Shown piece after piece: positions 1-64,000 of a stretch of 64,000 nt of DNA (position 1 is its first letter; each line of letters begins with the position of its first letter). The translations under genes and the position numbers were made by a program. The stretch is from Desulfosporosinus acididurans (lineage in GTDB: Bacteria; Bacillota; Desulfitobacteriia; Desulfitobacteriales; Desulfitobacteriaceae). The stretch covers positions 124,001-188,000 of the forward strand of contig NZ_LDZY01000009.1 of NCBI RefSeq assembly GCF_001029285.1, written 5' to 3'. The notes beneath the pieces are model-generated. The model searched no databases and was not told the origin of the DNA. It saw nothing but the letters and a program-made list of their open reading frames with translations.

Positions 1-1
1 A

Positions 2-325
2 TTCGCAGGTTCTGCCTCGATGGCTCTAACTCTTTTGACAATTTCTGAATTTGGAGTCATGTTCTCAAACGGAGCCGCATGGGCCGCCGCTTCGGAAATT
101 GCTCCCGCAGGTCAGGCCGCTTCCGTTGCTTCAATCCAAAACTTTGGCGGAAATGTTGGCGGTTTCCTAGCCCCAACAGTCACCGGTATACTCGTTCAGG
201 CTACCCACTCCTTCAACAGCGCTTTGATCCTGGCAGGCATCCTGGCTTTTGTCGGTGCGATTATCTACTACACCATGCTTCCGGGGTCAAAAGTACAAGA
301 GGAGAGCCAAGCTTCTGCAGCTTGA
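2..325 (+). CDS. MFS transporter, C-terminal end (cut by window start)
   Basis: The reading frame is open from the first bases of the window, so only the last ~107 residues of a longer protein are present. They show two to three hydrophobic segments. The stretch S-N-G-A-A-W-A, followed by a loop P-A-G-Q-A-A-S-V-A-S-I-Q-N-F-G-G-N-V-G-G and a final helix ending in a short charged tail, is typical of the last helices of MFS anion:cation symporters (ACS-like, sugar acid or glucarate type). The frame ends at a TGA, followed after about 80 bp by a malic enzyme remnant. Substrate cannot be read from this fragment. The family call is reasonably safe; the subfamily is a guess. Confidence 0.75.
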   Translation, partial: FAGSASMALTLLTISEFGVMFSNGAAWAAASEIAPAGQAASVASIQNFGGNVGGFLAPTVTGILVQATHSFNSALILAGILAFVGAIIYYTMLPGSKVQEESQASAA

Positions 326-402
326 TTCAGCACTCCTTTCTGTAGGTTGAAATTAAAATCATAATCGCGGGAAGAAAAACTATCGATGAATCCCAAGAAC
401 GG

Positions 403-776
403 TCTTTGGTTAATGTATATACAAATAGGGGAAATACAGTAGCCATCGTCACTAATGGGACCGCTGTTCTCGAACTTGGCAATATCGGGCCTTATGCCGC
501 CATGCCGGTAATGGCAGGTAAGGTAATTCTATTCGAAGATTTTGCCGGTATTGCTGCTTTCTCCATCTGTCTAGACACTACGGATGTTGACAAAGCGGTC
601 GAAACCGTAAAGCTTTTGGAACCTATCTTTGGCGGAATTAATCTTGAGGATATTGCAGGACCTGCTTGTTTCGAAATTGAGGAACCTCTTAAAAAAAAGA
701 TGCACATTCTTATTAACAACTTTAAGAGCCTTAATAAGTCCTGCCATTACAACAATCGCTGTTCCATGTTGATTCT
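403..776 (+). pseudogene. Malic enzyme remnant with an internal micro-inversion
   Basis: The plus-strand reading from about 403 to 706 matches the NAD(P)-malic enzyme N-terminal domain: [40 protein letters not shown] and [12 protein letters not shown] are all recognisable. Malic enzymes then continue with D-I-P-V-F-H-D-D-Q-H-G-T-A. Here that continuation is missing on the plus strand. Instead, the minus strand from about 774 down to 700 reads [18 protein letters not shown], which is exactly the next malic enzyme block, inverted. The NAD-binding C-terminal half is absent, and nothing upstream of 403 clearly encodes the start. The locus is therefore a dead fragment produced by inversion and deletion. 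Confidence 0.8.
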
Positions 777-786
777 AACCCTTATA

Positions 787-812
787 CCCATCGGAAACGG
801 TGGGATTTTTTT
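787..812 (+). terminator. Intrinsic terminator
   Basis: A 7-bp stem (CCCATCG with CGGTGGG, one G-U pair) closes a GAAA tetraloop and is followed by a run of T. It lies just after the malic enzyme remnant and may be that gene's old terminator. Confidence 0.7.
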
Positions 813-968
813 GTGACATAAAAATGTTGGGTTTTAAGGCAAGTTCAATTTCCCCTTCCTTATTGTATAAGAAAGAGTTCCTAAAATAACATCTATTAGA
901 AATCATAAGCTTTTCTTAGCATCCAACTCAGAAAAATTGCAGTTAAATAAAATACTTTTGACGATTTT

Positions 969-1277
969 ATGAAATTAGATATTAGAGTTGGAGAAATTAT
1001 TAAGGCGGAAGTCTTTGAAAAGGCAAAAAAAACTGCTTACAAATTATTTATAGACTTCGGTGCAGAAATTGGTACAAAAAAATCAAGCGCTCAAATCACC
1101 GAATGCTATAGGATAGATGAACTTATTGGGAAACAAGTTTTAGGAGTGGTAAACTTCCCTCCAAGACAAATTGCAGATTTTATATCAGAAGTCTTAGTTT
1201 TAGGAGTTTATGCGAACCAAGGAGTTGTACTCATTCAGCCGGAAAAAGTAGTTCGTAAAGGTGATAAATTAGGATAA
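969..1277 (+). CDS. csaA: CsaA-like tRNA-binding-domain protein
   Basis: The protein is 102 residues and consists almost entirely of the tRNA_bind OB-fold. It has the CsaA hallmarks LDIRVGEII, YKLFIDFGAEIG, KKSSAQIT and VVNFPPRQIADF-SEVLVLGV. CsaA is described as a secretion-related chaperone or tRNA-binding protein. The annotated ATG has no ribosome binding site. In-frame codons just upstream (951-968) read N-T-F-D-D-F, matching the usual CsaA N-terminus, but no start codon precedes them before a TAA at 948. The ancestral start therefore seems mutated. The gene may be translated from the internal ATG, or be weakly expressed or decaying. Confidence 0.75.
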   Translation: MKLDIRVGEIIKAEVFEKAKKTAYKLFIDFGAEIGTKKSSAQITECYRIDELIGKQVLGVVNFPPRQIADFISEVLVLGVYANQGVVLIQPEKVVRKGDKLG

Positions 1278-1404
1278 TGAACAATGTTAAAAAAATGCAC
1301 CTCAGAATTGCGAATACAAATAAACTCAAGTTACTTTATCATCTTGTTTTTTGCCACATCCTCGCCCGACACCAAATCCTCCCCCACGCACACTTCTACC
1401 TCGC

Positions 1405-1520
1405 TACCCTCATCCCCAAATCCCCATAAACACCAACCACCCGTCAACCTAGCGACCTCCTTCAATCCTGCAGGATGTCCTTACCTGTCGGATAACCGAA
1501 CCGGGAAGGCGAGCCGTATC
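1405..1520. repeat. Interspersed repeat family, partial copy
   Basis: This stretch carries two modules that recur in the window: a C-rich module (CGCTACCCTCATCCCCAAAT) and the module with GCAGGATGTCCTTACCTGTCGG and GAACCGGGAAGG. Close relatives lie at 3276, 3926, 15211, 15880, 23690, 24325 and 38637. Open frames across it are low-complexity and not credible genes. Confidence 0.7.
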
Positions 1521-1540
1521 AAAATAAAATTCGCCTAAAA

Positions 1541-1576
1541 AAATAAGAAAACGCACCGAGGCGCGTTTTCTTATTT
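1541..1576. terminator. Bidirectional intrinsic terminator
   Basis: A perfect 14-bp stem (AAATAAGAAAACGC paired with GCGTTTTCTTATTT) around an 8-nt loop has A and T runs on both sides. It sits just downstream of the minus-strand NmrA-like gene. Confidence 0.85.
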
Positions 1577-1609
1577 GCAGATTTAAACAGTCTCCCAAAC
1601 TGTTTAAAC

Positions 1610-2491
1610 TTATTTTTTATATGCTTCTGCAAAAACTTTCGCAAAATCTTTGAGTTTGACTTTACCAAGATGGTAATCCGTGGCGCGGAGGCTAGCATAG
1701 AATTCGTCAGCGTTTTCTCCGGCGCAGTTCATTTGGACGAAGCGGTTGGCAGTGTCTTCGTGGAAGCCGATTTTTTTCATGTTTGCAGCGAGAGCTTCGA
1801 CAGGGATTTGTTGGTATTTGGCTTCGATTTCATTTTCAGCAAGAGCCTTGAGCCAATCGTTTCCTGTGCCCCAGTCGCTTACGACGAATTTCGCGCTTTT
1901 GCCCGCTTGGGTGTGGGAAATCAGGGCGTAAGCGACGTCCGCGATATCAACAGGGCTGACCCAGCCACGCGTGATGTCAGCTGAAACTGTGCTGAGGATG
2001 GTTTGCTGGGTTTTGAGGCTTTGCATGTCGGCAAAAAGGTTGCTATAAAAGCCGACAGGGCGGATGTGAGCAATGTTAACGCCTTCAAGCGAGTTGAGCG
2101 CGTCTTCCATAAAATGATACATGTAAAGGATGCCGGCTTTGGGGTTGTCAGCACCGATCGAGCTGAGATTGACGACGTTTTTCACGTCTGAGTTTTGCAC
2201 AGCGGTCTTGTAATTTTCAGAGAGCTCGATGGCGGCCTGCCACATGTCAGTGCCTGACATCGGGTTGATGCCTGTAATCATGAGATAAACGACGTCGCTT
2301 CCTTTGAATGTTTCGGTGAGGAAGTTGACGTTGCGGTTTGAACCGACAGCGGCTTTGGCTCCGAGGGCATGGATAGCGTCGACTCGGTCTTGCGAGCTTG
2401 TGATGACAGTGACGTCGTGGCCGTCAGCGATGAGGCGTGGAAGGTAGTTACGATTGATATTGCCGAGAGAGCCGAGAACTGTGATTTTCAT
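1610..2491 (-). CDS. NmrA-like NAD(P)-binding protein (atypical SDR)
   Basis: The protein is 293 residues from the chosen ATG at 2491, which follows AAGGTG with 7-nt spacing; a longer frame upstream lacks such a site. The N-terminus MKITVLGSLGNINRNYLP matches the Rossmann dinucleotide-binding motif (G-x-x-G-x2-N) of NmrA/atypical SDR proteins. It is followed by VTVITSS and a region typical of NAD(P)H-sensing or quinone-reductase-like members. It is divergent from a TetR regulator, and two TGTCA-N5-TGACA palindromes lie between them, so it is probably that regulator's target. A terminator follows. The substrate is unknown. Confidence 0.85.
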   Translation of the reverse strand: MKITVLGSLGNINRNYLPRLIADGHDVTVITSSQDRVDAIHALGAKAAVGSNRNVNFLTETFKGSDVVYLMITGINPMSGTDMWQAAIELSENYKTAVQNSDVKNVVNLSSIGADNPKAGILYMYHFMEDALNSLEGVNIAHIRPVGFYSNLFADMQSLKTQQTILSTVSADITRGWVSPVDIADVAYALISHTQAGKSAKFVVSDWGTGNDWLKALAENEIEAKYQQIPVEALAANMKKIGFHEDTANRFVQMNCAGENADEFYASLRATDYHLGKVKLKDFAKVFAEAYKK

Positions 2492-2519
2492 TGTGTTTAC
2501 ACCTTCATTTTGATAAAAT

Positions 2520-2538
2520 AATGTCACAAACTGACATT
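2520..2538. promoter_or_regulatory. Palindromic operator 1 (TetR/NmrA intergenic)
   Basis: AATGTCA-N5-TGACATT is a perfect inverted repeat 28 bp upstream of the NmrA-like start codon. Its core (TGTCA-N5-TGACA) is repeated at 2581. Confidence 0.75.
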
Positions 2539-2578
2539 GGGATTTGTATACACTTGACGAATTCTGTTGTCAAGAAAA

Positions 2579-2597
2579 AATGTCAGACACTGACAAA
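2579..2597. promoter_or_regulatory. Palindromic operator 2 (TetR/NmrA intergenic)
   Basis: TGTCA-GACAC-TGACA lies about 40 bp upstream of the tetR start and shares its half-sites and spacing with operator 1. Two identical sites, one near each divergent start, suggest that the TetR protein represses both genes. Confidence 0.75.
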
Positions 2598-2636
2598 GAG
2601 GTTTTGTAAAATTTACGAAAATAGGAATGAGAAAAA

Positions 2637-3191
2637 ATGAAAAGTAAAGAGAAATTGCAGGTGGCGGCCGCGAAATTATTTATGGAAAAAGGCTATGAAA
2701 ACACGACGGTGCAGGAGATTGCGAGTCTTGCGGGTGTGACTGAGAGAACCTTTTTTCGGCAGTTCAAGGATAAGTCGGACGTACTTTTTGATACGAGTAA
2801 TACGATGGGGCAGCGGGTTGCGGCTTTTATTACTGACAATTTTGACGTCGAGCAAAAGCCGCTGAAGCTTGCGGTTGACAGCTTTGCGTCGATTTCTGAT
2901 TATTTTGATGACTCGCGGGAGCGGGTGTTGGCTCGGAATCAAATTATTCAAAGCAACCCTGATTTACAGGAACGAGAGCTGTTAAAAAGGCAGGTGCTAA
3001 TTGAGTCTGTCACAAACGCTTTGTCTGTCAAATTTGATAGCGAGCTGTCAGAGCTTGCCGCGCGATTTGCGGTTGAAATTTTTCATATGGCTTTCAAAAA
3101 ATGGATTGAAAGTACAGAGAAAGGCTTTGCAGAGCAGGTGCTCGCGGTCTATCAACTGTATGAAAAACTCACTTTATTGATTTTTGAGTGA
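2637..3191 (+). CDS. TetR family transcriptional regulator
   Basis: The protein is 184 residues. Residues 5-50 form a typical TetR helix-turn-helix (AAAKLFMEKGYENTTVQEIA, AGVTERTFFRQFKDKSDVLF). The remainder is a helical ligand-binding domain resembling the TetR_C_7/AcrR type with no readable ligand. It is divergent from the NmrA-like gene and separated from it by two copies of a TGTCA-N5-TGACA palindrome, so autoregulation and control of the oxidoreductase are likely. Confidence 0.9.
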   Translation: MKSKEKLQVAAAKLFMEKGYENTTVQEIASLAGVTERTFFRQFKDKSDVLFDTSNTMGQRVAAFITDNFDVEQKPLKLAVDSFASISDYFDDSRERVLARNQIIQSNPDLQERELLKRQVLIESVTNALSVKFDSELSELAARFAVEIFHMAFKKWIESTEKGFAEQVLAVYQLYEKLTLLIFE

Positions 3192-3275
3192 AAAATTAAT
3201 TTTGGAAGCATTACCAGCAAAACTTTTACCGAGCATGGGGAAGACTAAAAATCCCCCTTGCGAGAGCGGTTGGCG

Positions 3276-3460
3276 AAGCCAAGAGCCGGCACGGACGCTA
3301 ATTTCGTCAATTGGTGGACAACTCAGCATTGCAGTATTCCGTCAAGTATAGCAGGGATAGTTATTTGGGCGGAGAGCGTTGGACAAAAGAGCCCTAACCC
3401 CCAATGCTGAGGATGTCCTCACCTATCCAAAGGTTCTCACCGAATTGGGAAGGTGGGGGA
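3276..3460. repeat. Interspersed repeat family, near full-length copy
   Basis: The copy starts with a degraded GGACGCTAATT/AATTGGTGGAC hairpin. It continues with CAGTATTCCGTCAAGTAT, GCGGAGAGCGTTGGACAAAAGAG, CCAATGCTGAGGATGTCC and ACCTATCCAAAGG, and ends in GAATTGGGAAGGTGGGGGATG. The same modules in the same order occur at 23522-23750, which makes this one of the two longest copies in the window. Confidence 0.75.
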
Positions 3461-3541
3461 TGCTTAATAAGGTTACAAAAGAAGGACAGTTTCAAAGGTT
3501 GGTTGGATTGGCACGATCAAACAGGAGACAAGAGGTAAACT

Positions 3542-3985
3542 ATGAAAAATATTGAAATAGATAGTACAATTTATAAGACGAAACCGAACAAAGCAAATCG
3601 ATCAAAAGAAGAAATGGATGTTTACGATTTATTGGAAAGACTTGATATTCCATATTTTAGGCTCGACCATGATGAGACTCCATCCATTGAGATGTGTGAT
3701 CAGGTTGAAAGAAGTTTAGGACAAAAGATTTATCAAGACAGATTGAGTCATCTAGATTATCTTTTGCCGAGGCTGAAGACATGGAAAAGCATTTGAATAT
3801 TAAACCGGGATCAGTTAGTGTATTAGGCCTTGTGAATGACATAAGCCAATCTGTACAACTACTAATTGATAAGGATGTTCTTCAGAGTGAATATGTCGGA
3901 TGTCATCCTTGCGTTAATACTTCCAGTCCCAACAGCCAATGCTGCTGGATGTCCTTTACCGACCGGATAGTTGTGGATGCGGTGG
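3542..3985 (+). pseudogene. ProX-like (YbaK/EbsC) aminoacyl-tRNA deacylase, broken
   Basis: The first frame (3542-3796) begins like a Cys-tRNA(Pro)/Ala-tRNA(Pro) deacylase (VYDLLERLDIPYFRLDHDE, then VERSLGQKI). The block that should carry the conserved central strands (a K-N-L-F-L-C-N-like segment) is missing. The sequence then shifts frame near 3750 and resumes at 3781 as MEKHLNIKPGSVSVLGLVND, LLIDKDVL and GCHPCVNTSS. The normal C-terminus is replaced from about 3926 by a piece of the interspersed repeat family. Deletion, frameshift and repeat fusion together make a functional product very unlikely. Confidence 0.8.
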
Positions 3986-3992
3986 ATGGGGA
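3926..3992. repeat. Interspersed repeat fragment fused to the ProX-like pseudogene
   Basis: The segment GCCAATGCTGCTGGATGTCC-TTTACCGACCGG-GGTGGATGGGG matches the 3' module of the repeat family. It begins exactly where the deacylase homology ends. Confidence 0.65.
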
Positions 3993-4093
3993 GTCTGATT
4001 TGGCGGTATTGAACGTTTGTATATCGAGGGAGCGGAGTTGTTATGTTAAGTTTCTACACTAAGGCTGATAAACCCTAATACTGGAGGAACATC

Positions 4094-4459
4094 ATGGCAG
4101 TCTGCGAAAGCTTCAAAGAATATGTAGTGGACCAACTTGGAAAGTTGGGTTTTGTGACGGTTAAAAAGATGTTTGGCGGAGCGGGCATTTACTATGACGG
4201 TTTGATTTTCGGTTTACTTGCCGATGACATTCTTTATTTTAAAGTGGATGACTCTAATAAGTCAGATTATATAATGGCAGGCATGCAACCATTCAAACCA
4301 TTTGATGACAAGCCCATGTTAATGCCATATTATGAGGTTCCTGTTGATGTTTTGGAAAACAGAGAACAGTTAGCGGAATGGGCTATGAAATCTTTATTTG
4401 CATCTAAGAATAATCCCACAAAGCCTAAAAAGCGAAAACTTAAAAAAGGTCGCCAATAG
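4094..4459 (+). CDS. TfoX N-terminal domain protein
   Basis: The protein is 121 residues. It is a stand-alone TfoX_N domain (MFGGAGIYYDGLIFGLLADD, LYFKVDD, MPYYEVPVDVLENREQL) followed by a lysine-rich tail. The ATG is preceded by GGAGG with good spacing. Stand-alone TfoX_N proteins are widespread and have no firm function in Firmicutes; in gamma-proteobacteria the domain belongs to competence regulators. Pieces of this same gene occur at three other places in the window (19632, 26206, 49490), so it has been duplicated repeatedly. This is the only complete copy. Confidence 0.85.
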   Translation: MAVCESFKEYVVDQLGKLGFVTVKKMFGGAGIYYDGLIFGLLADDILYFKVDDSNKSDYIMAGMQPFKPFDDKPMLMPYYEVPVDVLENREQLAEWAMKSLFASKNNPTKPKKRKLKKGRQ

Positions 4460-4544
4460 CATATTTAATATCTCCGAATTGGGTCAGGCTAAGATGAGAA
4501 GGTGCCATGTTAACTCAAATTATTTTAATATTTTTCTTAGAAAA

Positions 4545-4608
4545 TTAACATAAAATTAACATTAACTTAACATGGATTTAAGAGAGCTGTCCGGAAGAGA
4601 TATATAAT
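4545..4608 (+). promoter_or_regulatory. PhoP box and -10 element upstream of phosphate transporter
   Basis: Three perfect TTAACA repeats start at 4545, 4556 and 4567, an exact 11-bp period. A TATAAT lies at 4603 and no good -35 element is present. This is the arrangement of a Bacillus-type PhoP box, in which direct TT(A/C/T)ACA repeats one helical turn apart substitute for a -35. A fourth, degenerate repeat (TTCTTA) could sit at 4534. It predicts induction of the following transporter under phosphate limitation. Confidence 0.85.
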
Positions 4609-4667
4609 TAGGTAAACAAGCAAATGTAATCCTACATAAACGGGAAAGAAAGAGGAGAGGTTTTCTT

Positions 4668-6116
4668 TTGACAACAAAATCTGAATCCGGACAAAGGAAC
4701 CAAATTATAGCTGCTTTAGACGAAGCCCCGCTAAGCCTTTTCCATCTGCGTGCCGTGATAACATCTGGTCTTGGTTTTTTTACAGATGCTTATGATCTAT
4801 TCATCATTGGCGCAGCAATGGTTTTAATTCAATCTCAATGGCATCTAAACAGAAGCACCTTAGGACTCCTTGGTAGTACATCTCTGATGGCCGCTTTTCT
4901 AGGTTCTTTTGTTTTTGGCCGCCTTGCTGATCTGTGGGGGCGTAAGAAAATGTATGGTCTTGAGGCGTCGTTCATGGCACTTGGTGCTATAATATCGGCT
5001 TTTTCACCCAATATAACCTGGCTATTAATTTCCCGGTTTATTATGGGCGTGGGAATTGGTGGAGATTATCCTGTCAGTGCAGTTATAATGACTGAATATG
5101 CCAATCGCAAGGATCGTGGAAAGTTAGTAGGAATGGTATTCTCTATGCAGGCCGTCGGTTTAATTCTGGGGCCGATTGTCGCTTTAACCCTGTTGGCGAG
5201 CGGGATCAGTCATAACCTGGCTTGGCGCTTGATGTTGGGACTCGGCGCACTACCGGCGTTGTTTAGTATTTACTTGCGTTTGAAAATGCCGGAATCCCCC
5301 CGCTATGTCAGCCAGGTTTTGGGTAAGGAGCATGAGGCAGCCGGCAATTTGCAGGCATATACTGGTGGTCAAGTCAAAGTAGAGAAAGCGGACGGCCTTT
5401 CACAGCATAAACGCCTGTCAGTATGGAGCTTTTTAACTAATTGGACATTGTTAAAAACATTGATTGGCACGGCTGGAACGTGGTTCATTTTTGATTACGC
5501 CTATTATGGCAATACTATTTCTACACCTCTTATTATAAAGATGATATCTCCTCAGACTAACCTTGTTACTACCGAAGCCTGGTCAGTTATTATTTTTGCA
5601 ATTGCTGCCGTCCCAGGTTATATCTTGGCTTTCTTAACAATTGACAGGATTGGGCATAAACGCCTCCAACTCATTGGTTTTGCCGTGATGGGCCTTGCGT
5701 TTTTCGCAATGGGAATTATCCCGCATATAACTATGCTGCTTGGTCCGTTCCTCCTGCTTTACGGAATCAGTTACTTCTTTGCAGAATTTGGCCCTAATAT
5801 GACTACATTTGTACTGCCGGCAGAACTTTATCCGGTAAGTTTGCGGACAACGGGCCATGGGTTATCTGCGGGATTTGCCAAAATCGGTGCTTTTGTGGGA
5901 GTTTTTGTCTTTCCGGTTTTGTCAAAACATTTAGGGTTAAGGGGGACTTTACTGGTCAGCGCGATTTTTGCAGCGGTAGGCTTTTTATTGACTTTCCTGC
6001 TTCCTGAGCCTGCACAGAAATCTATGGAAAATCTTAATACAGAAGTTGTTCCTGTAAAATCCGGCACTAATACTTCCTGCGAATTATTTTCCGAACATTT
6101 ACCCCAGAAGGTTTGA
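4668..6116 (+). CDS. MFS transporter, phosphate:H+ symporter (PHS) type
   Basis: The protein is 482 residues with about 12 membrane segments. The start is TTG at 4668, seven bases after AGGAGAGG. The N-terminus (GFFTDAYDLFIIG), the loop GRLADLWGRKKMYG, GVGIGGDYPVSAVIMTEYA and the central MPESPRY motif are features of the Pho84-like phosphate:H+ symporter family within the MFS. The second half has FFAEFGPNMTTFVLPAELYP, also typical of this group. The PhoP box upstream independently supports phosphate as substrate. Related aromatic acid or sugar MFS carriers are less likely. Confidence 0.85.
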   Translation: MTTKSESGQRNQIIAALDEAPLSLFHLRAVITSGLGFFTDAYDLFIIGAAMVLIQSQWHLNRSTLGLLGSTSLMAAFLGSFVFGRLADLWGRKKMYGLEASFMALGAIISAFSPNITWLLISRFIMGVGIGGDYPVSAVIMTEYANRKDRGKLVGMVFSMQAVGLILGPIVALTLLASGISHNLAWRLMLGLGALPALFSIYLRLKMPESPRYVSQVLGKEHEAAGNLQAYTGGQVKVEKADGLSQHKRLSVWSFLTNWTLLKTLIGTAGTWFIFDYAYYGNTISTPLIIKMISPQTNLVTTEAWSVIIFAIAAVPGYILAFLTIDRIGHKRLQLIGFAVMGLAFFAMGIIPHITMLLGPFLLLYGISYFFAEFGPNMTTFVLPAELYPVSLRTTGHGLSAGFAKIGAFVGVFVFPVLSKHLGLRGTLLVSAIFAAVGFLLTFLLPEPAQKSMENLNTEVVPVKSGTNTSCELFSEHLPQKV

Positions 6117-6130
6117 CGAGTAGAAGCTGT

Positions 6131-6165
6131 AATCCAGGGCGTGTTAACATACCCTGGATTTTACT
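6131..6165 (+). terminator. Intrinsic terminator
   Basis: AATCCAGGG pairs perfectly with CCCTGGATT across an 11-nt loop and is followed by TTTACTG. It ends the phosphate transporter transcript. Confidence 0.75.
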
Positions 6166-6236
6166 GTTATATGCAAAAACGGGAGACGGTGAGCAACATT
6201 TTGTCCATGCACCATAATCGTCGATAATTATGCTAA

Positions 6237-6263
6237 AAGCTGCCTCTTCAGCAAGGGCGGCTT
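6237..6263 (+). terminator. Hairpin, weak terminator
   Basis: AAGCTGCC pairs with GGGCGGCTT (one mismatch or bulge) around a TCTTCAGCAA loop, followed only by an AT-rich tract. The surrounding 6165-6490 stretch holds no recognisable gene. Confidence 0.4.
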
Positions 6264-6493
6264 AATAATTAATCGATTCGGATTTGGGCTTTACAGGCAT
6301 CTTTCGCATCAAAGGTTTTATGGGGTGCTTTTCAGTACAAAAACAATAAAATATTAATATCGTTTCATAATTTTTCTTAAATATGATAAGATGACAGATA
6401 TTGTCGGATACATTGATCCTAATCAGCAACCGGAATATAATAGCAATTGTGTTAAGATAATGTCTAAATTAACCATTTGGAGTGAGACGATGA

Positions 6494-6652
6494 ATGAGTG
6501 CTGTAGAAATACTGAAGTCTATTGAGATTTTACGAGGAAAATTAAATACTTTGGGGTCAAATAAACCACTCGTCGACCCTGAAGTTGTTCAACTTAGCCA
6601 GAGGCTCGATTTATTATTAAATGTGTACTATAGCATGAGAGATGTTGCTTAA
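6494..6652 (+). CDS. Spo0E-like aspartyl-phosphate phosphatase
   Basis: The protein is 52 residues, too short for most ORF callers. It starts at the ATG seven bases after GGAGTGAG. It has the two-helix pattern of the family: IEILRGKLNTL, then VDPEVVQLSQRLDLLLNVYY. The family signature S-Q-x-L-D is intact (SQRLD). Spo0E-like proteins dephosphorylate Spo0A-P and so restrain sporulation, and the Asp of the motif is the catalytic residue. The family call rests on the motif and size; whether Spo0A is the substrate here is inferred. Confidence 0.8.
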   Translation: MSAVEILKSIEILRGKLNTLGSNKPLVDPEVVQLSQRLDLLLNVYYSMRDVA

Positions 6653-6719
6653 GTTGAGAATAGTTTTATAAAAGTTATCATACATAGTTCATATGAGCAT
6701 TGTTTTAGGTGGGAGACTT

Positions 6720-6859
6720 ATGGACGCACCTGAGCGAATAATCTTACTTTGTGATGCCGATAAATGCGAAATTAACCCTGAATTAATGGAGCAAAAAATA
6801 AGTTTACCGTAGGACAGTTAGAAAATGAGTATTATCAATGGTTGGATGAATTAATATAA
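6720..6859 (+). pseudogene. Microprotein locus, interrupted copy of 38417-38491
   Basis: An ATG at 6720 opens a 30-codon frame beginning M-D-A-P. In another frame, 6800-6859 encodes KFTVGQLENEYYQWLDELI and a stop. The intact relative at 38417 reads MDARS followed directly by KFTVGQLEIEYYQWLDQLV. The upstream bases GGGAGAC and the start ATG-GA-GCA are also shared. The copy here therefore looks like the same microprotein gene carrying an insertion of about 65 bp after codon 3, which puts the conserved tail out of frame. Alternatively the two frames overlap for a purpose. Confidence 0.5.
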
Positions 6860-6871
6860 AAAGTGTGAACG

Positions 6872-6906
6872 GCGGCTTTAGTTAAAAACTAAGATCGCTT
6901 TTTTGT
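6872..6906 (+). terminator. Intrinsic terminator
   Basis: GCGGCTTTAGTT and AACTAAGATCGC form a mostly paired stem and are followed by TTTTTT. The intact microprotein copy at 38417 is also followed by a terminator. Confidence 0.7.
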
Positions 6907-6954
6907 TACTTTTAAGGTTTTTTAATTCTTGGAAATTTAATCGGGTGTATAAAT

Positions 6955-7059
6955 ATGCAAATCAGCAGTTTATCTTCTACCACAGTTAAACAATACATAA
7001 TTAGTCAATTCCTTAGCAATGATCGGGAGAAATCAAATGGAAGCAAAATTGCTCGGTAA
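6955..7059 (+). CDS. Short Ser/Thr-rich peptide, possible FlxA-like head fragment
   Basis: A 34-codon frame begins MQISSLSSTTVKQYIISQF and ends at TAA, 15 bp before a terminator. The start has no strong ribosome binding site. The opening resembles the N-terminus of small coiled-coil (FlxA-like) proteins of clostridia, while a matching kind of C-terminus lies alone at 14481-14633 on the other strand. It may be a truncated remnant or a real small peptide. The family link is a weak impression. Confidence 0.35.
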   Translation: MQISSLSSTTVKQYIISQFLSNDREKSNGSKIAR

Positions 7060-7074
7060 TTTAGGTAGATCAAA

Positions 7075-7106
7075 ACCCCCGGCGGCACATTGATGTCGTT
7101 GGGGGT
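7075..7106. terminator. Terminator hairpin, copy 1 of a repeated sequence
   Basis: ACCCCCGGCGGC pairs with GTCGTTGGGGGT (G-U pairs included) around an 8-nt loop, followed by ATTTT. The left arm and its flank (GATCAAAACCCCCGGCGGC, with small differences) recur at 7414. Confidence 0.7.
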
Positions 7107-7138
7107 ATTTTCGACGACATGACAAAATTCTTCATGAA

Positions 7139-7375
7139 TTAACTTATTGAAGGAACACATGGCTCAAAATGAACGTTACCAGTAAGCGTAATGGTTGTAT
7201 CCAGAAGCGTATTGCCACTTGCAACACTAGTTGCAGTAACTGTGATCAAGCCAGAACTAGGAGTATCACACTGCATGCTTATCATTTCTTCAAGGCTAAT
7301 TTCAAAATTTGGACCACTAGCTGGAAACTCGATATTGATGTGATTACCTTGTGGTGTATGTGCTGAGCGTATCAA
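7139..7375 (-). CDS. Hypothetical 78-aa protein between paired terminators
   Basis: This minus-strand frame would start at TTG (7375) without a convincing ribosome binding site. The translation (HINIEFPASGPNFEISLEEM, ITVTATSVASGNTLLDTTIT) is rich in Thr, Val and Ser and looks like a beta-rich surface or filament-type domain rather than a random shadow. It lies between two near-identical terminator hairpins. No family was recognised. It may be the C-terminal remnant of a longer protein. Confidence 0.35.
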   Translation of the reverse strand: MIRSAHTPQGNHINIEFPASGPNFEISLEEMISMQCDTPSSGLITVTATSVASGNTLLDTTITLTGNVHFEPCVPSIS

Positions 7376-7413
7376 AGGTGATTTGCTAAGTGCGAGTAAG
7401 ATAGACGAATCAA

Positions 7414-7443
7414 AACCCCCGGCGGCTATGATCGTCGGGGGTT
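7414..7443. terminator. Terminator hairpin, copy 2
   Basis: AACCCCCGGCG pairs with CGTCGGGGGTT across a short loop. On the minus strand it would end the 7477-7851 gene; its left arm repeats that of the hairpin at 7075. Confidence 0.75.
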
Positions 7444-7476
7444 CGTTAACGTCTGATATTAAATTAACCTAGGAAT

Positions 7477-7851
7477 TTAAACTGCTTTATGTAAATTAAT
7501 AATAGAAACAAACTCATCGTAGGAATGAACGGTAGTAATTAGTTTTAGAGTATCGCCAGCAATACGCTTTGCCTGCATATTGGCAATAAGAGTTTTCGAT
7601 GCGATATTGAATCGGCCTTTGAAAGGTGTTTTAACTAAAAGTTCGATACCCTTTTTTTCTTCATCGAGCATATCTTGTGGCGAAGCTTGTAATTCTTGAG
7701 TATCAAGAACAAGATAGTACTCCGATGTGTTGAATGTTTTCAATTTCTTTAATAACTCTTCCATATAGTTATGACTCTCTTGCTGTTTGATTAATCCACC
7801 CATAGTAATAAGAAATACTTTTTCGTTCGGTTTGAGTTGAAGATTATACAT
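7477..7851 (-). CDS. Conserved hypothetical protein, STAS-like fold suspected
   Basis: The protein is 124 residues with start ATG at 7851 preceded by AAAGGAG. It has no signal peptide or membrane segment. The pattern EKVFLITMGGLI, helix, YYLVLDTQEL, then a helix and a later strand LKLITTVHSYDEF resembles the alternating strand/helix layout of STAS or SpoIIAA-like proteins, with the strand-Asp D-T-Q in the usual place. The sequence is not close enough to assign a family. It is a single-gene unit followed by a terminator on its own strand. Confidence 0.65.
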   Translation of the reverse strand: MYNLQLKPNEKVFLITMGGLIKQQESHNYMEELLKKLKTFNTSEYYLVLDTQELQASPQDMLDEEKKGIELLVKTPFKGRFNIASKTLIANMQAKRIAGDTLKLITTVHSYDEFVSIINLHKAV

Positions 7852-8096
7852 TAGAAACGCTCCTTTATGTTTGATTTATTGTATTAATCATAAAGGATTA
7901 AGCTGAAATGTCTCTTAAGGTTGACTGAAAGATTGCTGAACTATACCTGAAAGTTAGTTAAAAAACAAACGAAACATTTCACTTTTTTGCGTACATTACT
8001 AAGACAAAGAAGTTGTGAAGAATATAACCACCAACCAGGCAGTTCTGCAAATTAGCAGTTAATATAAAGGTATTTCTGTTCTTTCCCCCTCGTATG

Positions 8097-8123
8097 CCCC
8101 TCCCAGTGAGGGGATATTTTTTT
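8097..8123 (+). terminator. Intrinsic terminator
   Basis: CCCCTC-CCAGT-GAGGGG is followed by ATATTTTTTT. No gene that it would terminate could be identified in 7852-8097, so a short unannotated transcript may end here. The rest of 7852-8312 shows no other feature. Confidence 0.75.
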
Positions 8124-8312
8124 GAGCAAAATATTCCATTTGGTTGATAATAGATGAGCTTTTAATACGAAACGAAGAGTTCTTCAATTTTTGTCTTCGT
8201 TTTCAGGGAACTTTCAGTTTACATTTAGCTCCAATTCAGTAATGAGGGTTATAGTAATTATGTAGCAATGAGTCGCACTCTTACAATGATAAAATTTGAG
8301 AGGTATTCATTA

Positions 8313-10463
8313 ATGAAAGAAAAGTTGAAACGTTTTGATCCGCTTCTCTTGGGAATTACATTACTTGCTGCGTTTCTAAATATCTATGGAATCTGGAAAG
8401 ACCAATATGCTAATGCCTATTATACGGCTGCAGTGACAAGTATGCTGCAAAGTTTCCACAACTTTTTCTTCGCTTCGTTTGATCCAGGAGGATTCGTTAC
8501 GGTCGATAAACCACCGGTTGCCTTTTGGATTCAAACTCTCTTTGCCTCAGTGCTGGGGGTTCACGGGTGGAGCGTCATTTTACCCCAAGCGCTGGCGGGG
8601 GTAGGTTCAGTTCTTCTAATTTATTTCCTGGTTAAACCGTGCTTTGGCAAATCGGCGGCTCGAATTTCTGCTTTAATTATGGCCTGTACTCCGATAGCAG
8701 CAGCCGTTAGCCGCTCCAATAATGTGGATAGTATGTTAGTTTTTACACTCTTGTTGGCAGCTTGGTTTTTGTTTAGAGCTGTAAGAAAAGGGAAAGTTCT
8801 TTTATTCTTGGTGGCTTTTGGACTTATTGGCGTAGCCTTCAATATTAAAATGATGCAGGCCTATATGGTTCTCCCGGCATTTTATGGCTTTTACTGGCTG
8901 GCCTTTAAAGTAAATTGGAAGAAAAAAATAGGTGTTTTAGCAGCTTCAACGGCGGTAATGCTCGTTTTGTCCTTCTCCTGGGCTTTAATAGTAGACAGCA
9001 TTCCTTCAGCGAATCGGCCCTATATCGGCAGCAGTCAGACAAATTCAGTCCTCGAATTGGCCTTCGGTTATAACGGAATTGCTCGTTTGACAGGCCAAGG
9101 AGGCCCGGGTGGCGGCAAACAGGGGGGCTTTGGTGATGGAAGATTGCCTGGGCAAGGACAACAGTCCTCAGCAGGTCAGAAACAAGGATGGAATAACCAG
9201 TTCCCGAATGGTTATACACCGCCACAAGGAAGTGGATCTATGCAAAATGGCAATCAATCGATGTCAAGTGATGGCCGTAACTTTCCAGGTGGTATGAGTA
9301 ATAGAGGTCAAGGTAGTAACCCGGGTGGAGGCGGCATGTTTAATACAGGTACGCCAGGACCATTTCGTTTATTCCAGTCGGAATTATCCGGGCAGATCAG
9401 TTGGTTGCTTCCCTTAGCTTTATTGTCGGCCTTTGGGTTATTAATTGGGTTGCGCAGGAAACAACCGTTAACGGATAAGCAAAAGGAAAGTCTATTCTGG
9501 TTAGCTTGGTTACTGCCGATGATGGGATTTTTCAGTGTCGCAGAGTTTTTTCATCAGTATTATCTTGTGATGTTAGCTCCGGCTATTGCTGCCCTGGCTG
9601 GAACGGGATGGGTTGAATTATTTGGGTTCAACCAACGCCGTGAAGGTTGGAAGCGATGGCTGCTCCCAATTGGTCTTCTGGGAACAACAGCGTTTCAACT
9701 GTATATCCTTTTTCCCTATATGAGTGAAATCGGATGGGCGTTGCCGATTGGCTTAGCAATTATCGGAAGTCTTTTGACTCTGTATTCTATCCTGCCATTT
9801 ACGCAGAACATCCGAACAAAACTGACAAGGGCTGTCGCAGGTGCAGGAATTTTGGTATTGTTGGCTGCGCCTTTGTATTGGGCTTCGACACCACTTCTCT
9901 ATGGAGATAATGCTATGATGCCGTCAGCCGGTCCTCAACAGTCAATGGGTAATAATCACTCAATGACTTGGCAGGGCAGTCTAGCGCAGCAAGGTCAATT
10001 ACCTGGTTCAAGTTCAAATCAAAGGCAAGGTCAAACTCAAGCGCCCAATCAACCCCAAGGTCAAGGCCGTGGAGGTATGCAAGATAACGTCAATGCTCAG
10101 CTTCTATCCTATCTTAAAGCTCATAATACCGGTGAAAAATTTTTGTTCGCGACTACCGATGCCGGAACAGCTGAAGCCTATATCATTAACACCGGTAAGG
10201 CAGTAATGGCTATGGGCGGGTTCTCAGGCTCTGATCCTATTCTTACTGTGGACAAATTAAAGCAAATGGTTGCCGACAAAGAGGTTAAATACTTCCTGCT
10301 TTCAGGCGGCGGACCCGGTGGAGGCAGCTCAGAAATACAAACTTGGATTCAACAAAACGGCACTGAAATACCCCAGTCTGAATGGCAATCCAATTCAAAC
10401 AGCAGTGCCGCTGGAGGTATGGGTATGAACAGAGCCGGGACATTATATGAAATCAATCCCTAA
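8313..10463 (+). CDS. GT39-type glycosyltransferase (YkcB/ArnT-like) with low-complexity inserts
   Basis: The protein is 716 residues from the ATG at 8313, preceded by GAGAGG; an ATG 45 bp upstream lacks a binding site. It is a GT-C membrane glycosyltransferase. The N-terminal loop NAYYTAAVTSMLQS with FDPGG-x-VTVDKPP is characteristic of the GT39/YkcB group, which uses a polyprenyl-phosphate-linked sugar outside the membrane. It has about 11 helices. Two extracytoplasmic Gly/Gln/Ser/Asn-rich inserts interrupt it, at residues ~260-360 and ~550-605. The C-terminal domain carries FATTDAGTAEAYIINTGKAV and GGFSGSDPI, usual for this group. It is the first gene of a five-gene operon with gtrB, gtrA and galU. 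Confidence 0.85.
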   Translation: MKEKLKRFDPLLLGITLLAAFLNIYGIWKDQYANAYYTAAVTSMLQSFHNFFFASFDPGGFVTVDKPPVAFWIQTLFASVLGVHGWSVILPQALAGVGSVLLIYFLVKPCFGKSAARISALIMACTPIAAAVSRSNNVDSMLVFTLLLAAWFLFRAVRKGKVLLFLVAFGLIGVAFNIKMMQAYMVLPAFYGFYWLAFKVNWKKKIGVLAASTAVMLVLSFSWALIVDSIPSANRPYIGSSQTNSVLELAFGYNGIARLTGQGGPGGGKQGGFGDGRLPGQGQQSSAGQKQGWNNQFPNGYTPPQGSGSMQNGNQSMSSDGRNFPGGMSNRGQGSNPGGGGMFNTGTPGPFRLFQSELSGQISWLLPLALLSAFGLLIGLRRKQPLTDKQKESLFWLAWLLPMMGFFSVAEFFHQYYLVMLAPAIAALAGTGWVELFGFNQRREGWKRWLLPIGLLGTTAFQLYILFPYMSEIGWALPIGLAIIGSLLTLYSILPFTQNIRTKLTRAVAGAGILVLLAAPLYWASTPLLYGDNAMMPSAGPQQSMGNNHSMTWQGSLAQQGQLPGSSSNQRQGQTQAPNQPQGQGRGGMQDNVNAQLLSYLKAHNTGEKFLFATTDAGTAEAYIINTGKAVMAMGGFSGSDPILTVDKLKQMVADKEVKYFLLSGGGPGGGSSEIQTWIQQNGTEIPQSEWQSNSNSSAAGGMGMNRAGTLYEINP

Positions 10464-10480
10464 GAAGAGGAGGTTAAGTT

Positions 10481-11446
10481 ATGAGTAGAGACATTCGCTA
10501 TTCTGTTGTCATTCCTGTTTACAATGAAGAAGTTGTCCTTGCACAAACCTATCAACGTTTGAAAAAGGTGATGAGTTCAACCGGTGAGTCCTATGAATTG
10601 ATTTTTGTCAATGACGGAAGTTCCGATCACTCGGCTGCCTTGATTAAAGAATATTGTGATTGCGATCTGTCTGTAAAACTGATTTCTTTTTCTCGCAATT
10701 TTGGTCACCAAATTGCCATCACAGCTGGTATGGATTATGCAAAAGGGGCAGCGATTGTAGTCATCGATGCAGATCTTCAGGATCCACCGGAGTTCATTTT
10801 GGAAATGATCGCGAAATGGAAGGAGGGCTATGAGGTCGTCTATGCCAAGCGCAGACATCGCAGCGGTGAAACGTTCTTTAAGAAACAAACAGCCCATCTT
10901 TTCTACCGCTTGCTGCGTGCCTCCACAGAGATAGACATTCCTGTTGATACTGGTGATTTCCGCTTAATCGATCGCAAAGTGTGTGACGTCTTAAAACAAA
11001 TGCCTGAGAAGAATCGTTATGTCCGCGGCTTAGTGAGTTGGGTTGGCTTTAGGCAAACTGCGGTTGAATACGATAGAGACCCCCGTCTAGCCGGAGAAAG
11101 CAAGTATCCCCTCAAAAAGATGATCAAACTCTGTCTCGATGGTCTTACTTCGTTTTCCCTTAAACCTATCAAATTGGCAAGCTATTCAGGGGGGGCGTTT
11201 ATCATTATAGGGTTGGCCTACTTGGTATTCTTAGCCCTTGCTAAGCTCTCGGGAGGCTTGGTCAGCGGTTGGAACTTGGTATTATCCAATGTATGGTTAT
11301 TGACAGGATTAATACTAACCATGATGGGGATTATGGGTGAATATGTGGGTCGTATTTATGATGAAGCACGAAACCGACCTCTTTATATCGTAGGTGAATC
11401 CTATCGAAGTGAAGAGAAAGAACGGAGCGTGATAAAAATTGGCTAG
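10481..11446 (+). CDS. GtrB-like polyprenyl-phosphate glycosyltransferase (GT2)
   Basis: The protein is 321 residues with a strong GAGGAGG site before the ATG. The GT2 domain has VVIPVYNEE, FVNDGSSD, DADLQDPPE and a later DTGDFRLIDRKV, the standard DPM1/GtrB/YkcC signature. Two C-terminal membrane helices follow. Such enzymes move a sugar from a UDP- or GDP-sugar onto undecaprenyl phosphate at the inner face. With galU two genes downstream, UDP-glucose is the likely donor. It starts 17 bp after the GT39 stop. Confidence 0.92.
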   Translation: MSRDIRYSVVIPVYNEEVVLAQTYQRLKKVMSSTGESYELIFVNDGSSDHSAALIKEYCDCDLSVKLISFSRNFGHQIAITAGMDYAKGAAIVVIDADLQDPPEFILEMIAKWKEGYEVVYAKRRHRSGETFFKKQTAHLFYRLLRASTEIDIPVDTGDFRLIDRKVCDVLKQMPEKNRYVRGLVSWVGFRQTAVEYDRDPRLAGESKYPLKKMIKLCLDGLTSFSLKPIKLASYSGGAFIIIGLAYLVFLALAKLSGGLVSGWNLVLSNVWLLTGLILTMMGIMGEYVGRIYDEARNRPLYIVGESYRSEEKERSVIKIG

Positions 11447-11870
11447 GATTGCTAAACGTCACTTGGAATTCTTAAGATTTTGTGTGGTTGGAGGGCTTAA
11501 TACGGGCATCGATTTTACCCTATTTGCAGTTTTGTTTGCTTGGGGAGTACCCTTACTTTCCGCCCACACCCTTTCCTATTGCTGTGGTGTCTTGAATAGT
11601 TTTTGGCTTAATCGGAAATGGACATTTAAGGATCAAGCCAGCCCATCGTCCTTCGCTCATAAATCCGTTCGCCAAATGGTTCAGTTTATATGTTTGAATT
11701 TTATATCCTTAGCTATAACGTATGTGTTGCTGTTGTGGATCCATGACAGTTGGGGATATCCAATGCTTTTAAGCAGATTAGTTGCTATAGTAGCAAGTTT
11801 AGCTATCAATTTTATCGGCAGCCGCTTATGGGTCTTCAGGCAGCCGAGATTAGGGAGTGAACTGATATGA
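11439..11870 (+). CDS. GtrA-like membrane protein (lipid-linked sugar flippase candidate)
   Basis: The protein is 143 residues starting at TTG, which overlaps the gtrB stop by 8 bp. It has four hydrophobic helices and the GtrA-family pattern FLRFCVVGGLNTGIDF, NSFWLNRKWTF, and a final helix ending in R-L-W-V-F. GtrA-like proteins are thought to flip undecaprenyl-phosphate-linked sugars outward. Its position between gtrB and galU fits that role. Confidence 0.9.
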   Translation: MARIAKRHLEFLRFCVVGGLNTGIDFTLFAVLFAWGVPLLSAHTLSYCCGVLNSFWLNRKWTFKDQASPSSFAHKSVRQMVQFICLNFISLAITYVLLLWIHDSWGYPMLLSRLVAIVASLAINFIGSRLWVFRQPRLGSELI

Positions 11871-12784
11871 AAATTAAAAAAGCCGTGATTCCGGCAGCAG
11901 GTCTAGGAACGAGGTTCTTACCTGCGACAAAAGCCCAACCTAAGGAAATGTTACCGATCGTTGATAAACCAGCCATCCAATATATTGTGGAAGAAGCTGT
12001 ACAATCTGGAATAGAAAGCATCCTAATTGTAACCGGACATAATAAAAAGTCCATTGAAGATCATTTTGACAAGTCTCTTGAACTTGAACAAACCCTGAAA
12101 GAGAAGGGGAAAACAGAGTTGCTAAATGAGTTACAAGCAATCAATAATATCTGCAGTATTCACTATATTCGTCAGAAAGAGCCTTTAGGCTTAGGTCATG
12201 CCATCCTATGCGCCGAGCAATTTATTGGGGATGAGCCATTTGCCGTCTTATTGGGCGATGATATCATGGTTTCCGATCCGCCCGGCTTACAGCAATTGAT
12301 CAATGTCTTTGAAAAGACTCAGGAAACAGTCGTTGGTGTTCAGCCTGTTTCTAGCGATGAGGTACAAAAATACGGAATTATTGCTCCTCAAGCCCGCAGG
12401 GAAAGAACGTATCAAGTTAAGGATTTAATTGAAAAACCGACATCTCTCCAAGCTCCATCCAATATGGCAATTATGGGTCGCTATATTTTAAAGCCATCCA
12501 TTTTCTCTATACTTCATACTTTAAAAAAAGGTGCGGGTAATGAATATCAGCTGACAGATGCCCTGCGACAGGTTTGTCTACGAGAAGGCCTTTTAGCCTG
12601 GGATCTGACTGGAGAACGTTATGATATCGGAGATAAATTTGGCTATCTAAAAGCTATTATCGAAATGGGATTGCAGCGAGAAGAATTAGAACCGCAGCTC
12701 ATGGAATATTTGCTGGCTCTGATAAACAAGAGGCAAAGCAAAGTTGTGATGACAAAGAAAAGAGTATTATGCTCAAGCTTCTAG
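11867..12784 (+). CDS. galU: UTP-glucose-1-phosphate uridylyltransferase
   Basis: The protein is 305 residues and its ATG overlaps the gtrA stop. The nucleotidyltransferase signature is AVIPAAGLGTRFLPATKAQPKEMLPIVDKPAIQ (spanning residues ~6-38), followed by GLGHAILCA, LLGDD and the Lys/Asp-containing IEKP. It makes UDP-glucose from UTP and glucose-1-phosphate. It probably supplies the donor for the GtrB-like enzyme upstream and so couples sugar activation to the glycosylation operon. The C-terminal ~20 residues are basic and not conserved. Confidence 0.93.
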   Translation: MKIKKAVIPAAGLGTRFLPATKAQPKEMLPIVDKPAIQYIVEEAVQSGIESILIVTGHNKKSIEDHFDKSLELEQTLKEKGKTELLNELQAINNICSIHYIRQKEPLGLGHAILCAEQFIGDEPFAVLLGDDIMVSDPPGLQQLINVFEKTQETVVGVQPVSSDEVQKYGIIAPQARRERTYQVKDLIEKPTSLQAPSNMAIMGRYILKPSIFSILHTLKKGAGNEYQLTDALRQVCLREGLLAWDLTGERYDIGDKFGYLKAIIEMGLQREELEPQLMEYLLALINKRQSKVVMTKKRVLCSSF

Positions 12785-12835
12785 GTTAAGGGTGATAAGT
12801 CAGCTGCAATTTGTCCAAGGAGGTGAAATAGAACT

Positions 12836-14425
12836 GTGAAGTTTAGAAATTATGGCTTTAGGATAGCAGCAGTCTTACCAATCATATTATCGCTGCTGCT
12901 CAGTGTATACGTTATTATCAACCATAATATTGGTAATGCAGCATCCCAAGGAACTTTCGTTCAGAATCAACATGGACCGTCTTTTGGGCAAAGACAAAAT
13001 CACCCTCGATCAATGTCCAATGTTAAGTCGCCCGGCAATCTTCCCCTTCAGCCAATGCATGCTATGCCCGGTGGACGTGAAGCCACTGCGGGCAGTAACT
13101 ATAATACTCAAATCATTGTCTATGCCATAACTTTCTTCTTAGTGGTTTTAGCGGCCTATTTTGCTCTGATTCGTAAGAAGGCGGGGAGAAAGTTCAGCAT
13201 ATCTCATGGTAACCAGAGGATGCTTCTCATAACATTGTTTTTTGTAGGATTTCTGCTAAGAATTGTATTGGGTATCTTGATTGCAGGGCATCCATTCGAT
13301 CTCAATTTATTTAGGTCCTGGGCCACCAGTGCTGCAAATAACTTATCTCAATTTTATTCAGGCAGAAATTCCAGTGATTATCCACCTTTGTATATTTACG
13401 TATTGTATATCGTAGGCAAATTAGGCAGTCTTAAAGCACTGAATCCCTATTTTACGTTATTTTTAAAACTTCCTTCAATCCTTGCGGATATGGGGACTGC
13501 TCTTCTTCTCTTTAAACTATCTATAAAATACCTTTCACCGGAACTGAGTATTTTAGTAGCTGCGTTGTATATCTTTAATCCGGCTGTCTTTGTCAATTCA
13601 ACCATTTGGGGACAAGTCGATTCGTTTTTCACGCTTATTGTTATAGCAGGAATTGTGTTATTAACAGAACAAAAACTGGTCTATTCCTCGATTCTATTTA
13701 CAGCAGCAGTACTCATGAAACCGCAAGGAATTATTTTTTTGCCTATTCTCTTTTTTGAGCTTGTAAGGAGGAAGCGTTTAAAAGATATTGTTCGGGTTCT
13801 AATAACATCGGCAATAACAGCAATTTTGTTAGTTCTCCCATTTTCAACGAACGATAATATCCTTTGGATTTTTAAGCTCTTTACAAATACCATAGGAGAA
13901 TATCCTTACGCCACAGTTAACGCTTTCAATTTCTTTTATTTGCTGGGAGCTAACTACACTAAAGATTCCTTGACCTTGTTCCTGGTCAGCTATCATGTTT
14001 TGGGAATCATTTTCATCGTTCTTACGACACTAACGGCTTGGCTAGTGTTTGTCCGAGGAAAGAAACGGCGTTTTGGACCAGCAGCGGCCCTTATCTTAAT
14101 CTCTGGTGTGTTTATTTTTTCGACCAGGATGCACGAACGGTATCTGTTTCCGGCAGTGGCTTTAACCATCTTAGCGTTCATTTATTTAAAGGATCGAAGG
14201 TTACTTCTTCTAGCAACAGGGTTTAGTATTACTTCCTTTGTCAATACTTATGATATCCTTTACCAAACCATTGCAGGTATCCATCAATCGACTTCAAGTG
14301 TTATCCCGGTAATAACTTCTTCATTGAATGTGATCCTGTTTATTTACTTGATAAAGATTAGTTTTGGTTTATCCGAAATAAATCCTCATAAACTAAATGA
14401 CACCCTTGATACGAAGAAAAATTGA
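12836..14425 (+). CDS. GT-C family membrane glycosyltransferase with Gln/Pro-rich N-terminal loop
   Basis: The protein is 529 residues, starting at GTG (12836) ten bases after AAGGAGGTG. The first helix is followed by a polar, Gln/Gly/Pro/Met-rich extracytoplasmic segment (residues ~35-95), then about ten helices. The motif HPFDLNLFRSWA and the later SDYPPLYIYVLY match mannosyltransferase-like GT-C proteins, where the first Asp and the Y-P-P loop are conserved. It also has a conserved F-N-P-A-V-F-V-N-S-T-I-W-G-Q-V-D-S segment. It is the last gene of the glycosylation operon. Acceptor and sugar are unknown. Confidence 0.82.
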   Translation: MKFRNYGFRIAAVLPIILSLLLSVYVIINHNIGNAASQGTFVQNQHGPSFGQRQNHPRSMSNVKSPGNLPLQPMHAMPGGREATAGSNYNTQIIVYAITFFLVVLAAYFALIRKKAGRKFSISHGNQRMLLITLFFVGFLLRIVLGILIAGHPFDLNLFRSWATSAANNLSQFYSGRNSSDYPPLYIYVLYIVGKLGSLKALNPYFTLFLKLPSILADMGTALLLFKLSIKYLSPELSILVAALYIFNPAVFVNSTIWGQVDSFFTLIVIAGIVLLTEQKLVYSSILFTAAVLMKPQGIIFLPILFFELVRRKRLKDIVRVLITSAITAILLVLPFSTNDNILWIFKLFTNTIGEYPYATVNAFNFFYLLGANYTKDSLTLFLVSYHVLGIIFIVLTTLTAWLVFVRGKKRRFGPAAALILISGVFIFSTRMHERYLFPAVALTILAFIYLKDRRLLLLATGFSITSFVNTYDILYQTIAGIHQSTSSVIPVITSSLNVILFIYLIKISFGLSEINPHKLNDTLDTKKN

Positions 14426-14450
14426 CCTCCCAAGATATTTGAGAGGTCAA
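14422..14450 (-). terminator. Intrinsic terminator on the minus strand
   Basis: TTGACCTC and GAGGTCAA form a stem; the T run lies on the minus-strand side, so it ends transcripts coming from the 14481-14633 remnant. It overlaps the stop codon of the plus-strand GT-C gene and may stop both. Confidence 0.65.
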
Positions 14451-14480
14451 TAAAACCATTTAGTCTGTAATTTATAATCG

Positions 14481-14633
14481 TTACACCTGAATATCCAATT
14501 TGCCAGATGTTGAAACCGTTTTAATTTGTGTTTGTCCTGTTGAGTTATTAGATTGAGTGGTGGATTCACTCTGCTGTAATTGAGCCTGCAATTGCTCTAT
14601 TTGAGCTTGAATTTTTGTTGAGTTTTTTCTTGT
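14481..14633 (-). pseudogene. C-terminal fragment of a FlxA-like coiled-coil protein
   Basis: The minus-strand reading gives KIQAQIEQLQAQLQQSES, a Ser/Thr/Asn-rich linker, then TVSTSGKLDIQV and a stop. The heptad-like Gln-rich helix resembles small FlxA-like proteins. No start codon precedes the helix in frame before a TAA, and the N-terminal half is absent, so this is a tail fragment with its terminator still in place. Confidence 0.55.
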
Positions 14634-14723
14634 TTAAAATCATGGCTTAGTTATGAGCAAATCAGTCATTCTCGTCAAAAAAAACTTCCCGAGCTTTAAG
14701 CCAGGGAAGACTTTTTGAACGAT

Positions 14724-15029
14724 TTACCAATTGTTGCGTCGCTGTGATTGGAAACAGTCACGGCAATAGACTGGTTTGTCACCGGATGGTTGAAAAGGAA
14801 CCATGGTCTCTTTTCCACATTCAGCGCAAACTGCTGGGAACATTTCTCGTTGCTGGCGACCATATCCGCCGCCATTGCCACGAGTTTGTTGCTTTCGGGC
14901 TGCACGGCAGGATGGGCAACGACCAGGTTCATTGGTAAATCCTTTTTCAGCATAGAATTCTTGTTCACTGGCTGAAAAAACGAATTCTTGACCACAATCT
15001 CTGCAAACAAGGGTTTTGTCGTTAAACAT
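14724..15029 (-). CDS. CxxC-x17-CxxC zinc-ribbon protein, copy 1
   Basis: The protein is 101 residues. The start ATG at 15029 follows TTAGGAGG; an upstream in-frame extension is not needed. It has two zinc ribbons: CRDCGQEFVFSASEQEFYAEKG-x-CPSC near the N-terminus and CAECGKETMVPFQPSGDKPVYCRDC near the C-terminus. They are joined by a Gly/Arg/Gln-rich linker. Proteins of this kind are common in clostridia and uncharacterised; nucleic acid binding is plausible. A second copy lies at 23836-24141 within a duplicated block of about 0.5 kb that includes the leader. Confidence 0.85.
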   Translation of the reverse strand: MFNDKTLVCRDCGQEFVFSASEQEFYAEKGFTNEPGRCPSCRAARKQQTRGNGGGYGRQQREMFPAVCAECGKETMVPFQPSGDKPVYCRDCFQSQRRNNW

Positions 15030-15210
15030 AAAAAAACCTCCTAAAAATTTTCTGCCCGCAGGTGTGGGATGTAATCTTCCCATAGCTTTAGGCAATTAAG
15101 AAGGTTTTGGATGTCCACATTTTCTAACGAGCATCTCATAGTATAGCAGAATAGAGGCTAACCCACAATAAATTATTCAGAAATATTTAAAACATCTCCG
15201 ATACCAAATT

Positions 15211-15345
15211 CACTCACGCCCCTCGCCACCCTCAACCCCAAATACCTATAAGCCCCAGCTGCTGGTCATTTACCGAACTTCTTCAATCCCGCAGGATGGG
15301 ATGGGCTTACCTATCAAAAGCGCTCATCGAACAGGGAAGGTGGAG
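15211..15345. repeat. Interspersed repeat family, copy
   Basis: It holds the C-rich module CGCCACCCTCAACCCCAAAT-ACCTATAAG, then AATCCCGCAGGATGGG, TTACCTATC, AAAGCGCTCATCGAACAGGG and AAGGTGGAGGATGGG. It directly follows the zinc-ribbon block, as does the copy at 24325 after the second zinc-ribbon block. Confidence 0.75.
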
Positions 15346-15435
15346 GATGGGATGGATGGAGAGTTGCGTGTTGAAGGGCTGGTTAGATATAATGAGCAAA
15401 GTATATCTTACAAAGTTTTAAATCGGAGTGAAAGC

Positions 15436-15855
15436 ATGTTTACGTATGAGATTGGTATGGACTGTGTTGATTGGCAACAGCTCTTTCAAATTTATGAAGA
15501 AGTTGGATTAGTTGCTGGCTATGGGAAAACAAAGGATCATGATAAGATCCGTAAGGCATTTGAACAAAGCTATAAGGTAGTAACAGCTTGGAGAAATGAA
15601 AAACTAATTGGAGCGGCCAGGATGTTGTCGGATGGAGTTTGTTATGGAATGATCTTTGATGTAGGTGTCTTGCCGGAATATCAGAAATTAGGAATCGGTA
15701 AAGGTCTGATTGCTGGATTGCTAAAAGGAAACGAGCACCTATGCATTCATTTGACATCGACTTTTGGGAACGAGGAGTTCTATCGAAAGTTAGGGTTTAA
15801 GCATCATAAAACTGCATTTGCTAAGTATCCATATGACTCAGATTATTTGGCTTGA
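15436..15855 (+). CDS. GNAT family N-acetyltransferase
   Basis: The protein is 139 residues from ATG 15436, which follows GGAGTG. The open frame extends upstream to 15301, but that part is repeat-family sequence, so the later start is preferred. The GNAT core is clear: KLIGAARMLSDG, then FDVGVLPEYQKLGIGKGLI (motif A, acetyl-CoA binding, residues ~73-91), and a C-terminal NEEFYRKLGFKHHKTAFAKY. It transfers an acetyl group from acetyl-CoA to an amine; the substrate cannot be read. Confidence 0.85.
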   Translation: MFTYEIGMDCVDWQQLFQIYEEVGLVAGYGKTKDHDKIRKAFEQSYKVVTAWRNEKLIGAARMLSDGVCYGMIFDVGVLPEYQKLGIGKGLIAGLLKGNEHLCIHLTSTFGNEEFYRKLGFKHHKTAFAKYPYDSDYLA

Positions 15856-15879
15856 CATGATCTTCGGTTGCACAGGTAA

Positions 15880-15995
15880 TACCCAGCTCCTCGAACTCCA
15901 CAAAATCTAGTTATCCCTAACTGCCATTGCTGCGGAATGCCATTACCTATCCCAAAGGCGCTCACCAAACTGAAGCGATGAGGGATGCGTCACAT
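15880..15995. repeat. Interspersed repeat family, copy
   Basis: It contains ACTGCCATTGCTGCGGAATG-CC, TTACCTATCCCAAAGGCGCT, CACCAAACTGAAGCGATGAGG and GATGCGTCAC. This is the same module order as at 23690-23750. Confidence 0.7.
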
Positions 15996-16085
15996 CATGA
16001 TGAGGTGAATGAGTTAGGTGCTGGGAATTCGCCTCAACAGGTTCCGCACAAGGTGAAATTCCTTCGGTGACAAGGCTTCCGTCTT

Positions 16086-16220
16086 GATTTAGGAATTCTG
16101 ATTGGTTTTATCGTTGTCATGACATTGAGTGCCATATTTAGTTCAATACTTTATCAGTCTACTCCCGCCGCTGAACCATATATGTTTATTTTAGGTACCA
16201 TCTGCTGTTGGGCGAGGTCC
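16086..16220 (+). pseudogene. Membrane-protein fragment
   Basis: The frame reads LGILIGFIVVMTLSAIFSSI, a short polar loop with P-A-A-E-P, then YMFILGTICCW, without a start codon. Two hydrophobic helices separated by a short loop suggest a piece of a transporter. The family is unidentified. Confidence 0.4.
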
Positions 16221-16263
16221 GAGCACGTTGAGTGCGTGGTAAGTTTAAGAAAACATACACTCT

Positions 16264-16288
16264 AAACCCGCTTGTGGTGCGGGTTTTA
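16264..16288 (+). terminator. Intrinsic terminator
   Basis: AAACCCGC-TTGTGGT-GCGGGTTT followed by TAGGTTT. Confidence 0.65.
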
Positions 16289-16315
16289 GGTTTAAGAATA
16301 TTCGAAATCGAATTA

Positions 16316-16370
16316 AAAACAGGCGCAATGTTTTTTGGGCGTTCGAGGAAACATATCGCCTGTTTTTTTA
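16316..16370 (+). terminator. Long terminator hairpin
   Basis: An outer stem AAAACAGGCG/CGCCTGTTTT encloses an inner ATGTTT/AAACAT stem with a GGGCGTTCG loop, followed by T7. It is too strong to be chance, but no gene upstream that it serves was identified. Open frames across it are not credible. Confidence 0.7.
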
Positions 16371-16493
16371 CAAATTGTAGTAGTATAGGAAATAGATTAT
16401 TGTCCTCGTGTGTCGGGAAAGTGCAATGTTAATGTGGGGAGGCGAAGCCTTACTTAATGAAGGTATCTAGACTTGTCGACGATAAAGTTCACT

Positions 16494-17456
16494 TTAGGTG
16501 TCCTTAAATAATAATCTAAATTCGCTGTATCCTTCGCGGTCTAAATCTTCTTTGGGTATAAAGCGTAGCGATGAAGAATTTATGCAATATCTAAGCACGT
16601 TTGGGCTTGGCCCATCGGGAAAAACATGCCCTAGGTGAGAATCAGCTTCCTTACTTCGAACCTCTGTCCTAGTCATTCCGTGGCTTAAATCAGCTTTCTC
16701 TTTTAAAGACGTTGAGACGATGGGCTTAGTAAAACTAGGCCATCCGCAGCCACTATTAAACTTATCATTTGAACAAAATAGAGGTTCGCCCGAGACTACA
16801 TCAACATAAATACCTTCACGTTCATTATTCCAATATTCGTTTTGGAAAGGTGGTTCGGTGCCATTCTCTTGTGTAACATGATATTGTAAATCAGTTAGTC
16901 TGGATTTTATCTGCGATCTATCGATTGGCCAATTCTTATTTATAAACTCATCGCGGCCAGACCCTTGACGATATAGAGAATAGCGGAAGTGGTTTTTCTC
17001 ATGGAAATCTTGATGATATTCTTCTGCAGGAAAAAATATTGTTGCCGGGAGAATTTTGGTAACAATAGGTCTTTGAAAATGACCGCTTTCTATTAGAGCT
17101 TGTTTAGAGGCTTCGGCTTTAAGATGCTGTTTCTCGCCATGATAAAAAATAGCCGTTTGGTATGACTGTCCTCGATCATTGAACTGACCACCTGGATCGG
17201 TTGGATCAATTTGTCGCCAAAAAATTTCCAAAAGTTTATCATAGGATATTTGATTTGGGTCAAACGAAATTTGGACAGCTTCGAAATGTCCGGTCGTTCC
17301 GGAACATACTTCTTTATAGGTTGGATTTTCAGTATGACCACCGATGTAGCCCGAAACCACATTAATAACGCCTTTAAGTTGTTTGAACGGGGATACCATG
17401 CACCAAAAGCATCCACCGGCAAAGGTAGCAAAACTTATTCTATTCGTTACGTCCAA
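16494..17456 (-). CDS. msrAB: Peptide methionine sulfoxide reductase MsrA/MsrB fusion
   Basis: The protein is 320 residues. The start is taken as TTG at 17456, eight bases after AAAGGGGTG; the frame is open further upstream without a better site. The MsrA half has GGCFWC (catalytic Cys16), [13 protein letters not shown] and EEYHQDF. The MsrB half has [33 protein letters not shown] and the catalytic [13 protein letters not shown]. The usual MsrB zinc CxxC pairs are not evident. The enzyme repairs both S- and R-methionine sulfoxide, with thioredoxin as reductant; a thioredoxin-like gene lies 440 bp away on the other strand. Confidence 0.93.
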
Positions 17457-17898
17457 TAGGTTCACCCCTTTATCCAGAGAAATTACAACGACGTTAAAAG
17501 ATTTCCCGTTATCGCAAAAAATACACCTCAATACGAAAGCATCTCGGTCCTAAACTGGTTTAGTGTTGAAGATGCTGTGATGATACGAGTGTTTCGTCTA
17601 TCTCGGTGAGGGAGTTAATTTGTTTTGCGTTTGCTATAAAGTTGTGAGATGATTGAAGAGTAAAGGCAGGGGTTGTGTGATGGGTAAAGTTATTTACTTT
17701 CAACCGTCGCATTGATCTCTACTAACTTCAGGCCACCAGCGACCCCAGCTAAATTTCGGGAATTTGATAAACTTACTGATTAGGTCAGACCTCCACTGCT
17801 AAAAGAAGACTAAAAATGCCCCACCTGCACCTCCGCTACCCTCAACCCTCAAATTCCCGCCATAACATATATTTAAATAAAATTGGAGATCATTCATC
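17457..17898. other. Intergenic stretch
   Basis: No gene was recognised between msrAB and the thioredoxin-like gene. A C-rich repeat module (CCTCCGCTACCCTCAACCC, about 17835-17860) lies near the right end. Confidence 0.5.
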
Positions 17899-18228
17899 AT
17901 GAGAACTGAATCAGCTATTCATATCCGATTAAAAGAACAACTCAATCAGCTCATGGAACAAGAGAAGCCGATTATCCTATATTTTAGTTCCCGAGACTGT
18001 AATGTTTGCCATGCGGTTTTCCCGAAACTGATGAATCTAATAGATCCTGAATCGATCGACATTGCAATAATTAATATCAATGAGCATGTGGAAATTGCAG
18101 GGCAATTATTGGTTTTTACAGTGCCAACAATACTTATATTCTGTGAAGGCAAAGAAATTCTTAGAGAAAGCCGTTTTATTGATTTTCAGAAGGTTGAAAG
18201 GATTCTAAATTTCTTAAGTGAAATGTAA
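17899..18228 (+). CDS. Thioredoxin-like protein
   Basis: The protein is 109 residues. It has a thioredoxin fold with the active site YFSSRDCNVCHAVFPKL (CNVC at residues 34-37) and the cis-proline strand FTVPTILIF. The N-terminal helix QLNQLMEQEKPIILYF is typical of clostridial thioredoxin-family proteins rather than TrxA. It has no signal peptide, so it is cytoplasmic. Its partners are unknown; the nearby msrAB would need a thiol donor. A broken VOC gene follows its stop codon without a gap. Confidence 0.85.
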   Translation: MRTESAIHIRLKEQLNQLMEQEKPIILYFSSRDCNVCHAVFPKLMNLIDPESIDIAIININEHVEIAGQLLVFTVPTILIFCEGKEILRESRFIDFQKVERILNFLSEM

Positions 18229-18504
18229 GATTCGTCTGGAACTACAATATTACTTGCTAGGGCTTCAAAACCAGAACAAATATCTTTTATTGGAAATCAA
18301 GCAGGAGGAAGAGTTTTACTATTCCTTGGGACAAATGACTTTTGGCGCGATTATAATGATATGTTAGAAAAAGGAATTAAATTCGTCAGAGAACCCAAAG
18401 AACAATCGTACGGTATTGTGGCAGTATTCAAAGACTTATATGGGGATTTATGGGATTTGGTTCAATTCGAGGAAAGCCATTCGATGTTTAAACGAGTCAA
18501 ATAG
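18229..18504 (+). pseudogene. VOC/glyoxalase-family C-terminal fragment
   Basis: In frame from 18229 the sequence reads LLARASKPEQISFIGNQAGG, RVLLFLGTNDFWRDYNDML, GIKFVREPKEQSYGIVAVF and DLYGDLWDLVQF, the second half of a VOC (glyoxalase/bleomycin resistance) domain. The N-terminal half and any start codon are missing, and the fragment abuts the thioredoxin-like stop. It is a remnant left by a deletion. Confidence 0.8.
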
Positions 18505-18562
18505 ACCGATTAGCCCAACATATAATGGGAATTCAGATTTCTTGATTTTAGGAGGAAAAAAT

Positions 18563-19135
18563 TTGGCTCAGTTGTATTTCCGCTATGCTACTATGGGGAG
18601 CGGTAAAACAGCGGACTTATTGAAGATTGCATATAACTATTCGGAACAGGGAAAAAGTGTCTTAATCTTCACTCCTGCGATTGATACTCGCTTTGGTGAA
18701 GGAAGAGTTACTTCAAGGATGGGGATTTCCAAACCAGCCATATCTATTGATGGGAAAACGAACATTTTCGATCAAGTCAAAAGTGAGATGCCAGATTGTG
18801 TTCTATGTGATGAAGGGAACTTTTTAACCCGAAAAAATGTATTGGAATTCTGTCGTGTTGTTGATGAATTAAATATCCCGGTGATTATTTATGGCTTAAA
18901 AAATGATTTTCAAAATAATTTATTTGAAGGAAGTGAAGCTCTTCTCATCTTTGCTGATAAGATTGAAGAAGTAAAAACCGTATGTTGGTATTGCAATCGC
19001 AAAGCAACCATGGTCTTAAGATTTAAAGATGGGGCACCAATTTTTGAGGGTCAGCAAATAGAAATAGGCGGAAATGAAAGCTATCTACCTGTCTGCAGGA
19101 GATGCTGGAACAAAGCTAAGACCAATTCTAAGTAA
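18563..19135 (+). CDS. tdk: Thymidine kinase
   Basis: The protein is 190 residues, starting at TTG (18563) eight bases after AGGAGG. It has the class II thymidine kinase features: LYFRYATMGSGKTADLL (P-loop), a Walker-B-like VLCDEGNFL, IPVIIYGLKNDF, and four zinc-binding cysteines in CWYC and CRRC. The Walker B segment reads D-E-G-N-F where most members have D-E-A-Q-F. It phosphorylates thymidine for salvage. The gene sits alone between fragments and repeats. Confidence 0.88.
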   Translation: MAQLYFRYATMGSGKTADLLKIAYNYSEQGKSVLIFTPAIDTRFGEGRVTSRMGISKPAISIDGKTNIFDQVKSEMPDCVLCDEGNFLTRKNVLEFCRVVDELNIPVIIYGLKNDFQNNLFEGSEALLIFADKIEEVKTVCWYCNRKATMVLRFKDGAPIFEGQQIEIGGNESYLPVCRRCWNKAKTNSK

Positions 19136-19142
19136 TTCGAGT

Positions 19143-19255
19143 CTCCGCGCTACCCTTCACCCCCAGCTACCCTCAAGAAGAAAAAGTCGCCTCAATAAAG
19201 TCTAGCTAGGGGTTGAGTAGGGGAGTGCTGCCGGTGGGGGTTACCTCAGGCGAAA
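19143..19255. repeat. Interspersed repeat modules
   Basis: It carries CGCGCTACCCTTCACCCCCA, CTACCCTCAAGAAGAAAAAG, TCGCCTCAATAAAGTCTAGC and GGGGTTGAGTAGGGGAGTGC. The CTCAAGAAGAAA-AGTCGCC-TAATAAAG-TTAGCT module recurs at 20350 and 36855. Confidence 0.6.
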
Positions 19256-19285
19256 TAGATTAAGGATATGTAGGTGGTCATAGTA

Positions 19286-19480
19286 ATGGATGGAAATAAT
19301 CGTGCAAATATTAGGCAAGGCACGCACGTTTTAATAGTTCAAAAACAAGATCAAAGAACTGAAAAATTAACTGAAGGTATCGTTAAAGATATTCTAACTA
19401 ATTCGTCCACCCATCCTCATGGAATAAAAGTTCGCCTTGAGAGTGGAATAGTGGGTCGAGTAAAGCGAATTCTCCTTTAA
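19286..19480 (+). CDS. ywbE: YwbE family protein (DUF2196)
   Basis: The protein is 64 residues from ATG 19286, preceded by AGGTGG. It matches YwbE across its length: NIRQGTHVLIVQKQDQR, then KLTEGIVKDILTNSSTHPHG and IKVRLESGIVGRVKRI. This is a small KOW/SH3-like basic fold of unknown function, widely conserved. A longer in-frame start four codons upstream is less well placed. Confidence 0.9.
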   Translation: MDGNNRANIRQGTHVLIVQKQDQRTEKLTEGIVKDILTNSSTHPHGIKVRLESGIVGRVKRILL

Positions 19481-19500
19481 ACCTCAGTCACCTGGCGATG

Positions 19501-19626
19501 ATGTGTCCGTTGTTCCGGATAGAATTACAAAATCGAGGTTTTACTGTTAAAGACTGTGAAGAGAAATATCGCGGGGAGCGGGCAACTAATATTTGTAATA
19601 GAGGACGTACTGGAAAAGGCGTACAG
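19501..19626 (+). pseudogene. Fragment resembling phage-type poly-gamma-glutamate hydrolase
   Basis: The frame reads IELQNRGFTVKDCEEKYRGE, then ATNICNRGRTGKGVQ, and runs straight into a TfoX fragment. The N-I-C-N-R-x-R-x-G-K-G-V-Q core is reminiscent of PghP/YoqZ (DUF867) zinc peptidases. N- and C-terminal parts are missing. The family call is tentative; that it is a fragment is clear. Confidence 0.5.
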
Positions 19627-19631
19627 TACCA

Positions 19632-19720
19632 TTTGATGACAAGCCCATGGTAATGCCATATTATGAGGTTCCTGTTGATATTTTGGAAAACAGAGAACAA
19701 TTAGCTGAATGGGCTATGAA
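19632..19720 (+). pseudogene. TfoX-N gene fragment (internal segment)
   Basis: The segment FDDKPMVMPYYEVPVDILEN-REQLAEWAMK is nearly identical at DNA level to bases 4304-4392 of the intact gene. It is cut on the left by the PghP-like fragment and on the right by the repeat beginning GTACAGTGGTATAATTAGG. Confidence 0.9.
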
Positions 19721-19880
19721 AGTACAGTGGTATAATTAGGAATAAGTTGGAGGAGGGCGGTTAGAACTGGCCTGTCCGCCAATTCTGTCAATTGGCGGAC
19801 AACTCAAAGCGGTAATATTCCGTCCAGTGTTGCGCGGAGGACATCGGTGAATGAGTCGAAACAAGAGAGCCTTGAAATGT
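19721..19880. repeat. Interspersed repeat family, 5' module (copy A)
   Basis: It begins with GTACAGTGGTATAATTAGG, then GGAGGAGGGCGGTTAGAACT. A perfect hairpin GTCCGCCAATT-N5-AATTGGCGGAC follows (19774-19800), then GCGGTAATATTCCGTCCAGT and AACAAGAGAGCC. The first ~130 bp are almost identical to 23522-23650, and both begin at the same base after unrelated sequence. This fixes the left end of the element. Confidence 0.8.
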
Positions 19881-19941
19881 AGCATTGTTTTGAATGGGCA
19901 ATTCTAAACATAGAAAAGAAAGGATCAGGAGGCATGTTAGC

Positions 19942-20289
19942 ATGAGTCAGCCTAATAAGTTGGTAGTGGTTTGGACTAACGGAGATAGGGAAGTTGCAAT
20001 ACGTATGGCATTTATGTATACACTAAATTCTAAACTTAAGGAATGGTGGGATGAAGTCTCCCTGATAGTTTGGGGTCCATCTGCAAAACTTCTCACAGAA
20101 GATACATCGTTGCAGGAATACATTGGGAAAATTAAAGATGCGGGTGTGGACGTATTAGCCTGTAAGGCATGCGCAGATAGTTATGGGGTTTCTGAAATGT
20201 TAGAAAAGATCGGGATAGACGTAAAATATACGGGTCAAGTGCTTACGGATTTTCTAAAAGACGAAAATGCAAGAGTTATAACTGTCTAA
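19942..20289 (+). CDS. DsrE family protein
   Basis: The protein is 115 residues from ATG 19942, about nine bases after AGGAGG. The DsrE/DsrF-like fold is indicated by KLVVVWTNGDREVAIRMAFMY, VSLIVWGPSAKLLTED and a C-terminal VLACKACADSYGV with two cysteines (C-x2-C). Members of this superfamily handle sulfur or persulfide in sulfur-relay reactions, but many stand-alone copies are uncharacterised. There is no neighbouring dsr operon. Two further DsrE-like genes lie at 61920-62645. Confidence 0.8.
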   Translation: MSQPNKLVVVWTNGDREVAIRMAFMYTLNSKLKEWWDEVSLIVWGPSAKLLTEDTSLQEYIGKIKDAGVDVLACKACADSYGVSEMLEKIGIDVKYTGQVLTDFLKDENARVITV

Positions 20290-20339
20290 GCTAGATTTTA
20301 CTATTGTTTTCATCAATTATTGTCGTCTCACGTCACTCC

Positions 20340-20400
20340 CAGCACCCCCGCTAACCTCAAGAAGAAATAGCCGCTCTAATAATGGGTAGCCAGTTGTCTG
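20340..20400. repeat. Interspersed repeat module
   Basis: CACCCCCGCTAACCTCAAG, AAGAAATAGCCGCTCTAATA and ATGGGTAGC are modules shared with 19143-19255, 26317 and 36855. Confidence 0.55.
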
Positions 20401-20453
20401 GCGATTGGGACGGGAGTCTATCAATTGAAGGAAAGTTTGAAGGAGGGAAAAAG

Positions 20454-20789
20454 ATGAGTACTTATAATTTCAAGGTAAGCATTTCTCCGATCGAAGCATT
20501 AGATTTAGTCAAGCAAAATGAAAATGCCAATCTTGTACACGAGGAAACTCATGATTTGGGCAATGGAAGTTACATTGGGACCTTAATATTCGAGAAATAT
20601 TATATGCGGGTGAAGAATAGGGTGGCACTCGTGGTAATAATCGATAATATTTATGGACAAACAGATGTAAGATCGATATCTACTGGTAGTTCAGAAGGCA
20701 TGATTTTAAATTTTGATTGGGGTGCGGCTAATTCCTTTGCCAATAGTGTACAAGACATTCTTAGTGATTATATTATTTCACCAGAATAA
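20454..20789 (+). CDS. DUF6054 family protein
   Basis: The protein is 111 residues from ATG 20454, which follows GAAGGAGGG; a longer in-frame start lies inside repeat sequence. It is recognised by YNFKVSISPIEALDLVKQ, LVHEETHDLGNGSYIGTLIF, EKYYMRVKNRVALVVIIDN and ATGSSEGMI-like ISTGSSEGMILNFDWGAANSF. The family is small, soluble and of unknown function in Firmicutes. It is a single-gene unit in an accessory region. Confidence 0.75.
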   Translation: MSTYNFKVSISPIEALDLVKQNENANLVHEETHDLGNGSYIGTLIFEKYYMRVKNRVALVVIIDNIYGQTDVRSISTGSSEGMILNFDWGAANSFANSVQDILSDYIISPE

Positions 20790-20935
20790 TTAAGTACCAA
20801 TGGGGCCATTTCCGCTACCCTCAACCACAAAAACCTATAAACATGATTTAGGGAATAATTTTACATAATATTAAGAGTGTTCTTCGTAAGGTTCTGGAAT
20901 CGTTTACGTGAAATAAAATTGTTATCTCAAAAAAG

Positions 20936-21029
20936 AAGAGGGGCTTGCCCCCTCACCTTTAGTATATCTAATACCATCCGTAGGAATATGGGTTATAAGC
21001 ATAGGGATAGGCAATCCAAAACCAAGCAT
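20936..21029 (-). pseudogene. Deleted copy of the 37823-37948 Tyr-rich peptide gene
   Basis: The sequence from CTTGCCCCCTCACCTTTAG to CCAAAACCAAGCATGTGAT reproduces both ends of the 37.8 kb gene and its terminator almost exactly. About 65 bp of its middle are missing. The reading frame is shifted after M-L-G-F-G, so the YPYAYTPYSYGWY tail is lost. Confidence 0.8.
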
Positions 21030-21103
21030 GTGATTACTTTTATCCGTGCTAAGCCCCCTGAAACGTTAGTATCTAGGATTGTAAATATTATTAACTTCAA
21101 CAC

Positions 21104-21705
21104 TTGACAAGGAGCTGAATTCAAGTATAATAATCTCATAATCAGCTATTAATCAAAGATTCAGTGCTAAAAACTGTTGGTAGCGTGCTAGGGAAGTTTC
21201 GATTCATCGAAGGTTTCAGCAGTGCAATCAGTTAGGACGATGCTGAAATTGGAGTAATCGAATCCACCTAGAAGGGTGGTTATTTTGTTTAGAAAGAAAA
21301 TTTTCCCGCAAAGTTCTTCTTGGTTAGGTCTGTATGAGGTCAAGTCAGTTAGTCAAATTCGTATGAGCCAGGTTAGTTTTTAAAACACAAAGAAATAGTG
21401 GAGGATTTGTCTAGATTAGTTTTAACTTAAACTTAGTTATTGAATATTTACGTTTAGTTTAGGTCAAAGTATTTACTCCCTTACTTTTTTAGTTTTTCAA
21501 GATTCTTACTTGGTAATTTTGTTTACTTCTGTGTAAGGTGCTCAAACTATTTTAATTTTACTCTGGTTATGGATTAGATTAGTAAAGCTTTGTTGAAGAT
21601 TAATCTCGAGCCGTGTATCCATTAATTCTAGAGGAACTTTGCGGGATTCAATTTTATATTTCAAGGCCACTCATCATGAGTCCATCATGAGTGGCCTTGT
21701 TTTTT
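21104..21705 (+). ncRNA. Candidate large structured noncoding RNA (~570 nt)
   Basis: A consensus sigma-A promoter (TTGACA at 21104, 16-bp spacer, TATAAT at 21126) predicts a transcript from about 21138. No credible reading frame exists to 21705. Within it, TTCGA-TTCA-TCGAA (21198-21211), TTTCAGCA/TGCTGAAA (21214-21248) and CCACC-TAGAAG-GGTGG (21264-21279) form local hairpins. TCCCGCAAAGTTC (21304) pairs perfectly with GAACTTTGCGGGA (21634), closing a ~310-nt domain. A 13-bp terminator stem with T6 (21662-21705) ends the unit. Promoter, nested stems and terminator without a frame are what a large structural RNA looks like. An alternative is a short leader or attenuator (ending near 21290) followed by a MITE with 13-bp inverted ends. 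No known RNA family was recognised by eye. Confidence 0.5.
21662..21705 (+). terminator. Strong intrinsic terminator
   Basis: CAAGGCCACTCAT pairs perfectly with ATGAGTGGCCTTG and is followed by TTTTTT. It ends the candidate RNA unit. Confidence 0.9.
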
Positions 21706-21835
21706 GTTGTATAGGAAAGTATATATTTTGGACCAGTGAATAAGTATGAGTGTGCATCAGCACACTTTTTTTCAACAGTTACGATATATTTTTTTCTGTG
21801 CGACATAAAATAATAAAATACTTAAATGTTGAGAC

Positions 21836-22190
21836 TTAAGTGAAGGCTATAGTGAATGATCGCTCAACTGACCAAACTGGACAAATCCTAGCAAATCTTA
21901 GCGACAAATACCCTAATAGTGCAGTCTGAGGTTTATAAAGAACAAATGGATCATCTGCAATCTCGCTTAAATCAATCTGCGTAACGTTTGCCAGCCTGTG
22001 ATCTTTATCAACTATTACAAATAACTCCAGCGTCATTATATGTAACGAACTAAAGTCTTTGAAAGGTTGCTGTAGAGTGCAGAAGGACACGTCAACTTTA
22101 GCGGATTCAAGCTGTTTCAAACTCACGCTGGGCAAATAAAGGTTATCTGGTTTGTGCAGAATTAGATTTGGATTTATACAATCATAATAT
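21836..22190 (-). pseudogene. LysR-type regulator, effector-domain fragment
   Basis: The minus-strand frame reads NPNLILHKPDN, SVSLKQLESAKVDVSFCTLQ, LELFVIVDKDHRLANVTQID and LSEIADDPFVLYKP, a middle section of the LysR substrate-binding domain. The helix-turn-helix half is gone, a stop lies just upstream, and the C-terminus is replaced by unrelated residues. Confidence 0.8.
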
Positions 22191-22215
22191 TAGGGCTGGA
22201 ACCTGAATTCTGCCC

Positions 22216-22713
22216 TTAGACATAATGAGATTTGGTCTTTAGCTTTTTGTATTCAATATAGGTTAAGGCAATAATTATAATGTCGAGAAATGTTAATAAC
22301 AATAGCACAGTTGAATGATAGATAGTATACCGATAAATCTGATAAACAACGAAAATTCCTAATGATATTATTGTAAGAGGATAAGCCCAAACTTTTCTTT
22401 TCCATAATACTATTACAAGGATTAATTTTAGCGCACCATGAGAAATCAAGTAAATAACTCCGAAATATTGTGTATTGACGGTAAACTTTGAACTCATTTT
22501 TATTATGGTATTAGCGATTATATCGGTAGGGTCTTGGGATAACTCATGTTCTGTCAGCATAACAGTCATTTTATTTAATCTGGCCGGGTTTAAAAAAAGT
22601 AATAATATTCCCCCTATCATCTCCAAAAAACCATCGATAGCTTTAAGTGATAGCCCAATTTTGAAACTTTTATGGAATATGTTACTGATATCTATATTCC
22701 GAAACTTTCCCAT
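22216..22713 (-). CDS. DUF2127 family membrane protein
   Basis: The protein is 165 residues. The ATG at 22713 follows AGGGG with six-base spacing, preferred over a TTG two codons earlier. Four membrane helices are visible, with the family pattern FKIGLSLKAIDGFLEMIGGI, YFGVIYLISHGALKLILVI-VLWKRKVWAYP and a C-terminal YRY-x-LLLLTFLDIIIIALTYIEY. The function is unknown; it is an integral membrane protein conserved in many bacteria. Confidence 0.85.
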   Translation of the reverse strand: MGKFRNIDISNIFHKSFKIGLSLKAIDGFLEMIGGILLLFLNPARLNKMTVMLTEHELSQDPTDIIANTIIKMSSKFTVNTQYFGVIYLISHGALKLILVIVLWKRKVWAYPLTIISLGIFVVYQIYRYTIYHSTVLLLLTFLDIIIIALTYIEYKKLKTKSHYV

Positions 22714-22834
22714 ATTCAACCCCTACAGTCATTTCGTTTCACTCTATTATTTGCTTGTTTGTATTATTAATTCACATGTAAGGACTGAAACCTAACTTCA
22801 GTCCTTTTTTATGTTCAAAAGGAGGTGAGGCAAA

Positions 22835-22966
22835 ACGGGAAATACTGTCGGAAATATTATCGCTCGTATCGGGACGGATGCATCCCCAATGACGGAGGAG
22901 CTAAAAAAGGTTCATAATATGATCCTCACCTTCAAAGACGAATCCCTGGACGCGCTCAAATTGTAA
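22835..22966 (+). pseudogene. Short fragment with phage tape-measure-like start
   Basis: A strong AAGGAGGTGAGG precedes A-C-G-GGA, where an ATG or TTG would be expected. The frame then reads GNTVGNIIARIGTDASPMTE, ELKKVHNMIL and ends at TAA after 43 codons. The opening resembles N-termini of phage tail tape-measure proteins (T-V-G-x-I-x-x-R-I-G-x-D). It is probably a prophage remnant with a lost start codon; the assignment is weak. Confidence 0.35.
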
Positions 22967-23080
22967 TACATTACTTGACAAATCATCACAAACTTTATGC
23001 AAAGCTAGTGATCAACAGTAGGTAAAAGTCCCAAACTGGTGATTGACTTTGAAATGTACAACTCCGGAGAAGATTCTGCT

Positions 23081-23521
23081 TCAAAGGATGATGGTGAGCT
23101 GAACGTTGCGAAAAGGGCTAGACTCGGCAAGCAGTCCAAAGATAACCTGAAAAATACCAAAAGGAATCATGTAGGCACTGATTAATAAGCCGGCCTTTGC
23201 TATATCAATGTTCAAATTTTGAGAAATTGCGGGTAATAAGGGAGAAACGACCCAATTATCTGCCATAACGATAAATCCGGCCAAACCGAGCAACGCGATA
23301 AGATTCTTCTTCACGTTCTTCGGCATCCCGTTATATTCGAATGCTGCTGGAGTCATTCCGCTGGTCAGTGAGTTAACCAGAGCAGGTGTCGCTATGGGCA
23401 CCGCACTTGCTTTCATGATGGCGGTCACCGCCTTGAGCATTCCAGAAATGATCTTACTGCGTAAGGTTTTAAAGCCAAAACTGCTGGATTTTTCTATTAT
23501 AAATGGAACAGCAATTTGTCC
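23081..23521 (-). pseudogene. MFS transporter, N-terminal fragment
   Basis: From about 23326 downward the minus strand reads MPKNVKKNLIALLGLAGFIV, then MADNWVVSPLLPAISQNLNI and AGLLISAYMIPFGIFQVIFG, the first two helices of an MFS drug-type transporter. It then ends in unrelated residues and a stop. The part upstream of the Met (23327-23521) stays open in frame (residues like KSSSFGFKTLRSKIISGML) but belongs to nothing recognisable. The right edge is the exact start of a repeat copy at 23522. Confidence 0.75.
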
Positions 23522-23750
23522 TGGTACAGTGGTATAATTAGGAATAAGTTGGAGGAGGGCGGTTAGAACTGGCCTGTCCGCCAATTCCGTTAATTGGCGG
23601 ACAACTTAAAGCTGCAATATTACGTTCAGTAAAGCGGGAATTGTTATGTAGCCGGAGAGTGCTGGATAAATAGAACCCGAACAGCCAATCCTGCGGTATG
23701 TCCTTACCTATCCAAAGGCGCTTACCGAGCCGGAAAGCTGGAGGGGGGGC
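23522..23750. repeat. Interspersed repeat family, longest copy
   Basis: It starts GGTACAGTGGTATAATTAGG and carries the perfect hairpin GTCCGCCAATT-N5-AATTGGCGGAC (23576-23602). It continues with GCTGCAATATTACGTTCAGT, GCCGGAGAGTGCTGGATAAA, CAGCCAATCCTGCGGTATGT, CCTTACCTATCCAAAGGCGC and ends in GAGCCGGAAAGCTGGAGGGG. It contains all modules seen singly elsewhere and defines the composite element. Confidence 0.85.
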
Positions 23751-23835
23751 AGAGTTTGACTTGAATATAAACTAACGTTTGCCAGCAAATAAAAAACTTC
23801 CCGAGCTTTAAGCCAGGGAAGACTTTTTGAACGAT

Positions 23836-24141
23836 TTACCAATTATTACGTCGTTGTGATTGGAAGCAGTCACGGCAATAAACTGGTTTGTCACCGGATG
23901 GTTGGAAAGGAACCATGGTCTCTTTTCCACATTCAGCGCAAACTGCTGGGAACATTTCTCGTTGCTGGCGACCGTATCCGCCATTATTACCACGAGTTTG
24001 TTGCTTTCGGGCTGCACGACAGGATGGGCAACGACCCGGTTCATTGGTGAATCCTTTTTCAGCATAGAATTCTTGTTCATTGGCGGAAAAAACGAATTCT
24101 TGACCACAATCTCTGCAAACAAGGGTTTTGTCTTCGAACAT
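23836..24141 (-). CDS. CxxC-x17-CxxC zinc-ribbon protein, copy 2
   Basis: The protein is 101 residues with start ATG 24141 after TTAGGAGG. It differs from copy 1 (14724-15029) at only a few residues (E for N at position 3, N for S in the first ribbon's flank, N-N for G-G in the linker). All eight zinc ligands (CRDC, CPSC, CAEC, CRDC) are kept. Leader, terminator region and downstream flank are also duplicated. Confidence 0.87.
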   Translation of the reverse strand: MFEDKTLVCRDCGQEFVFSANEQEFYAEKGFTNEPGRCPSCRAARKQQTRGNNGGYGRQQREMFPAVCAECGKETMVPFQPSGDKPVYCRDCFQSQRRNNW

Positions 24142-24324
24142 AAAAAAACCTCCTAAATTTTCTGCCCGCTGGTGTGGGATTTAATCTTCCCATAGCTTTA
24201 GGCATTTAAGAAGGTCTTGGTATATCCACATATCATAACGAGCGACTTTTAGTATATCAGAATTGAGGCTGATTCACAACCAATTATTCGGAAATATTTA
24301 AAACATCTCCGATTTCTAATTCAC

Positions 24325-24437
24325 TCGCTACCACCTCCAAACCCAATAAATCCCAGAAGCCAGTCAACCTATCGGACTCCTTAAATCCAGCAGGATGGAT
24401 GTCTTTATCTATTAGATACGGGAAGAGGGAGGTGCTG
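24325..24437. repeat. Interspersed repeat family, copy
   Basis: CGCTACCACCTCCAAACCCA, AATAAATCCCAGAAGCCAGT, AATCCAGCAGGATGGATGTC and GATACGGGAAGAGGGAGGTG follow the module order of the copy at 15211. It likewise lies behind a zinc-ribbon block. Confidence 0.65.
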
Positions 24438-24485
24438 TAATGGACAACTTATAGCTTGAAAATCTATAAAAAGTGGTGAACGTAA

Positions 24486-24655
24486 TTGAAAGATACAAAG
24501 CATGGAATTTTTGGTGGATTAGTGATCTTTGTCGCAATCTTGATTGGTATGATATCAATTCTAATGAACAAGAGAGTTTTATATTACATCCAGGAGAAAC
24601 AAAAACATTTTTGTCATTAACAGCATTTCCAACCAATATTGAAAATAATGGCTAA
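24486..24655 (+). pseudogene. Frameshifted small exported-protein gene
   Basis: From TTG 24486 one frame gives MKDTKHGIFGGLVIFVAILI-GMISILMN, a signal-anchor-like start. A second frame continues from the same point with ESFILHPGETKTFLSLTAFP and ends at TAA 24655. The two halves make sense only joined by a frameshift near 24565. The remaining protein is unrecognised and short. Confidence 0.45.
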
Positions 24656-24763
24656 GGCCAGGGAACACTCAATGGACCTAATCTAATATTGCTGTTTAAT
24701 AAAAATGAACTTTGACCCGGCAAGGAAACCGCACTTTTTCGATATTTTGGAGGGAGAAATGAA

Positions 24764-26077
24764 ATGCTTAAAACTAAATTTACGTTATTAATTATCGTAG
24801 TTTGGATTATAATGTTTTGTTTTCCAAATGATTCGGAAGCAGCTACAGAAAAATTATCAGGTGCAGATAGGTACGCCACTTCGGCTATCATTGCGGAAAA
24901 TGGTTGGAAGCAATCGGACTACGCCATTCTAGCCTACGGTAAAAGTTTTCCGGATGCTCTAATTGCGGCACCTTTAGCCAAAAAGTATAATGCACCAATA
25001 CTCTTGACTGAGAGTAATTTCGTCCCTAAAGATACTTTAAATATGATACAACAATTGAAGATTACTCATATTATTATCATTGGAGGCACGGGTATAATTT
25101 CATCCTCTGTGGAAAATCATTTGACCTCATTAGGTATAAACACGACAAGATTATACGGCCAAGACAAATATGAAACCAGTATAATAGTTGCCAACCATCT
25201 AGATAATGTCAATCAAATCGCAATAGTAACAGATGAAGACTTTGCGGATGCCTTGTCGATATCTCCTATAGCCGCTAAAATGAATATGCCCATTATATTA
25301 ATCCCACACAACGTACTACCAGATGTTGTAAGAGGCTATGTGAAAACTCATGGAATATCTAAAACTTATATTATTGGCGTAGGTTCTTCGTTAGATAAAA
25401 GTTTAGTAAATGAACTGCCTAATGTTGAACAAATAAATGGGCAGGATAAATACCAGAGGAATCTGGCTGTTCTTGATAAGTTTAAAAGTGAAATGGATCT
25501 AGATACAATTTATTTAACTTCAGGTGAATATTTTGACGATGGCCTATCGGGTTGTGCTTTAGCGAGTGCAAATTGTAATCCGTTGCTTTTGGTTAGCGAA
25601 AATTCGGTATTACAGAAAAACTATTTGGATGAGCACGAAATTACAAAGTATAACGTTGTTGTGCTTGGAGGGCTTGTTAAAGAAGAGGCGACTCTTGCTT
25701 CATCAAGTACTACTAACTATAAAGAAAAGACTATACGAGATGTAACCAACGTAGCCCCCCAAGATATAACAAAAATTGTTTTCTATGATGGAAGAGGTGG
25801 ATTAAATAAACCTCTAACAATTGAAGATAAACAAGATATTAGCAAGTTTATGGATTATTTAGATGGATATGTGCTAGAGAAAGCGAAGAATCCGGAGCCT
25901 TCCACAGGGTGGATACATGAGGCAGCATTTTATATGAATGATAAAGAAGTAATGGATATTACTTTTGTGGATCCAATAATCATAAATAAAAATTACTATA
26001 CTATTTTAAAAAGCACCTTGGATAATAAAAAAATTGATACATTTTTAAAGTCAATTGACCCAACTTATGTAATTTAG
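24764..26077 (+). CDS. Cell wall-binding repeat 2 (CWB2) protein
   Basis: The protein is 437 residues. A signal peptide (residues 1-27, cleavage after S-E-A) is followed by three CWB2 repeats to about residue 320: LSGADRYATSAIIAENGW with SFPDALIAAPLA and IIIIGGTGIIS; LYGQDKYETS with DFADALSISPIAA; INGQDKYQRNLAVLD with YFDDGLSGCALA and VVVLGGLV. CWB2 modules anchor clostridial proteins to cell-wall polymers. The C-terminal ~110 residues (DITKIVFYDGRGGL) form a separate unrecognised domain, presumably the functional part. RBS GGAGGG is good. Confidence 0.9.
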   Translation: MLKTKFTLLIIVVWIIMFCFPNDSEAATEKLSGADRYATSAIIAENGWKQSDYAILAYGKSFPDALIAAPLAKKYNAPILLTESNFVPKDTLNMIQQLKITHIIIIGGTGIISSSVENHLTSLGINTTRLYGQDKYETSIIVANHLDNVNQIAIVTDEDFADALSISPIAAKMNMPIILIPHNVLPDVVRGYVKTHGISKTYIIGVGSSLDKSLVNELPNVEQINGQDKYQRNLAVLDKFKSEMDLDTIYLTSGEYFDDGLSGCALASANCNPLLLVSENSVLQKNYLDEHEITKYNVVVLGGLVKEEATLASSSTTNYKEKTIRDVTNVAPQDITKIVFYDGRGGLNKPLTIEDKQDISKFMDYLDGYVLEKAKNPEPSTGWIHEAAFYMNDKEVMDITFVDPIIINKNYYTILKSTLDNKKIDTFLKSIDPTYVI

Positions 26078-26166
26078 TGTGAAAGTTTGTTTATTGTTCA
26101 AAGTATTGGCAGCACTTTAGCCTCTACTTATAAAAAACCATTGATATTACTGGCATCAAGTTTTAG

Positions 26167-26195
26167 TCAGCCCGCCCATCCCCAGATTCGGGAAG
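26167..26195. repeat. Short dispersed repeat, also at 29012
   Basis: CAGCCCGCCCATCCCCAGAT-TCGGGAAG recurs with one change at 29012-29040. It is unrelated to the main repeat family as far as can be seen. Confidence 0.55.
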
Positions 26196-26205
26196 GGTTG
26201 TCACT

Positions 26206-26300
26206 TTGCTTGATATTTTGGAAAACAGAGAACAGTTAGTGGAATGTGCGATGAAAGCTTTATTTGCATCAAGAAATAATCCCACAAAGCCTAAGTAGCA
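26206..26300 (+). pseudogene. TfoX-N gene fragment (3' segment)
   Basis: CTTGATATTTTGGAAAACAG, AGAACAGTTAGTGGAATGTG and TTTGCATCAAGAAATAATCC match bases 4349-4430 of the intact TfoX-N gene, with a stop (TAG) introduced after P-K. The 5' part is missing. Confidence 0.85.
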
Positions 26301-26316
26301 TAAAAGGGGAAAGAGC

Positions 26317-26360
26317 ATAGCCGCTCTGATAGAGGGGAGGGGTAATTGGCAGGCAACCTT
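26317..26360. repeat. Interspersed repeat module
   Basis: CATAGCCGCTCTGATAGAGG and GGAGGGGTAATTGGCAGGC resemble the AGCCGCTCTAATAATGGGTAG module at 20360. Confidence 0.4.
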
Positions 26361-26526
26361 CGGGATGCCTTGATATATGTCAATTATTTTAAGGAGCGGC
26401 ACGTTCATTGCATGTGGGTTTTTGAGGGTTTGTATTTGTGGGGAAATTTATTAGTTTTAAACCTTATTTAGACTTTATTAAAAAGGACGAGTTGTCTTCT
26501 TTGTAGGCAGCTTGCCCTTATTTATT

Positions 26527-26640
26527 TCATTCAGGATAGTAAATGACCATGCTCAAAAGGCAAATATCATTGCCGGTATTTTTATAGACATGAGGGCGAT
26601 CAGCCTTAAACCGGACGGATGAACCACAATCAATGGTCAG
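26527..26640 (-). pseudogene. Cupin-domain (XRE regulator) C-terminal fragment
   Basis: The minus strand reads IDCGSSVRFKADRPHVYKNT, GNDICLLSMVIYYPE and a stop. This is the characteristic end of XRE-family regulators with a C-terminal cupin (the R-P-H-x-Y-x-N and M-V-I-Y-Y-P motifs). Everything upstream is missing. Confidence 0.7.
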
Positions 26641-26668
26641 TTGGAGTAAACTAAATCAATTTTTACTT

Positions 26669-26702
26669 GGCCTCTGCCTAAGCTGGCGGGGGTCTTTTTT
26701 TT
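26669..26702 (+). terminator. Intrinsic terminator
   Basis: GGCCTCTGCC pairs along its full length with GGCGGGGGTC (G-U pairs allowed) and is followed by eight T. It lies directly before the intron-like sequence at 26703. Confidence 0.75.
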
Positions 26703-26755
26703 GTGTGATGGAACGCCGTGTGAAGGGAAACTGTCATGCACGGTGTGTGGCAGGA
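26703..26755 (+). mobile_element. Group II (class C-like) intron remnant, domain V
   Basis: GTGTG directly follows the T run of a terminator. Then comes GGAACGCCGTGTGAAGGGAA and ACTGTCATGCACGGTGTG. The second part matches group II intron domain V of the bacterial class C type: CGC triad, C-C-G-T-G stem with C-A-C-G-G, a GAAA-type loop. Class C introns insert just after terminator hairpins and begin GTG(C/T)G. The ribozyme body and reverse transcriptase are absent, so this would be an internally deleted relic. Confidence 0.5.
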
Positions 26756-26987
26756 AAAATGGCCGGAAATAATACATATAATTTAGGATACATGTGCATG
26801 ATTCCTCATATCTTAATATCATATGATATAATTAATCTAAATTAACTGCTTGGGGAATCGTTTTAGAAATTTATTTAAATGAGTTGGATCAAATCCATTA
26901 AGGAGCAAAAAGTCTATTTAAAGAAATTTAAACAAGGATAAGTTAACATTAGAAAAGCGCATTTAATGCAAGGGAGAAAAGTTCTGT

Positions 26988-28295
26988 ATGGATTTGGTTG
27001 CTGAACTGACTAAACGCAGAGTGATGGAAGGTGAACTGCAGGAAAAGGAAACGACGTTAAGTACCGTTTTAGACGCCGTACGTGATGCCATCGCTATCCT
27101 TGATGATCATGGAAATGTTACTTTCTGGAATACTGCTGCGGAAAAGCTCTTCGGTTACCCCCAGGAAGAAATTTTAGGGAAGGATCTACACTTGTTGGTG
27201 GTGCCGGAAGAACATCTTTATGAGACTTATAGTAAGGCTTATAATCATTTTAAAACAACCGGAAAAGGCAATGCTATAGGGAAAATAATGGAGTTTAAAG
27301 CTAAACATAAAGATGGCCGAACGTTTGTTGTAGAGCTTTCGCTTTCGGCCATGAGGATCAAGAATACCTGGCATTCGGTGGGAATTGTTCGTGATATCAC
27401 CGAACGCAAGCAGGAACAGGAAGAACTTAAAAACAGTCGACAAAAATATCTGGAATTAACCGAGAATGCCCCAATTGGAATTATAAGCTGTGACTATAAG
27501 GGCAATATTATTTATGTAAATCAAATAGTTTTAGAAATACTGGGTTCAACAAGTATTGAGGAGACAAAAAAGATCAACCTCTTAACTTTTCCTTTGCTGG
27601 TTAGGCACGGCCTTTCAAGACAACTTGAAGAATGTTTAAAAAGTAACAAGTCCGCTATGCATGAAATCAACTATGAATCTAAATGGGGAAAGAAAGTATG
27701 GTTAAGAATCCATATTAAACCACGGAAAAATAGAAATACCGTAATAGGTGCTCAAGTAATTATCGATGATATAAGTGAAAGAAAACAGCTGGAAGAGAAA
27801 CTCTTCCTTTTATCTATTACTGATTCCCTGACGAGTGTATACAACCGTCGTTTTTTTATTCAAAAACTCGAAGAAGAAATAGAACGTGTCAAGCGAACGG
27901 GCCGTAAGTTTTCCGTGATAATGATGGATATAGACCACTTTAAGTGCGTCAATGACCGTTTTGGCCATAACTGTGGCGATTTCGTTCTAAGAAAAATTAT
28001 GTCAGAAACGATTAAGAAGATTCGAAAAATAGATACTCTGGCTCGCTGGGGTGGTGAGGAATTTATAATACTGTTGCCGGAAACCACAATAAATAAGGCT
28101 GTAGTTTTGGGGGAAAAACTGCGTGAACGTCTAAGTAGAATGGATATTCCGAATGTGGGCAATGTTACTGCAAGCTTCGGAGTTGCTGAGTACAATCCCG
28201 GAGATACAGTTGATACAATAGTACAAAAGGCAGATGACATGATGTACCAGGCGAAATCTGCAGGCAGGAATTGTGTGCGATATATTCGAGAATGA
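26988..28295 (+). CDS. PAS-PAS-GGDEF diguanylate cyclase
   Basis: The protein is 435 residues, soluble, with no membrane helix. It has a short N-terminal coiled coil, PAS 1 (residues ~25-140: VLDAVRDAIAILDDHGNVTF, WNTAAEKLFGY), PAS 2 (~150-270: NAPIGIISCDYKGNIIYVNQ), and a GGDEF domain (~275-435). The catalytic motif is RWGGEEFI and the product-inhibition I-site R-K-I-D lies five residues before it, so it should make c-di-GMP and be feedback-inhibited. PAS domains imply a cytoplasmic signal; no cofactor is evident. No EAL domain is present. Confidence 0.92.
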   Translation: MDLVAELTKRRVMEGELQEKETTLSTVLDAVRDAIAILDDHGNVTFWNTAAEKLFGYPQEEILGKDLHLLVVPEEHLYETYSKAYNHFKTTGKGNAIGKIMEFKAKHKDGRTFVVELSLSAMRIKNTWHSVGIVRDITERKQEQEELKNSRQKYLELTENAPIGIISCDYKGNIIYVNQIVLEILGSTSIEETKKINLLTFPLLVRHGLSRQLEECLKSNKSAMHEINYESKWGKKVWLRIHIKPRKNRNTVIGAQVIIDDISERKQLEEKLFLLSITDSLTSVYNRRFFIQKLEEEIERVKRTGRKFSVIMMDIDHFKCVNDRFGHNCGDFVLRKIMSETIKKIRKIDTLARWGGEEFIILLPETTINKAVVLGEKLRERLSRMDIPNVGNVTASFGVAEYNPGDTVDTIVQKADDMMYQAKSAGRNCVRYIRE

Positions 28296-28787
28296 AAACA
28301 ACTACTTTGTATTAGAGATATTTACCTCGAAAACAGCCTAGGCTATACGTTGCTTGCTAACAAGGTTTATCAATTTCTGAATAATCACTCTAGAACTGAT
28401 TTATAGGATTGCTGCAATTAACATGATTGTCACTGGAATTATTATTTTTGGTTTGCAACAATTCTTATTTAAATGCCATATCCACCACTAGAACGTTTTG
28501 GGCGTTTGCAGGTTAGATTGGCGATAGATAGTGATAGTTTTGCGTTCTAAGTTAACATAACTTTCCTAATACTTTTATGCCGAACATTGCTATAATAATC
28601 TTATTTTCAAACCTGCGATGGCTTTGCGAATCCAGGGCGGCAACTGTCACTCAGCAGGCCACTATAACTGTGACTATTAATGCGGAGACAAGTCGGATAC
28701 GACTATTTAATATACAAATCTTTTCGGATCATATATGGTTTTCAGCTACATGATTAGGCAAAGAACAAAGGAATATCGGATCCAATG
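28296..28787. other. Intergenic stretch
   Basis: Nothing supported was seen. A short open reading at 28625-28755 (T-V-T-Q-Q-A-T-I-T-V-T-I-N-A) has a beta-strand-like composition but no start or family. Confidence 0.4.
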
Positions 28788-28813
28788 TAAAAAGCCTAGG
28801 CATTTACCTAGGC
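28788..28813 (-). terminator. Terminator of the 32-aa peptide gene
   Basis: GCCTAGG-CATTTA-CCTAGGC with a T run on the minus-strand side, 9 bp after the stop codon of the small gene. Confidence 0.8.
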
Positions 28814-28821
28814 AAAAACCA

Positions 28822-28920
28822 TTAAGCTGCTGCAGAGGCTGCGACCAATCTCAATAATGCAACCAAAAAGCCTAAGAATCCTAAGAATCCTAATAGCCCA
28901 TAAATCCAAAAAATAGGCAT
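28822..28920 (-). CDS. 32-aa hydrophobic microprotein
   Basis: The ATG at 28920 follows GAGGAGGTGAACGGG, one of the best ribosome binding sites in the window. The peptide is MPIFWIYGLLGFLGFLGFLV-ALLRLVAASAAA: one continuous membrane helix with a repeated G-F-L unit and one Arg. A perfect terminator follows. RBS, coding and terminator together argue for a real gene. It could be a small membrane peptide of sporulation, a regulator of a membrane complex or a type I toxin-like peptide; no family was recognised. Confidence 0.7.
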   Translation of the reverse strand: MPIFWIYGLLGFLGFLGFLVALLRLVAASAAA

Positions 28921-29011
28921 TCCCGTTCACCTCCTCATTTAGAGTTCCCATAAGAATTAGAAGCTTCTTGATGTATTCTATTCAGCATGTCCCTTTCGTG
29001 TTCATAGGTTA

Positions 29012-29040
29012 ATGTTAGCCCGCCCATCTCCAGATTCGGG
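29012..29040. repeat. Short dispersed repeat (see 26167)
   Basis: AGCCCGCCCATCTCCAGATT-CGGGAAG is the second copy of this 27-bp sequence. Confidence 0.55.
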
Positions 29041-29103
29041 AAGAAGATCCGATTGTGACAATAACCGAGAATGAGTTAATTTATATAGTCATGGTAAAGA
29101 AAA

Positions 29104-29138
29104 TGTCCAATTAATAGAATAAAATTGGACATTTTTTG
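29104..29138 (+). terminator. Intrinsic terminator
   Basis: TGTCCAATT/AATTGGACA stem followed by TTTTTTG. The only frame it could serve is a ~25-codon stretch just upstream (ITENELIYIVMVKKMSN) with no start signal. Confidence 0.75.
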
Positions 29139-29150
29139 TTCACAACAGCT

Positions 29151-29200
29151 AAAGCCCCCAACTCTCATTTAGCTCTCAACTAAAACGGTGGGGGCTTTTA
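29151..29200. terminator. Bidirectional terminator-like hairpin
   Basis: AAAGCCCCCA pairs with TGGGGGCTTT across a long loop with T and A runs on either side. Confidence 0.6.
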
Positions 29201-29372
29201 CTACGACTTTTAATTATTATAAGAAGGTTTTAATTCTTATATTTATCGACTATATTTGACAATGAAGGAAGGGATTATGAAAATAATGTTGAAATATAAG
29301 AGGTGTTATAAACGAATCGCTAATTCATAACTACATCGCAGCAGTTTTAGAAACAGAGAGGAAGCCGGTAGT

Positions 29373-31160
29373 ATGTTGAAACGACCAAAACTTAACCGAA
29401 GTATCTTAGTCTTAATTATTGTATCGGTTTTAGTCGCCCTGGGAGTTGGCACAATAAACATTTATAAAACCGAAGCCAACAGTAAACAAAGTATGGACCT
29501 TTATACAAAAACTCTGAATGAAAGTTATGATCAAAATATTCGCTTTGTCACCCAACAAGCTATTAGTACCTTGAATGGAATTTATACTCAAGAGCAGCAA
29601 GGAAAACTCACGGAAGCGCAGGCCAAACAGTTAGCGGCAACCGTTATGACAAAGGTGCGTTACGGAGATACTAATCAAGGCTATTTTTGGGGAGATACAA
29701 TCGACGGTCTTTGTGTCTTTCATGGAACAGATCAATCATTAGTAGGGACCAATCGAAATAATGCCCAAGATTCCAAAGGCGATTATTATATTCAGGAGAT
29801 CCGAAAAGCCGCTGTCGCCGGCGGAGGCTATATCAATTTTTGGTTTCCCAAAGCTGATCCTAACGACAAAACTCAGTATCCTAAACGTGGCTATGCCTTG
29901 GAGTTTAAGCCCTGGCAATGGATTATTGGCACAGGAAATTATGTGGATGATATCCAAAGGACAATAGTCCAGCGTCAAGCAGCAGTTGATCAAGAAAATC
30001 GAGTATCAATTGCTTATACGATTGCAGGAATGTTGTTAGTAATACTTGTTTCTGTAGGCTTTTCCTTACTTGTAAACCGGAGGCTAACAAAACAGCTTGA
30101 GCCTATGGCAGAAACTGCGATTGAAGTTGCTAAGGGAAACCTTAATGTTCCGGAAATTAAAGCGGAAGGCGACGATGCCATTGGGCATTTGGGTAAGTCT
30201 TTGAACACTATGGCAAAACAATTACGAGACCTTGTTCAACGAGTTAGTTTATCATCAGAACAAGTTGCTTCGACATCAAACGAACTGAGTAGTGGAGCAG
30301 AACAATCCGCTCAGGCGTCTAACCAAATCACCATGGCAATAACTGAGGTTTTCCATGGAACAGAGAAGCAGCTTGCAACCGTTGAAAATTCCAGAAATAT
30401 TGTTACCACTATTATGGATGGCATCAAAAAAATCCTATCCTCTTCTCAAGGCGTGGTGAGCACATCGGAAAAAGCCGCAGAAGCTGCTCTCCAGGGAAGT
30501 AAGGCGATTGAGCAAACGATCGAACAAATGAATATTATTGAAAAAATAGTAGGTGTCTCTGCAGAAGTGATCCAAGAACTGGGCGACGAATCGAAAGAGA
30601 TCAGCCAGATTGTTGATATGATATCGAATATTGCCTCACAAACCAATTTACTGGCACTAAATGCCGCAATTGAAGCGGCACAGGCAGGGGAACAAGGCAG
30701 AGGTTTTGCAGTAGTTGCCGATGAAGTGAAAAAATTGGCTGAACAATCCGGTCAAGCCGTCCAGCAAATTGCGGAATTAATTTCATCAGTTCAAAGTAAC
30801 ACTCAAAAAGCGGTAACAACTATGGGGCAAGGGACCAAAGAAGTGTCCATTGGTATGGACGTCGTAAGAAGTGCGGGTCAAACCTTCAATGAAATCAGTG
30901 AACTAGTGAATTCAACGTTACTCGAAATACGGGGAATTTCTGAAGAAATAAAGCATACAGCGTCTGGAAGCAATCAAATTGTCGATGCAATTCAAGAGCT
31001 GGATGAGGCAAGCCTAATTATCGTGAATCAAACACAGACTGTTTCTGCATCAACTCAAGAGCAGGCCGCTTCCATAGAAGAAATTGCAACGGGGAGCAAA
31101 GTGCTTTCTGATATGGCCCAAGAACTAAAAGCTGCTACAGAGATGTTTCAATTGGCTTAA
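29373..31160 (+). CDS. Methyl-accepting chemotaxis protein with single Cache domain
   Basis: The protein is 595 residues. TM1 lies at ~10-30. The extracellular sCache_2 domain (~35-205) has [46 protein letters not shown] and VDDI, which is diagnostic. TM2 lies at ~212-233, followed by HAMP (~235-285) and a long cytoplasmic signalling hairpin. Its tip reads [38 protein letters not shown]. sCache_2 receptors often bind small carboxylates, but the ligand is not readable. The start ATG follows AGAGAGGAAG. It is an orphan receptor with no che genes nearby. Confidence 0.95.
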
Positions 31161-31186
31161 TATTAGCTGATTTCATTTTTGTAGTG

Positions 31187-31500
31187 TTACTTTCGCTTAG
31201 AAACAGTAATTTTAGTTTCAGTAAATTGCCGCAATTCGTAGAAACGAGCTTGGTTCCTTATTATTAACATTTTATTTCCGCCTTTTTGAAATTCATAATC
31301 GACTTTTACCACTTCTACATGATAAATATTTTGATACCCGCCAGCGAAGACAAACGAAAGTGCAAGGGTCAATCCAATCTCAGAAGATGAAACGCCAAAT
31401 CTTGTTGCAAACCAGTAAGAGATCATTGGTCCTATAAAACCAGCGCCAAGGCCATTAAACAGATTGACCAATGCTAATTTTGCTATGCTTTTATTTTCTT
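31187..31500 (-). pseudogene. MFS transporter fragment fused to unknown sequence
   Basis: The minus strand reads KLALVNLFNGLGAGFIGPMI, SYWFATRFGVSSSEIGLTLA and LSFVFAGG. This covers two helices and the connecting loop typical of the middle of an MFS transporter. It then changes abruptly to unrelated residues (YHVEVVKVDYEFQKGGNKML) and stops. There is no start codon at the natural N-terminus. Confidence 0.65.
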
Positions 31501-31579
31501 GCCGTCGAATTGTTCGTTCCTTAGATAATCGATTGCCATAATTTATCTGGAAGATTGACTATTTTCTATTTCAATAGAC

Positions 31580-31620
31580 AAGCGCCTCTTTGGGACAAAA
31601 TCCAAAAAGGCGCTTATTTG
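31580..31620. terminator. Bidirectional intrinsic terminator
   Basis: AAGCGCCTCTTTGG pairs with CCAAAAAGGCGCTT. It lies 25 bp after the isochorismatase-like gene's stop on the minus strand. Confidence 0.8.
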
Positions 31621-31644
31621 TTAGTTTACTGAAAAGTTGCGTTT

Positions 31645-32214
31645 TTACCCTAAGGAATTGATCCAAGCGTCAACCGTAAGCACATCCGCCTGGCGGGGGA
31701 ACACTTTCTCAGTAAGAATACGGTGAACTTCTGGGTCAGCATCTAGGCATGCATCTGAAAGCACCTTAAGCGCATAGTCTTTATCTGCCGCTTCTCGCAA
31801 TGTTGATAGAACTACACCACTTGTTGCAATTCCACTTAGGATTAACGTTTCAATTTGACGAGATCGGAGAACGATTTCGAGGTTGCTGCCTGCGAATGCG
31901 CTAACTCTATACTTCGTAACGATAGGTTCGTCTGTTTTCGGCTTGACGGATTCGTGAATTTGAGTTGCAATGTCTGAAACAGTCATTCCACTGGATTTGG
32001 AAATTGCTGAGAACGCTTTGTTTTGAGGATTAATTTCGGGATAACCTTCGCTAAATGCAACTCGAACAAAAATGACAGGAATAGAGTGTCGGCGAGCGGC
32101 TTCGACGGCTCTTTGGATCGAAAGCACTCCTTTCTCGTGTTCTGCAAAACGCGATACGATACCATTTTGCATATCCATGACTAACAGGGCAGTCTTGTTA
32201 TGATTGGTTTGCAA
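31645..32214 (-). CDS. Isochorismatase-like protein lacking the nucleophilic cysteine
   Basis: The protein is 189 residues, starting at TTG 32214 nine bases after AAAGGAG. The isochorismatase/nicotinamidase fold is clear: TALLVMDMQNGIVSRF (Asp at ~14), VIFVRVAF, VTKYRVSAFAGSNLEIVLRS (Lys of the triad) and LILSGIATSGVVLSTLREAA. In cysteine hydrolases of this family the last motif reads A-T-x-x-C-V; here Val occupies the Cys position. It therefore either has a different chemistry, like isochorismatases proper, or acts without a Cys nucleophile. It is a single gene flanked by terminators. Confidence 0.85.
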   Translation of the reverse strand: MQTNHNKTALLVMDMQNGIVSRFAEHEKGVLSIQRAVEAARRHSIPVIFVRVAFSEGYPEINPQNKAFSAISKSSGMTVSDIATQIHESVKPKTDEPIVTKYRVSAFAGSNLEIVLRSRQIETLILSGIATSGVVLSTLREAADKDYALKVLSDACLDADPEVHRILTEKVFPRQADVLTVDAWINSLG

Positions 32215-32437
32215 TGTGTTTTACAACTCCTTTTCTAGTGTTAAAATAACAGGGGAATTCCCCACATATTATAACTGGAGAGTTCTCCACATGTCAACAA
32301 TGTACATTAAAATAAATTATAGGATGTGCTGATAAAGTGAGTAATTCAGATACAACCCAAATACGTTCGGAACACCGTGTCAAGGGGGCCTTGAGGCAGT
32401 GAATGGTGGTTTAGAAAACTGTTAGGAGCTAAGAATC

Positions 32438-32483
32438 GCCAGACTGTTCCGTATTTTGTGGGCAGTCTGGCTTCTTTGTTTTT
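32438..32483 (+). terminator. Intrinsic terminator
   Basis: GCCAGACTG/CAGTCTGGC stem followed by TTCTTTGTTTTT. No upstream gene was recognised on this strand in 32215-32437. Confidence 0.7.
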
Positions 32484-32646
32484 CCAGGGCAGAATGATAA
32501 CTTTAACGTCAATATCTGGCTGTACTAATGTCCCAAGGTGATTTTCGTTTTACTAAAATATCTTTATCGAACTTGATTATTAAAAAATGTATTGAGATGA
32601 ACTTCCTTCAAACCTGCGCGAAGTTTTGATTACTATTGAAATTTCA

Positions 32647-32680
32647 GAAGCTGCCAAGTGTTGGCAGCTTCTTTTATAAT
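32647..32680. terminator. Intrinsic terminator
   Basis: GAAGCTGCCAA-GTG-TTGGCAGCTTC followed by TTTTAT. It lies about 60 bp beyond the stop of the minus-strand TauE/SafE gene. Confidence 0.7.
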
Positions 32681-32735
32681 CCTAGTTATATGACGCAAAG
32701 TCTGGTTCTCAACGTCAACAATTACCATCCTCTGG

Positions 32736-33509
32736 CTAGCGGATAAAATATAGAGTTGCCACTATCAAGCCTATAACTACTACGATCCAGCGCAAAACAT
32801 TTGGCTGCACATGACCGGCCAATTTCCCTCCGAGCGCGCCGCCAAGTAGTGATCCAACAGCCATCACCAGTGCTACCGGCCACACTACCATTCCAGAAAA
32901 CAGGAAAAAGAGCCCCGCGGTTAAATTAGTAATCAAAGCAATGGTCTGCTTCAATGCATTAAGTTGGGTCAACGAGTCATCAACGGTAATGCCTAATACA
33001 GCAAGTACAATAATACTTAAACCGGCGCCGAAGTAGCCGCCGTAAATAGCTGCTATTCCCACCGGGACAACTCCCCATATATCTGATCCCGGTTGAGCTC
33101 CGGTGGTCTTGGTTCTTCTTGTCAAGTAGGACCGGACTATAGGCTGAAAGACTAGCAACGCTGTGGCGAGTAGAATCAAATAGGGCACCAACTCACGGAA
33201 AAGGACTTCCGGGGTGACTTGCAGGAGAATGCCGCCCAGTAAACCGCCAACTATTGCCGCCGGGATGTACAGCCATAGACGTTTCTTTTGGTTCAACAGA
33301 TCCTTACCCTGCGAAAGACTTCCTCCCAGATAACCGGGACATAAAGCCACGGTGTTGGTGATATTGGCCGCTACGGCCGGTATCCCCAGGGCCGTGAGCA
33401 CCGGAAATGTAATCAGGGTGCCACCACCGGCAATAGAATTTACTGCGCCGGCTGACAGAGAGGCCAGAGCAATTATGATGTAGTTTGATAAGTTAAGCAT
33501 TTCTTTCAT
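32736..33509 (-). CDS. TauE/SafE family sulfite exporter-like permease
   Basis: The protein is 257 residues with eight membrane helices. It contains the two TSUP family repeats: SLSAGAVNSIAGGGTLITFP near the N-terminus and GYFGAGLSIIVLAVLGI in the second half, plus LGGALGGKLAGHV. The TSUP family exports sulfite, sulfoacetate or other C2 and sulfur anions. In a presumed sulfidogenic organism a sulfur anion is plausible but not shown. A second ATG three codons in is an alternative start. Confidence 0.9.
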   Translation of the reverse strand: MKEMLNLSNYIIIALASLSAGAVNSIAGGGTLITFPVLTALGIPAVAANITNTVALCPGYLGGSLSQGKDLLNQKKRLWLYIPAAIVGGLLGGILLQVTPEVLFRELVPYLILLATALLVFQPIVRSYLTRRTKTTGAQPGSDIWGVVPVGIAAIYGGYFGAGLSIIVLAVLGITVDDSLTQLNALKQTIALITNLTAGLFFLFSGMVVWPVALVMAVGSLLGGALGGKLAGHVQPNVLRWIVVVIGLIVATLYFIR

Positions 33510-34222
33510 TGATCCTTTCCAGAGCCTAGTACAGGTTAACGAATATTATATCATGAGTCAAGCAGTATTGGACAACAGAGCAAAAGCAAGATTTAAAAGC
33601 CGTTCAAATTTCGTCATGTTATAAATTGATATAAGAATTATGTAGTGATTTTAAAGTAATTAATGAAATAGAGTTAGCATTATTGTTGAAATGGTAATAT
33701 ATGCAATAATATACACAGAGTGTTTTCTATCAAGGCGAACGGGCAAGTCCAGCATTACACTTCCTATATAAATTATATTTAGCTTATAGCCTTGGATAGA
33801 TTGGTCAATGAAGTATCCACCAGGGCTGGACATAGGGTTAAAATAATAATTGAGTGGATTAGATTGGGAAATGTTTGTTCACTAGGAATTTAAATTTGCG
33901 GTAAGGGATGGGAAACTGCTGGTAAGCTTGATGGGGAGTTGTTCCGTAGATTGGTAGAGGATGTAAAGCTGCTATCAGTAGTTCAAGTGGTGTTCATGTC
34001 ATTGGAGGGGTTAGAGGTTAGGGAGATTTCCTGTAATATTTGTAAATTTTATCCATATTTATAGGACAGGACTTCGAGGTCAAGCATAAACTGAGAGTAG
34101 AAAGTGGTTTAAGGTGGCTAAAGTACCTTTATTTATCAGAATGTCCAGAAAAGAATGTAGGTAGATAAAGAAAGAAAAAATGTCATCAAGCCAAATTCAT
34201 TATTAAGAAAGGAAGAGATTTT
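33510..34222. other. Intergenic stretch
   Basis: About 700 bp, AT-rich, with no supported gene, terminator or repeat. The last ~100 bp should hold the promoter of the spore-surface-type gene at 34223; no consensus sigma-A promoter was obvious, which would fit a sporulation sigma factor. Confidence 0.4.
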
Positions 34223-34936
34223 ATGCCTTCTGACCCTAATCCTGCTTTTATCACAACTGCAAGTTTAGTACAATGTGCTCCACTGGCGGTTACTCAAACA
34301 GCTCCCGGCACAGTATATGTTACAGTATCGATTCCGGCAGAATCAGTAATCACCCTGCCAACGCCAGCGCTTGAAATCAAGAGAGTCTCAAAAATGTTGA
34401 AAATAACCCAATGTCGGTTTTTTAATCCCATCCCGCCAATAGCTGCTGGTAAACCGGCTGATACTGCTAAGTTGTTCCTAGGAGGCTTTGTCCGTAAAGA
34501 TATTCAGTATACGGAAGTGACAGCAGGCACTCCAACGCCTACGACAGTGGCCGGTACTATCAGAGATTTTGTCATAGATATTCCGGTTTCCTGTGTGGCA
34601 AACCTAGGCACTGGGTTTACCTTACCACCTCAAAATTTTGATCAAGAACAAATATATGAGTATTTTAAAAGCTCATCATTACCGTCAGGGTTTTCACCTA
34701 AAGACAAACTGCTATCGGGTGACCTTTCGGAATTTAACGTTGTAAGCAACAAGTTCCTAAATGTTCTTCCGACATGTGAATTGGTTTATAGTCAAATCAA
34801 CGAAATGGATGATGCCCTCAATCGTGTGCCACTAGCAGGAGGTCCTTTTGAAGAAGGTACTTTCACAACATTGCAAGAAAAAATGGTTGTCGTCGCGCAA
34901 GTGAAGGTAACATTTCCCACGGTAATTGATCCGTGA
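34223..34936 (+). CDS. CsxC-like / SPOCS-type spore surface protein, copy 1
   Basis: The protein is 237 residues with no signal peptide. A beta-rich central region TVYVTVSIPAESVITLPTPA, then EIKRVSKMLKITQCRF and FLGGFVRKDIQYTEV, matches clostridial CsxC/DUF3794-like proteins, in which the G-F-V-R-K-x-I-x-Y motif is conserved. CsxC is an exosporium component in Clostridium. A closely related gene follows at 35167. RBS AAAGGAAG. A hairpin terminator at 35017 separates the two, so they are probably independently transcribed. Confidence 0.75.
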   Translation: MPSDPNPAFITTASLVQCAPLAVTQTAPGTVYVTVSIPAESVITLPTPALEIKRVSKMLKITQCRFFNPIPPIAAGKPADTAKLFLGGFVRKDIQYTEVTAGTPTPTTVAGTIRDFVIDIPVSCVANLGTGFTLPPQNFDQEQIYEYFKSSSLPSGFSPKDKLLSGDLSEFNVVSNKFLNVLPTCELVYSQINEMDDALNRVPLAGGPFEEGTFTTLQEKMVVVAQVKVTFPTVIDP

Positions 34937-35016
34937 AACTCATAAGACTATCGCCCAATAATACGATTGGAATTTTTTACACCTTAGAACTACCAAAAAA
35001 TAGGTGAATCATAATT

Positions 35017-35045
35017 GGCCCCGGAGAATAATTCTCTTCGGGGCA
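35017..35045 (+). terminator. Hairpin terminator after CsxC-like copy 1
   Basis: GCCCCG/CGGGGC stem. A similar GGCCCCGG hairpin ends copy 2 at 36069, so the terminators were duplicated with the genes. Confidence 0.6.
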
Positions 35046-35166
35046 CAAAACACACCTGTTCAATTAAACTTTCAATTAAACTTTCAATTAAACTATAGTA
35101 CGCGATTTGTTTGTGCCAGTTGTAACGGGGGATAAAGTACGAGTTTTAGGGAGGAAATAAGATATT

Positions 35167-35988
35167 ATGTGTGAGTGTTACTCTTCAATCGTGAAGATCC
35201 CAAAACCTTATTCTATTCCTGCTCAGGCCCTTAATTCTAATGATCTGACAAGTTCGTCTCTTATTGAACCGGTTGACCAACCTCAGTCTAATCCATCCTT
35301 TCCAATAACTGCAACTCTACCGGTATATAGACCAATGGCAGTAACACAAACCGGAAATACTGTGTTTGTTACGGTATCAATTCCAGCTGAGTCGTCCATT
35401 ACTTTACCTGAACAAGCCTTGCAAATTAAAAAAGTTTCAAAAGATCTTAAAATAACTCAGTGTCGGTTCTTTAATGCAATTCCTGCGATTGTCGCTGGTA
35501 AGCCGGCTGATACACCAAAGCTGTTCCTAGGTGGATTTGTGAGAAAAGATATTCAATATGCGAATGTGACAAAGCTATCAGCTTCGACCGTTGAAGGCCA
35601 AATTAAAGATTTTGTTGTTGATATCCCAATTTTGGGTGTGATTGACCTCGGGAATCACCTGAATGTGCCGTCTGTGTTATTTGATGATCAACAAGTATAT
35701 CAGTATTTGAAGACTCTTCCGCTTCCTTGTGGGTTTGCCGGAAAAGATAGGCTTATGGCGGGTGATATGTCAGAATTTAATGTTATGAGCAACAAATTTA
35801 TGAATAAATTGCCCGCTTGTGAACTAATCTATAGCCAAATCAATGAAATGGATGACGCAGTCGATAGGATTCCATTACATGGAGGGCCTTTCGAAGAAGG
35901 CATTTTCACAACCCTACAGGAAAAAATGGTCATTGTGATACAAGTAAGCTTAACCTTCGAACCTGTGGTCGATCCCTGTCATCATTAA
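35167..35988 (+). CDS. CsxC-like / SPOCS-type spore surface protein, copy 2
   Basis: The protein is 273 residues. From residue ~50 it aligns with copy 1 throughout (VTVSIPAESSITLPEQALQI, KITQCRFFNAIP, LFLGGFVRKDIQYANV, SEFNVMSNKFMNKLPACELI, YSQINEMDDAVDRIPLHGGP). It has an extra N-terminal stretch starting M-C-E-C-Y-S. The new N-terminus carries two Cys, which could crosslink in a spore coat. It follows GGGAGG at unusually long spacing (about 12 bases). Confidence 0.75.
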   Translation: MCECYSSIVKIPKPYSIPAQALNSNDLTSSSLIEPVDQPQSNPSFPITATLPVYRPMAVTQTGNTVFVTVSIPAESSITLPEQALQIKKVSKDLKITQCRFFNAIPAIVAGKPADTPKLFLGGFVRKDIQYANVTKLSASTVEGQIKDFVVDIPILGVIDLGNHLNVPSVLFDDQQVYQYLKTLPLPCGFAGKDRLMAGDMSEFNVMSNKFMNKLPACELIYSQINEMDDAVDRIPLHGGPFEEGIFTTLQEKMVIVIQVSLTFEPVVDPCHH

Positions 35989-36068
35989 GACGCCACGTTT
36001 TAATAAAGTCACCTATAAAAAATTGTAAGCAAAAGATAGACTAAGTTTTTATTGAATTATTGTAAGAT

Positions 36069-36103
36069 GGCCCCGGGGAGAATGACAATTCCGGGGCCTT
36101 CGC
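36069..36103 (+). terminator. Intrinsic terminator after CsxC-like copy 2
   Basis: GGCCCCGG/CCGGGGCC perfect stem followed by TTCGCG. Confidence 0.7.
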
Positions 36104-36128
36104 GTGATAAGCAAAAATCCTAACAATT

Positions 36129-36587
36129 TTATTTCGGTAAATCTCCAGAATGCAAAACGCCGCCAGTATTGTACACTTTCCACTCTGAGTTGATTTTGAT
36201 TAAGTTAAAGAAGTAGTAGTTCTTGTTAGTAGTCGGATACCACAGCATAATATGTTCCGGTCCGTCTTGTCTTTTCTCTGCGAATTTATCATTTAAAAGT
36301 ATAGTATCGTATTCGGGAATTAAAGTTTTTGAATTGGACATGAAATCAACATATTGTTCAAATGATTTCCAAAAGGTCCGGTAAGCAGGTGACATGCAAT
36401 CCCATGCGACGCTGTATTTTCCAGTCCTCTGCGCTTCATAAAACTTAAAGGCTACGAATTCTGGCTCTTGAACTTTTTGTGTAGACTTAGGCTGTATTTG
36501 ATTGTTCGGAACAAAGTAGGGCGATGAGCATCCAACTTGCCCTAGTAGTATTAGTATTACTAATAGAACAGTTAAACCTTTTTTCAC
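36129..36587 (-). CDS. Putative lipoprotein, NTF2-like
   Basis: The protein is 152 residues. A lipoprotein signal (MKKGLTVLLVILILLGQVGC, lipid-anchored Cys20) is followed by a short linker. A domain then carries EFVAFKFYEAQRTGKYSVAW, DCMSPAYRTFWKS, YTTNKNYYFFNLIKINSEWK-like strands and a final WKVYNTGG. The pattern of a helix pair followed by a curved sheet suits an NTF2-like/DUF4878-type fold. The function is unknown; it is anchored on the outer face of the membrane. Confidence 0.75.
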   Translation of the reverse strand: MKKGLTVLLVILILLGQVGCSSPYFVPNNQIQPKSTQKVQEPEFVAFKFYEAQRTGKYSVAWDCMSPAYRTFWKSFEQYVDFMSNSKTLIPEYDTILLNDKFAEKRQDGPEHIMLWYPTTNKNYYFFNLIKINSEWKVYNTGGVLHSGDLPK

Positions 36588-36835
36588 GCTATTCCCCCTT
36601 TGAGAGGATGATGTTAAATTATATGAACATTATTTAAGTATAGTCTAGTAAATATAGCAATAATAACCCATAAACAAAAATAGGGATAGGATATATAAAC
36701 AAATTCTCTTTGGAGGCTTGAAGAACTTTATCCTTGGAAATACTTCAAACGACCGCCATGTTGAAGAAAATTCTGAGGCGCGCTTGAAAGTGAGCATGAG
36801 GGGCGCATCCCAAACAGTCATTACGGGATAGTCTG

Positions 36836-36960
36836 CCATGCCATGCACTCCCTCTAACTGTAGAAGAAATAGTCGCCCTAATAAAGCTTAGCTGCTGTCG
36901 TATTCGTCGTAGAATAGGGGTAGTGGTGCGCCACGAGCGTTTTGGACGTATGCTGGTGAG
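36836..36960. repeat. Interspersed repeat modules
   Basis: CTAACTGTAGAAGAAATAGT, CGCCCTAATAAAGCTTAGCT and GAATAGGGGTAGTGGTGCGC match modules at 19165-19255 and 20355-20400. The surrounding 36588-37009 holds no gene. Confidence 0.55.
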
Positions 36961-37009
36961 GACTTTTGTAGTATTATAATTTGAGAGGCTAATTAAAGGG
37001 GTTTTAAAG

Positions 37010-37210
37010 ATGTCTAGGAGAAAATGGACAAATGAAGAAATTGAAGAGTATCGAAAAGAACATGGTGCCATTTACTATAACAAAGAGGATTCCAATATTT
37101 TTGTTCCCAAAGCTCTCGGAATCGGTTGGACATTAAACTGGGCAAACCCAATTTCGTTGGTTTTAATTTTGGTGCCTTTTGGTCTCGTTTTTTTTAAGTA
37201 TTTTCACTGA
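37010..37210 (+). CDS. DUF5808 family small membrane protein
   Basis: The protein is 66 residues, preceded by AAAGGGG. N-terminal charged helix (KWTNEEIEEYRKEHG), then YYNKEDSNIFVPKALGIGWT-LNWANP, the DUF5808 signature, and one C-terminal membrane helix. In larger proteins this domain is attached to membrane proteins of unknown function; here it stands alone. Confidence 0.8.
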   Translation: MSRRKWTNEEIEEYRKEHGAIYYNKEDSNIFVPKALGIGWTLNWANPISLVLILVPFGLVFFKYFH

Positions 37211-37276
37211 AAATTTGCAAGGTAACGTGTTAACTTTGGAAGCGCTGTATATCGAACGGTACGTACGGGTGCTTTG

Positions 37277-37315
37277 GGAGGTCGGCTGATCAATTAATGG
37301 TCAGCCGCCTACCCG
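37277..37315. terminator. Hairpin after DUF5808 gene
   Basis: GGCTGATCA-ATTAA-TGGTCAGCC stem without a clear T run. Confidence 0.45.
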
Positions 37316-37421
37316 ATCTGTTGATAGTGGTCTTAACAAATTGTCCTTTCGTATAGTTGATGAAGAACGATAATAAGACGATTAATTTACTCCAAGTTGG
37401 ATTCGCTCAAGCTAGCTAATC

Positions 37422-37568
37422 TTATCGAATCCTGATCTTTTCCCCAACATGGATAAGATCTGGGCGACGGCGTAGATGGGGATTTAAGCGTAAAAGAACA
37501 TTAACGGAAGTTCCGTTATGCTTTGCTATCAAGTGAAGACTTTCTCCGTGTTGAACAACATGCAACAT
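37422..37568 (-). CDS. 48-aa LysM-domain peptide
   Basis: The start is ATG 37568 behind AAGGAGGTAATAG. The peptide is a single LysM module with nothing else: MLHVVQHGESLHLIAKHNGT, SVNVLLRLNPHL, PDLIHVGEKIRIR. LysM binds peptidoglycan or chitin. A free-standing LysM without signal peptide is typical of proteins assembled on the spore or acting inside the mother cell. It was missed by length-based gene calling. Neighbouring YjcZ-type genes on the same strand support a sporulation context. Confidence 0.8.
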   Translation of the reverse strand: MLHVVQHGESLHLIAKHNGTSVNVLLRLNPHLRRRPDLIHVGEKIRIR

Positions 37569-37822
37569 TACCTATTACCTCCTTGCTAACCAAATATAGT
37601 ATATTGTATTATGCGGAAAAGTTTCACTGTGCCAGTACATATAATATTCAAATACGTATTACTGTGCCAAATTAAACTTAAGGGTGTCGAGTCTAAACTT
37701 ATCCAGTATTACTGAATATGCTGATTAATTAGCTTATCTCAGTCCACGAATAAAAAAATAGTTCCAGCTTGTCCAATTTGTCTCTAAAAAAGAGGGGTAG
37801 TAGCCCCTCACCTTTAGCATAT

Positions 37823-37948
37823 CTAATACCATCCGTAGGAATATGGGGTATAAGCATAGGGATAGGCTGATGGATAATAGAGGGGTCTTGTCATTGTAGC
37901 CCCTATTCCCAAACCCAGAGCAAAAGGAAGAAATCCAAAACCAAGCAT
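37823..37948 (-). CDS. 41-aa Tyr-rich spore-type peptide
   Basis: The start is ATG 37948 after AAGGAG. The peptide begins MLGFGFLPFALGLGIGATMT and ends in a Tyr/Pro-rich tail YPSAYPYAYTPYSYGWY. Gly-rich hydrophobic head plus Tyr-rich tail is typical of small spore coat peptides, where tyrosines can crosslink. A terminator (GAGGGG/CCCCTC plus T6) follows at 37787-37812. A deleted copy lies at 20936-21029. Confidence 0.7.
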   Translation of the reverse strand: MLGFGFLPFALGLGIGATMTRPLYYPSAYPYAYTPYSYGWY

Positions 37949-38018
37949 GTGATCAACTCCTTCAATAAGAACGAACTGGCTATCACCAATTAAGATGACA
38001 GCCCTCAAATAGTGTTTA

Positions 38019-38168
38019 TTAGAAAATAACGCCTAAAGCGATAAGAATTAAAATAGCGATGGCAATAATTCCGGCACCGATGCAGCTTCCTCCGCCACCT
38101 ACTGGAGCACAACATGCTCCGCCCATGCCATATCCACCATAGCCCATTCCATAGCCCATTCCGTACAT
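38019..38168 (-). CDS. YjcZ-family sporulation peptide A
   Basis: The protein is 49 residues with start ATG 38168 after GGAAGGAGG. It has a Met/Gly/Tyr-rich head (MYGMGYGMGYGGYGMGG), C-C-A-P, a Gly run, then one membrane helix GAGIIAIAILILIALGVIF. This matches YjcZ-family sporulation proteins. The pair of Cys is notable. It lies 70 bp from the Tyr-rich peptide and 20 bp from peptide B, all on one strand. Confidence 0.8.
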   Translation of the reverse strand: MYGMGYGMGYGGYGMGGACCAPVGGGGSCIGAGIIAIAILILIALGVIF

Positions 38169-38188
38169 CGATTTTCCTCCTTCCTTAA

Positions 38189-38302
38189 TTAAAATACGAT
38201 ACCCATTGCAATAAGCAGAAGAATAATTACGACAACTATACCGATTCCAGCTCCATAACCAAAGCCTGTTCCACCAGCACCACCAACGCCACCGAATGCC
38301 AT
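38189..38302 (-). CDS. YjcZ-family sporulation peptide B
   Basis: The protein is 37 residues. The ATG at 38302 is eight bases after AGGAGG; an ATG two codons upstream is too close to the site. Gly/Ala-rich head (MAFGGVGGAGGTGFGYGAG) and a membrane helix IGIVVVIILLLIAMGIVF give the YjcZ pattern. It is first in the three-peptide group. Confidence 0.8.
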   Translation of the reverse strand: MAFGGVGGAGGTGFGYGAGIGIVVVIILLLIAMGIVF

Positions 38303-38416
38303 TTGCATTTCCTCCTTTTTTTAAGAGATAGTATATAATATGTTAGAGATGGATTATATGGAACAATATGGAAATATGAAAGTATAAAATAAATAGTTAA
38401 TAAGAGGGGAGACCCT

Positions 38417-38491
38417 ATGGATGCAAGAAGTAAGTTTACCGTAGGACAGTTGGAAATTGAGTATTATCAGTGGTTGGATCAGTTAGTATAA
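38417..38491 (+). CDS. 24-aa microprotein with KFTVGQLE-x-EYYQWLD motif
   Basis: The ATG at 38417 is six bases after AGAGGGGAG, and a perfect terminator follows the stop. The peptide is MDARSKFTVGQLEIEYYQWL-DQLV. The same peptide tail with three conservative changes (N for I, E for Q, I for V) is encoded at 6800-6859. Nucleotide differences between the copies fall largely at third positions, which suggests selection on the peptide. It is amphipathic, aromatic at the end and has no membrane helix. No family was recognised. Confidence 0.65.
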   Translation: MDARSKFTVGQLEIEYYQWLDQLV

Positions 38492-38498
38492 ATTAAGT

Positions 38499-38530
38499 AA
38501 AGCGACCTTCAAATGTTGAGGTCGCTTTTA
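38499..38530 (+). terminator. Intrinsic terminator of the 24-aa gene
   Basis: AAAGCGACCT/AGGTCGCTTT stem with a TCAAATGTTG loop. Confidence 0.85.
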
Positions 38531-38636
38531 GGGCTTTTTACTGTAAGCAAAAATAAGTCCACTGATTTTTAGAAAAATTGGAGCAGCTATTATTCCGGGC
38601 GAAAGGACATGTTTGGTTAATGATATATCGTAGCAG

Positions 38637-38706
38637 TTTGAGAGAGCGGGGTCCTTACCTACTGAACCGGGAAGCTAGGGGGATGCGTTGCACGGGGAGT
38701 GGACAA
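38637..38706. repeat. Interspersed repeat family, 3' module
   Basis: GGGTCCTTACCTACTGAACC, GGGAAGCTAGGGGGATGCGT and GGGGAGTGGACAACTT follow the family consensus. Confidence 0.65.
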
Positions 38707-38761
38707 CTTAACCTACGACTTCGATGTTATCTTTCTGTATACTGGGATTGTATACATCTTC

Positions 38762-39409
38762 TTATCCGGTAACTAAATTCTTTCCAGCTTCATAAGCTAG
38801 TTTTAGCAAAGACTGGCCATTTTCGTAAATAGCCTGCCCCTGGGGTCCAAAAGTTTTCTCAAATTTTTCGGCCCCTATGTTAACTTGGGCATAGGAAACC
38901 ATTCCGTCAGCACTAATTTCTCGGATCGTTCCATTATTCTTGTGCAGTGCTATATTACGTTTTAAAAATTCAAGTACGGCATCTGTCATACCTGGCAACC
39001 CGGCTGCACATACCCCAATAACTACACCATTTCTATCTTTTGGGGTTAAAGCACTGGTTATATTGACTGTTCCACCCGTATAGGTAAATTTAACTACCTG
39101 ACCGATCAGTCGGTCGAACAGGGATTTAAACGGTCCTGGCACATGACCTGAATATACCGGTGCCCCGAGAACAATACCGTCAGCCCGGTCCAGCTTTTTT
39201 ATCACCATATTTACATCATCCGGTGCTAACCGGCAGACCTGATCGGCCCTGCATTTCATACACCCGGTACAGGGTGCAAATTTCAGATCACTGATGTAGA
39301 TTTTTTCAACTTCCGCCCCGGCATCTGCGGCACCTTTAAGTACTTCATCTATCAACAGATCCGTGTTGCTTCCCTTTCGGGGGCTGCCTAATATACTAAA
39401 AATGTACAT
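38762..39409 (-). CDS. Flavodoxin-fold NAD(P)H-dependent reductase, iron-sulfur flavoprotein type
   Basis: The protein is 215 residues. The FMN-binding motif ILGSPRKGSNTDLLIDEVLK is at the N-terminus. A Cys cluster CTGCMKCRADQVC (residues ~48-60) resembles the [4Fe-4S] motif of iron-sulfur flavoproteins. GADGIVLGAPVYSGHVPGP-like DGIVLGAPVYSGHVPGPFKS is the second FMN loop. It probably reduces small electron acceptors. It lies downstream of the truncated epimerase on the same strand and may belong to the same TetR-controlled unit. Confidence 0.85.
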   Translation of the reverse strand: MYIFSILGSPRKGSNTDLLIDEVLKGAADAGAEVEKIYISDLKFAPCTGCMKCRADQVCRLAPDDVNMVIKKLDRADGIVLGAPVYSGHVPGPFKSLFDRLIGQVVKFTYTGGTVNITSALTPKDRNGVVIGVCAAGLPGMTDAVLEFLKRNIALHKNNGTIREISADGMVSYAQVNIGAEKFEKTFGPQGQAIYENGQSLLKLAYEAGKNLVTG

Positions 39410-39460
39410 TTTTCATTCCTCCTTGTTATGCAGGCAATCCCGTATATTGTTTATTAAATG

Positions 39461-39760
39461 TTAATGTTCCTGCAGGCCTGAAACCTTCATAGCCGACAGA
39501 TCGGTTATGACTGCCTTGTCGTAGATACTAAAGTCGTGAATGTACGCCATGTGAATGACGCCGTCTGCGGTGGCTGCCCCATGATATAGACTGTCAAGAT
39601 CATCAAGGGAACCGCGATGTACTGCTGCTCCGGCAGTGGTTAACGCTGCGGCGGCATCGTCCGAACGTGCAAGGCCAACGACCTGATGCCCAGCCCTGAT
39701 GAGCTCGTCGACAACCGCCGAACCAATAAAACCTGTTGCACCAGTTACAAAAATACGCAT
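39461..39760 (-). pseudogene. NAD-dependent epimerase/SDR, truncated after ~100 residues
   Basis: The ATG at 39760 follows GAGGAGAAAATTAATT. The N-terminal Rossmann fold is perfect (MRIFVTGATGFIGSAVVDEL, GHQVVGLARSDDAAAALTTA, DGVIHMAYIHDFSIYDKAV). The protein then ends in unrelated residues and a stop near 39461, where family members run to ~290 residues. The catalytic Y-x3-K is absent. A deletion has removed the rest of the gene up to the flavodoxin gene. Confidence 0.8.
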
Positions 39761-39818
39761 AATTAATTTTCTCCTCAATTATTAGATTATTAAATATTAG
39801 ATTATTAAAAAGAACGTA

Positions 39819-39859
39819 GATTCCGTTTATGTTAGTATTATACGGAATCGCAATTCCGT
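39819..39859. promoter_or_regulatory. Overlapping palindromic operators between epimerase and tetR
   Basis: ACGGAAT-CGCA-ATTCCGT (39842-39859) is a perfect palindrome. A third half-site, GATTCCGT at 39819, also pairs with ACGGAATC at 39842. Three equal half-sites in the divergent promoter region indicate the binding site of the TetR protein encoded next to it. Confidence 0.75.
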
Positions 39860-39911
39860 TTGTCAATAACCAATTATTCAAGTAAACTTAGAAAAGAAAG
39901 GGGGGATCTTA

Positions 39912-40553
39912 ATGCAAAAGAAGGAGAACTCTATGAACCAGTCGGCCAATAACCAACAGACAAATGCGGATAATTTTGCCAATAATTCAAAATCATTGCG
40001 GGCCGATGCCAAACAAAACAGAGAGCAGATACTGGAAGCGGCTCATAAGAGTTTTGCCCAAAAAGGGCTTTCAATTCCAATTAGTGAAATTGCGAGCCAA
40101 GCGGGGGTAGGTATCGGTACATTATATCGTCATTTTCCGACCAAAGAAGCATTGTTTGAGGCGGTAAATATCAGTTATAAGCAGCAGCTTACAAAAAAGG
40201 CTAAGTCTCTAGCGACTCATGCCGATCCTGGTAAGGCTTTTTTTGATTTTTTTTCATCTATTATAAAAGATGGTTTTACCAATAGAGCTTTGAAAGAGGC
40301 ATTTAAAAGCGGTGCCTTTAATACGCGGGCAGCAAATTTTGGTGTGATTCAGGATTTTCACTCAGCATATGCAACGCTTCTTATTAGGGCTCAGCAAGCG
40401 AAAGCGGTGCGGGAAGATATCGATGTGCAGGATTTAGGCACTCTTTTGATTGGTCTTCTGCGGGCAATAGAACAGCAAGGAGATGCAACTGATATTAACC
40501 GATTTCATAGATTGCTATCCATTGCCATCGAGGGCCTTCGTTATAAGGATTAA
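39912..40553 (+). CDS. TetR/AcrR family transcriptional regulator
   Basis: The protein is 213 residues. A polar Asn/Gln-rich N-terminal extension of ~35 residues precedes the helix-turn-helix (REQILEAAHKSFAQKGLSIP, ISEIASQAGVGIGTLYRHFP, TKEALFEAV). The C-terminal half resembles SACE_7040/YbiH-like regulators of epimerase or oxidoreductase genes. It is divergent from the epimerase remnant and separated by palindromic half-sites ATTCCGT, so it likely represses both directions. A terminator follows at 40575-40598 (AAGACGCTG/CAGCGTCTT). Confidence 0.9.
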   Translation: MQKKENSMNQSANNQQTNADNFANNSKSLRADAKQNREQILEAAHKSFAQKGLSIPISEIASQAGVGIGTLYRHFPTKEALFEAVNISYKQQLTKKAKSLATHADPGKAFFDFFSSIIKDGFTNRALKEAFKSGAFNTRAANFGVIQDFHSAYATLLIRAQQAKAVREDIDVQDLGTLLIGLLRAIEQQGDATDINRFHRLLSIAIEGLRYKD

Positions 40554-40574
40554 TGAATCAAAGTGAGTAATGAT

Positions 40575-40598
40575 AAGACGCTGAAACAGCGTCTTTTA
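40575..40598 (+). terminator. Intrinsic terminator after tetR
   Basis: AAGACGCTG-AAA-CAGCGTCTT followed by TT. Confidence 0.75.
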
Positions 40599-40639
40599 AC
40601 AATCGGAAATAATCAGCAGCTTAATCGAGGTGGGAGTTT

Positions 40640-41104
40640 ATGGGATACAATGTTGAGGATATCATTGAGAAAACCATAAAAATTGCGGTGAGAAGAAGAG
40701 CAATATATGAAAATATCAGACAGGATAAGAGTGACATTGTATCTGTAAAAATATTTTCAAGTGTTTTAGCAAAACAAATGGATAAAACTGTTGAATATTA
40801 TGAATCATTGTTAAATGAAATAAAGGAAGTAGAATTTGAGGAAATTGATTTTTCAACTTACGATAAAATGTCATCATTAATAAGTAACTTCAATACTAGA
40901 ATAAATCTAATCGATATTTCTAGTGGTAGGGAGTTCTTAGAGTTTTCATTTAGCTTAGAAAAGGCTGTATATTCATTGTTAGTTGATATACAAGGTAGAT
41001 TAGTGAAAAATACAGATGACATTCATACAAAAACATATGAAATATTGTCTGATATTATTGAGACTAAGGCCAGGCAAATTGAAATGATTGAAAGAATGTT
41101 GTGA
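40640..41104 (+). CDS. Hypothetical all-helical protein
   Basis: The protein is 154 residues; the ATG follows GAGGTGGG. Four predicted long helices (VEDIIEKTIKIAVRRRAIYE; VKIFSSVLAKQMDKTVEYYE; FLEFSFSLEKAVYSLLVDIQ; YEILSDIIETKARQIEMIER) suggest a four-helix bundle of ferritin or rubrerythrin-like shape. The E-x2-H metal ligands of those families are missing. No family was recognised. It lies alone between a TetR gene and the Bce-like regulator. Confidence 0.65.
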   Translation: MGYNVEDIIEKTIKIAVRRRAIYENIRQDKSDIVSVKIFSSVLAKQMDKTVEYYESLLNEIKEVEFEEIDFSTYDKMSSLISNFNTRINLIDISSGREFLEFSFSLEKAVYSLLVDIQGRLVKNTDDIHTKTYEILSDIIETKARQIEMIERML

Positions 41105-41312
41105 CAGGAGGGGAAGTACTTAATAGTGTGGTAGGCTATTATACAGGCCTCAAGAATTGGGTTCCCGTTTTAATGAACGGGGTATTCTAGGAGAACAAGG
41201 CGATATTTGCTTCTGTACCTGGCCGGAACTAGTTACGATATTAATGGGTGAATGGGAAGGTAACATTATTTAAAATCAATCTAATTCATGCTACAGCTTA
41301 GGAGATGATTGC

Positions 41313-41987
41313 ATGTTTAAGATTATGGTAGTGGAAGATGATCCTAAAATAAGGGACATAGTCATAGAAAATATAAAAAAGTGGAACTTTCAAGGGTTAA
41401 GCGTGAATAATTTTAATAATGTATTAAATGCATTTTTAGAGTATGAACCTGACCTTGTGCTTATGGATATAAACCTCCCCGCCTATGACGGATTTTATTG
41501 GTGCGCCAGGATAAGAGAAGTTTCCAAGGTACCTATAATTTTCATATCCTCAAGAAACACTAATATGGACATAATAATGGCCATAAATATGGGCGGGGAC
41601 GATTTTATCCAAAAACCTTTTTCCCTCGATGTCCTGGTAGCAAAGATAACGGCTATTTTAAGAAGGACCTATTCTTATGCAAATGTAGAGTCAAATGTGC
41701 TGGAATATAAAGGTGCTGTGCTGAACTTGAAGGATTGCAACCTTATGTATCATGATAAAAAAACTGACCTCACCAAAAATGAATTCAAAATATTGTATGT
41801 ACTCATCAAAAACAACAGTCAGGTCGTCAGCAGAGACAAGATAATGGAAGCTCTCTGGGAAGATGAAAGTTTCGTAGACGACAACACATTGACCGTAAAT
41901 ATAAACAGGCTGAGGAAAAAATTGTCTGATCTGGGTTTGACGGATTTTATTCAGACCAAGAAGGGGCAAGGGTACATAATACAATGA
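41313..41987 (+). CDS. OmpR-type response regulator, BceR-like
   Basis: The protein is 224 residues. The receiver domain (1-~115) has the acidic pocket V-E-D-D, phospho-acceptor LVLMDINLP (Asp ~52) and the K of IQKPFS. A winged-helix domain follows with TKNEFKILYVLIKNNSQVVS-RDKIMEALW and NTLTVNINRLRKKLSDLG. The order regulator-kinase-ABC ATPase-permease, plus the kinase type, identifies it as a BceR-like regulator of a peptide-antibiotic response system. The kinase start overlaps its stop by four bases. RBS TTAGGAGA. Confidence 0.92.
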   Translation: MFKIMVVEDDPKIRDIVIENIKKWNFQGLSVNNFNNVLNAFLEYEPDLVLMDINLPAYDGFYWCARIREVSKVPIIFISSRNTNMDIIMAINMGGDDFIQKPFSLDVLVAKITAILRRTYSYANVESNVLEYKGAVLNLKDCNLMYHDKKTDLTKNEFKILYVLIKNNSQVVSRDKIMEALWEDESFVDDNTLTVNINRLRKKLSDLGLTDFIQTKKGQGYIIQ

Positions 41988-43012
41988 GGATAAAGGAATA
42001 TTTAGCAGACAGAATTAAGCTTTTTATTTTTTACATAGTCCTCATGGGTGTTATATCTGCTGTAATGTACTTGAATGGAACGATAAAAATAAGCCTTGGA
42101 AATATAATATATATCAATTCCCTAGGCCTGACTCTCTTCCTTTTGTATCTTTTGTACGAATACCTTCCTTTGAAAAAATATTACGGTAGTATAAGCTGTC
42201 TATCAAAGTATAAAGCAACTGAGATTATCAATAATTTGCCTAAAGCTAAAAGCCATGAGCAGGCTTTATGGACTAAACTGCTGATAAGGATAGATAAAGA
42301 ACATGGGCAGAGGTTTCAAAAACTCAAAGAGGAAAAAAGGGAGAGCTCAGAGTTTGTAACGACATGGGTCCATGAAGTGAAAACTCCTATTGCCGTAAGC
42401 AGGCTTTTAATTGAAAACAGCCGAGATAAGTTTGACAGTGAAACCTTGCGGAGTATAGAAGAAGAAGTTGACAAAATAGACAACTTCGTAGAGAAGGCCC
42501 TATACTACTCCAAAATAGATGATTTCTCAAAGGATTACTTTGTTACAGAAAACAACATTGAACAAATAGTAAAGGGAGTCGTTAAAAAGAATGCAAAAAC
42601 TTTTATTAATAAGAGGATAACTATAAAGTTAATGAACCTGGATGTTAGCATCTCCACTGATAAAAAGTGGCTGATGTTTATAATCGACCAGGTTTTAGCC
42701 AATGCTTTAAAATATACGGATGAAGGCGGAAAAATAATCGTAAGCACTGAAACGAACAGCAAGGAAGATGTTTTGATTATAGAAGATAATGGAATAGGTA
42801 TAAAAGAAGAAGATATGAAGCGGGTTTTTGACAGGGGCTTTACGGGATATAACGGGAGAAATGAATATAAATCTACAGGAATGGGGCTGTATCTGGCTAA
42901 AAAACTGGCTGTCAAACTGGGCCATGACATAACTGTAGAATCGGTTTACGGTAGATACACCAGGGTGAAGATCCGCTTTCCTAAGCTTATGGATTATTTC
43001 AATGTTACATAA
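41984..43012 (+). CDS. Intramembrane-sensing histidine kinase, BceS-like
   Basis: The protein is 342 residues. It has two membrane helices at ~10-60 with almost no extracellular loop, typical of BceS-type kinases that sense through their ABC permease. The H-box is FVTTWVHEVKTPIAVSRLLI (His ~133). The N box (FIIDQVLANALKYTDEGGKI), G1 (EDNGIGI) and G2 (GFTGYNGRNEYKSTGMGLYL) are all present. It is translationally coupled to the regulator. Confidence 0.93.
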   Translation: MRIKEYLADRIKLFIFYIVLMGVISAVMYLNGTIKISLGNIIYINSLGLTLFLLYLLYEYLPLKKYYGSISCLSKYKATEIINNLPKAKSHEQALWTKLLIRIDKEHGQRFQKLKEEKRESSEFVTTWVHEVKTPIAVSRLLIENSRDKFDSETLRSIEEEVDKIDNFVEKALYYSKIDDFSKDYFVTENNIEQIVKGVVKKNAKTFINKRITIKLMNLDVSISTDKKWLMFIIDQVLANALKYTDEGGKIIVSTETNSKEDVLIIEDNGIGIKEEDMKRVFDRGFTGYNGRNEYKSTGMGLYLAKKLAVKLGHDITVESVYGRYTRVKIRFPKLMDYFNVT

Positions 43013-43078
43013 ATGTAAGTTTATAATCTTTTTTTGTAAGTTGAAAAAATGGATAGCTACTCAAGGATTAGATAAGAT

Positions 43079-43117
43079 AAGGTTAAAGCTTAATTAAAAG
43101 TTTTAACCTTATTTTTA
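43079..43117 (+). terminator. Hairpin between kinase and ABC genes
   Basis: AAGGTTAAA/TTTTAACCTT stem followed by ATTTTTA. It separates the regulator-kinase unit from the ABC unit, as in Bce systems where the transporter has its own induced promoter. Confidence 0.65.
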
Positions 43118-43170
43118 TGCGATGTCACTTGATGCAGACATCTAATAAGAAAATATCAGGAGGCGATACT

Positions 43171-43938
43171 ATGGACATCGTGTTGGATGTAAAAGCTCTG
43201 AGTAAAGTATATGGTTCAAAAGGAAATATATATACTGCCCTTGATCATATCGATTTGCAAATTGAAGCAGGAGAATTTGTCGGTATCATGGGGCCTTCCG
43301 GAGCAGGAAAAACAACCCTTTTGAATGTAATATCAACCATAGACAAACCCACTTCCGGAACCATTACTGTTGGCGGTGAAAATATAGAGGCCATGAACGA
43401 AAATAAATTAGCCTCTTTTCGCAGGAATAAACTTGGATTTATATTTCAGGAGTTTAACTTGCTGGATACTCTAACCTTGAAGGAAAATATTATACTTCCT
43501 TTAACACTTGCCAAAATGAGGCCGGCATTAGTTGATAAAAAAGCAGCAGAGATATGTGAAATCCTTGGTATATCTGAAATCCTGAGCAAATATCCATATG
43601 AAGTATCGGGAGGGCAAAAGCAGAGGGCAGCTGCGGCCAGGGCTATAATTACCGAACCTGCATTAATACTGGCCGACGAACCCACAGGGGCCCTGGATTC
43701 AAAATCTTCGCAGGAGCTCCTTCAATGCCTTTCGGAAATAAATAAAAGCAAGAATGCCACGATCATGCTGGTGACTCATGATGCCTTTGCGGCCAGTTAT
43801 TGCCATAGACTACTTTTTATCAAAGATGGTAAATTCTTTGCTGAGCTGGTTAGAGGGAATAACTCCCGAAGAGAATTCTTTCCCAAAATATTGGACGTAT
43901 TGGCAGCAATCGGCGGGAAGAATAACGATATGATTTAA
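43171..43938 (+). CDS. ABC transporter ATPase, BceA-like
   Basis: The protein is 255 residues from ATG 43171, which follows ATCAGGAGG; the frame extends 18 codons upstream without a site. Walker A GPSGAGKTTLL, Q-loop FQEFNLLDTLT, signature SGGQKQR, Walker B LILADEPTGALDS and switch His THD are all intact. It belongs to the MacB/BceA group that pairs with FtsX-type permeases. Its permease is 1.6 kb downstream at 45591, beyond three redox genes. Confidence 0.93.
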   Translation: MDIVLDVKALSKVYGSKGNIYTALDHIDLQIEAGEFVGIMGPSGAGKTTLLNVISTIDKPTSGTITVGGENIEAMNENKLASFRRNKLGFIFQEFNLLDTLTLKENIILPLTLAKMRPALVDKKAAEICEILGISEILSKYPYEVSGGQKQRAAAARAIITEPALILADEPTGALDSKSSQELLQCLSEINKSKNATIMLVTHDAFAASYCHRLLFIKDGKFFAELVRGNNSRREFFPKILDVLAAIGGKNNDMI

Positions 43939-44003
43939 GTGTTTTTAAAACATGGCCTGTGTCCTACTTCATTTCTAAAGAAGTTCTATAGAAGGAGTCT
44001 GAA

Positions 44004-44573
44004 ATGAAAAAGATCACTATTATAAGCTTATTATTAATTGTGTGTTTAAGTTTAGCTGGCTGTGGTCTATATAATGATAAGTCTGTCAATGGGAACAGTA
44101 CAATTAAAGGTGAAGTAACTCAAAAAGGGAACTTCGCAGATTTGAAGGTCATGCCTCAATTTAAAGTCAAAGATATCAATGACCATGAAGTTACCAACGA
44201 TATATTTAAAGATAAAAAACTCACTATGATAAACATTTGGGGAACCTTTTGCAGTCCATGTATCGATGAAATGCCGGCACTCCAGGAACTATACAGTAAA
44301 TATAAGGCGCAAGGTTTTAACCTGGTAGGTGTTGTTTCCGACGGCGAGATGGATGAGGTACAGGCCTTGCAAATCTTAAAAAAATTGAAAATAGACTATG
44401 TGAATTTAATACCGAATAAGAAGCTCTCTAGTGATTTTGTGGGCAAAACGATGATTGTTCCGGTTTCCGTATTTGTAAACAGCCAGGGTGAAATTCTGGA
44501 AACTGTGGCAGGTTCGAAAAGCAAAGAGGACTATCAAAAAATAATTGAAACAGAGCTTCAACAAGTCAGGTAG
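44004..44573 (+). CDS. TlpA/ResA-like thiol-disulfide lipoprotein
   Basis: The protein is 189 residues. A lipoprotein signal (LLLIVCLSLAGC, Cys20) is followed by a linker and a TlpA-type thioredoxin domain. The active site is MINIWGTFCSPCIDEMPALQ (C-S-P-C) with cis-Pro region KTMIVPVSVFVNSQGEI. Acts outside the membrane on protein disulfides. It precedes a CXXC microprotein and a polyferredoxin membrane protein, which together suggest electron transfer across the membrane to this thioredoxin. It sits inside the Bce-like operon. Confidence 0.9.
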   Translation: MKKITIISLLLIVCLSLAGCGLYNDKSVNGNSTIKGEVTQKGNFADLKVMPQFKVKDINDHEVTNDIFKDKKLTMINIWGTFCSPCIDEMPALQELYSKYKAQGFNLVGVVSDGEMDEVQALQILKKLKIDYVNLIPNKKLSSDFVGKTMIVPVSVFVNSQGEILETVAGSKSKEDYQKIIETELQQVR

Positions 44574-44582
44574 GTGCAGCCA

Positions 44583-44717
44583 GTGCAGTACAGGATTAGA
44601 GCAGCATTAATCGTCGGAGGAATATTGTTCATTTGTGTCGGAATATATCGGGGAGAAGTTCAAATTGTATTAATAAAAGCAATAAATATCTGCCTGGAGT
44701 GCATCGGAATTGGCTAA
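44583..44717 (+). CDS. CD1871A-type CXXC microprotein
   Basis: The protein is 44 residues, starting at GTG 44583 seven bases after AGGTAGGTG; a second in-frame GTG lies three codons upstream. It has one membrane helix (RAALIVGGILFICVGIYRGE) then VQIVLIKAINICLECIGIG, with the C-L-E-C motif near the end. This matches the CD1871A family of CXXC-containing small proteins known next to TlpA and 4Fe-4S genes in clostridia. Its stop overlaps the next gene's TTG by 8 bp, so translation is coupled. Confidence 0.85.
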   Translation: MQYRIRAALIVGGILFICVGIYRGEVQIVLIKAINICLECIGIG

Positions 44718-45555
44718 GTTCAAAAGAAAATTGGTTCAGTTTATGCTGCTTATAAGTACCAATGGGTACTTTAAGGGATTTTTAGATGGAAGCACCTACA
44801 GGGGAAAATTGAAAAGTATCTGTGTGCCAGGGCTTAACTGTTATTCCTGCCCTGGAGCATTCGGGGCCTGTCCCATCGGTTCATTGCAGGCTGTCGCCTC
44901 CGATCTAAGCTATAGGTTTTCCTTCTATTTAGCAGGTTTTTTAACCCTCATGGGCATAACTATGGGAAGGTTTATCTGCGGATGGCTCTGTCCCTTCGGA
45001 TATATACAGGAGCTGCTGCATAAAATTCCTTCACCAAAATTCAAGGTTGGTAAACGGTTTCAAAATCTAAAATACCTAAAGTATATAATACTTTTGGTCT
45101 TCGTAATTTTACTTCCTATGTTTTGGGTCAATGCTCTGGGAATGGGAAGTCCAACCTTCTGCAAATATATATGCCCTGCTGGGACTCTTGAAGGGGGAAT
45201 CCCTCTTACGTTACTGGACACCACATTAAGATCAGCCGCAGGTTTTTTATTTGCCTGGAAGGTATGCCTTCTTATAGTTACTATATTTGCATCGATAATC
45301 ATCTTTAGGCCATTTTGCAGATTTGTATGCCCCCTTGGAGCCATATATTCTCTTTTTAACCCCATAAGCGTTTATCGATTTAAAATAGACAAGAATAAAT
45401 GTACAAGCTGCGGCATTTGTATCGAGAAATGTAAAATGGGTGTAGAGGTTTATAAAAAGCCAAACAGTCCGGAGTGTATAAGATGCGGCGAATGCAAGTC
45501 TTCCTGCCCGCAGGGCGCTATTAAGGTATTAATAAACATGAAAGATGAAAAATAG
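44710..45555 (+). CDS. NapH/CcoG-like polyferredoxin membrane protein
   Basis: The protein is 281 residues from TTG 44710. It has four to five membrane helices carrying conserved cysteine motifs: CVPGLNCYSCPGAFGACPIG, CGWLCPFGYIQELLHK, CKYICPAGTLEGG and CRFVCPLGAI. A C-terminal domain binds two [4Fe-4S] clusters (CTSCGICIEKCKMGVEV, CIRCGECKSSCPQGAI). NapH-type proteins move electrons between cytoplasmic or membrane donors and exported thiols or periplasmic enzymes. With the TlpA-like lipoprotein and CXXC peptide it forms a probable transmembrane reducing chain. Confidence 0.9.
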   Translation: MAKFKRKLVQFMLLISTNGYFKGFLDGSTYRGKLKSICVPGLNCYSCPGAFGACPIGSLQAVASDLSYRFSFYLAGFLTLMGITMGRFICGWLCPFGYIQELLHKIPSPKFKVGKRFQNLKYLKYIILLVFVILLPMFWVNALGMGSPTFCKYICPAGTLEGGIPLTLLDTTLRSAAGFLFAWKVCLLIVTIFASIIIFRPFCRFVCPLGAIYSLFNPISVYRFKIDKNKCTSCGICIEKCKMGVEVYKKPNSPECIRCGECKSSCPQGAIKVLINMKDEK

Positions 45556-45590
45556 TTAAGTTTCAAAATACAAATCTTTGGAGGATAAAA

Positions 45591-47477
45591 ATGTTAATTT
45601 CATTAGCTCGGAGAAATGTAAAAAACAACTTTGAAAACTACTTTATTTACTTTTCATCGATTGTATTTAACGTATTAATATATTTTGCCTTTGAAAGTAT
45701 AAGCTTTAATAAACAAATTTCAGCATTGCTGCAAAGTAACGCGACAATTCTTTCAATATTTAGGGGCGCGTCTCTGATCATTGCCATATTTTCTGCTGTG
45801 CAGATGCTATATTCTAGTTCTTATTTTATTAGGAAGAGGAAAAAGGAAGTAGGCCTATATTCCTTATTAGGGTTAAAAAAGAGACAGGTAGGGGCCCTCT
45901 TGTTCTTCGAGAATATAATTACAGGAAGCCTTGCGCTGATTGTAGGTATATTGCTGGGAGGCTTGTTTTCCAAACTGTTCATGATGGCCCTGGTGAAATT
46001 TATGGGAGTGAATATGGACATATCCTTTTCCATAAGCGTTAATGCTGTTCTAAATACTGCCATTGTTTTTGGAATACTATTTCTGCTGGTTTCTATAAAT
46101 GCCTATGCCATCATTTATAGATTCAGGCTTATTGAGCTGTTTAAAGCCGAAAATAAAGGAGAGAAACAGCAAAAGTCTTCGTCCTTTCTGGCAGTTCTTT
46201 CATTAGTCTTATTCATAATAGAGGTCTGCGCTGTAATGAATGTTACTGACTCCTCTACATTTACAAGGAATATGCCTATTGTTCTCATAAGCTCTATAGC
46301 CGGTACCTTTCTGTTCTTCAGATGGTTTTTGGCAATGATCATAAAGTTCCTGAAAAATAAGAAGAGGCTATACTACAAGGGAAGCAACCTAATAAGCATA
46401 TCCCACATACTGTTCAGAATAAGGTCTAACAGCCGGAATCTGTCCGTAATTGCTTTGCTTAATGCCGTGGTTATTACGTCGATCGGTTTTGGGTACGCTT
46501 TCCATTATAACGTCGAGAAACTTGATAAATTGCAAATGCCCTTCTCATTTTACTATGAAAGTAATAATTTATCCTTGGACAAATCAATTGAAGCGTTGCT
46601 GAAAAAGCATCCGGAAAATAAGCTTATCGCCTCAGAGGAAGCAGAACTTGTGAAAGTAAAGGCTGATCTGTCGGGGATTTCCAGTAGGGACCAAAGTATT
46701 TATTTGATATCACAAAGTAAAGTCGAAGAGCTTGATAAATTCAGAGGGCTAAGAGATGACTTCAAACTTTCTCTCTCAGAAGGAGTCATATTAAAAGATG
46801 GCACTGAGCCGGACAGCGCCTATAAAGACAAGATTATTAAAATTTCCAATCATGAGCTGAACAGTTCTATTAAAATAGCAGACAGGAAGAATTATGCCCC
46901 CATGGACGTTTCCGATGACCACACACTAGTTTTGATGGTACCGGACGAAGTTTACAAAGAATATTATAATAAAGCAGATGTAGTTAGAATTAAAGGCTAT
47001 GTGATAGAGAATCAAAGAAACAGTAAAGCTTTGATGAAAGATATCGTAAGAAATATTCCCAACGATGTAGATTTTACCTATGAAGCACAAAATCTAGGTG
47101 TTCTAGCCATTTCATCTGTAATATCGTTTATAGGTATTTTCATTGGGCTGGTGTTTTTGGGTGCTACAGTAAGCATAATTTATTTCAAGCAGCTTACGGA
47201 AGCTAATGATGATAAGGAAAGATATGGTGTGCTGAAAAAGATAGGTGTAGGATCTAGCGAAATAAAAAAATCAATACACAAACAGGTGTTTATAGCGTTT
47301 GCCTTGCCCTTGCTTATTGGAATGTTTCACAGCCTGACAGCCTTTGCCTTTTTCAGCAGCATTGCGCCTGCAATGAATGTGGTTCTGCCTGCTCTTGTGA
47401 CGATGATTGTTTATAGTTTAATTTACACTGTATATTATTTCCTGACTGTAAACTCATATCTGAAAATAATTGGATGA
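45591..47477 (+). CDS. ABC transporter permease, BceB-like (FtsX family)
   Basis: The protein is 628 residues with ten membrane helices. An N-terminal helix (LARRNVKNNFENYFIYFSSI) is followed by an FtsX core (helices 2-4 with SSYFIRKRKKEVGLYSLLGL), a large extracellular domain between helices 7 and 8 (~residues 310-495), and a second FtsX core (YGVLKKIGVGSSEIKKSIHK). The large loop is the sensing part of BceB-type permeases in bacitracin or lantibiotic resistance. It completes the BceRSAB set with 43171. Confidence 0.92.
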   Translation: MLISLARRNVKNNFENYFIYFSSIVFNVLIYFAFESISFNKQISALLQSNATILSIFRGASLIIAIFSAVQMLYSSSYFIRKRKKEVGLYSLLGLKKRQVGALLFFENIITGSLALIVGILLGGLFSKLFMMALVKFMGVNMDISFSISVNAVLNTAIVFGILFLLVSINAYAIIYRFRLIELFKAENKGEKQQKSSSFLAVLSLVLFIIEVCAVMNVTDSSTFTRNMPIVLISSIAGTFLFFRWFLAMIIKFLKNKKRLYYKGSNLISISHILFRIRSNSRNLSVIALLNAVVITSIGFGYAFHYNVEKLDKLQMPFSFYYESNNLSLDKSIEALLKKHPENKLIASEEAELVKVKADLSGISSRDQSIYLISQSKVEELDKFRGLRDDFKLSLSEGVILKDGTEPDSAYKDKIIKISNHELNSSIKIADRKNYAPMDVSDDHTLVLMVPDEVYKEYYNKADVVRIKGYVIENQRNSKALMKDIVRNIPNDVDFTYEAQNLGVLAISSVISFIGIFIGLVFLGATVSIIYFKQLTEANDDKERYGVLKKIGVGSSEIKKSIHKQVFIAFALPLLIGMFHSLTAFAFFSSIAPAMNVVLPALVTMIVYSLIYTVYYFLTVNSYLKIIG

Positions 47478-47564
47478 ATTGCCTTAGGGATGCGTCAACT
47501 GGTGTCGGAAAAGTTAGTTCCGAAAGTTTGGGTGTAGAAAATACCATTTGAAGGGGTGGATGAC

Positions 47565-47750
47565 TTGAGTTCCTTGTTTGTCATGCTATTGCTGTTGCTG
47601 TGGCTTATTCCGATACTTGGATTGTTTTGGCTTTGGAAGGATGCGTCATCTAAAAGAGGGAGCCATATTGGGTGCCTTTGGGTACTTATTGTATTTGCTC
47701 TAGGTCCTATAGGCTTTATAGCGTACCTCATTGTAAGGAATTCAGATTGA
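47565..47750 (+). CDS. PLDc_N-like small membrane protein
   Basis: The protein is 61 residues. The start is uncertain: TTG at 47565 lies about seven bases after GAAGGGG, while GTG 47556 is adjacent to it. Two helices frame the motif WLWKDASSKRGSH-x-GCLWVL, and the protein ends FALGPIGFIAYLIVRNSD. This is the PLDc_N (phospholipase-nuclease N-terminal-like) pattern. It has no catalytic domain. Function unknown. Confidence 0.7.
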   Translation: MSSLFVMLLLLLWLIPILGLFWLWKDASSKRGSHIGCLWVLIVFALGPIGFIAYLIVRNSD

Positions 47751-47916
47751 CGGAAATTCATAAAATTATTGGGCCATCAACAGTTATGTAGATTGTTTCG
47801 CAGCCAATATATTATGAAATTAAGGTAAAATGTCGCATGAGTTTGGCACTTGTCTCAATTCGGTTCAATCCCTATGATTTAAACCAAATCCTAGTGCGTC
47901 TTTAATCCAAAATATT

Positions 47917-47946
47917 GTTGACGAGGACACAAAAAATTAATATAAT
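47917..47946 (+). promoter_or_regulatory. Sigma-A promoter of marR
   Basis: TTGACG at 47917, a spacer of about 17 bp, and TATAAT at 47941, about 35 bp upstream of the marR start codon. Confidence 0.65.
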
Positions 47947-47980
47947 GTTGCTGAAACGCTTATGGGTGGGGGAACAAACC

Positions 47981-48481
47981 ATGAACAAAGAAGAACAAAT
48001 TATGAAGGATTTCAGAGACTTATTTAACAAGATAATGTGGCTTGATAGCTTTAAGATGAAAATCAGCCTTAAGAATTATAATCCTTCTGAAATACATTGT
48101 ATTGAATATATTGGACAAAATGCAGATTCCAACGTGACAAAACTTGCGGAGTACTTTTATATGACAAGAAGTGCCATAAGCAAATTAACTAAGAAGCTCA
48201 TAGAAAAAGGACTGATCGAAAGCTACCAGAAGCCAGATAACAAGAAGGAAATCTACTTTAGACTTACTGAACAGGGAAAAGCAATTAACAAAGTCCATGA
48301 AAAATTGCACGAAGAATCTCAAGAACGTGATAAGGCTGTATTTGAGAAGGTATCCGAGGAACAATTTGACATTATGCTTAGTTTCGCGGAAAAATATAAT
48401 AGGCATTTGGATGCAGAAATAGAGAAACTGGGTGTAGATATTACATCTGGATTTATGGTGGGCATTTGGATGCAGAAATAG
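47981..48481 (+). CDS. MarR family transcriptional regulator, C-terminus altered by tandem duplication
   Basis: The protein is 166 residues from ATG 47981 (GGTGGGGG upstream). The winged helix is normal: YNPSEIHCIEYIGQNADSNV, TKLAEYFYMTRSAISKLTKK and the wing KPDNKKEIYFRLTEQG. The end reads HLDAEIEKLGVDITSGFMVG-IWMQK. A 59-bp unit is present three times from 48402, and because 59 is not a multiple of three the second unit is read in a new frame and stops. It controls probably the adjacent flavodoxin gene. Confidence 0.88.
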   Translation: MNKEEQIMKDFRDLFNKIMWLDSFKMKISLKNYNPSEIHCIEYIGQNADSNVTKLAEYFYMTRSAISKLTKKLIEKGLIESYQKPDNKKEIYFRLTEQGKAINKVHEKLHEESQERDKAVFEKVSEEQFDIMLSFAEKYNRHLDAEIEKLGVDITSGFMVGIWMQK

Positions 48482-48580
48482 AGAAACTGGGTGTAGATAT
48501 TACATCTGGATTTATGGTGGGTATTTGGATGCAGAAATAGAGAAACTGGATACAGATATTTCGTTTGGAACTATGATAGA
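48402..48580 (+). repeat. Three tandem copies of a 59-bp unit in the 3' end of marR
   Basis: GGCATTTGGATGCAGAAATA occurs at 48402 and 48461, and as GTATTTGG at 48521. Copies 1 and 2 are identical; copy 3 has diverged in its second half (GATACAGATATTTCG). Copy 3 probably represents the original gene end. Confidence 0.92.
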
Positions 48581-48654
48581 CTTTAATTTTACCTAACTCA
48601 TTTTGAAGAGCCCTATGAAATGGGAAATTATATAAATGCTTAGGAGCAAAAAAC

Positions 48655-49224
48655 ATGAATATCATTGGAATTATCGCAAGTCAGCGTAAAGAAGGCAATA
48701 CCGCCTTTATCGTAAACAAAATACTCGAAGGTGCGAAGGAACAGAGTGCCGAAACGAGTATCTTTGGTTTCGCCGATCTTGATATCAAACCGTGCCGAGG
48801 TTGTTGGGGCTGCCACAAGAGTGATCGGGGGTGTGTTATCAAAGATGACATGCAGAAAATTTATGACGCGCTTGAGCATGCAGATGCCATTGTTTTAGGT
48901 TTGCCGATTTACATGGGACAGATGAGCGCCCAAGGAAAGATATTCACCGACAGGCTGTTTGCACGATTTTCTCCGAGGTTCTCCCCGTTCTTCAAAGAAA
49001 ATGCCGTGAAACAAAAGCTGATCCTTTCGTTTAATCAGGGCAATCCTGATGCCGACCTGTTTAAAACGTATATTGATTATACAAAGCAAATGTTTGAAAT
49101 GCTGGAATTCGATGTGAAAGAGGTACCTGTCGTAACCGGCTTGCGAAATGGGCCGGCACACGAAAGAGAAGATCTGCGTACGAGCCTAAAGGATTTCGGT
49201 TCAGCATTGGTAGTATATCCATAG
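48655..49224 (+). CDS. Flavodoxin-fold NAD(P)H-dependent reductase
   Basis: The protein is 189 residues, start ATG 48655 after AGGAG. FMN loop IIASQRKEGNTAFIVNKILE, then IKPCRGCWGCHKSDRGCVIK with four closely spaced cysteines, and ADAIVLGLPIYMGQMSAQGK. It is related to the 38762 protein and to iron-sulfur flavoproteins. Adjacent to marR on the same strand. It probably reduces quinones, nitro or azo compounds or other redox-active small molecules. Confidence 0.85.
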   Translation: MNIIGIIASQRKEGNTAFIVNKILEGAKEQSAETSIFGFADLDIKPCRGCWGCHKSDRGCVIKDDMQKIYDALEHADAIVLGLPIYMGQMSAQGKIFTDRLFARFSPRFSPFFKENAVKQKLILSFNQGNPDADLFKTYIDYTKQMFEMLEFDVKEVPVVTGLRNGPAHEREDLRTSLKDFGSALVVYP

Positions 49225-49489
49225 TCACAATAATAACTATAATTTTCGTATAGTATGAATGGTATGTGCTGATAAGAAGACAGAAGTGGAAAACAGTTTC
49301 AAACTGCAATTCACTTCTGTTTAATTTCCTATTCCCTAGACCCTGATTGAAATGTTCAGAGTCCTTGTTCATGAGATAGTCGGTATCCAAGGGTTACACT
49401 AAGAGCATAGAAAAGTAGTTAAATAATGCGTAAATAAAATATAGGGGGAATATTGTTCTACACCACGACATGGGAAGGGCCTGATTATA

Positions 49490-49545
49490 CTTGAGGAACA
49501 TCATGGCAGTTAGCGAAGGTTACAAAGAATATGTAGTAGACCAAT
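49490..49545 (+). pseudogene. TfoX-N gene fragment (5' end)
   Basis: The bases CTTGAGGAACATCATGGCAG and the codons for M-A-V-S-E-G-Y-K-E-Y-V-V-D-Q reproduce the start and ribosome binding site of the gene at 4094, then diverge. Together with 19632 and 26206, this gives pieces of all parts of the gene in separate places. Confidence 0.85.
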
Positions 49546-49561
49546 ATTTTATAATTTTGAT

Positions 49562-49586
49562 TGACGCCAGGAAGCGTCTTTTTTTG
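49562..49586 (+). terminator. Intrinsic terminator
   Basis: GACGC-CAGGAA-GCGTC followed by TTTTTTT, just after the TfoX 5' fragment. The rest of 49225-49844 holds no other gene. Confidence 0.75.
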
Positions 49587-49844
49587 TTATTTGTGAAGGA
49601 AATGCATTGAAAAGCGCTGAATTATAGATAAATCTTTAGTATAAAAGAAAAATTTATGTTTGTTGGGTTATGAGGTTATTAGCGGAGAGACTGAGTTCAA
49701 AGGATAAAGTTGAATAAAATAAATGAACTCGACAACAGTACGTCGAGTTCAAAACGATAGGAAGGAAAGGCTTCTGCGTGTCAATTGCCTTGATGGGGCC
49801 AGAATGCTCACGCTCTGAAGCAAGATGGTTGTATCCTTCAGCGT

Positions 49845-50894
49845 TTATTTTAATTCGATTGCCTTTTGCGGGCAAAGTTCCTGACAGCAAAAACATGTAA
49901 TGCACAGTTCCGGGCTAACTATCGGGTATTCGTCCATGGTTAATGCACCGTTTGGGCAGTGCTCTATACAGGTTCCGCAGAGACTACATAATTCTTTATC
50001 TACCAATGGCCTTACCGCAGTAATAGAATCCATAGTATTAACGGAAGTCTGACCTCGCTGGTCTGTCTGTGGAAGTTTAAATCCTGGGATAACTTCAAGG
50101 TTTCCGTCAATATGTATTCTCGAAAGTTCGCTGATACCGTATCCTTTGGCTGCAGCCAGCTCAATGGTTCGAGGTAAATCAGGGAAGCCCATCATATGTG
50201 CAACCACTGTATCAACAGCCACTGGGTCAACTCCGGCTATTATCTTGCCGAGGTTAACTAAGTCTTTTGAGGCTGGACCATTACCCTCCATAGCCAAGAC
50301 ACCATCAACTATTACCAAATCAGGAATCTTAAGGGCAAAGACTTCAACCAGTGCTTCGGCAAAGTTAAGGGGATTGCCGGCTCTTTTATGGGTTTCTGCC
50401 TTTAGGGCCCCAGCTAAAAGCCCAAAATTATTTTTGATGGCGCAAGACAGTCCAGTGAGTCCATGGGTTTTAAACTTGGGTATGCTTATATATACATCGG
50501 CATCAAGAATCGCCCGGGAAATTAGAGCATGCTCTATATAAGGTGAATTCATTTCCATTGATACAGTTTCCGCGCCAAGATTTCGATAATATATACCGGC
50601 TGCCTCCATTAGACCAGTATCTTCAAAAGCCTTTTCGTTCATACCGTAGGAAAAAACCCCTGGGTTATCACCAACGATGAGCGATGCAGGGCGTTGCTTG
50701 ACAACTTCATTTATAACTGCCTTTAACACAGCTGGATGGGTGGTTATGCCTTCTTCAGGTGTTGCGCTGCGAAGTACATTTGGTTTTATAACGACTCTTT
50801 TCCCTTTTAAGTCTAATGGAAACTGGCGAAATATCCTTTCGACAGCTTCGTGACAGTTTTCGTAGCTTGAATCCATTATCGATACTGAGCTCAA
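49845..50894 (-). CDS. DUF362 protein with C-terminal 2[4Fe-4S] ferredoxin domain
   Basis: The protein is 349 residues. The DUF362 domain spans ~1-285 (GKRVVIKPNVLRSATPEEGI-TTHP, IVGDNPG, DVYISIPKFKTHGLTGLSCA-IKN, DLVIVDGVLAMEGNGPASKD, AVDTVVAHMMG). The ferredoxin domain (~300-349) has ELCSLCGTCIEHCPNGA and ELCITCFCCQELCPQKAI, binding two [4Fe-4S] clusters. The family is common in anaerobes and uncharacterised; a redox role is likely. The start ATG 50894 has GGGGGTAC upstream. Confidence 0.9.
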   Translation of the reverse strand: MSSVSIMDSSYENCHEAVERIFRQFPLDLKGKRVVIKPNVLRSATPEEGITTHPAVLKAVINEVVKQRPASLIVGDNPGVFSYGMNEKAFEDTGLMEAAGIYYRNLGAETVSMEMNSPYIEHALISRAILDADVYISIPKFKTHGLTGLSCAIKNNFGLLAGALKAETHKRAGNPLNFAEALVEVFALKIPDLVIVDGVLAMEGNGPASKDLVNLGKIIAGVDPVAVDTVVAHMMGFPDLPRTIELAAAKGYGISELSRIHIDGNLEVIPGFKLPQTDQRGQTSVNTMDSITAVRPLVDKELCSLCGTCIEHCPNGALTMDEYPIVSPELCITCFCCQELCPQKAIELK

Positions 50895-50982
50895 TCCAGT
50901 ACCCCCTTCGTTATTGCCTAAATTTACCCTCTATTATAAATGAATTTTATCTATAGTTCCAGGAAGCTAAAAAATATGTGAT

Positions 50983-51198
50983 ATGTTGGATGAAGCTACA
51001 AGTTCGGTGGATACACGTATGGAACGAATAGTCCAGGCAGCTATGGATCAGCTTACAGTGGGAAGAACATCTTTTGTCATTGCTCATCGGCTTTCAACGA
51101 TCAAAAATGCAGATCTTATTCTGGTGATGAAGGACGGCGACATTATCGAAAGTGGAAACCATGAGGAACTGCTTGCAAGGAAAGGTCTTTATTTGTAA
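50983..51198 (+). pseudogene. ABC exporter ATPase, C-terminal fragment
   Basis: The reading begins at the Walker B motif ([20 protein letters not shown]) and continues through the switch His ([20 protein letters not shown]) to an early end [14 protein letters not shown]. All upstream parts (membrane domain, Walker A, signature) are missing. No ribosome binding site. Confidence 0.9.
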
Positions 51199-51446
51199 AA
51201 ACCACGTTGACATTGAATATAGATTACAACATTAGAAAATTGAATAAAGAAAATAATGTTTTTCTATAGACCTGGAGTATTTAGAGAGTTAAGATTCATC
51301 TAAGTAATCTAAGTAGAGGAAACATTATAATTAAATTTGTGAATGTACGTACAATATCAAGTTTAGGTTTGCGTACTGAAACAAAAATAAGTGGGATCGA
51401 GCGAAATAATCTGTTGAAATAGCTAAACTGAAGGTGGAGGTAAACT

Positions 51447-51656
51447 ATGAGCTGCCAATGTCGAGAGTGTAGAGGAAAATCCTGTGTATGTATGCTCTGT
51501 TCTCAAATGAAAAATTGTGGATATGCAATGTTGGATGATTGCCGGTGGGAGATTATTCAAGAAGATGCGAATAGAGTCGGAACAATAAAGTTTCAAATAT
51601 TTTTACGCAACACTCATATGGATATTTCCGGACGAAATGCCACTATCATGAGTTAA
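51447..51656 (+). CDS. Hypothetical Cys-rich 69-aa protein
   Basis: The ATG follows GGTGGAGG. The N-terminal 31 residues hold eight cysteines (MSCQCRECRGKSCVCMLCSQ, MKNCGYAMLDDCRW), a spacing that suggests metal or Fe-S binding or disulfide knots. The C-terminal half (VGTIKFQIFLRNTHMDISGR) is polar. No family recognised. Good RBS supports it as real. Confidence 0.6.
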   Translation: MSCQCRECRGKSCVCMLCSQMKNCGYAMLDDCRWEIIQEDANRVGTIKFQIFLRNTHMDISGRNATIMS

Positions 51657-51707
51657 ACAATACTTATGAAATTTCAAAACATCATTAGTAACTTTACCAG
51701 GCAATAA

Positions 51708-51745
51708 TAAAACGCTGTCTGATTGGTCTTCAGACAGCGTTAATA
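51708..51745. terminator. Bidirectional intrinsic terminator
   Basis: AACGCTGTCTGA/TCAGACAGCGTT perfect stem with T-rich flank on the minus side. It serves the DUF2680 gene. Confidence 0.85.
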
Positions 51746-51761
51746 TTAACGTGTAAATTGC

Positions 51762-52202
51762 TTAAGGATATAAACCAAGCCTACAACCCATTCCCATACC
51801 GCTCCCCATTCGATTTCCTGCACCGCGTCCCATACCTTGTCCGCCCATGAGTCCGGCACAATTGCCAGTTCCATTACATAAGGCTTGATTGCTTTTTATT
51901 CCGGCATAGATTTGATCCGCCTGTTGTTGGGTTAATTGGCCATCCGTAACCCTTTGATTAAGTATGGCCTTTTTTTGTTCTAACACTTGAGCTTGAAATT
52001 CTTCTAACTTTCCGGCTTCTTTAGCAATAGTCCCATAAGTTTTACCTGAAGCTCTTTCTTGGTTGACATCAGTGATTGATTTTCCAGTGACACTTGCCGC
52101 TATGTCCGCAGGTGTCTGATATACAGCGGCATAAGCTGTCCCGGCAACCCCTAACATTCCCAACATAGTTAGGGTAACTGCAAGTTTTTTGTAGATTCTC
52201 AT
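51762..52202 (-). CDS. Exported DUF2680 protein with Gly/Met-rich tail
   Basis: The protein is 146 residues from ATG 52202 (GGATGTGG upstream). Signal peptide MRIYKKLAVTLTMLGMLGVA-GTAYA is followed by a DUF2680 region (QTPADIAASVTGKSITDVNQ, RASGKTYGTIAKEAGKLEEF, VTDGQLTQQQADQIYAGIKS) and a tail GLMGGQGMGRGAGNRMGSGM-GMGCR. DUF2680 proteins are exported and uncharacterised. The gene is divergent from a two-component system whose sensor has a segment of the same composition, so it is likely that system's target. Confidence 0.85.
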   Translation of the reverse strand: MRIYKKLAVTLTMLGMLGVAGTAYAAVYQTPADIAASVTGKSITDVNQERASGKTYGTIAKEAGKLEEFQAQVLEQKKAILNQRVTDGQLTQQQADQIYAGIKSNQALCNGTGNCAGLMGGQGMGRGAGNRMGSGMGMGCRLGLYP

Positions 52203-52251
52203 CAATCCACATCCTTTCAATAATTTATTGCAACTCAAGCTTACAAGGAAA

Positions 52252-52307
52252 TTGTGGCAAAAATATGGCAAAACTTTGAACCTGTTTTGACATTAAGTGT
52301 GCCACAA
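52252..52307. promoter_or_regulatory. Inverted repeat in the DUF2680/two-component intergenic region
   Basis: TTGTGGCA (52252) and TGCCACAA (52300) are perfect reverse complements 40 bp apart, with a further TATGGCAAAA between them. Candidate binding sites for the adjacent response regulator. Confidence 0.5.
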
Positions 52308-52365
52308 ATTTGTCACAATCATGAAACAAATTAATGGTAAAATTGATTGGAGTAGGGGGGATATT

Positions 52366-53058
52366 ATGAAGAAGTTTCTTTTAATTGCCGATGATAATGA
52401 GGGTATCCTCGATATCTTAAAAACCTATGTGAGTAAAGAAGGCTATAATCCGATCGTTGCCCGTGATGGGGAAGAAACGCTCCTGAAATTTGCAGAGTAT
52501 CAACCTGTGCTGATTCTCCTAGATGTTCTGATGCCTAAGAAAGATGGTTTTACAGTCTGCCGAGAAATCCGTCAAAATTCGTCAGTCCCAATTATTATGA
52601 TTACAGCAAAAGGGGAAGATGGGGATCGAATCATGGGTTTAGATATCGGCGCAGATGACTATATTGTCAAGCCATTCAATCCCAGTGAAGTTATGGCCCG
52701 AGTCCGAGCAGTTCTTAGAAGGCTTGATATTTCAGAGGAACAAAGCGGCGACGTGATTCACTACCCTGGGCTTGTTATTAGTCTTTCAGATTATGAAGTA
52801 CAAATTGAGGGACGGCCAGTTTCCTTAACGAAAAAAGAACTTGAGCTTTTATGGGTTTTAGCCTCGAACCCGGGAAAAGTTTTTTCGAGAGACAACCTTC
52901 TCAACAGTGTTTGGGGCTATGAATATTTTGGTGATGCACGGACCGTAGATACTCATATTAAAAGACTGAGATCAAAAATGAACATTCCTGACAAACTTCC
53001 TTGGGATATTAAGACGATATGGGGTGTTGGTTATAAGTTTGAGTCTCAGAGTCGTTAA
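52366..53058 (+). CDS. OmpR/PhoB-type response regulator
   Basis: The protein is 230 residues from ATG 52366 behind TAGGGGGG; the frame extends upstream without a site. Receiver: LLIADDNEGILDILKTYVSK, phospho-acceptor LILLDVLMPKKDG (Asp ~53), VKPFNPSEVMARVRAVLRR. Winged helix: TKKELELLWVLASNPGKVFS-RDNLLNSVWGY, RTVDTHIKRLRSKMN. Overlaps the sensor kinase gene. Confidence 0.94.
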   Translation: MKKFLLIADDNEGILDILKTYVSKEGYNPIVARDGEETLLKFAEYQPVLILLDVLMPKKDGFTVCREIRQNSSVPIIMITAKGEDGDRIMGLDIGADDYIVKPFNPSEVMARVRAVLRRLDISEEQSGDVIHYPGLVISLSDYEVQIEGRPVSLTKKELELLWVLASNPGKVFSRDNLLNSVWGYEYFGDARTVDTHIKRLRSKMNIPDKLPWDIKTIWGVGYKFESQSR

Positions 53059-54973
53059 TAAAATCATTAACTTAATAAAAAACAAACTGGCCTTTAAATT
53101 GGCCTTGAGTTTTATTGTAATAATCACTATTTGTATGATTACCATTGGTGCCTTATTTATGCAGCTTTTTAAGCAATATGCCTTTGAGAGCCGAGAAAAA
53201 ACAATGGTTACAAGTGCGAGAAGCATCGCAGCCATGGCGTCTGAAGTGATGGGCAATTCTGTAGGCAAGACAGCAGGCTCGAGTAATCCCCTGAGAGGTT
53301 TTGGCGGTTATCTTCGTTCTCTCGACACCATCACTGAGTCTAAGGTTTGGATTACGGATAACAAAGGCAATCCCGCCGTAATTTCCGGCCGCATGCAAGG
53401 GCAAGGAATGGGACAAGGCCGAGGATTTGGCTATGGTGCAAGACAGGGAGGGCCTATGGGAAGCGGAGCCGGACAAGGCATTTCGACGAATGCAGGTCCT
53501 TTGCCTCCAGAGGCTGAAAGAGTAATTCAGGATGTTCTTCAGGGCCAGGAATCTACCAGCGAAAGTTTTAGCAGCCTGTATCACGAAGCTACGATTACTG
53601 TTGGTGTTCCAATTTTTGATCATCAGCATAAAGTCATAGGAGCAGTCCTTTTACATACTCCTGTGACAGGAATCACCAGTGTTTTGAACAAGGCTGTTGG
53701 TATTCTAGCTGTCAGTCTATTAGTGGCGCTACTCTTAGCTGCGGCTTTGGGAGTCATGTACTCCATTCTTTTTACACGTCCTCTAAAAGCAATGAACCGC
53801 ACGGCTCTTGAAATTACTAAGGGGAATTATCAGGCAAGGACAGGCATCACGCGAGACGATGAACTAGGTCAACTGGGGAATTCTCTCGATCTTTTAGCGA
53901 GAGAACTTGGTTCAACGATTAACCAACTCTTTCAGGAAAAGGGAAAACTCAAAGATATTATATCCAGCATTTCTGAGGGTATTATCGCATTTAATATTAA
54001 TCTCGAGCCTGTAAGTGTTAATTTTGCTCTTGCAGACATCATGAATAGGAACGATCCTTATTCCTTAGACGATATTGACAGAGATTTGCAGGAGTTAGAG
54101 ATTAAATCTAAACTGGTTCAAGTGATGAAAACTAAGGAAACTTTACAAATTCTCCGCACTCGGTCGGATAAGGTATTGCGATTTACGATTTCGCCTATCA
54201 TTGATAAACATGATACCATTACCGGGTGCGTTGCTTCAGTTCAGGATATCAGCGAAAATGAGCGCCTCGAACAATTGCGTCGAGATTTCGTTGCTAATGT
54301 ATCCCATGAATTTCGTACTCCTTTGACAGTCATCCGAGGGTACCTTGAAGCGATGGTTGATGGAACTCTGGATTCGCGAGTGGATTTTCAGCAGACTTAC
54401 CAAAAAATGCTCCAGGAAACTCATGGTTTAGAACGACTAGTTAAGGATCTTCTTGAACTTTCTCAGCTTCAATCAGGTAAAATATCTATAAGCCAGGAAG
54501 TAATTCATTTTCCAAGCCTGCTTGAAGATACCATTAAAAATTTGCAAACGCTTGCCGATAAAAAATCCATTAAATTAAGCTATTCCATTAGAGAAGAAGT
54601 TCCTCCTTTTATGGGGGATTACAATCGATTACGTCAGCTCATCATTATTTTCCTCGACAATGCCATCACTCATTCCCCCAATAATAGAGGAGTTTATATT
54701 GAGACCAATGTGGAGGATAAAAACGCTTTGATACTTCGGATAAAGGATGAAGGATATGGCATAGCTGCAGAGCAACTGCCGCATATTTGGGAACGCTTTT
54801 ACAAAGGAGATCAGTCACGAAACAGTAAAGGGACAGGACTTGGTTTAGCAATTGCCAAGGCCCTAATTGAATTGCTGGAAGGTAAGATTGAAATCCATAG
54901 TGAGTTGAACCAAGGTACTAGGGTAACAATAAAGATTCCCCTTCAATTTCTCTCTTCCTCGATGGTCGAATAG
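53024..54973 (+). CDS. Sensor histidine kinase with Gly/Met/Gln-rich extracytoplasmic domain
   Basis: The protein is up to 649 residues. The start is uncertain (GTG 53024, or TTG 53039); either overlaps the regulator gene. TM1 lies at ~20-45. The extracytoplasmic domain (~45-215) contains a segment GRMQGQGMGQGRGFGYGARQ, GGPMGSGAGQG. TM2 lies at ~220-245, followed by HAMP, PAS (IISSISEGIIAFNINLEPVS), HisKA (RDFVANVSHEFRTPLTVIRG, His) and HATPase (N box, DEGYGIAAEQ, KGTGLGLAIAKAL). It is PhoR/ResE-like in layout. The Gly-rich segment mirrors the tail of the divergent DUF2680 protein. Confidence 0.93.
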   Translation: MLVISLSLRVVNKIINLIKNKLAFKLALSFIVIITICMITIGALFMQLFKQYAFESREKTMVTSARSIAAMASEVMGNSVGKTAGSSNPLRGFGGYLRSLDTITESKVWITDNKGNPAVISGRMQGQGMGQGRGFGYGARQGGPMGSGAGQGISTNAGPLPPEAERVIQDVLQGQESTSESFSSLYHEATITVGVPIFDHQHKVIGAVLLHTPVTGITSVLNKAVGILAVSLLVALLLAAALGVMYSILFTRPLKAMNRTALEITKGNYQARTGITRDDELGQLGNSLDLLARELGSTINQLFQEKGKLKDIISSISEGIIAFNINLEPVSVNFALADIMNRNDPYSLDDIDRDLQELEIKSKLVQVMKTKETLQILRTRSDKVLRFTISPIIDKHDTITGCVASVQDISENERLEQLRRDFVANVSHEFRTPLTVIRGYLEAMVDGTLDSRVDFQQTYQKMLQETHGLERLVKDLLELSQLQSGKISISQEVIHFPSLLEDTIKNLQTLADKKSIKLSYSIREEVPPFMGDYNRLRQLIIIFLDNAITHSPNNRGVYIETNVEDKNALILRIKDEGYGIAAEQLPHIWERFYKGDQSRNSKGTGLGLAIAKALIELLEGKIEIHSELNQGTRVTIKIPLQFLSSSMVE

Positions 54974-55054
54974 CTCTTTGGGAATATTTCCTTAACAAAG
55001 CGCAGAGTCTAGTTTAAAGGCCAAAAATCAAGATAGGAAAGTTAAGGTGGATTC

Positions 55055-55399
55055 ATGGGAAAAGTGATTATCGTTGAAGGAAAGACAGATAAGCAGCGGT
55101 TACAACAAATTCTGGACGAACCTGTAGAAATAGCATGTACCTATGGCACCATAGGCGAAGATAAATTGGAAGAATTATTCTCTGTGTATAGTGAGGATGA
55201 GGTCTTTGTTCTGTTGGACGCAGATTATTCGGGGGACAAAGTCAGGCGTTTATTTAAACAGGACTTTCCCAATGTACGTCACTTATATACTCATAGGATG
55301 TACCGTGAAGTGGCAACAACCCCCTATCATGTACTAGCCCAAATCCTTGAGGGCGCCCATTTTATTGTGAAATCTCCTGAGGATCTGGAGGATAATTAG
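55055..55399 (+). CDS. Toprim-domain protein
   Basis: The protein is 114 residues, just a Toprim domain. It has VIIVEGKTDKQRLQQIL (catalytic Glu), LEELFSVYSEDEVFVLLDAD and DADYSGDKVRRLF (the D-x-D metal site), then HLYTHRMYREVATTPYHVLA. It is similar to small RnmV-like/OLD-like Toprim proteins. The substrate is probably RNA or DNA; no partner gene is adjacent. A perfect terminator follows. Confidence 0.87.
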   Translation: MGKVIIVEGKTDKQRLQQILDEPVEIACTYGTIGEDKLEELFSVYSEDEVFVLLDADYSGDKVRRLFKQDFPNVRHLYTHRMYREVATTPYHVLAQILEGAHFIVKSPEDLEDN

Positions 55400-55422
55400 A
55401 ATTTATCACTGCAGCGTAAGAT

Positions 55423-55463
55423 AAAACGACTGTAACGATTTGCCCTCGTTACGGTCGTTTTTA
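55423..55463 (+). terminator. Intrinsic terminator
   Basis: AAAACGACTGTAACGA/TCGTTACGGTCGTTTT stem of 16 bp with one mismatch. Confidence 0.9.
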
Positions 55464-55722
55464 CTAACACCCATTCATCGCAAGGGAGTATCATAGATTG
55501 CGAAAAAATCGATTGTTTCTAAAATCCATAAATTCCTTGGAAGTTTGTTATTAATTGGATAAGAATTAAATATCTATAAGATAGAAATTTGTATTGAATC
55601 TGCCAGGAAGTATTTCCATCGTACCTAGAAAACTTTTTAATTTGAATAGTAGGAATATTGAGATATATCTAGAATTATTAGGTAAGCTTTAATTAAATTA
55701 AATTGTGTTAAGGAGGTTACCT

Positions 55723-56172
55723 ATGAACGATGACGTGGTTTTAGAGGCTCGTTCGCGGGCTGGAAACAAATTCAAAGAAGGTTTTAATTGTTCGGAATCA
55801 ATTCTTCATGCCTTTAACGAACTGCTTAACAATCCCCTAAGTTCTGAGAGTTTGAAAATGGCGACTGGGTTTGGAGGAGGGCTAGGGCATGCCGGCTGCA
55901 TGTGCGGTGCCTTGACAAGTTCGGTGATGGTTTTGGGGCTTTACCAAGGACGCATCACTCACCAACAAGATCGGGAACCGCTTTATAATCTGGCCCACGA
56001 ATTTCATGACCGTTTTTCCGACCAATTTGGAGGAACATGTTGTCGAGTTTTAAATCCCCACGATTTTGATTCCCCGGAACATTTAAAGCATTGTTTAAAA
56101 CTAACGGGAGGAACTGCCAAACTTCTGATGGAGTTCATTTTGGAAAAAAAGCTGACATTAGCGGAGAAATAG
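55723..56172 (+). CDS. C_GCAxxG_C_C family protein
   Basis: The protein is 149 residues from ATG 55723, preceded by TAAGGAGG. The family pattern is present: FKEGFNCSESILHAFNELL, MATGFGGGLGHAGCMCGALT (G-C-x-C-G-A-L-x-x in place of the G-C-A-x-x-G core), GGTCCRVLNPHDFD and a final C-L-K-L-T-G-G-T-A. Predicted redox or metal-binding protein; many members lie next to oxidoreductases. Here it stands alone. Confidence 0.85.
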   Translation: MNDDVVLEARSRAGNKFKEGFNCSESILHAFNELLNNPLSSESLKMATGFGGGLGHAGCMCGALTSSVMVLGLYQGRITHQQDREPLYNLAHEFHDRFSDQFGGTCCRVLNPHDFDSPEHLKHCLKLTGGTAKLLMEFILEKKLTLAEK

Positions 56173-56417
56173 CTGCTTTACATGAGGCAAAAACCTAAAC
56201 GTAATCTTAGCACAATCCTATCTGTAGAAATCATGAGATCTACTCAAAGGGTTGTGCTAAAATTTTGTGGTTTTCCTAACGAGTTAATGTATGGGAACCA
56301 CTCCCACTTAGAGCCATATGATTGAATAAATGATATGGTAAAATATACTTGAAGAGTTTTTCTCCTAATTGAAGATGATATTAAAAACACTTAAGGTTTT
56401 AGGGAGGATGCTCTAAC

Positions 56418-57512
56418 ATGGAAAAGGGACAGCTGATTGATTCCAGTATGGAAAGTGGAGAAATAATTAATAACGGCGAAAAATATGATAACACTCAGAT
56501 TAGTTCTATCCAGCATAATGTGGCAGATATACCTATTACGGTTGCTGAAATTAACCATCTATGGTCAGCCTATATAGCAGAAAGTATGGCGGAGACCTTC
56601 CAAAAATATATGGTTGCCAAATGTGAGGATCAAGATTATTACAAGATTATGCTTTCATCTCTGAACCTTTCAAGTCAAAATCTTCAGTCTCTCAGGAATA
56701 TATTCAATTTGCTGCAATACCCTACTCCGGAAGGCTTTGGAGATAAGGATGTCAATCTCGATGCCCCGCGATTGTATGATGAAACCTCCGGTGTCCGATA
56801 TATAAGAATGATGCAAAAGTTCATCATACAAAATTATGCTTTAGCGTTTAGTGAGTCTTCCCGTTCGGATATTAGACAGCTATTCGCCGGATTTATCGAG
56901 AGTTCGAAAGATTTAATTCAAAGAACCGATGACGTTCTCTTAGCTAAGGGCGTTTTTCCGAAGACCCCCTACATTGTACTACCGCACGAAGTAGAGTATG
57001 TTCATGATAAGGATTATTACGGGTCATTTTTTGGAGCAACTAGACCGCTCAACGCTCTTGAAATTAGTAATATCTTAGCTATATTGGATTTTAAAGTGGT
57101 CGTAAAAATTGTGAAGGTAGGTTTTGCCCAGGTTGTCAAATCGGATGAAATCAGAAGGTTTTTTAATAACGGAGCCAAACTTGCTGTCAAACATATTAAT
57201 GTACTCCGGGAGATATTAGAGGAAGAGGGATTACCCGGGCCGGAAATAATTGACTATCGCGTTACAGACTCACAAGAATCCCCATTCAGTGACCGTCTAA
57301 TGTTGTTTCATACAACAACGATTGTCGCCTATATTCTTTCAGCTTATGGGACTGGGCTTTCGAGAATTACGAGAAAAGATGTCATTGCAACCTATATGAA
57401 GCTTATGACTGAGATACTAGCTATTGCTAAAAGCGGTTCGGATTTATTGATTAAAAATGGCTGGATGGAAAAGGTCCCAGAAACTGCAAATCGTCGAAAA
57501 TTAACTCATTAA
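56418..57512 (+). CDS. DUF3231 family protein (tandem ferritin-like/CotF-like domains)
   Basis: The protein is 364 residues with two homologous ~170-residue halves. Each is a helical bundle beginning ITVAEINHLWSAYIAESMAE and RPLNALEISNILAILDFKV respectively. The first half includes KDLIQRTDDVLLAKGVFPKT-PYI, the second SDLLIKNGWMEKVPE. DUF3231 proteins resemble spore coat protein CotF and occur in spore formers. AGGGAGGATG precedes the start at 56418. Confidence 0.85.
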   Translation: MEKGQLIDSSMESGEIINNGEKYDNTQISSIQHNVADIPITVAEINHLWSAYIAESMAETFQKYMVAKCEDQDYYKIMLSSLNLSSQNLQSLRNIFNLLQYPTPEGFGDKDVNLDAPRLYDETSGVRYIRMMQKFIIQNYALAFSESSRSDIRQLFAGFIESSKDLIQRTDDVLLAKGVFPKTPYIVLPHEVEYVHDKDYYGSFFGATRPLNALEISNILAILDFKVVVKIVKVGFAQVVKSDEIRRFFNNGAKLAVKHINVLREILEEEGLPGPEIIDYRVTDSQESPFSDRLMLFHTTTIVAYILSAYGTGLSRITRKDVIATYMKLMTEILAIAKSGSDLLIKNGWMEKVPETANRRKLTH

Positions 57513-57572
57513 TTTTGAGGGCAGAACTTATACATAATTACCCCAATAATAAAAAGAATGGGAATAAGGATA

Positions 57573-57597
57573 AAAAGAGCATGGCTGCTCTTTTTTT
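57573..57597 (+). terminator. Intrinsic terminator
   Basis: AAAAGAGC-ATGGCT-GCTCTTTT followed by TTT. It ends the DUF3231 transcript. Confidence 0.8.
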
Positions 57598-57650
57598 ATC
57601 CAATCGTAAGACTCCTACTTCTTGTAAGTGGGAGTGGGTTAGAGGAATGC
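57598..57650. repeat. Hairpin repeat after terminator, copy 1 (IS200/IS605-end-like)
   Basis: ATCCAATCGTAAGACTCCTA-CTTCTTGTAAGTGGGAGTGG contains the stem CTCCTACTT/AAGTGGGAG. A near-identical sequence follows the terminator at 62758. Such hairpins resemble ends of IS200/IS605 elements, but no transposase is present. The rest of 57650-57865 holds no gene. Confidence 0.5.
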
Positions 57651-57865
57651 GTCACACTTTTCACAAAGTTGCCAATTCAAAGAGCGGCTTTTATTTCTGT
57701 TCGAATCATGGTATTATGCAAGCAAAGCCATAACAAGTTATCGATGATGTGAGAATACTTGGCAACAAGGTCATAGACAAAGCGCTATGGCCTTAAACAT
57801 ATTTTTAGCAATTAAGCCTTAAAAACATATTTTTAGTTCAAGGCAAATGAAGGTTGGAGGTAAGT

Positions 57866-60800
57866 ATGGAATCACAAACTGTCAAGAGGATCTATGTTGA
57901 AAAAAAACCTGGTTATGATATCGAGGCTCAAGGATTATTAAGCGATCTGCGCGAAAACTTAGGCATCAATTCTTTGTCAGGTGTCCGGATTATCAATCGT
58001 TACGACATTTCCGGAATTACAGATGAAGAATACCAACAATCCCGCTCAATCATTTTTGCTGAGCCGCCTCTTGATTCAATTTACGATGAACGCTTGGATA
58101 TCTCGGCTCAAGACAGAGTTTTTGCCATGGAATACCTCCCCGGTCAATATGATCAGCGGGCGGATTCAGCTGCTCAATGTCTTCAAATTCTTACGCAGAA
58201 AGAACGGCCGGCGATTGCTTCTGCAAAAGTTATTATTTTAACAGGTTCGTTAACTGAAGAAGATTTTCAAGCCATTAAACATTATTGCATCAATCCGGTG
58301 GAATCCCGGGAAGCTTCTTTAGATAAGCCCAATTCTCTGGAATTTGAATCCGTCCTTCCGCCTAATGTAGAAGTGATTTCTGATTTTACGCAAAAATCAC
58401 CAGAGGGTCTTAGGGAGTTTTTTCATCAAGCGGGTTTAGCTATGAGTTTTCAGGATCTGATGTTTTGTCAGTCCTATTTTCGTGACACCGAGAAGCGGAA
58501 TCCAACGCTTACGGAAATTCGAGTCATTGACACATATTGGTCTGATCATTGCCGCCATACTACCTTTAATACCAAAATAGAAGAAGTTATTATCCCTTCC
58601 GGGGATTTTTCTGACCCTCTGCTTAATTCCTATCAGGACTATCTTGCATCTCGGGATTTCGTTTATGCTGAAAAGACAGACCATCGCGATATCTGCCTTA
58701 TGGACCTGGCGGTTATAGGAATGAAAGAATTGAAAAAGAAGGGGCTGCTTCCTGATCTCGATGAATCGGAGGAGATCAATGCCTGCAGTATAGTTGTTAA
58801 CTTAGACCATGATGGCCAATCTGAAGAGTGGCTAGTCATGTTTAAAAATGAAACTCATAATCATCCTACAGAAATAGAACCGTTCGGGGGCGCGGCAACT
58901 TGCTTGGGAGGAGCTATTCGCGATCCCCTGTCAGGGAGGACCTATGTCTACCAGGCCATGCGCGTCACAGGAAGCGGCGATCCCAGAGGCAAACTGGAAG
59001 ATACCTTAGAGGGGAAATTGCCTCAGCGAAAAATTACGCAGGGTGCGGCCGCCGGTTATAGCTCTTACGGCAACCAAATAGGATTGGCAACAGGACAAGT
59101 TGCCGAAGTCTATGATGAAGGTTTTATGGCTAAACGGATGGAAGTTGGGGCAGTTATAGCTGCAGCTCCCCGCAAAAATGTTGTCCGGGAGGTTCCAGAA
59201 CCAGGAGACGTTGTCGTTCTGGTCGGCGGAAGAACCGGCCGTGACGGATGCGGCGGGGCAACGGGTTCGTCTAAAGAGCACACTTCGGAGTCTTTGTTAA
59301 CCTGCGGGGCTGAGGTTCAAAAAGGAAATCCTCCCACGGAACGTAAGATTCAGCGCTTGTTCCGTAAGCCGGAGGTTAGTACGATGATAAAACGCTGCAA
59401 CGATTTCGGAGCAGGCGGCGTTTCTGTCGCTATCGGAGAATTAACCGAGGGTTTAGAGATTAATCTTGACGCTGTTCCGAAAAAATATGAAGGACTGGAT
59501 GGCACAGAACTGGCGATTTCTGAATCTCAAGAACGGATGGCTGTCGTCATCAGTGCGGAAAATTTAGAACCTTTTATTGCCTTTGCCCGCGAGGAGAACT
59601 TAGAAGCGACCTTAGTTGCTCATGTAAGTTCTAACCCAAGACTTAAAATGTCTTGGAGAAGTGAGACCATCGTTGATTTGAGCAGAGAGTTTTTAAATAC
59701 CAATGGTATTAAACAAACGACTAAAGTACGGGTGAATCTGCCGGAGTCATCCAACAATTACTTTAAAACGCTGCCCGCTGCACTTAGTTCCTTCAACACT
59801 GAGACGAAGGATGCCAATCTGCTTGTCAAGGCATGGCTTGCGAATTTGCAGGATCTGAATGTATGCAGTCAGAAAGGCCTTGTGGAGAGGTTTGACAGCA
59901 GCATTGGCATGTCGACGGTGTTAATGCCTTTAGGCGGAAAATACCAGGCGACACCTGCTGAGGGAATGGTTGCCAAACTTCCGATGCAGAGCGGTGATTC
60001 GAAGGCTGCCACAGTAATGACCTATGGCTATAATCCACAGCTGGCCAAATGGAGTCCTTTCCATGGAGCTCTCTATGCTGTTGTCCATGCTGTTACTAAA
60101 ATCGTCGCCTTAGGAGGAGACTACCGTAATGTTCGTTTAACCCTTCAAGAGTATTTTGAAAAACTTGGTTCTGATCCGGAAAAATGGGGAAAACCCTTCA
60201 GTGCTTTGTTAGGAGGGTTTTATGCTCAGAAAAAACTCCAAATACCGGCTATCGGCGGGAAAGACAGTATGTCAGGGACCTTTATGGATTTAAATGTACC
60301 GCCCACCTTAGTAGCCTTTGCCGTTAATGTTCTTGATGTGGACAAGGTCGTATCTCAAGAGTTCAAAAAGGCTGGCAGCAAGGTTGTCTTAATTCCTTCC
60401 CTGCGCGATAACCAAGAAATTCCCAACTTTGACCAGCTTGCTAAAAACTACCGTAAAGTCTCTGAACTAATCCAAGCGGGATACGTTTTAGCTTCACACA
60501 CCGTTGGCATGGGAGGGCTTGCTGCTGCTGTCAGTAAAATGTCCTTCGGGAATCGCCTAGGGCTAACGATTACGGAACCAATGGACTTTCAGCGGCTCTT
60601 TAGCGCTGATTATGGATCACTCATTCTCGAGATTCAAGACTCCATTGAATTGGACCAGATCTTTGGGGATGTCGTCTATGAATTCCTCGGGACAACTCAG
60701 GATGATCCAATGATTACAGTTAATGGAGTTTCTCTTGCGGTAGAAGAAGCCCAAAAGGCCTGGGAACAACCTTTAGAGAGAATTTTTTCTACTCGGACTG

Positions 60801-61672
60801 AAACCATGCCTGAACCAAGATCAATACGTTTTAAGTCACGCCATACACAAAAACCATCCTTGAAAATTGCCAGACCGAAGGTCTTGATTCCTGTTTTTCC
60901 CGGTACCAACTGTGAATATGACTCCGCAAGAGCCTTCGAGAAAGCGGGAGCAGACGCAGAAACCCTAATTATCCGCAATTTAACGCCTTCCGATGTCGAA
61001 CAGTCCATTATGGAATTGACGAAAAAGATTGGTCAAGCCCAGATCGTCATGCTGGCAGGTGGTTTCAGCGCCGGAGATGAACCTGACGGCTCCGGTAAAT
61101 TTATCGCCACAATGTTCCGAAACCCTCGGATTAAAGAGGCGGTTTCGGAGCTTTTAAACAAACGTGACGGGCTTATGCTGGGAATTTGTAATGGCTTCCA
61201 AGCGTTGATCAAGCTCGGCTTAGTACCTTACGGAGAGATATTAGATTTAACCTCAGAAGCGCCGACTCTGACGTACAATAAGATTGGCCGGCATGTTTCC
61301 TGTATGGTTCAGACCAAAATTGTTTCTGTTTTATCGCCGTGGTTTAGCGGAGTTTCTCTTGGTGATATTCATACAATTCCAGTATCCCATGGAGAAGGGC
61401 GTTTCGTTGCCAGTGCAAAGGTCATTGAGATGTTGGAGGCCAAGGGACAAATTGCGACCCAGTATGTGGATTTCAAGGGTGACCCGAGCAACCACATTGA
61501 GTATAATCCCAATGGTTCATACGAGGCTATCGAAGGAATTACCAGTCCCGATGGAAGAATCTTAGGTAAGATGGCTCATTCTGAAAGAACGGGCTATGGA
61601 GTGGCACTTAATATTCCGGGAGATAAATATCAGCCGATTTTTGCCGGCGGTGTAAATTATTTTAGAGGATAA
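57866..61672 (+). CDS. purL: Phosphoribosylformylglycinamidine synthase, single-chain
   Basis: The protein is 1268 residues from ATG 57866 (TTGGAGG upstream). It catalyses FGAR + Gln + ATP to FGAM in purine synthesis. PurS-like N-terminus (~1-160), synthase core with RDTEKRNPTLTEIRVIDTYW-SDHCRHTTF, MFKNETHNHPTEIEPFGGAA, GGRTGRDGCGGATGSSKEHT and GGKDSMSGTF. The C-terminal glutaminase (~1005-1268) has VLIPVFPGTNCEYDSARAFE, MLGICNGFQALIKLG (nucleophile Cys ~1108) and the final GKMAHSERTGYG (His/Glu). The length matches the clostridial one-chain form. No other purine gene is nearby. Confidence 0.96.
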   Translation: MESQTVKRIYVEKKPGYDIEAQGLLSDLRENLGINSLSGVRIINRYDISGITDEEYQQSRSIIFAEPPLDSIYDERLDISAQDRVFAMEYLPGQYDQRADSAAQCLQILTQKERPAIASAKVIILTGSLTEEDFQAIKHYCINPVESREASLDKPNSLEFESVLPPNVEVISDFTQKSPEGLREFFHQAGLAMSFQDLMFCQSYFRDTEKRNPTLTEIRVIDTYWSDHCRHTTFNTKIEEVIIPSGDFSDPLLNSYQDYLASRDFVYAEKTDHRDICLMDLAVIGMKELKKKGLLPDLDESEEINACSIVVNLDHDGQSEEWLVMFKNETHNHPTEIEPFGGAATCLGGAIRDPLSGRTYVYQAMRVTGSGDPRGKLEDTLEGKLPQRKITQGAAAGYSSYGNQIGLATGQVAEVYDEGFMAKRMEVGAVIAAAPRKNVVREVPEPGDVVVLVGGRTGRDGCGGATGSSKEHTSESLLTCGAEVQKGNPPTERKIQRLFRKPEVSTMIKRCNDFGAGGVSVAIGELTEGLEINLDAVPKKYEGLDGTELAISESQERMAVVISAENLEPFIAFAREENLEATLVAHVSSNPRLKMSWRSETIVDLSREFLNTNGIKQTTKVRVNLPESSNNYFKTLPAALSSFNTETKDANLLVKAWLANLQDLNVCSQKGLVERFDSSIGMSTVLMPLGGKYQATPAEGMVAKLPMQSGDSKAATVMTYGYNPQLAKWSPFHGALYAVVHAVTKIVALGGDYRNVRLTLQEYFEKLGSDPEKWGKPFSALLGGFYAQKKLQIPAIGGKDSMSGTFMDLNVPPTLVAFAVNVLDVDKVVSQEFKKAGSKVVLIPSLRDNQEIPNFDQLAKNYRKVSELIQAGYVLASHTVGMGGLAAAVSKMSFGNRLGLTITEPMDFQRLFSADYGSLILEIQDSIELDQIFGDVVYEFLGTTQDDPMITVNGVSLAVEEAQKAWEQPLERIFSTRTETMPEPRSIRFKSRHTQKPSLKIARPKVLIPVFPGTNCEYDSARAFEKAGADAETLIIRNLTPSDVEQSIMELTKKIGQAQIVMLAGGFSAGDEPDGSGKFIATMFRNPRIKEAVSELLNKRDGLMLGICNGFQALIKLGLVPYGEILDLTSEAPTLTYNKIGRHVSCMVQTKIVSVLSPWFSGVSLGDIHTIPVSHGEGRFVASAKVIEMLEAKGQIATQYVDFKGDPSNHIEYNPNGSYEAIEGITSPDGRILGKMAHSERTGYGVALNIPGDKYQPIFAGGVNYFRG

Positions 61673-61919
61673 ATCTCAAGAATTCCTCAGGCAAAGCCAC
61701 CGAAATGGGTAAGGTTAAGCTAGGTCGATATACAGTTATATTTTAATAAAGCATTTCTTTTGCAGGGTTTCAGAATTGTATGTCGAAGACATATGCTTAG
61801 TTGATTTTTATGGGCATAATTTATCCGGTTTTTAAAACTCCCATGTTCAGCTTTAGCTGAACGAGTTCATGGTAATGATTTGAAAAATTCACACTGATCT
61901 TCAACACAAGAATTAGGAG
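61673..61919. other. Intergenic stretch
   Basis: No gene or clear hairpin was seen between purL and the small DsrE-associated gene. Confidence 0.4.
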
Positions 61920-62240
61920 ATGAATGACTTGGAAAGTAAATTTGAAGCAGCTGTCGTAACAGAACAAGGTAAAACTATTGCGGTGATTTCAGTACAACGC
62001 CCCATCTTCCGTGACTCAGATAATGCGATTATGATTATTAAAGCTATGCTTCCGGTATTTCCTGGCATGCCGGTTGTCCTTATGACACTCGACCCCCAAG
62101 GAAATCCGGCTTATTTTGGCAGATCAGATCTTATACTTTTACTGGAATCCATCAACATTAAAGAAGCTGATTGGAAAGAGATAACTGCAGAAATAGATCT
62201 CAGCAAGACTTGCCCAACCAAAGAAGTGGAGGATGTATAA
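61920..62240 (+). CDS. Small hypothetical protein paired with DsrE
   Basis: The protein is 106 residues. The start is uncertain: ATG 61920 touches the TAGGAG site, and TTG 61929 is better spaced. No signal or helix. Pattern AAVVTEQGKTIAVISVQRPI, MIIKAMLPVFPGMPVVLMTL, then AYFGRSDLILLLESINIKEA suggests an alpha/beta domain. It lies 48 bp upstream of a DsrE gene and is probably co-transcribed. Function unknown. Confidence 0.7.
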   Translation: MNDLESKFEAAVVTEQGKTIAVISVQRPIFRDSDNAIMIIKAMLPVFPGMPVVLMTLDPQGNPAYFGRSDLILLLESINIKEADWKEITAEIDLSKTCPTKEVEDV

Positions 62241-62288
62241 GATGATTTGATCTCCCTATCCCCAAAAACGTAGAGGAGGAAATTAGCT

Positions 62289-62645
62289 ATGGAAAAATTT
62301 TTATTTGTGCTGAGTCGTGGACTAGAGGATCCTGTTCGCGCTACAAGGGCTTTTCAACTGGCGAAAGTCGCCAAGGAAAAAGGGCATGAAGTTAATATTT
62401 TCTTAGTTGATGATGCCGTTTCTTATGCAATTTTGGGACTGGCAGATGGTGTAACGGCACCGACAGGAGATAATGCGAAACAATATCTGGACTATCTCAT
62501 CAGTCAAAATGTTTCCTTTTATGTATGCACTCCCTGTGCTCGAACCAGACTCTTTGGGGAGGATCAATTTATCAAAGGCGCACAATTATCAACCGCCGGT
62601 AAATTAATCGATCTGGCGGCAGAATCAAAAGTGTTCTCATTTTAA
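62289..62645 (+). CDS. DsrE family protein
   Basis: The protein is 118 residues; GAGGAGG precedes the ATG. DsrE/YchN-like: FLFVLSRGLEDPVRATRAFQ, LAKVAKEKGHEVNIFLVDDA, and a Cys-containing NVSFYVCTPCARTRLFG (C-x2-C). Predicted sulfur-transfer or sulfur-binding role by family. Followed by a strong terminator, so it ends a two-gene unit. Confidence 0.87.
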   Translation: MEKFLFVLSRGLEDPVRATRAFQLAKVAKEKGHEVNIFLVDDAVSYAILGLADGVTAPTGDNAKQYLDYLISQNVSFYVCTPCARTRLFGEDQFIKGAQLSTAGKLIDLAAESKVFSF

Positions 62646-62698
62646 TTGCCTGACCACTTTAAAAGGACATAATAAGTAAGGAACAGGAATATTAAGCT

Positions 62699-62758
62699 GT
62701 ACCCTATAGTTGGACACAGATAAGACGCTGTGTCGGCCAATCTATAGGGTATATTTTT
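62699..62758 (+). terminator. Intrinsic terminator
   Basis: Long stem ACCCTATAG-TTGG-ACACAG / CTGTGT-CCAA-CTATAGGGT followed by ATATTTTT. Confidence 0.88.
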
Positions 62759-62800
62759 ATCCAATCGTAAGACTTCCACTTCTTAAGTGGGAGTAGGTCT
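62759..62800. repeat. Hairpin repeat after terminator, copy 2
   Basis: ATCCAATCGTAAGACTTCCA-CTTCTTAAGTGGGAGTAGG; stem CTTCCACTT/AAGTGGGAG. Compare 57598; in both places it begins immediately after a terminator T run. Confidence 0.5.
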
Positions 62801-62924
62801 CCCGAGTTCGCTTGCGATTTTCTTTCATTCATACCTCTTTAATAGTTACTTATCATTGATTAGTACTAGGCTAGTTTGGGTTACACTGAAGATATAAATT
62901 ATCTATGATAAAGGAGAGATTTTC

Positions 62925-63677
62925 ATGAACCGGTCATCTTCCTATATCTGCGTAACCCTGTTAGGTCTGTTGATTCTTCTAAGCGGATGTCATCAGTCAT
63001 CATATCCAACGCCTGCGATTCCTTCAGCCGACAAGAACAGTACTGTTCTAGAAACCTCTAGCGTTCCAGTTTATCAGCGAATGGAAAAGGTTACCTCTCC
63101 TGAAGCGGCAATGCAGCTTCTTCTGGAAGGAAACCAGCGCTTTAAAGCAGGAAAGGTGTTAAATAAAGATATTAGTATAACCAGACGCACTGACTTATTG
63201 CGGAATGGGCAGCACCCCTTTGCAGTGATTGTCAGCTGCTCCGATTCAAGAGTCCCTCCAGAAATGTTATTTGATCAAGCTCTTGGTGATTTATTCGTCA
63301 TTCGGGTGGCAGGAAATGTCATAACACCGGTTGAACTGGGGAGCGTTGAATATGCCGTTGAACATCTAAAGGTTCCTTTAGTCGTCGTGCTTGGCCATGA
63401 AAGCTGCGGGGCGGTCACGGCTGCCGTAGAAGGAGGAGAAACGAAGGGAAGCATTTCTGCTGTGATTGCCAAAATTACTCCTTCAGTTATTCGAGCAGAG
63501 TCAGACGGCTTATCAGGAAACCCATTGATCGAACAATGCGTGAACTTGAATATTCAGAGCTCTGTTCAAGACCTTAAAAAGAGTTCAATCTTAAAAGAAG
63601 CTCTCGAGAAAAAACAGCTTCAAATTATTGGATCAAAATATGACTTGGACGAAGGGGGAGTATCAATTCTGAATTAG
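62925..63677 (+). CDS. Beta-class carbonic anhydrase, lipoprotein
   Basis: The protein is 250 residues. Lipoprotein signal (VTLLGLLILLSGC, Cys ~22) and a Ser/Thr-rich linker precede the catalytic domain (~60-250). The zinc site is intact: VSCSDSRVPPEMLFDQALGD (Cys, Asp-Arg dyad) and VVVLGHESCGAVTAAVEG (His and Cys). It interconverts CO2 and bicarbonate, here on the outer face of the membrane, which is less usual than the cytoplasmic form. Followed by a terminator. Confidence 0.94.
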   Translation: MNRSSSYICVTLLGLLILLSGCHQSSYPTPAIPSADKNSTVLETSSVPVYQRMEKVTSPEAAMQLLLEGNQRFKAGKVLNKDISITRRTDLLRNGQHPFAVIVSCSDSRVPPEMLFDQALGDLFVIRVAGNVITPVELGSVEYAVEHLKVPLVVVLGHESCGAVTAAVEGGETKGSISAVIAKITPSVIRAESDGLSGNPLIEQCVNLNIQSSVQDLKKSSILKEALEKKQLQIIGSKYDLDEGGVSILN

Positions 63678-63731
63678 GGCAATGTCTTTCAAGAAAGTTC
63701 TATAAAACTGAATTAAAGAATAATTCATACC

Positions 63732-63775
63732 ATAGGCAGTAATGATCAAACTTCGATTGTTACTGCCTATATTTA
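63732..63775 (+). terminator. Intrinsic terminator
   Basis: ATAGGCAGTAA/TTACTGCCTAT stem followed by ATTTATG. Confidence 0.8.
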
Positions 63776-63931
63776 TGAAACTATCCACTAATTATGGCTG
63801 AATCAGGTGATCGTGCTTTTGCCAACTTGAAAACTGGATAAATATACAATGCGATTATTGTAAATTGGTGTCGGAAAATTTTCTGTTAGAAAAGCCGATG
63901 TTCCAACTTTCTATATTTTATAATAAGAAAT

Positions 63932-64000
63932 ATGAAGCAAGCTTTATTATCTGAGCAAGGAACTGATTCGAACTGGAAAACAATTGCTAGTTATGAAAAA
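63932..64000 (+). CDS. Possible 5' end of a gene (cut by window end)
   Basis: An ATG at 63932 opens a frame (MKQALLSEQGTDSNWKTIAS) that stays open to the window end. No good ribosome binding site; a TATAAT-like TTTATAATA lies just upstream. Too short to judge. Confidence 0.25.
   Translation, partial: MKQALLSEQGTDSNWKTIASYEK

Follow-up and report, generated by a model that had tools for sequence, protein, structure and literature searches.

A candidate gene for a large stand-alone structured RNA, with a long-range closing helix, in Desulfosporosinus and related genera

Positions 21104–21705 of the window (the whole 64-kb stretch of Desulfosporosinus acididurans DNA that was analysed) raise the question of what kind of gene occupies some 600 nt between a promoter and a terminator. 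A sequence-only reading had proposed a large structured noncoding RNA, an interpretation that proves largely right, supported as it is by conservation and by paired stems. The segment is a candidate for a free-standing RNA gene, provided with a consensus promoter and a terminator of its own, and comparison of its homologs suggests that a large stand-alone structured RNA would be transcribed from it. The features are as follows.

21104..21131, + strand: sigma-A-type promoter TTGACA-N16-TATAAT (TTGACA 21104–21109, spacer 16 nt, TATAAT 21126–21131)
21138..21303, + strand: 5' domain P1–P4, described by covariance model R1
21159..21248, + strand: P1 (ATTCA/TGAAT), 21159–21163 with 21244–21248; 96.5% of cells paired
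21197..21212, + strand: P3 hairpin (TTTCGA..TCGAAG), 21197–21202 with 21207–21212; 98.2% of cells paired
21219..21243, + strand: P2b (GCAUUG/CAAUGC), 21219–21224 with 21238–21243; 92.5% paired
21262..21281, + strand: P4 hairpin (ATCCACC..GGTGGTT), 21262–21268 with 21275–21281; 96.2% paired
21304..21320, + strand: P5 5' strand (TCCCGCAAAGTTCTTCT), pairing with 21630–21646
21321..21390, + strand: variable loop with GUYAG-type words; in relatives, (GUYA)n-like tandem repeats lengthen it to as much as 769 nt
21391..21422, + strand: conserved middle block ATAGTGGAGGATTTGTCTAGATTAGTTT, 5' strands of P6 and P7; near-invariant in a 45-copy alignment
21423..21595, + strand: second variable region, rich in U and poor in C, containing a small hairpin (21479–21484/21533–21538)
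21596..21629, + strand: conserved 3' block AAGATTAATCTCGAGCCGTGTATCCATTAATTCT, 3' strands of P7 (21597–21606) and P6 (21618–21628)
21630..21646, + strand: P5 3' strand (AGAGGAACTTTGCGGGA), pairing with 21304–21320
21662..21705, + strand: intrinsic terminator, a long hairpin followed by T6, recognised by arm complementarity, fold and conservation

The transcription unit

The promoter matches the consensus at 12 of 12 positions, is the sole site within 20000–23000 to do so, and keeps both boxes in about 45 aligned homologous copies; the predicted transcript would start at about 21138. At the other end, the terminator arms (21662–21678 and 21683–21699) are 94% complementary, are separated by 4 nt and are followed by TTTTTT at 21700–21705, and the hairpin is kept across copies with compensatory changes, for example at 21668–21693 and 21672–21689. 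No long ORF lies between the two, the longest frame of the window RNA having 35 codons where shuffles average 41, nor are frames longer than chance among 46 copies (mean longest frame 39.5, as against 44.6 when shuffled). The consensus promoter, the strong T6 terminator and the lack of a coding frame, all claimed at the outset, have thus been borne out. The predicted RNA (21137–21705) has a minimum free energy of −149.5 kcal/mol (z = −4.2), as low as which none of 100 shuffles came. The properties generally expected of a large stand-alone noncoding RNA, namely a promoter, a terminator, no ORF and a structure kept through compensatory changes, are therefore found together here.

The closing helix, the inner blocks and the 5' domain

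The pairing of 21304–21316 with 21634–21646, thought from the outset to be extendable to 17, is the universal core of the RNA. This 17-nt helix, P5, is 94% complementary in the window, where 309 nt separate its arms, and has the consensus UCCCGCAAAGYUCCUCC with GGAGGARCUUUGCGGGA; across lineages it joins sites ~190–800 nt apart by a near-perfect 17 bp. In a comparison of all copies with both strands readable, P5 was 97.1% paired over 28 distinct ungapped variants, as against 38–62% with one strand slid, and double changes occupied 8 cells as against 2.3 in shuffles, none of 500 shuffles reaching 8. At positions 1–15 the pair was lost in 2 cells only, among 56 copies. Of particular interest is a double change from U-A to C-G that passes through G-U: the U-A state (AAAGUUCC/GGAACUUU) occurs in genera g1 and g3, the intermediate (AAAGUUCC/GGAGCUUU) in g4 and g8, and the C-G state (AAAGCUCC/GGAGCUUU) in g5, with the central pairs also in g6. 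Most single changes keep the pair, and the remaining changes are mostly A to G or C to U with a G-U pair kept; because G-U pairs are kept, pairing in RNA is favoured over a DNA-binding site. P5 is also present in the minimum free energy fold of all 11 homologs folded from outside Desulfosporosinus, the fold energies of some being only mildly below those of shuffles (z −1.1 to −4.3). A G-test of covariation against tree-simulated alignments gave no significant pair over all column pairs, and a test restricted to the proposed pairs gave a few at E 0.05–0.1 (the best at ~0.05, within the genus and tree-aware), because sequences within the genus vary so little. The cross-genus P5 series is, on comparison of the copies, the stronger structural evidence, and by the same comparison P5 is the shared core of the family. 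Compensatory changes in the stems, the lack of which would have counted against the proposal, were found, in that P5 and the 5' domain keep their pairing through changes, compensatory ones included.

Inside P5, the pairings P6 and P7 between the middle block and the 3' block are mostly kept, with a G-C/C-G exchange at 21392–21628. The parts conserved in the 45-copy alignment are the promoter boxes, the 5' domain, the P5 strands, TAGTGGAGGATTTGTCCAGATTAGTTT in the middle block, ATTAATCTnGAGCCGTGTATCCATTAATTCTGGAGGAACTTTGCGGGAT in the 3' block and the terminator, and the spacers between conserved parts are 31 to 769 nt long. Another pairing, of 21402–21420 with 21871–21889, extends past the terminator and was taken as chance. 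In 38 of 59 copies, against a mean of 11 in shuffles, the motif RGTYAGT lies at most 60 nt after P5, and GUYAG-type words follow P5 in most Desulfosporosinus copies and in homologs from g3, g4, g5 and g8; no RGTYAGT-type motif was found in the homologs from a second family of the order (L218–L220). Repeat tracts have expanded in some copies, to 20.6 units of 17 nt in L041 and to 85 words in both L056 and L074; many copies, that of the window included, hold few repeats. Loop length is unlike even among close relatives, L041, L042 and L049 having 549–769 nt. Two short copies, L048 and L038, keep the 5' domain and the end strands, lack recognisable middle and 3' blocks, and are possibly degenerate copies or a third type.

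The local hairpins noticed near the 5' end belong to a four-helix domain that lies outside P5 and occurs in some lineages only. P1, P2b, P3 and P4 together are 95.9% paired on 38 sequences, as against 29–52% in slid controls, and homologs of the domain are recovered by R1 with E-values of 1e-5 to 1e-36. The domain is carried by Desulfosporosinus, g6 and g8, and in a related form by L219 and L220; it is absent from g3, g4, g5 and L218. Paired changes include C-G to U-A in P1 (in L054), a U-A/U-G/C-G series among copies at 21223–21239 in P2b, and a C-G to U-A exchange at 21265–21278 of P4 in the type-B lineage, with re-paired variants in other genera. A weaker alternative helix, P2a (21183–21188 with 21219–21225), is mutually exclusive with P2b, an exclusivity that may represent a conformational switch. 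Both helices are kept in Desulfosporosinus and, as read by eye, in genome G068. A kissing interaction of CUAGG (near 21189–21193) with CCUAG of the P4 loop was rejected by eye, since the P4 loop varies while CUAGG stays constant.

Copies, relatives and neighbouring genes

The genome contains three copies: that of the window, one that is 90–93% identical (G000:C11:102451-103109) and a diverged type-B copy (G000:C9:108602-109109). By DNA search none of the 29 genomes sampled from the genus lacks the segment, which recurs as a unit in 28 of the 28 others, and model R1 finds one to four copies per Desulfosporosinus genome; outside the genus the same search gave only two weak matches. A scan of named contigs returned 35 loci, of which 33 are from Desulfosporosinus and one is from a Bacillota bacterium (on a contig shared with a congener, G005); the last, from Chitinophagaceae, looks like chance. 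A wider search, with covariance models R1 (5' domain) and R2 (3' block) and with DNA patterns of P5, found diverged homologs in five other genera of the family (g3, g4, g5, g6 and g8) and in three genera of the second family, so that the expectation of a unit shared by relatives holds within the genus and beyond it.

The full architecture is present in L163 (g8) and L164 (g6), while the 5' domain is missing, and promoter, P5, loop and terminator are present, in L168, whose contig stops inside the promoter, and L217 (both g3), in L216 and L223 (g4) and in L213–L215 (g5). Of the second-family homologs, L218, L219 and L220 have P5 and a terminator; L219 and L220 add a P4-like hairpin directly before P5 and are supported by R1 (E-values 7e-6 and 0.0016, respectively), and L218 was assigned by its promoter, both P5 strands and terminator rather than by model score. 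No convincing two-strand match was found outside the order in 398 genomes scanned across the phylum, the 15 of 17 P5 pairs in L225 being judged chance. The phage, plasmid and viral collections searched gave no match, so a phage or plasmid origin was rejected; four viral-contig matches to the P5 5'-strand pattern lack the partner strand. In genome G033 (L165, reverse strand, ~2050–2200) a mini-version of ~130 nt, made up only of promoter, P1/P2 and a terminator-like hairpin, is followed after ~60 nt by a flavodiiron frame resembling FprA and may be a leader built from the 5' domain.

Neighbouring genes were named by sequence recognition, with Pfam for part only. The nearest frames upstream of the window RNA are DsrE-like and DUF6054 genes; downstream, on the opposite strand, are a LysR-domain fragment and a DUF2127 gene. 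Some 16 of the Desulfosporosinus copies are preceded by a thiD-permease-thiM-thiE-SDR cluster, other copies follow glycolate/lactate oxidation genes, and others, including that of the window, have unrelated neighbours. Among the relatives, g5 and g8 have in common a divergent frame of 250 aa next to the RNA, and a LutB-like gene precedes two copies in the second family. Neighbours shared among relatives and varied elsewhere indicate a unit that is inherited vertically and is not tied to one gene, and the unit is not obviously mobile.

Several further features were seen around the copies. Tiny hydrophobic YjcZ-like frames adjoin the RNA downstream in L163 and L215 (g8 and g5), and a TPP riboswitch (L032, 6040–6153, + strand) lies ~2 kb upstream of a type-B copy, near thiD and SDR genes. 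In the window, a truncated LysR substrate-binding domain (21836–22135, − strand) and an N-terminal MFS fragment (23081–23584, − strand), both beyond the 3' end of the RNA gene, are probably decaying genes. The RNA gene sits between the two copies, 9.1 kb apart, of a duplicated segment (14679–15235 and 23791–24346; pieces 95% and 77–94% identical) that holds near-identical small zinc-ribbon-like frames. A 107-nt repeat (19722–19828/23524–23630, 93% identical) is intergenic in one copy and overlaps the MFS-fragment frame in the other. A group II intron match (RF00029, 42.9 bits) at 26711–26842 on the + strand, near which no reverse transcriptase frame was noticed in the ORF list, is possibly a remnant, and a glycine riboswitch match at 61607–61712 (+ strand) is barely over the cut-off at 32.2 bits.

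Possible function and comparison with known RNAs

We hypothesize, with a probability of roughly 70%, that the segment encodes a large structural RNA that stands alone and acts in trans, serving as a scaffold or as an RNA or RNP particle, of the OLE, GOLLD and ROOL kind and unrelated to these by sequence. The sequence supports a unit whose RNA would be driven by its own strong promoter and ended by its own terminator, in which P5 closes a domain by joining sites ~330 nt apart and the middle block pairs with the 3' block (P6, P7) inside it. The loop varies in length, often as a (GUYA)n tract, and the 5' domain P1–P4 is added in Desulfosporosinus copies. The conserved core could then fold into a stable particle, either of RNA alone (possibly a homo-oligomer) or with protein, acting as a structural scaffold from which the variable loop projects as an exposed, tolerant or multivalent arm, and several copies per genome would provide more, or slightly different, versions of it. 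We infer the scaffold role, the action in trans and transcription itself.

Five rival explanations were weighed, of which only two retain appreciable probability. A repeat-rich loop borne on the closed P5 stem might be a multivalent sponge titrating an RNA-binding protein or small RNA, much as CsrB and RsmZ titrate CsrA. The enrichment of GUYAG-type words after P5 (38 of 59 copies against 11 when shuffled, and up to 85 words in L056 and L074) and the range of 549 to 769 nt among three related copies would suit such a role; yet what is conserved is the helices and the flanking blocks rather than the repeats, which are few in many copies, that of the window among them, and the motif is missing from L218–L220, so that we consider a sponge unlikely. 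P5 might instead be a processing stem of the RNase III type that flanks pre-rRNA, freeing the 5' domain and an internal RNA in mature or circularised form. A near-perfect 17-bp helix between sites ~190–800 nt apart in all lineages would be consistent with this, as would a 5' domain that lies outside P5 and is missing in some genera. In processing stems, however, length matters more than sequence, whereas the sequence of P5 is almost invariant, and the mature product would have to tolerate tandem-repeat insertions; processing of this kind seems quite unlikely.

The position of ~16 copies after the thi operon and SDR gene, and of the G033 mini-version directly upstream of an FprA-like frame, might suggest a leader or attenuator acting in cis on the gene that follows, but downstream genes vary in identity and orientation between copies, the frames closest to the window copy on its downstream side lie on the opposite strand, and each unit has its own promoter and strong terminator. 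As no consistent co-oriented downstream gene, such as a cis leader or riboswitch would have, was found across the copies, and as neighbours differ between them, the RNA is not the leader of one gene, and we regard this disfavoured explanation as very improbable. Equally improbable is the RNA of a mobile element, a retron or a degenerate group II intron: several copies occur per genome, some of them adjacent (L034, L067), and the window has the intron match at 26711, but no intron model matches within the segment, no reverse transcriptase or transposase recurs beside the copies (clustered frames, judged from sequence), and the common neighbours (the thi-SDR locus, and the divergent frame in g5 and g8) suggest vertical inheritance, to which may be added the lack of matches in phage, plasmid and viral collections, where pattern hits in viral contigs miss the partner strand. 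A small-protein mRNA or dual-function RNA is hardly credible. Most Desulfosporosinus copies have the frame TTG TCC AGA TTA GTT (LSRLV) in their middle block, but its SD-like GGAGG is just 2 nt from the TTG and its endings after five codons are unrelated; this mini-ORF was rejected, since frames are no longer than chance and the P6/P7 pairing accounts for the block.

Within the favoured reading of a structural, trans-acting RNA, it is tempting to speculate on large RNA particles that form a class of their own and are ancestral to the order, in which P5 and the 3' block assemble a homo-oligomer or RNP that displays the tandem-repeat arm, arm length tunes partner binding, and the P2a/P2b region of the 5' domain acts as a switch in some lineages; in this specific form the proposal is unlikely to be correct. 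To our knowledge, very few families of large structured RNA exist in bacteria, and OLE, GOLLD and ROOL are elaborate particles of unsettled function. The present family matches no Rfam 15 entry and occurs in every genome sampled from the genus and in two families of an order to which sulfate reducers belong. Its modular design, with an optional 5' domain, a near-invariant P5 and an expandable repeat loop, lends itself to clean deletion and testing of single parts. For a species with three copies, Desulfosporosinus MAG SbF1, a public metatranscriptome is available (PRJNA412438; PMC6372793). Its copies L104, L099 and L110 are on contigs OMOF01000026, OMOF01000132 and OMOF01000153.

A search of Rfam 15 with cmscan, at gathering and at permissive thresholds (E up to 10), found nothing relevant in the segment; the models of OLE, GOLLD, ROOL and raiA, a comparison with which had been proposed, were among those without a match, in keeping with the early impression that no known motif was present. 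The diverged homologs matched no Rfam family either. Like 6S RNA, a free-standing, strongly expressed housekeeping-type RNA in Bacillota, the present RNA is free-standing in that phylum; unlike it, the segment has no RF00013 match, and a missing 6S RNA is ruled out by two separate 6S genes above the Rfam cut-off elsewhere in the genome.

The smtA motif or Soda Lake RNA, which is genus-restricted and found exclusively in Thioalkalivibrio (PMC11109978), is likewise a large structured RNA, the likeness drawn here being one of description. The raiA-motif RNA (ModT) is a structured trans-acting noncoding RNA of Bacillota (PMC11706538), which resembles the present RNA in phylum and in the trans action proposed here, and differs in that its covariance model matched neither the segment nor its homologs. 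GOLLD and ROOL are large ornate noncoding RNAs with a disordered loop that form RNA-only cages (PMC12286853); the present RNA is also large with a variable loop, yet it matches neither model, is chromosomal in an order of Bacillota, and was not matched by anything in the collections of phages, plasmids and viruses that were searched. OLE RNA (RF01071) is a stand-alone RNA of ~600 nt from anaerobic or extremophilic Bacillota with long-range pairing, conserved blocks and an unsettled biochemical role (PMC12286853, PMC9723947). The window RNA shares its size, stand-alone character, phylum, long-range pairing and highly conserved blocks, and differs in having no RF01071 match at E up to 10, several copies, other neighbours and a repeat-expanded loop. 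No publication on the RNA was found among 5.4 million open-access texts. Judged by Rfam and by that literature, the RNA is a new family within the large structured noncoding RNAs of bacteria.
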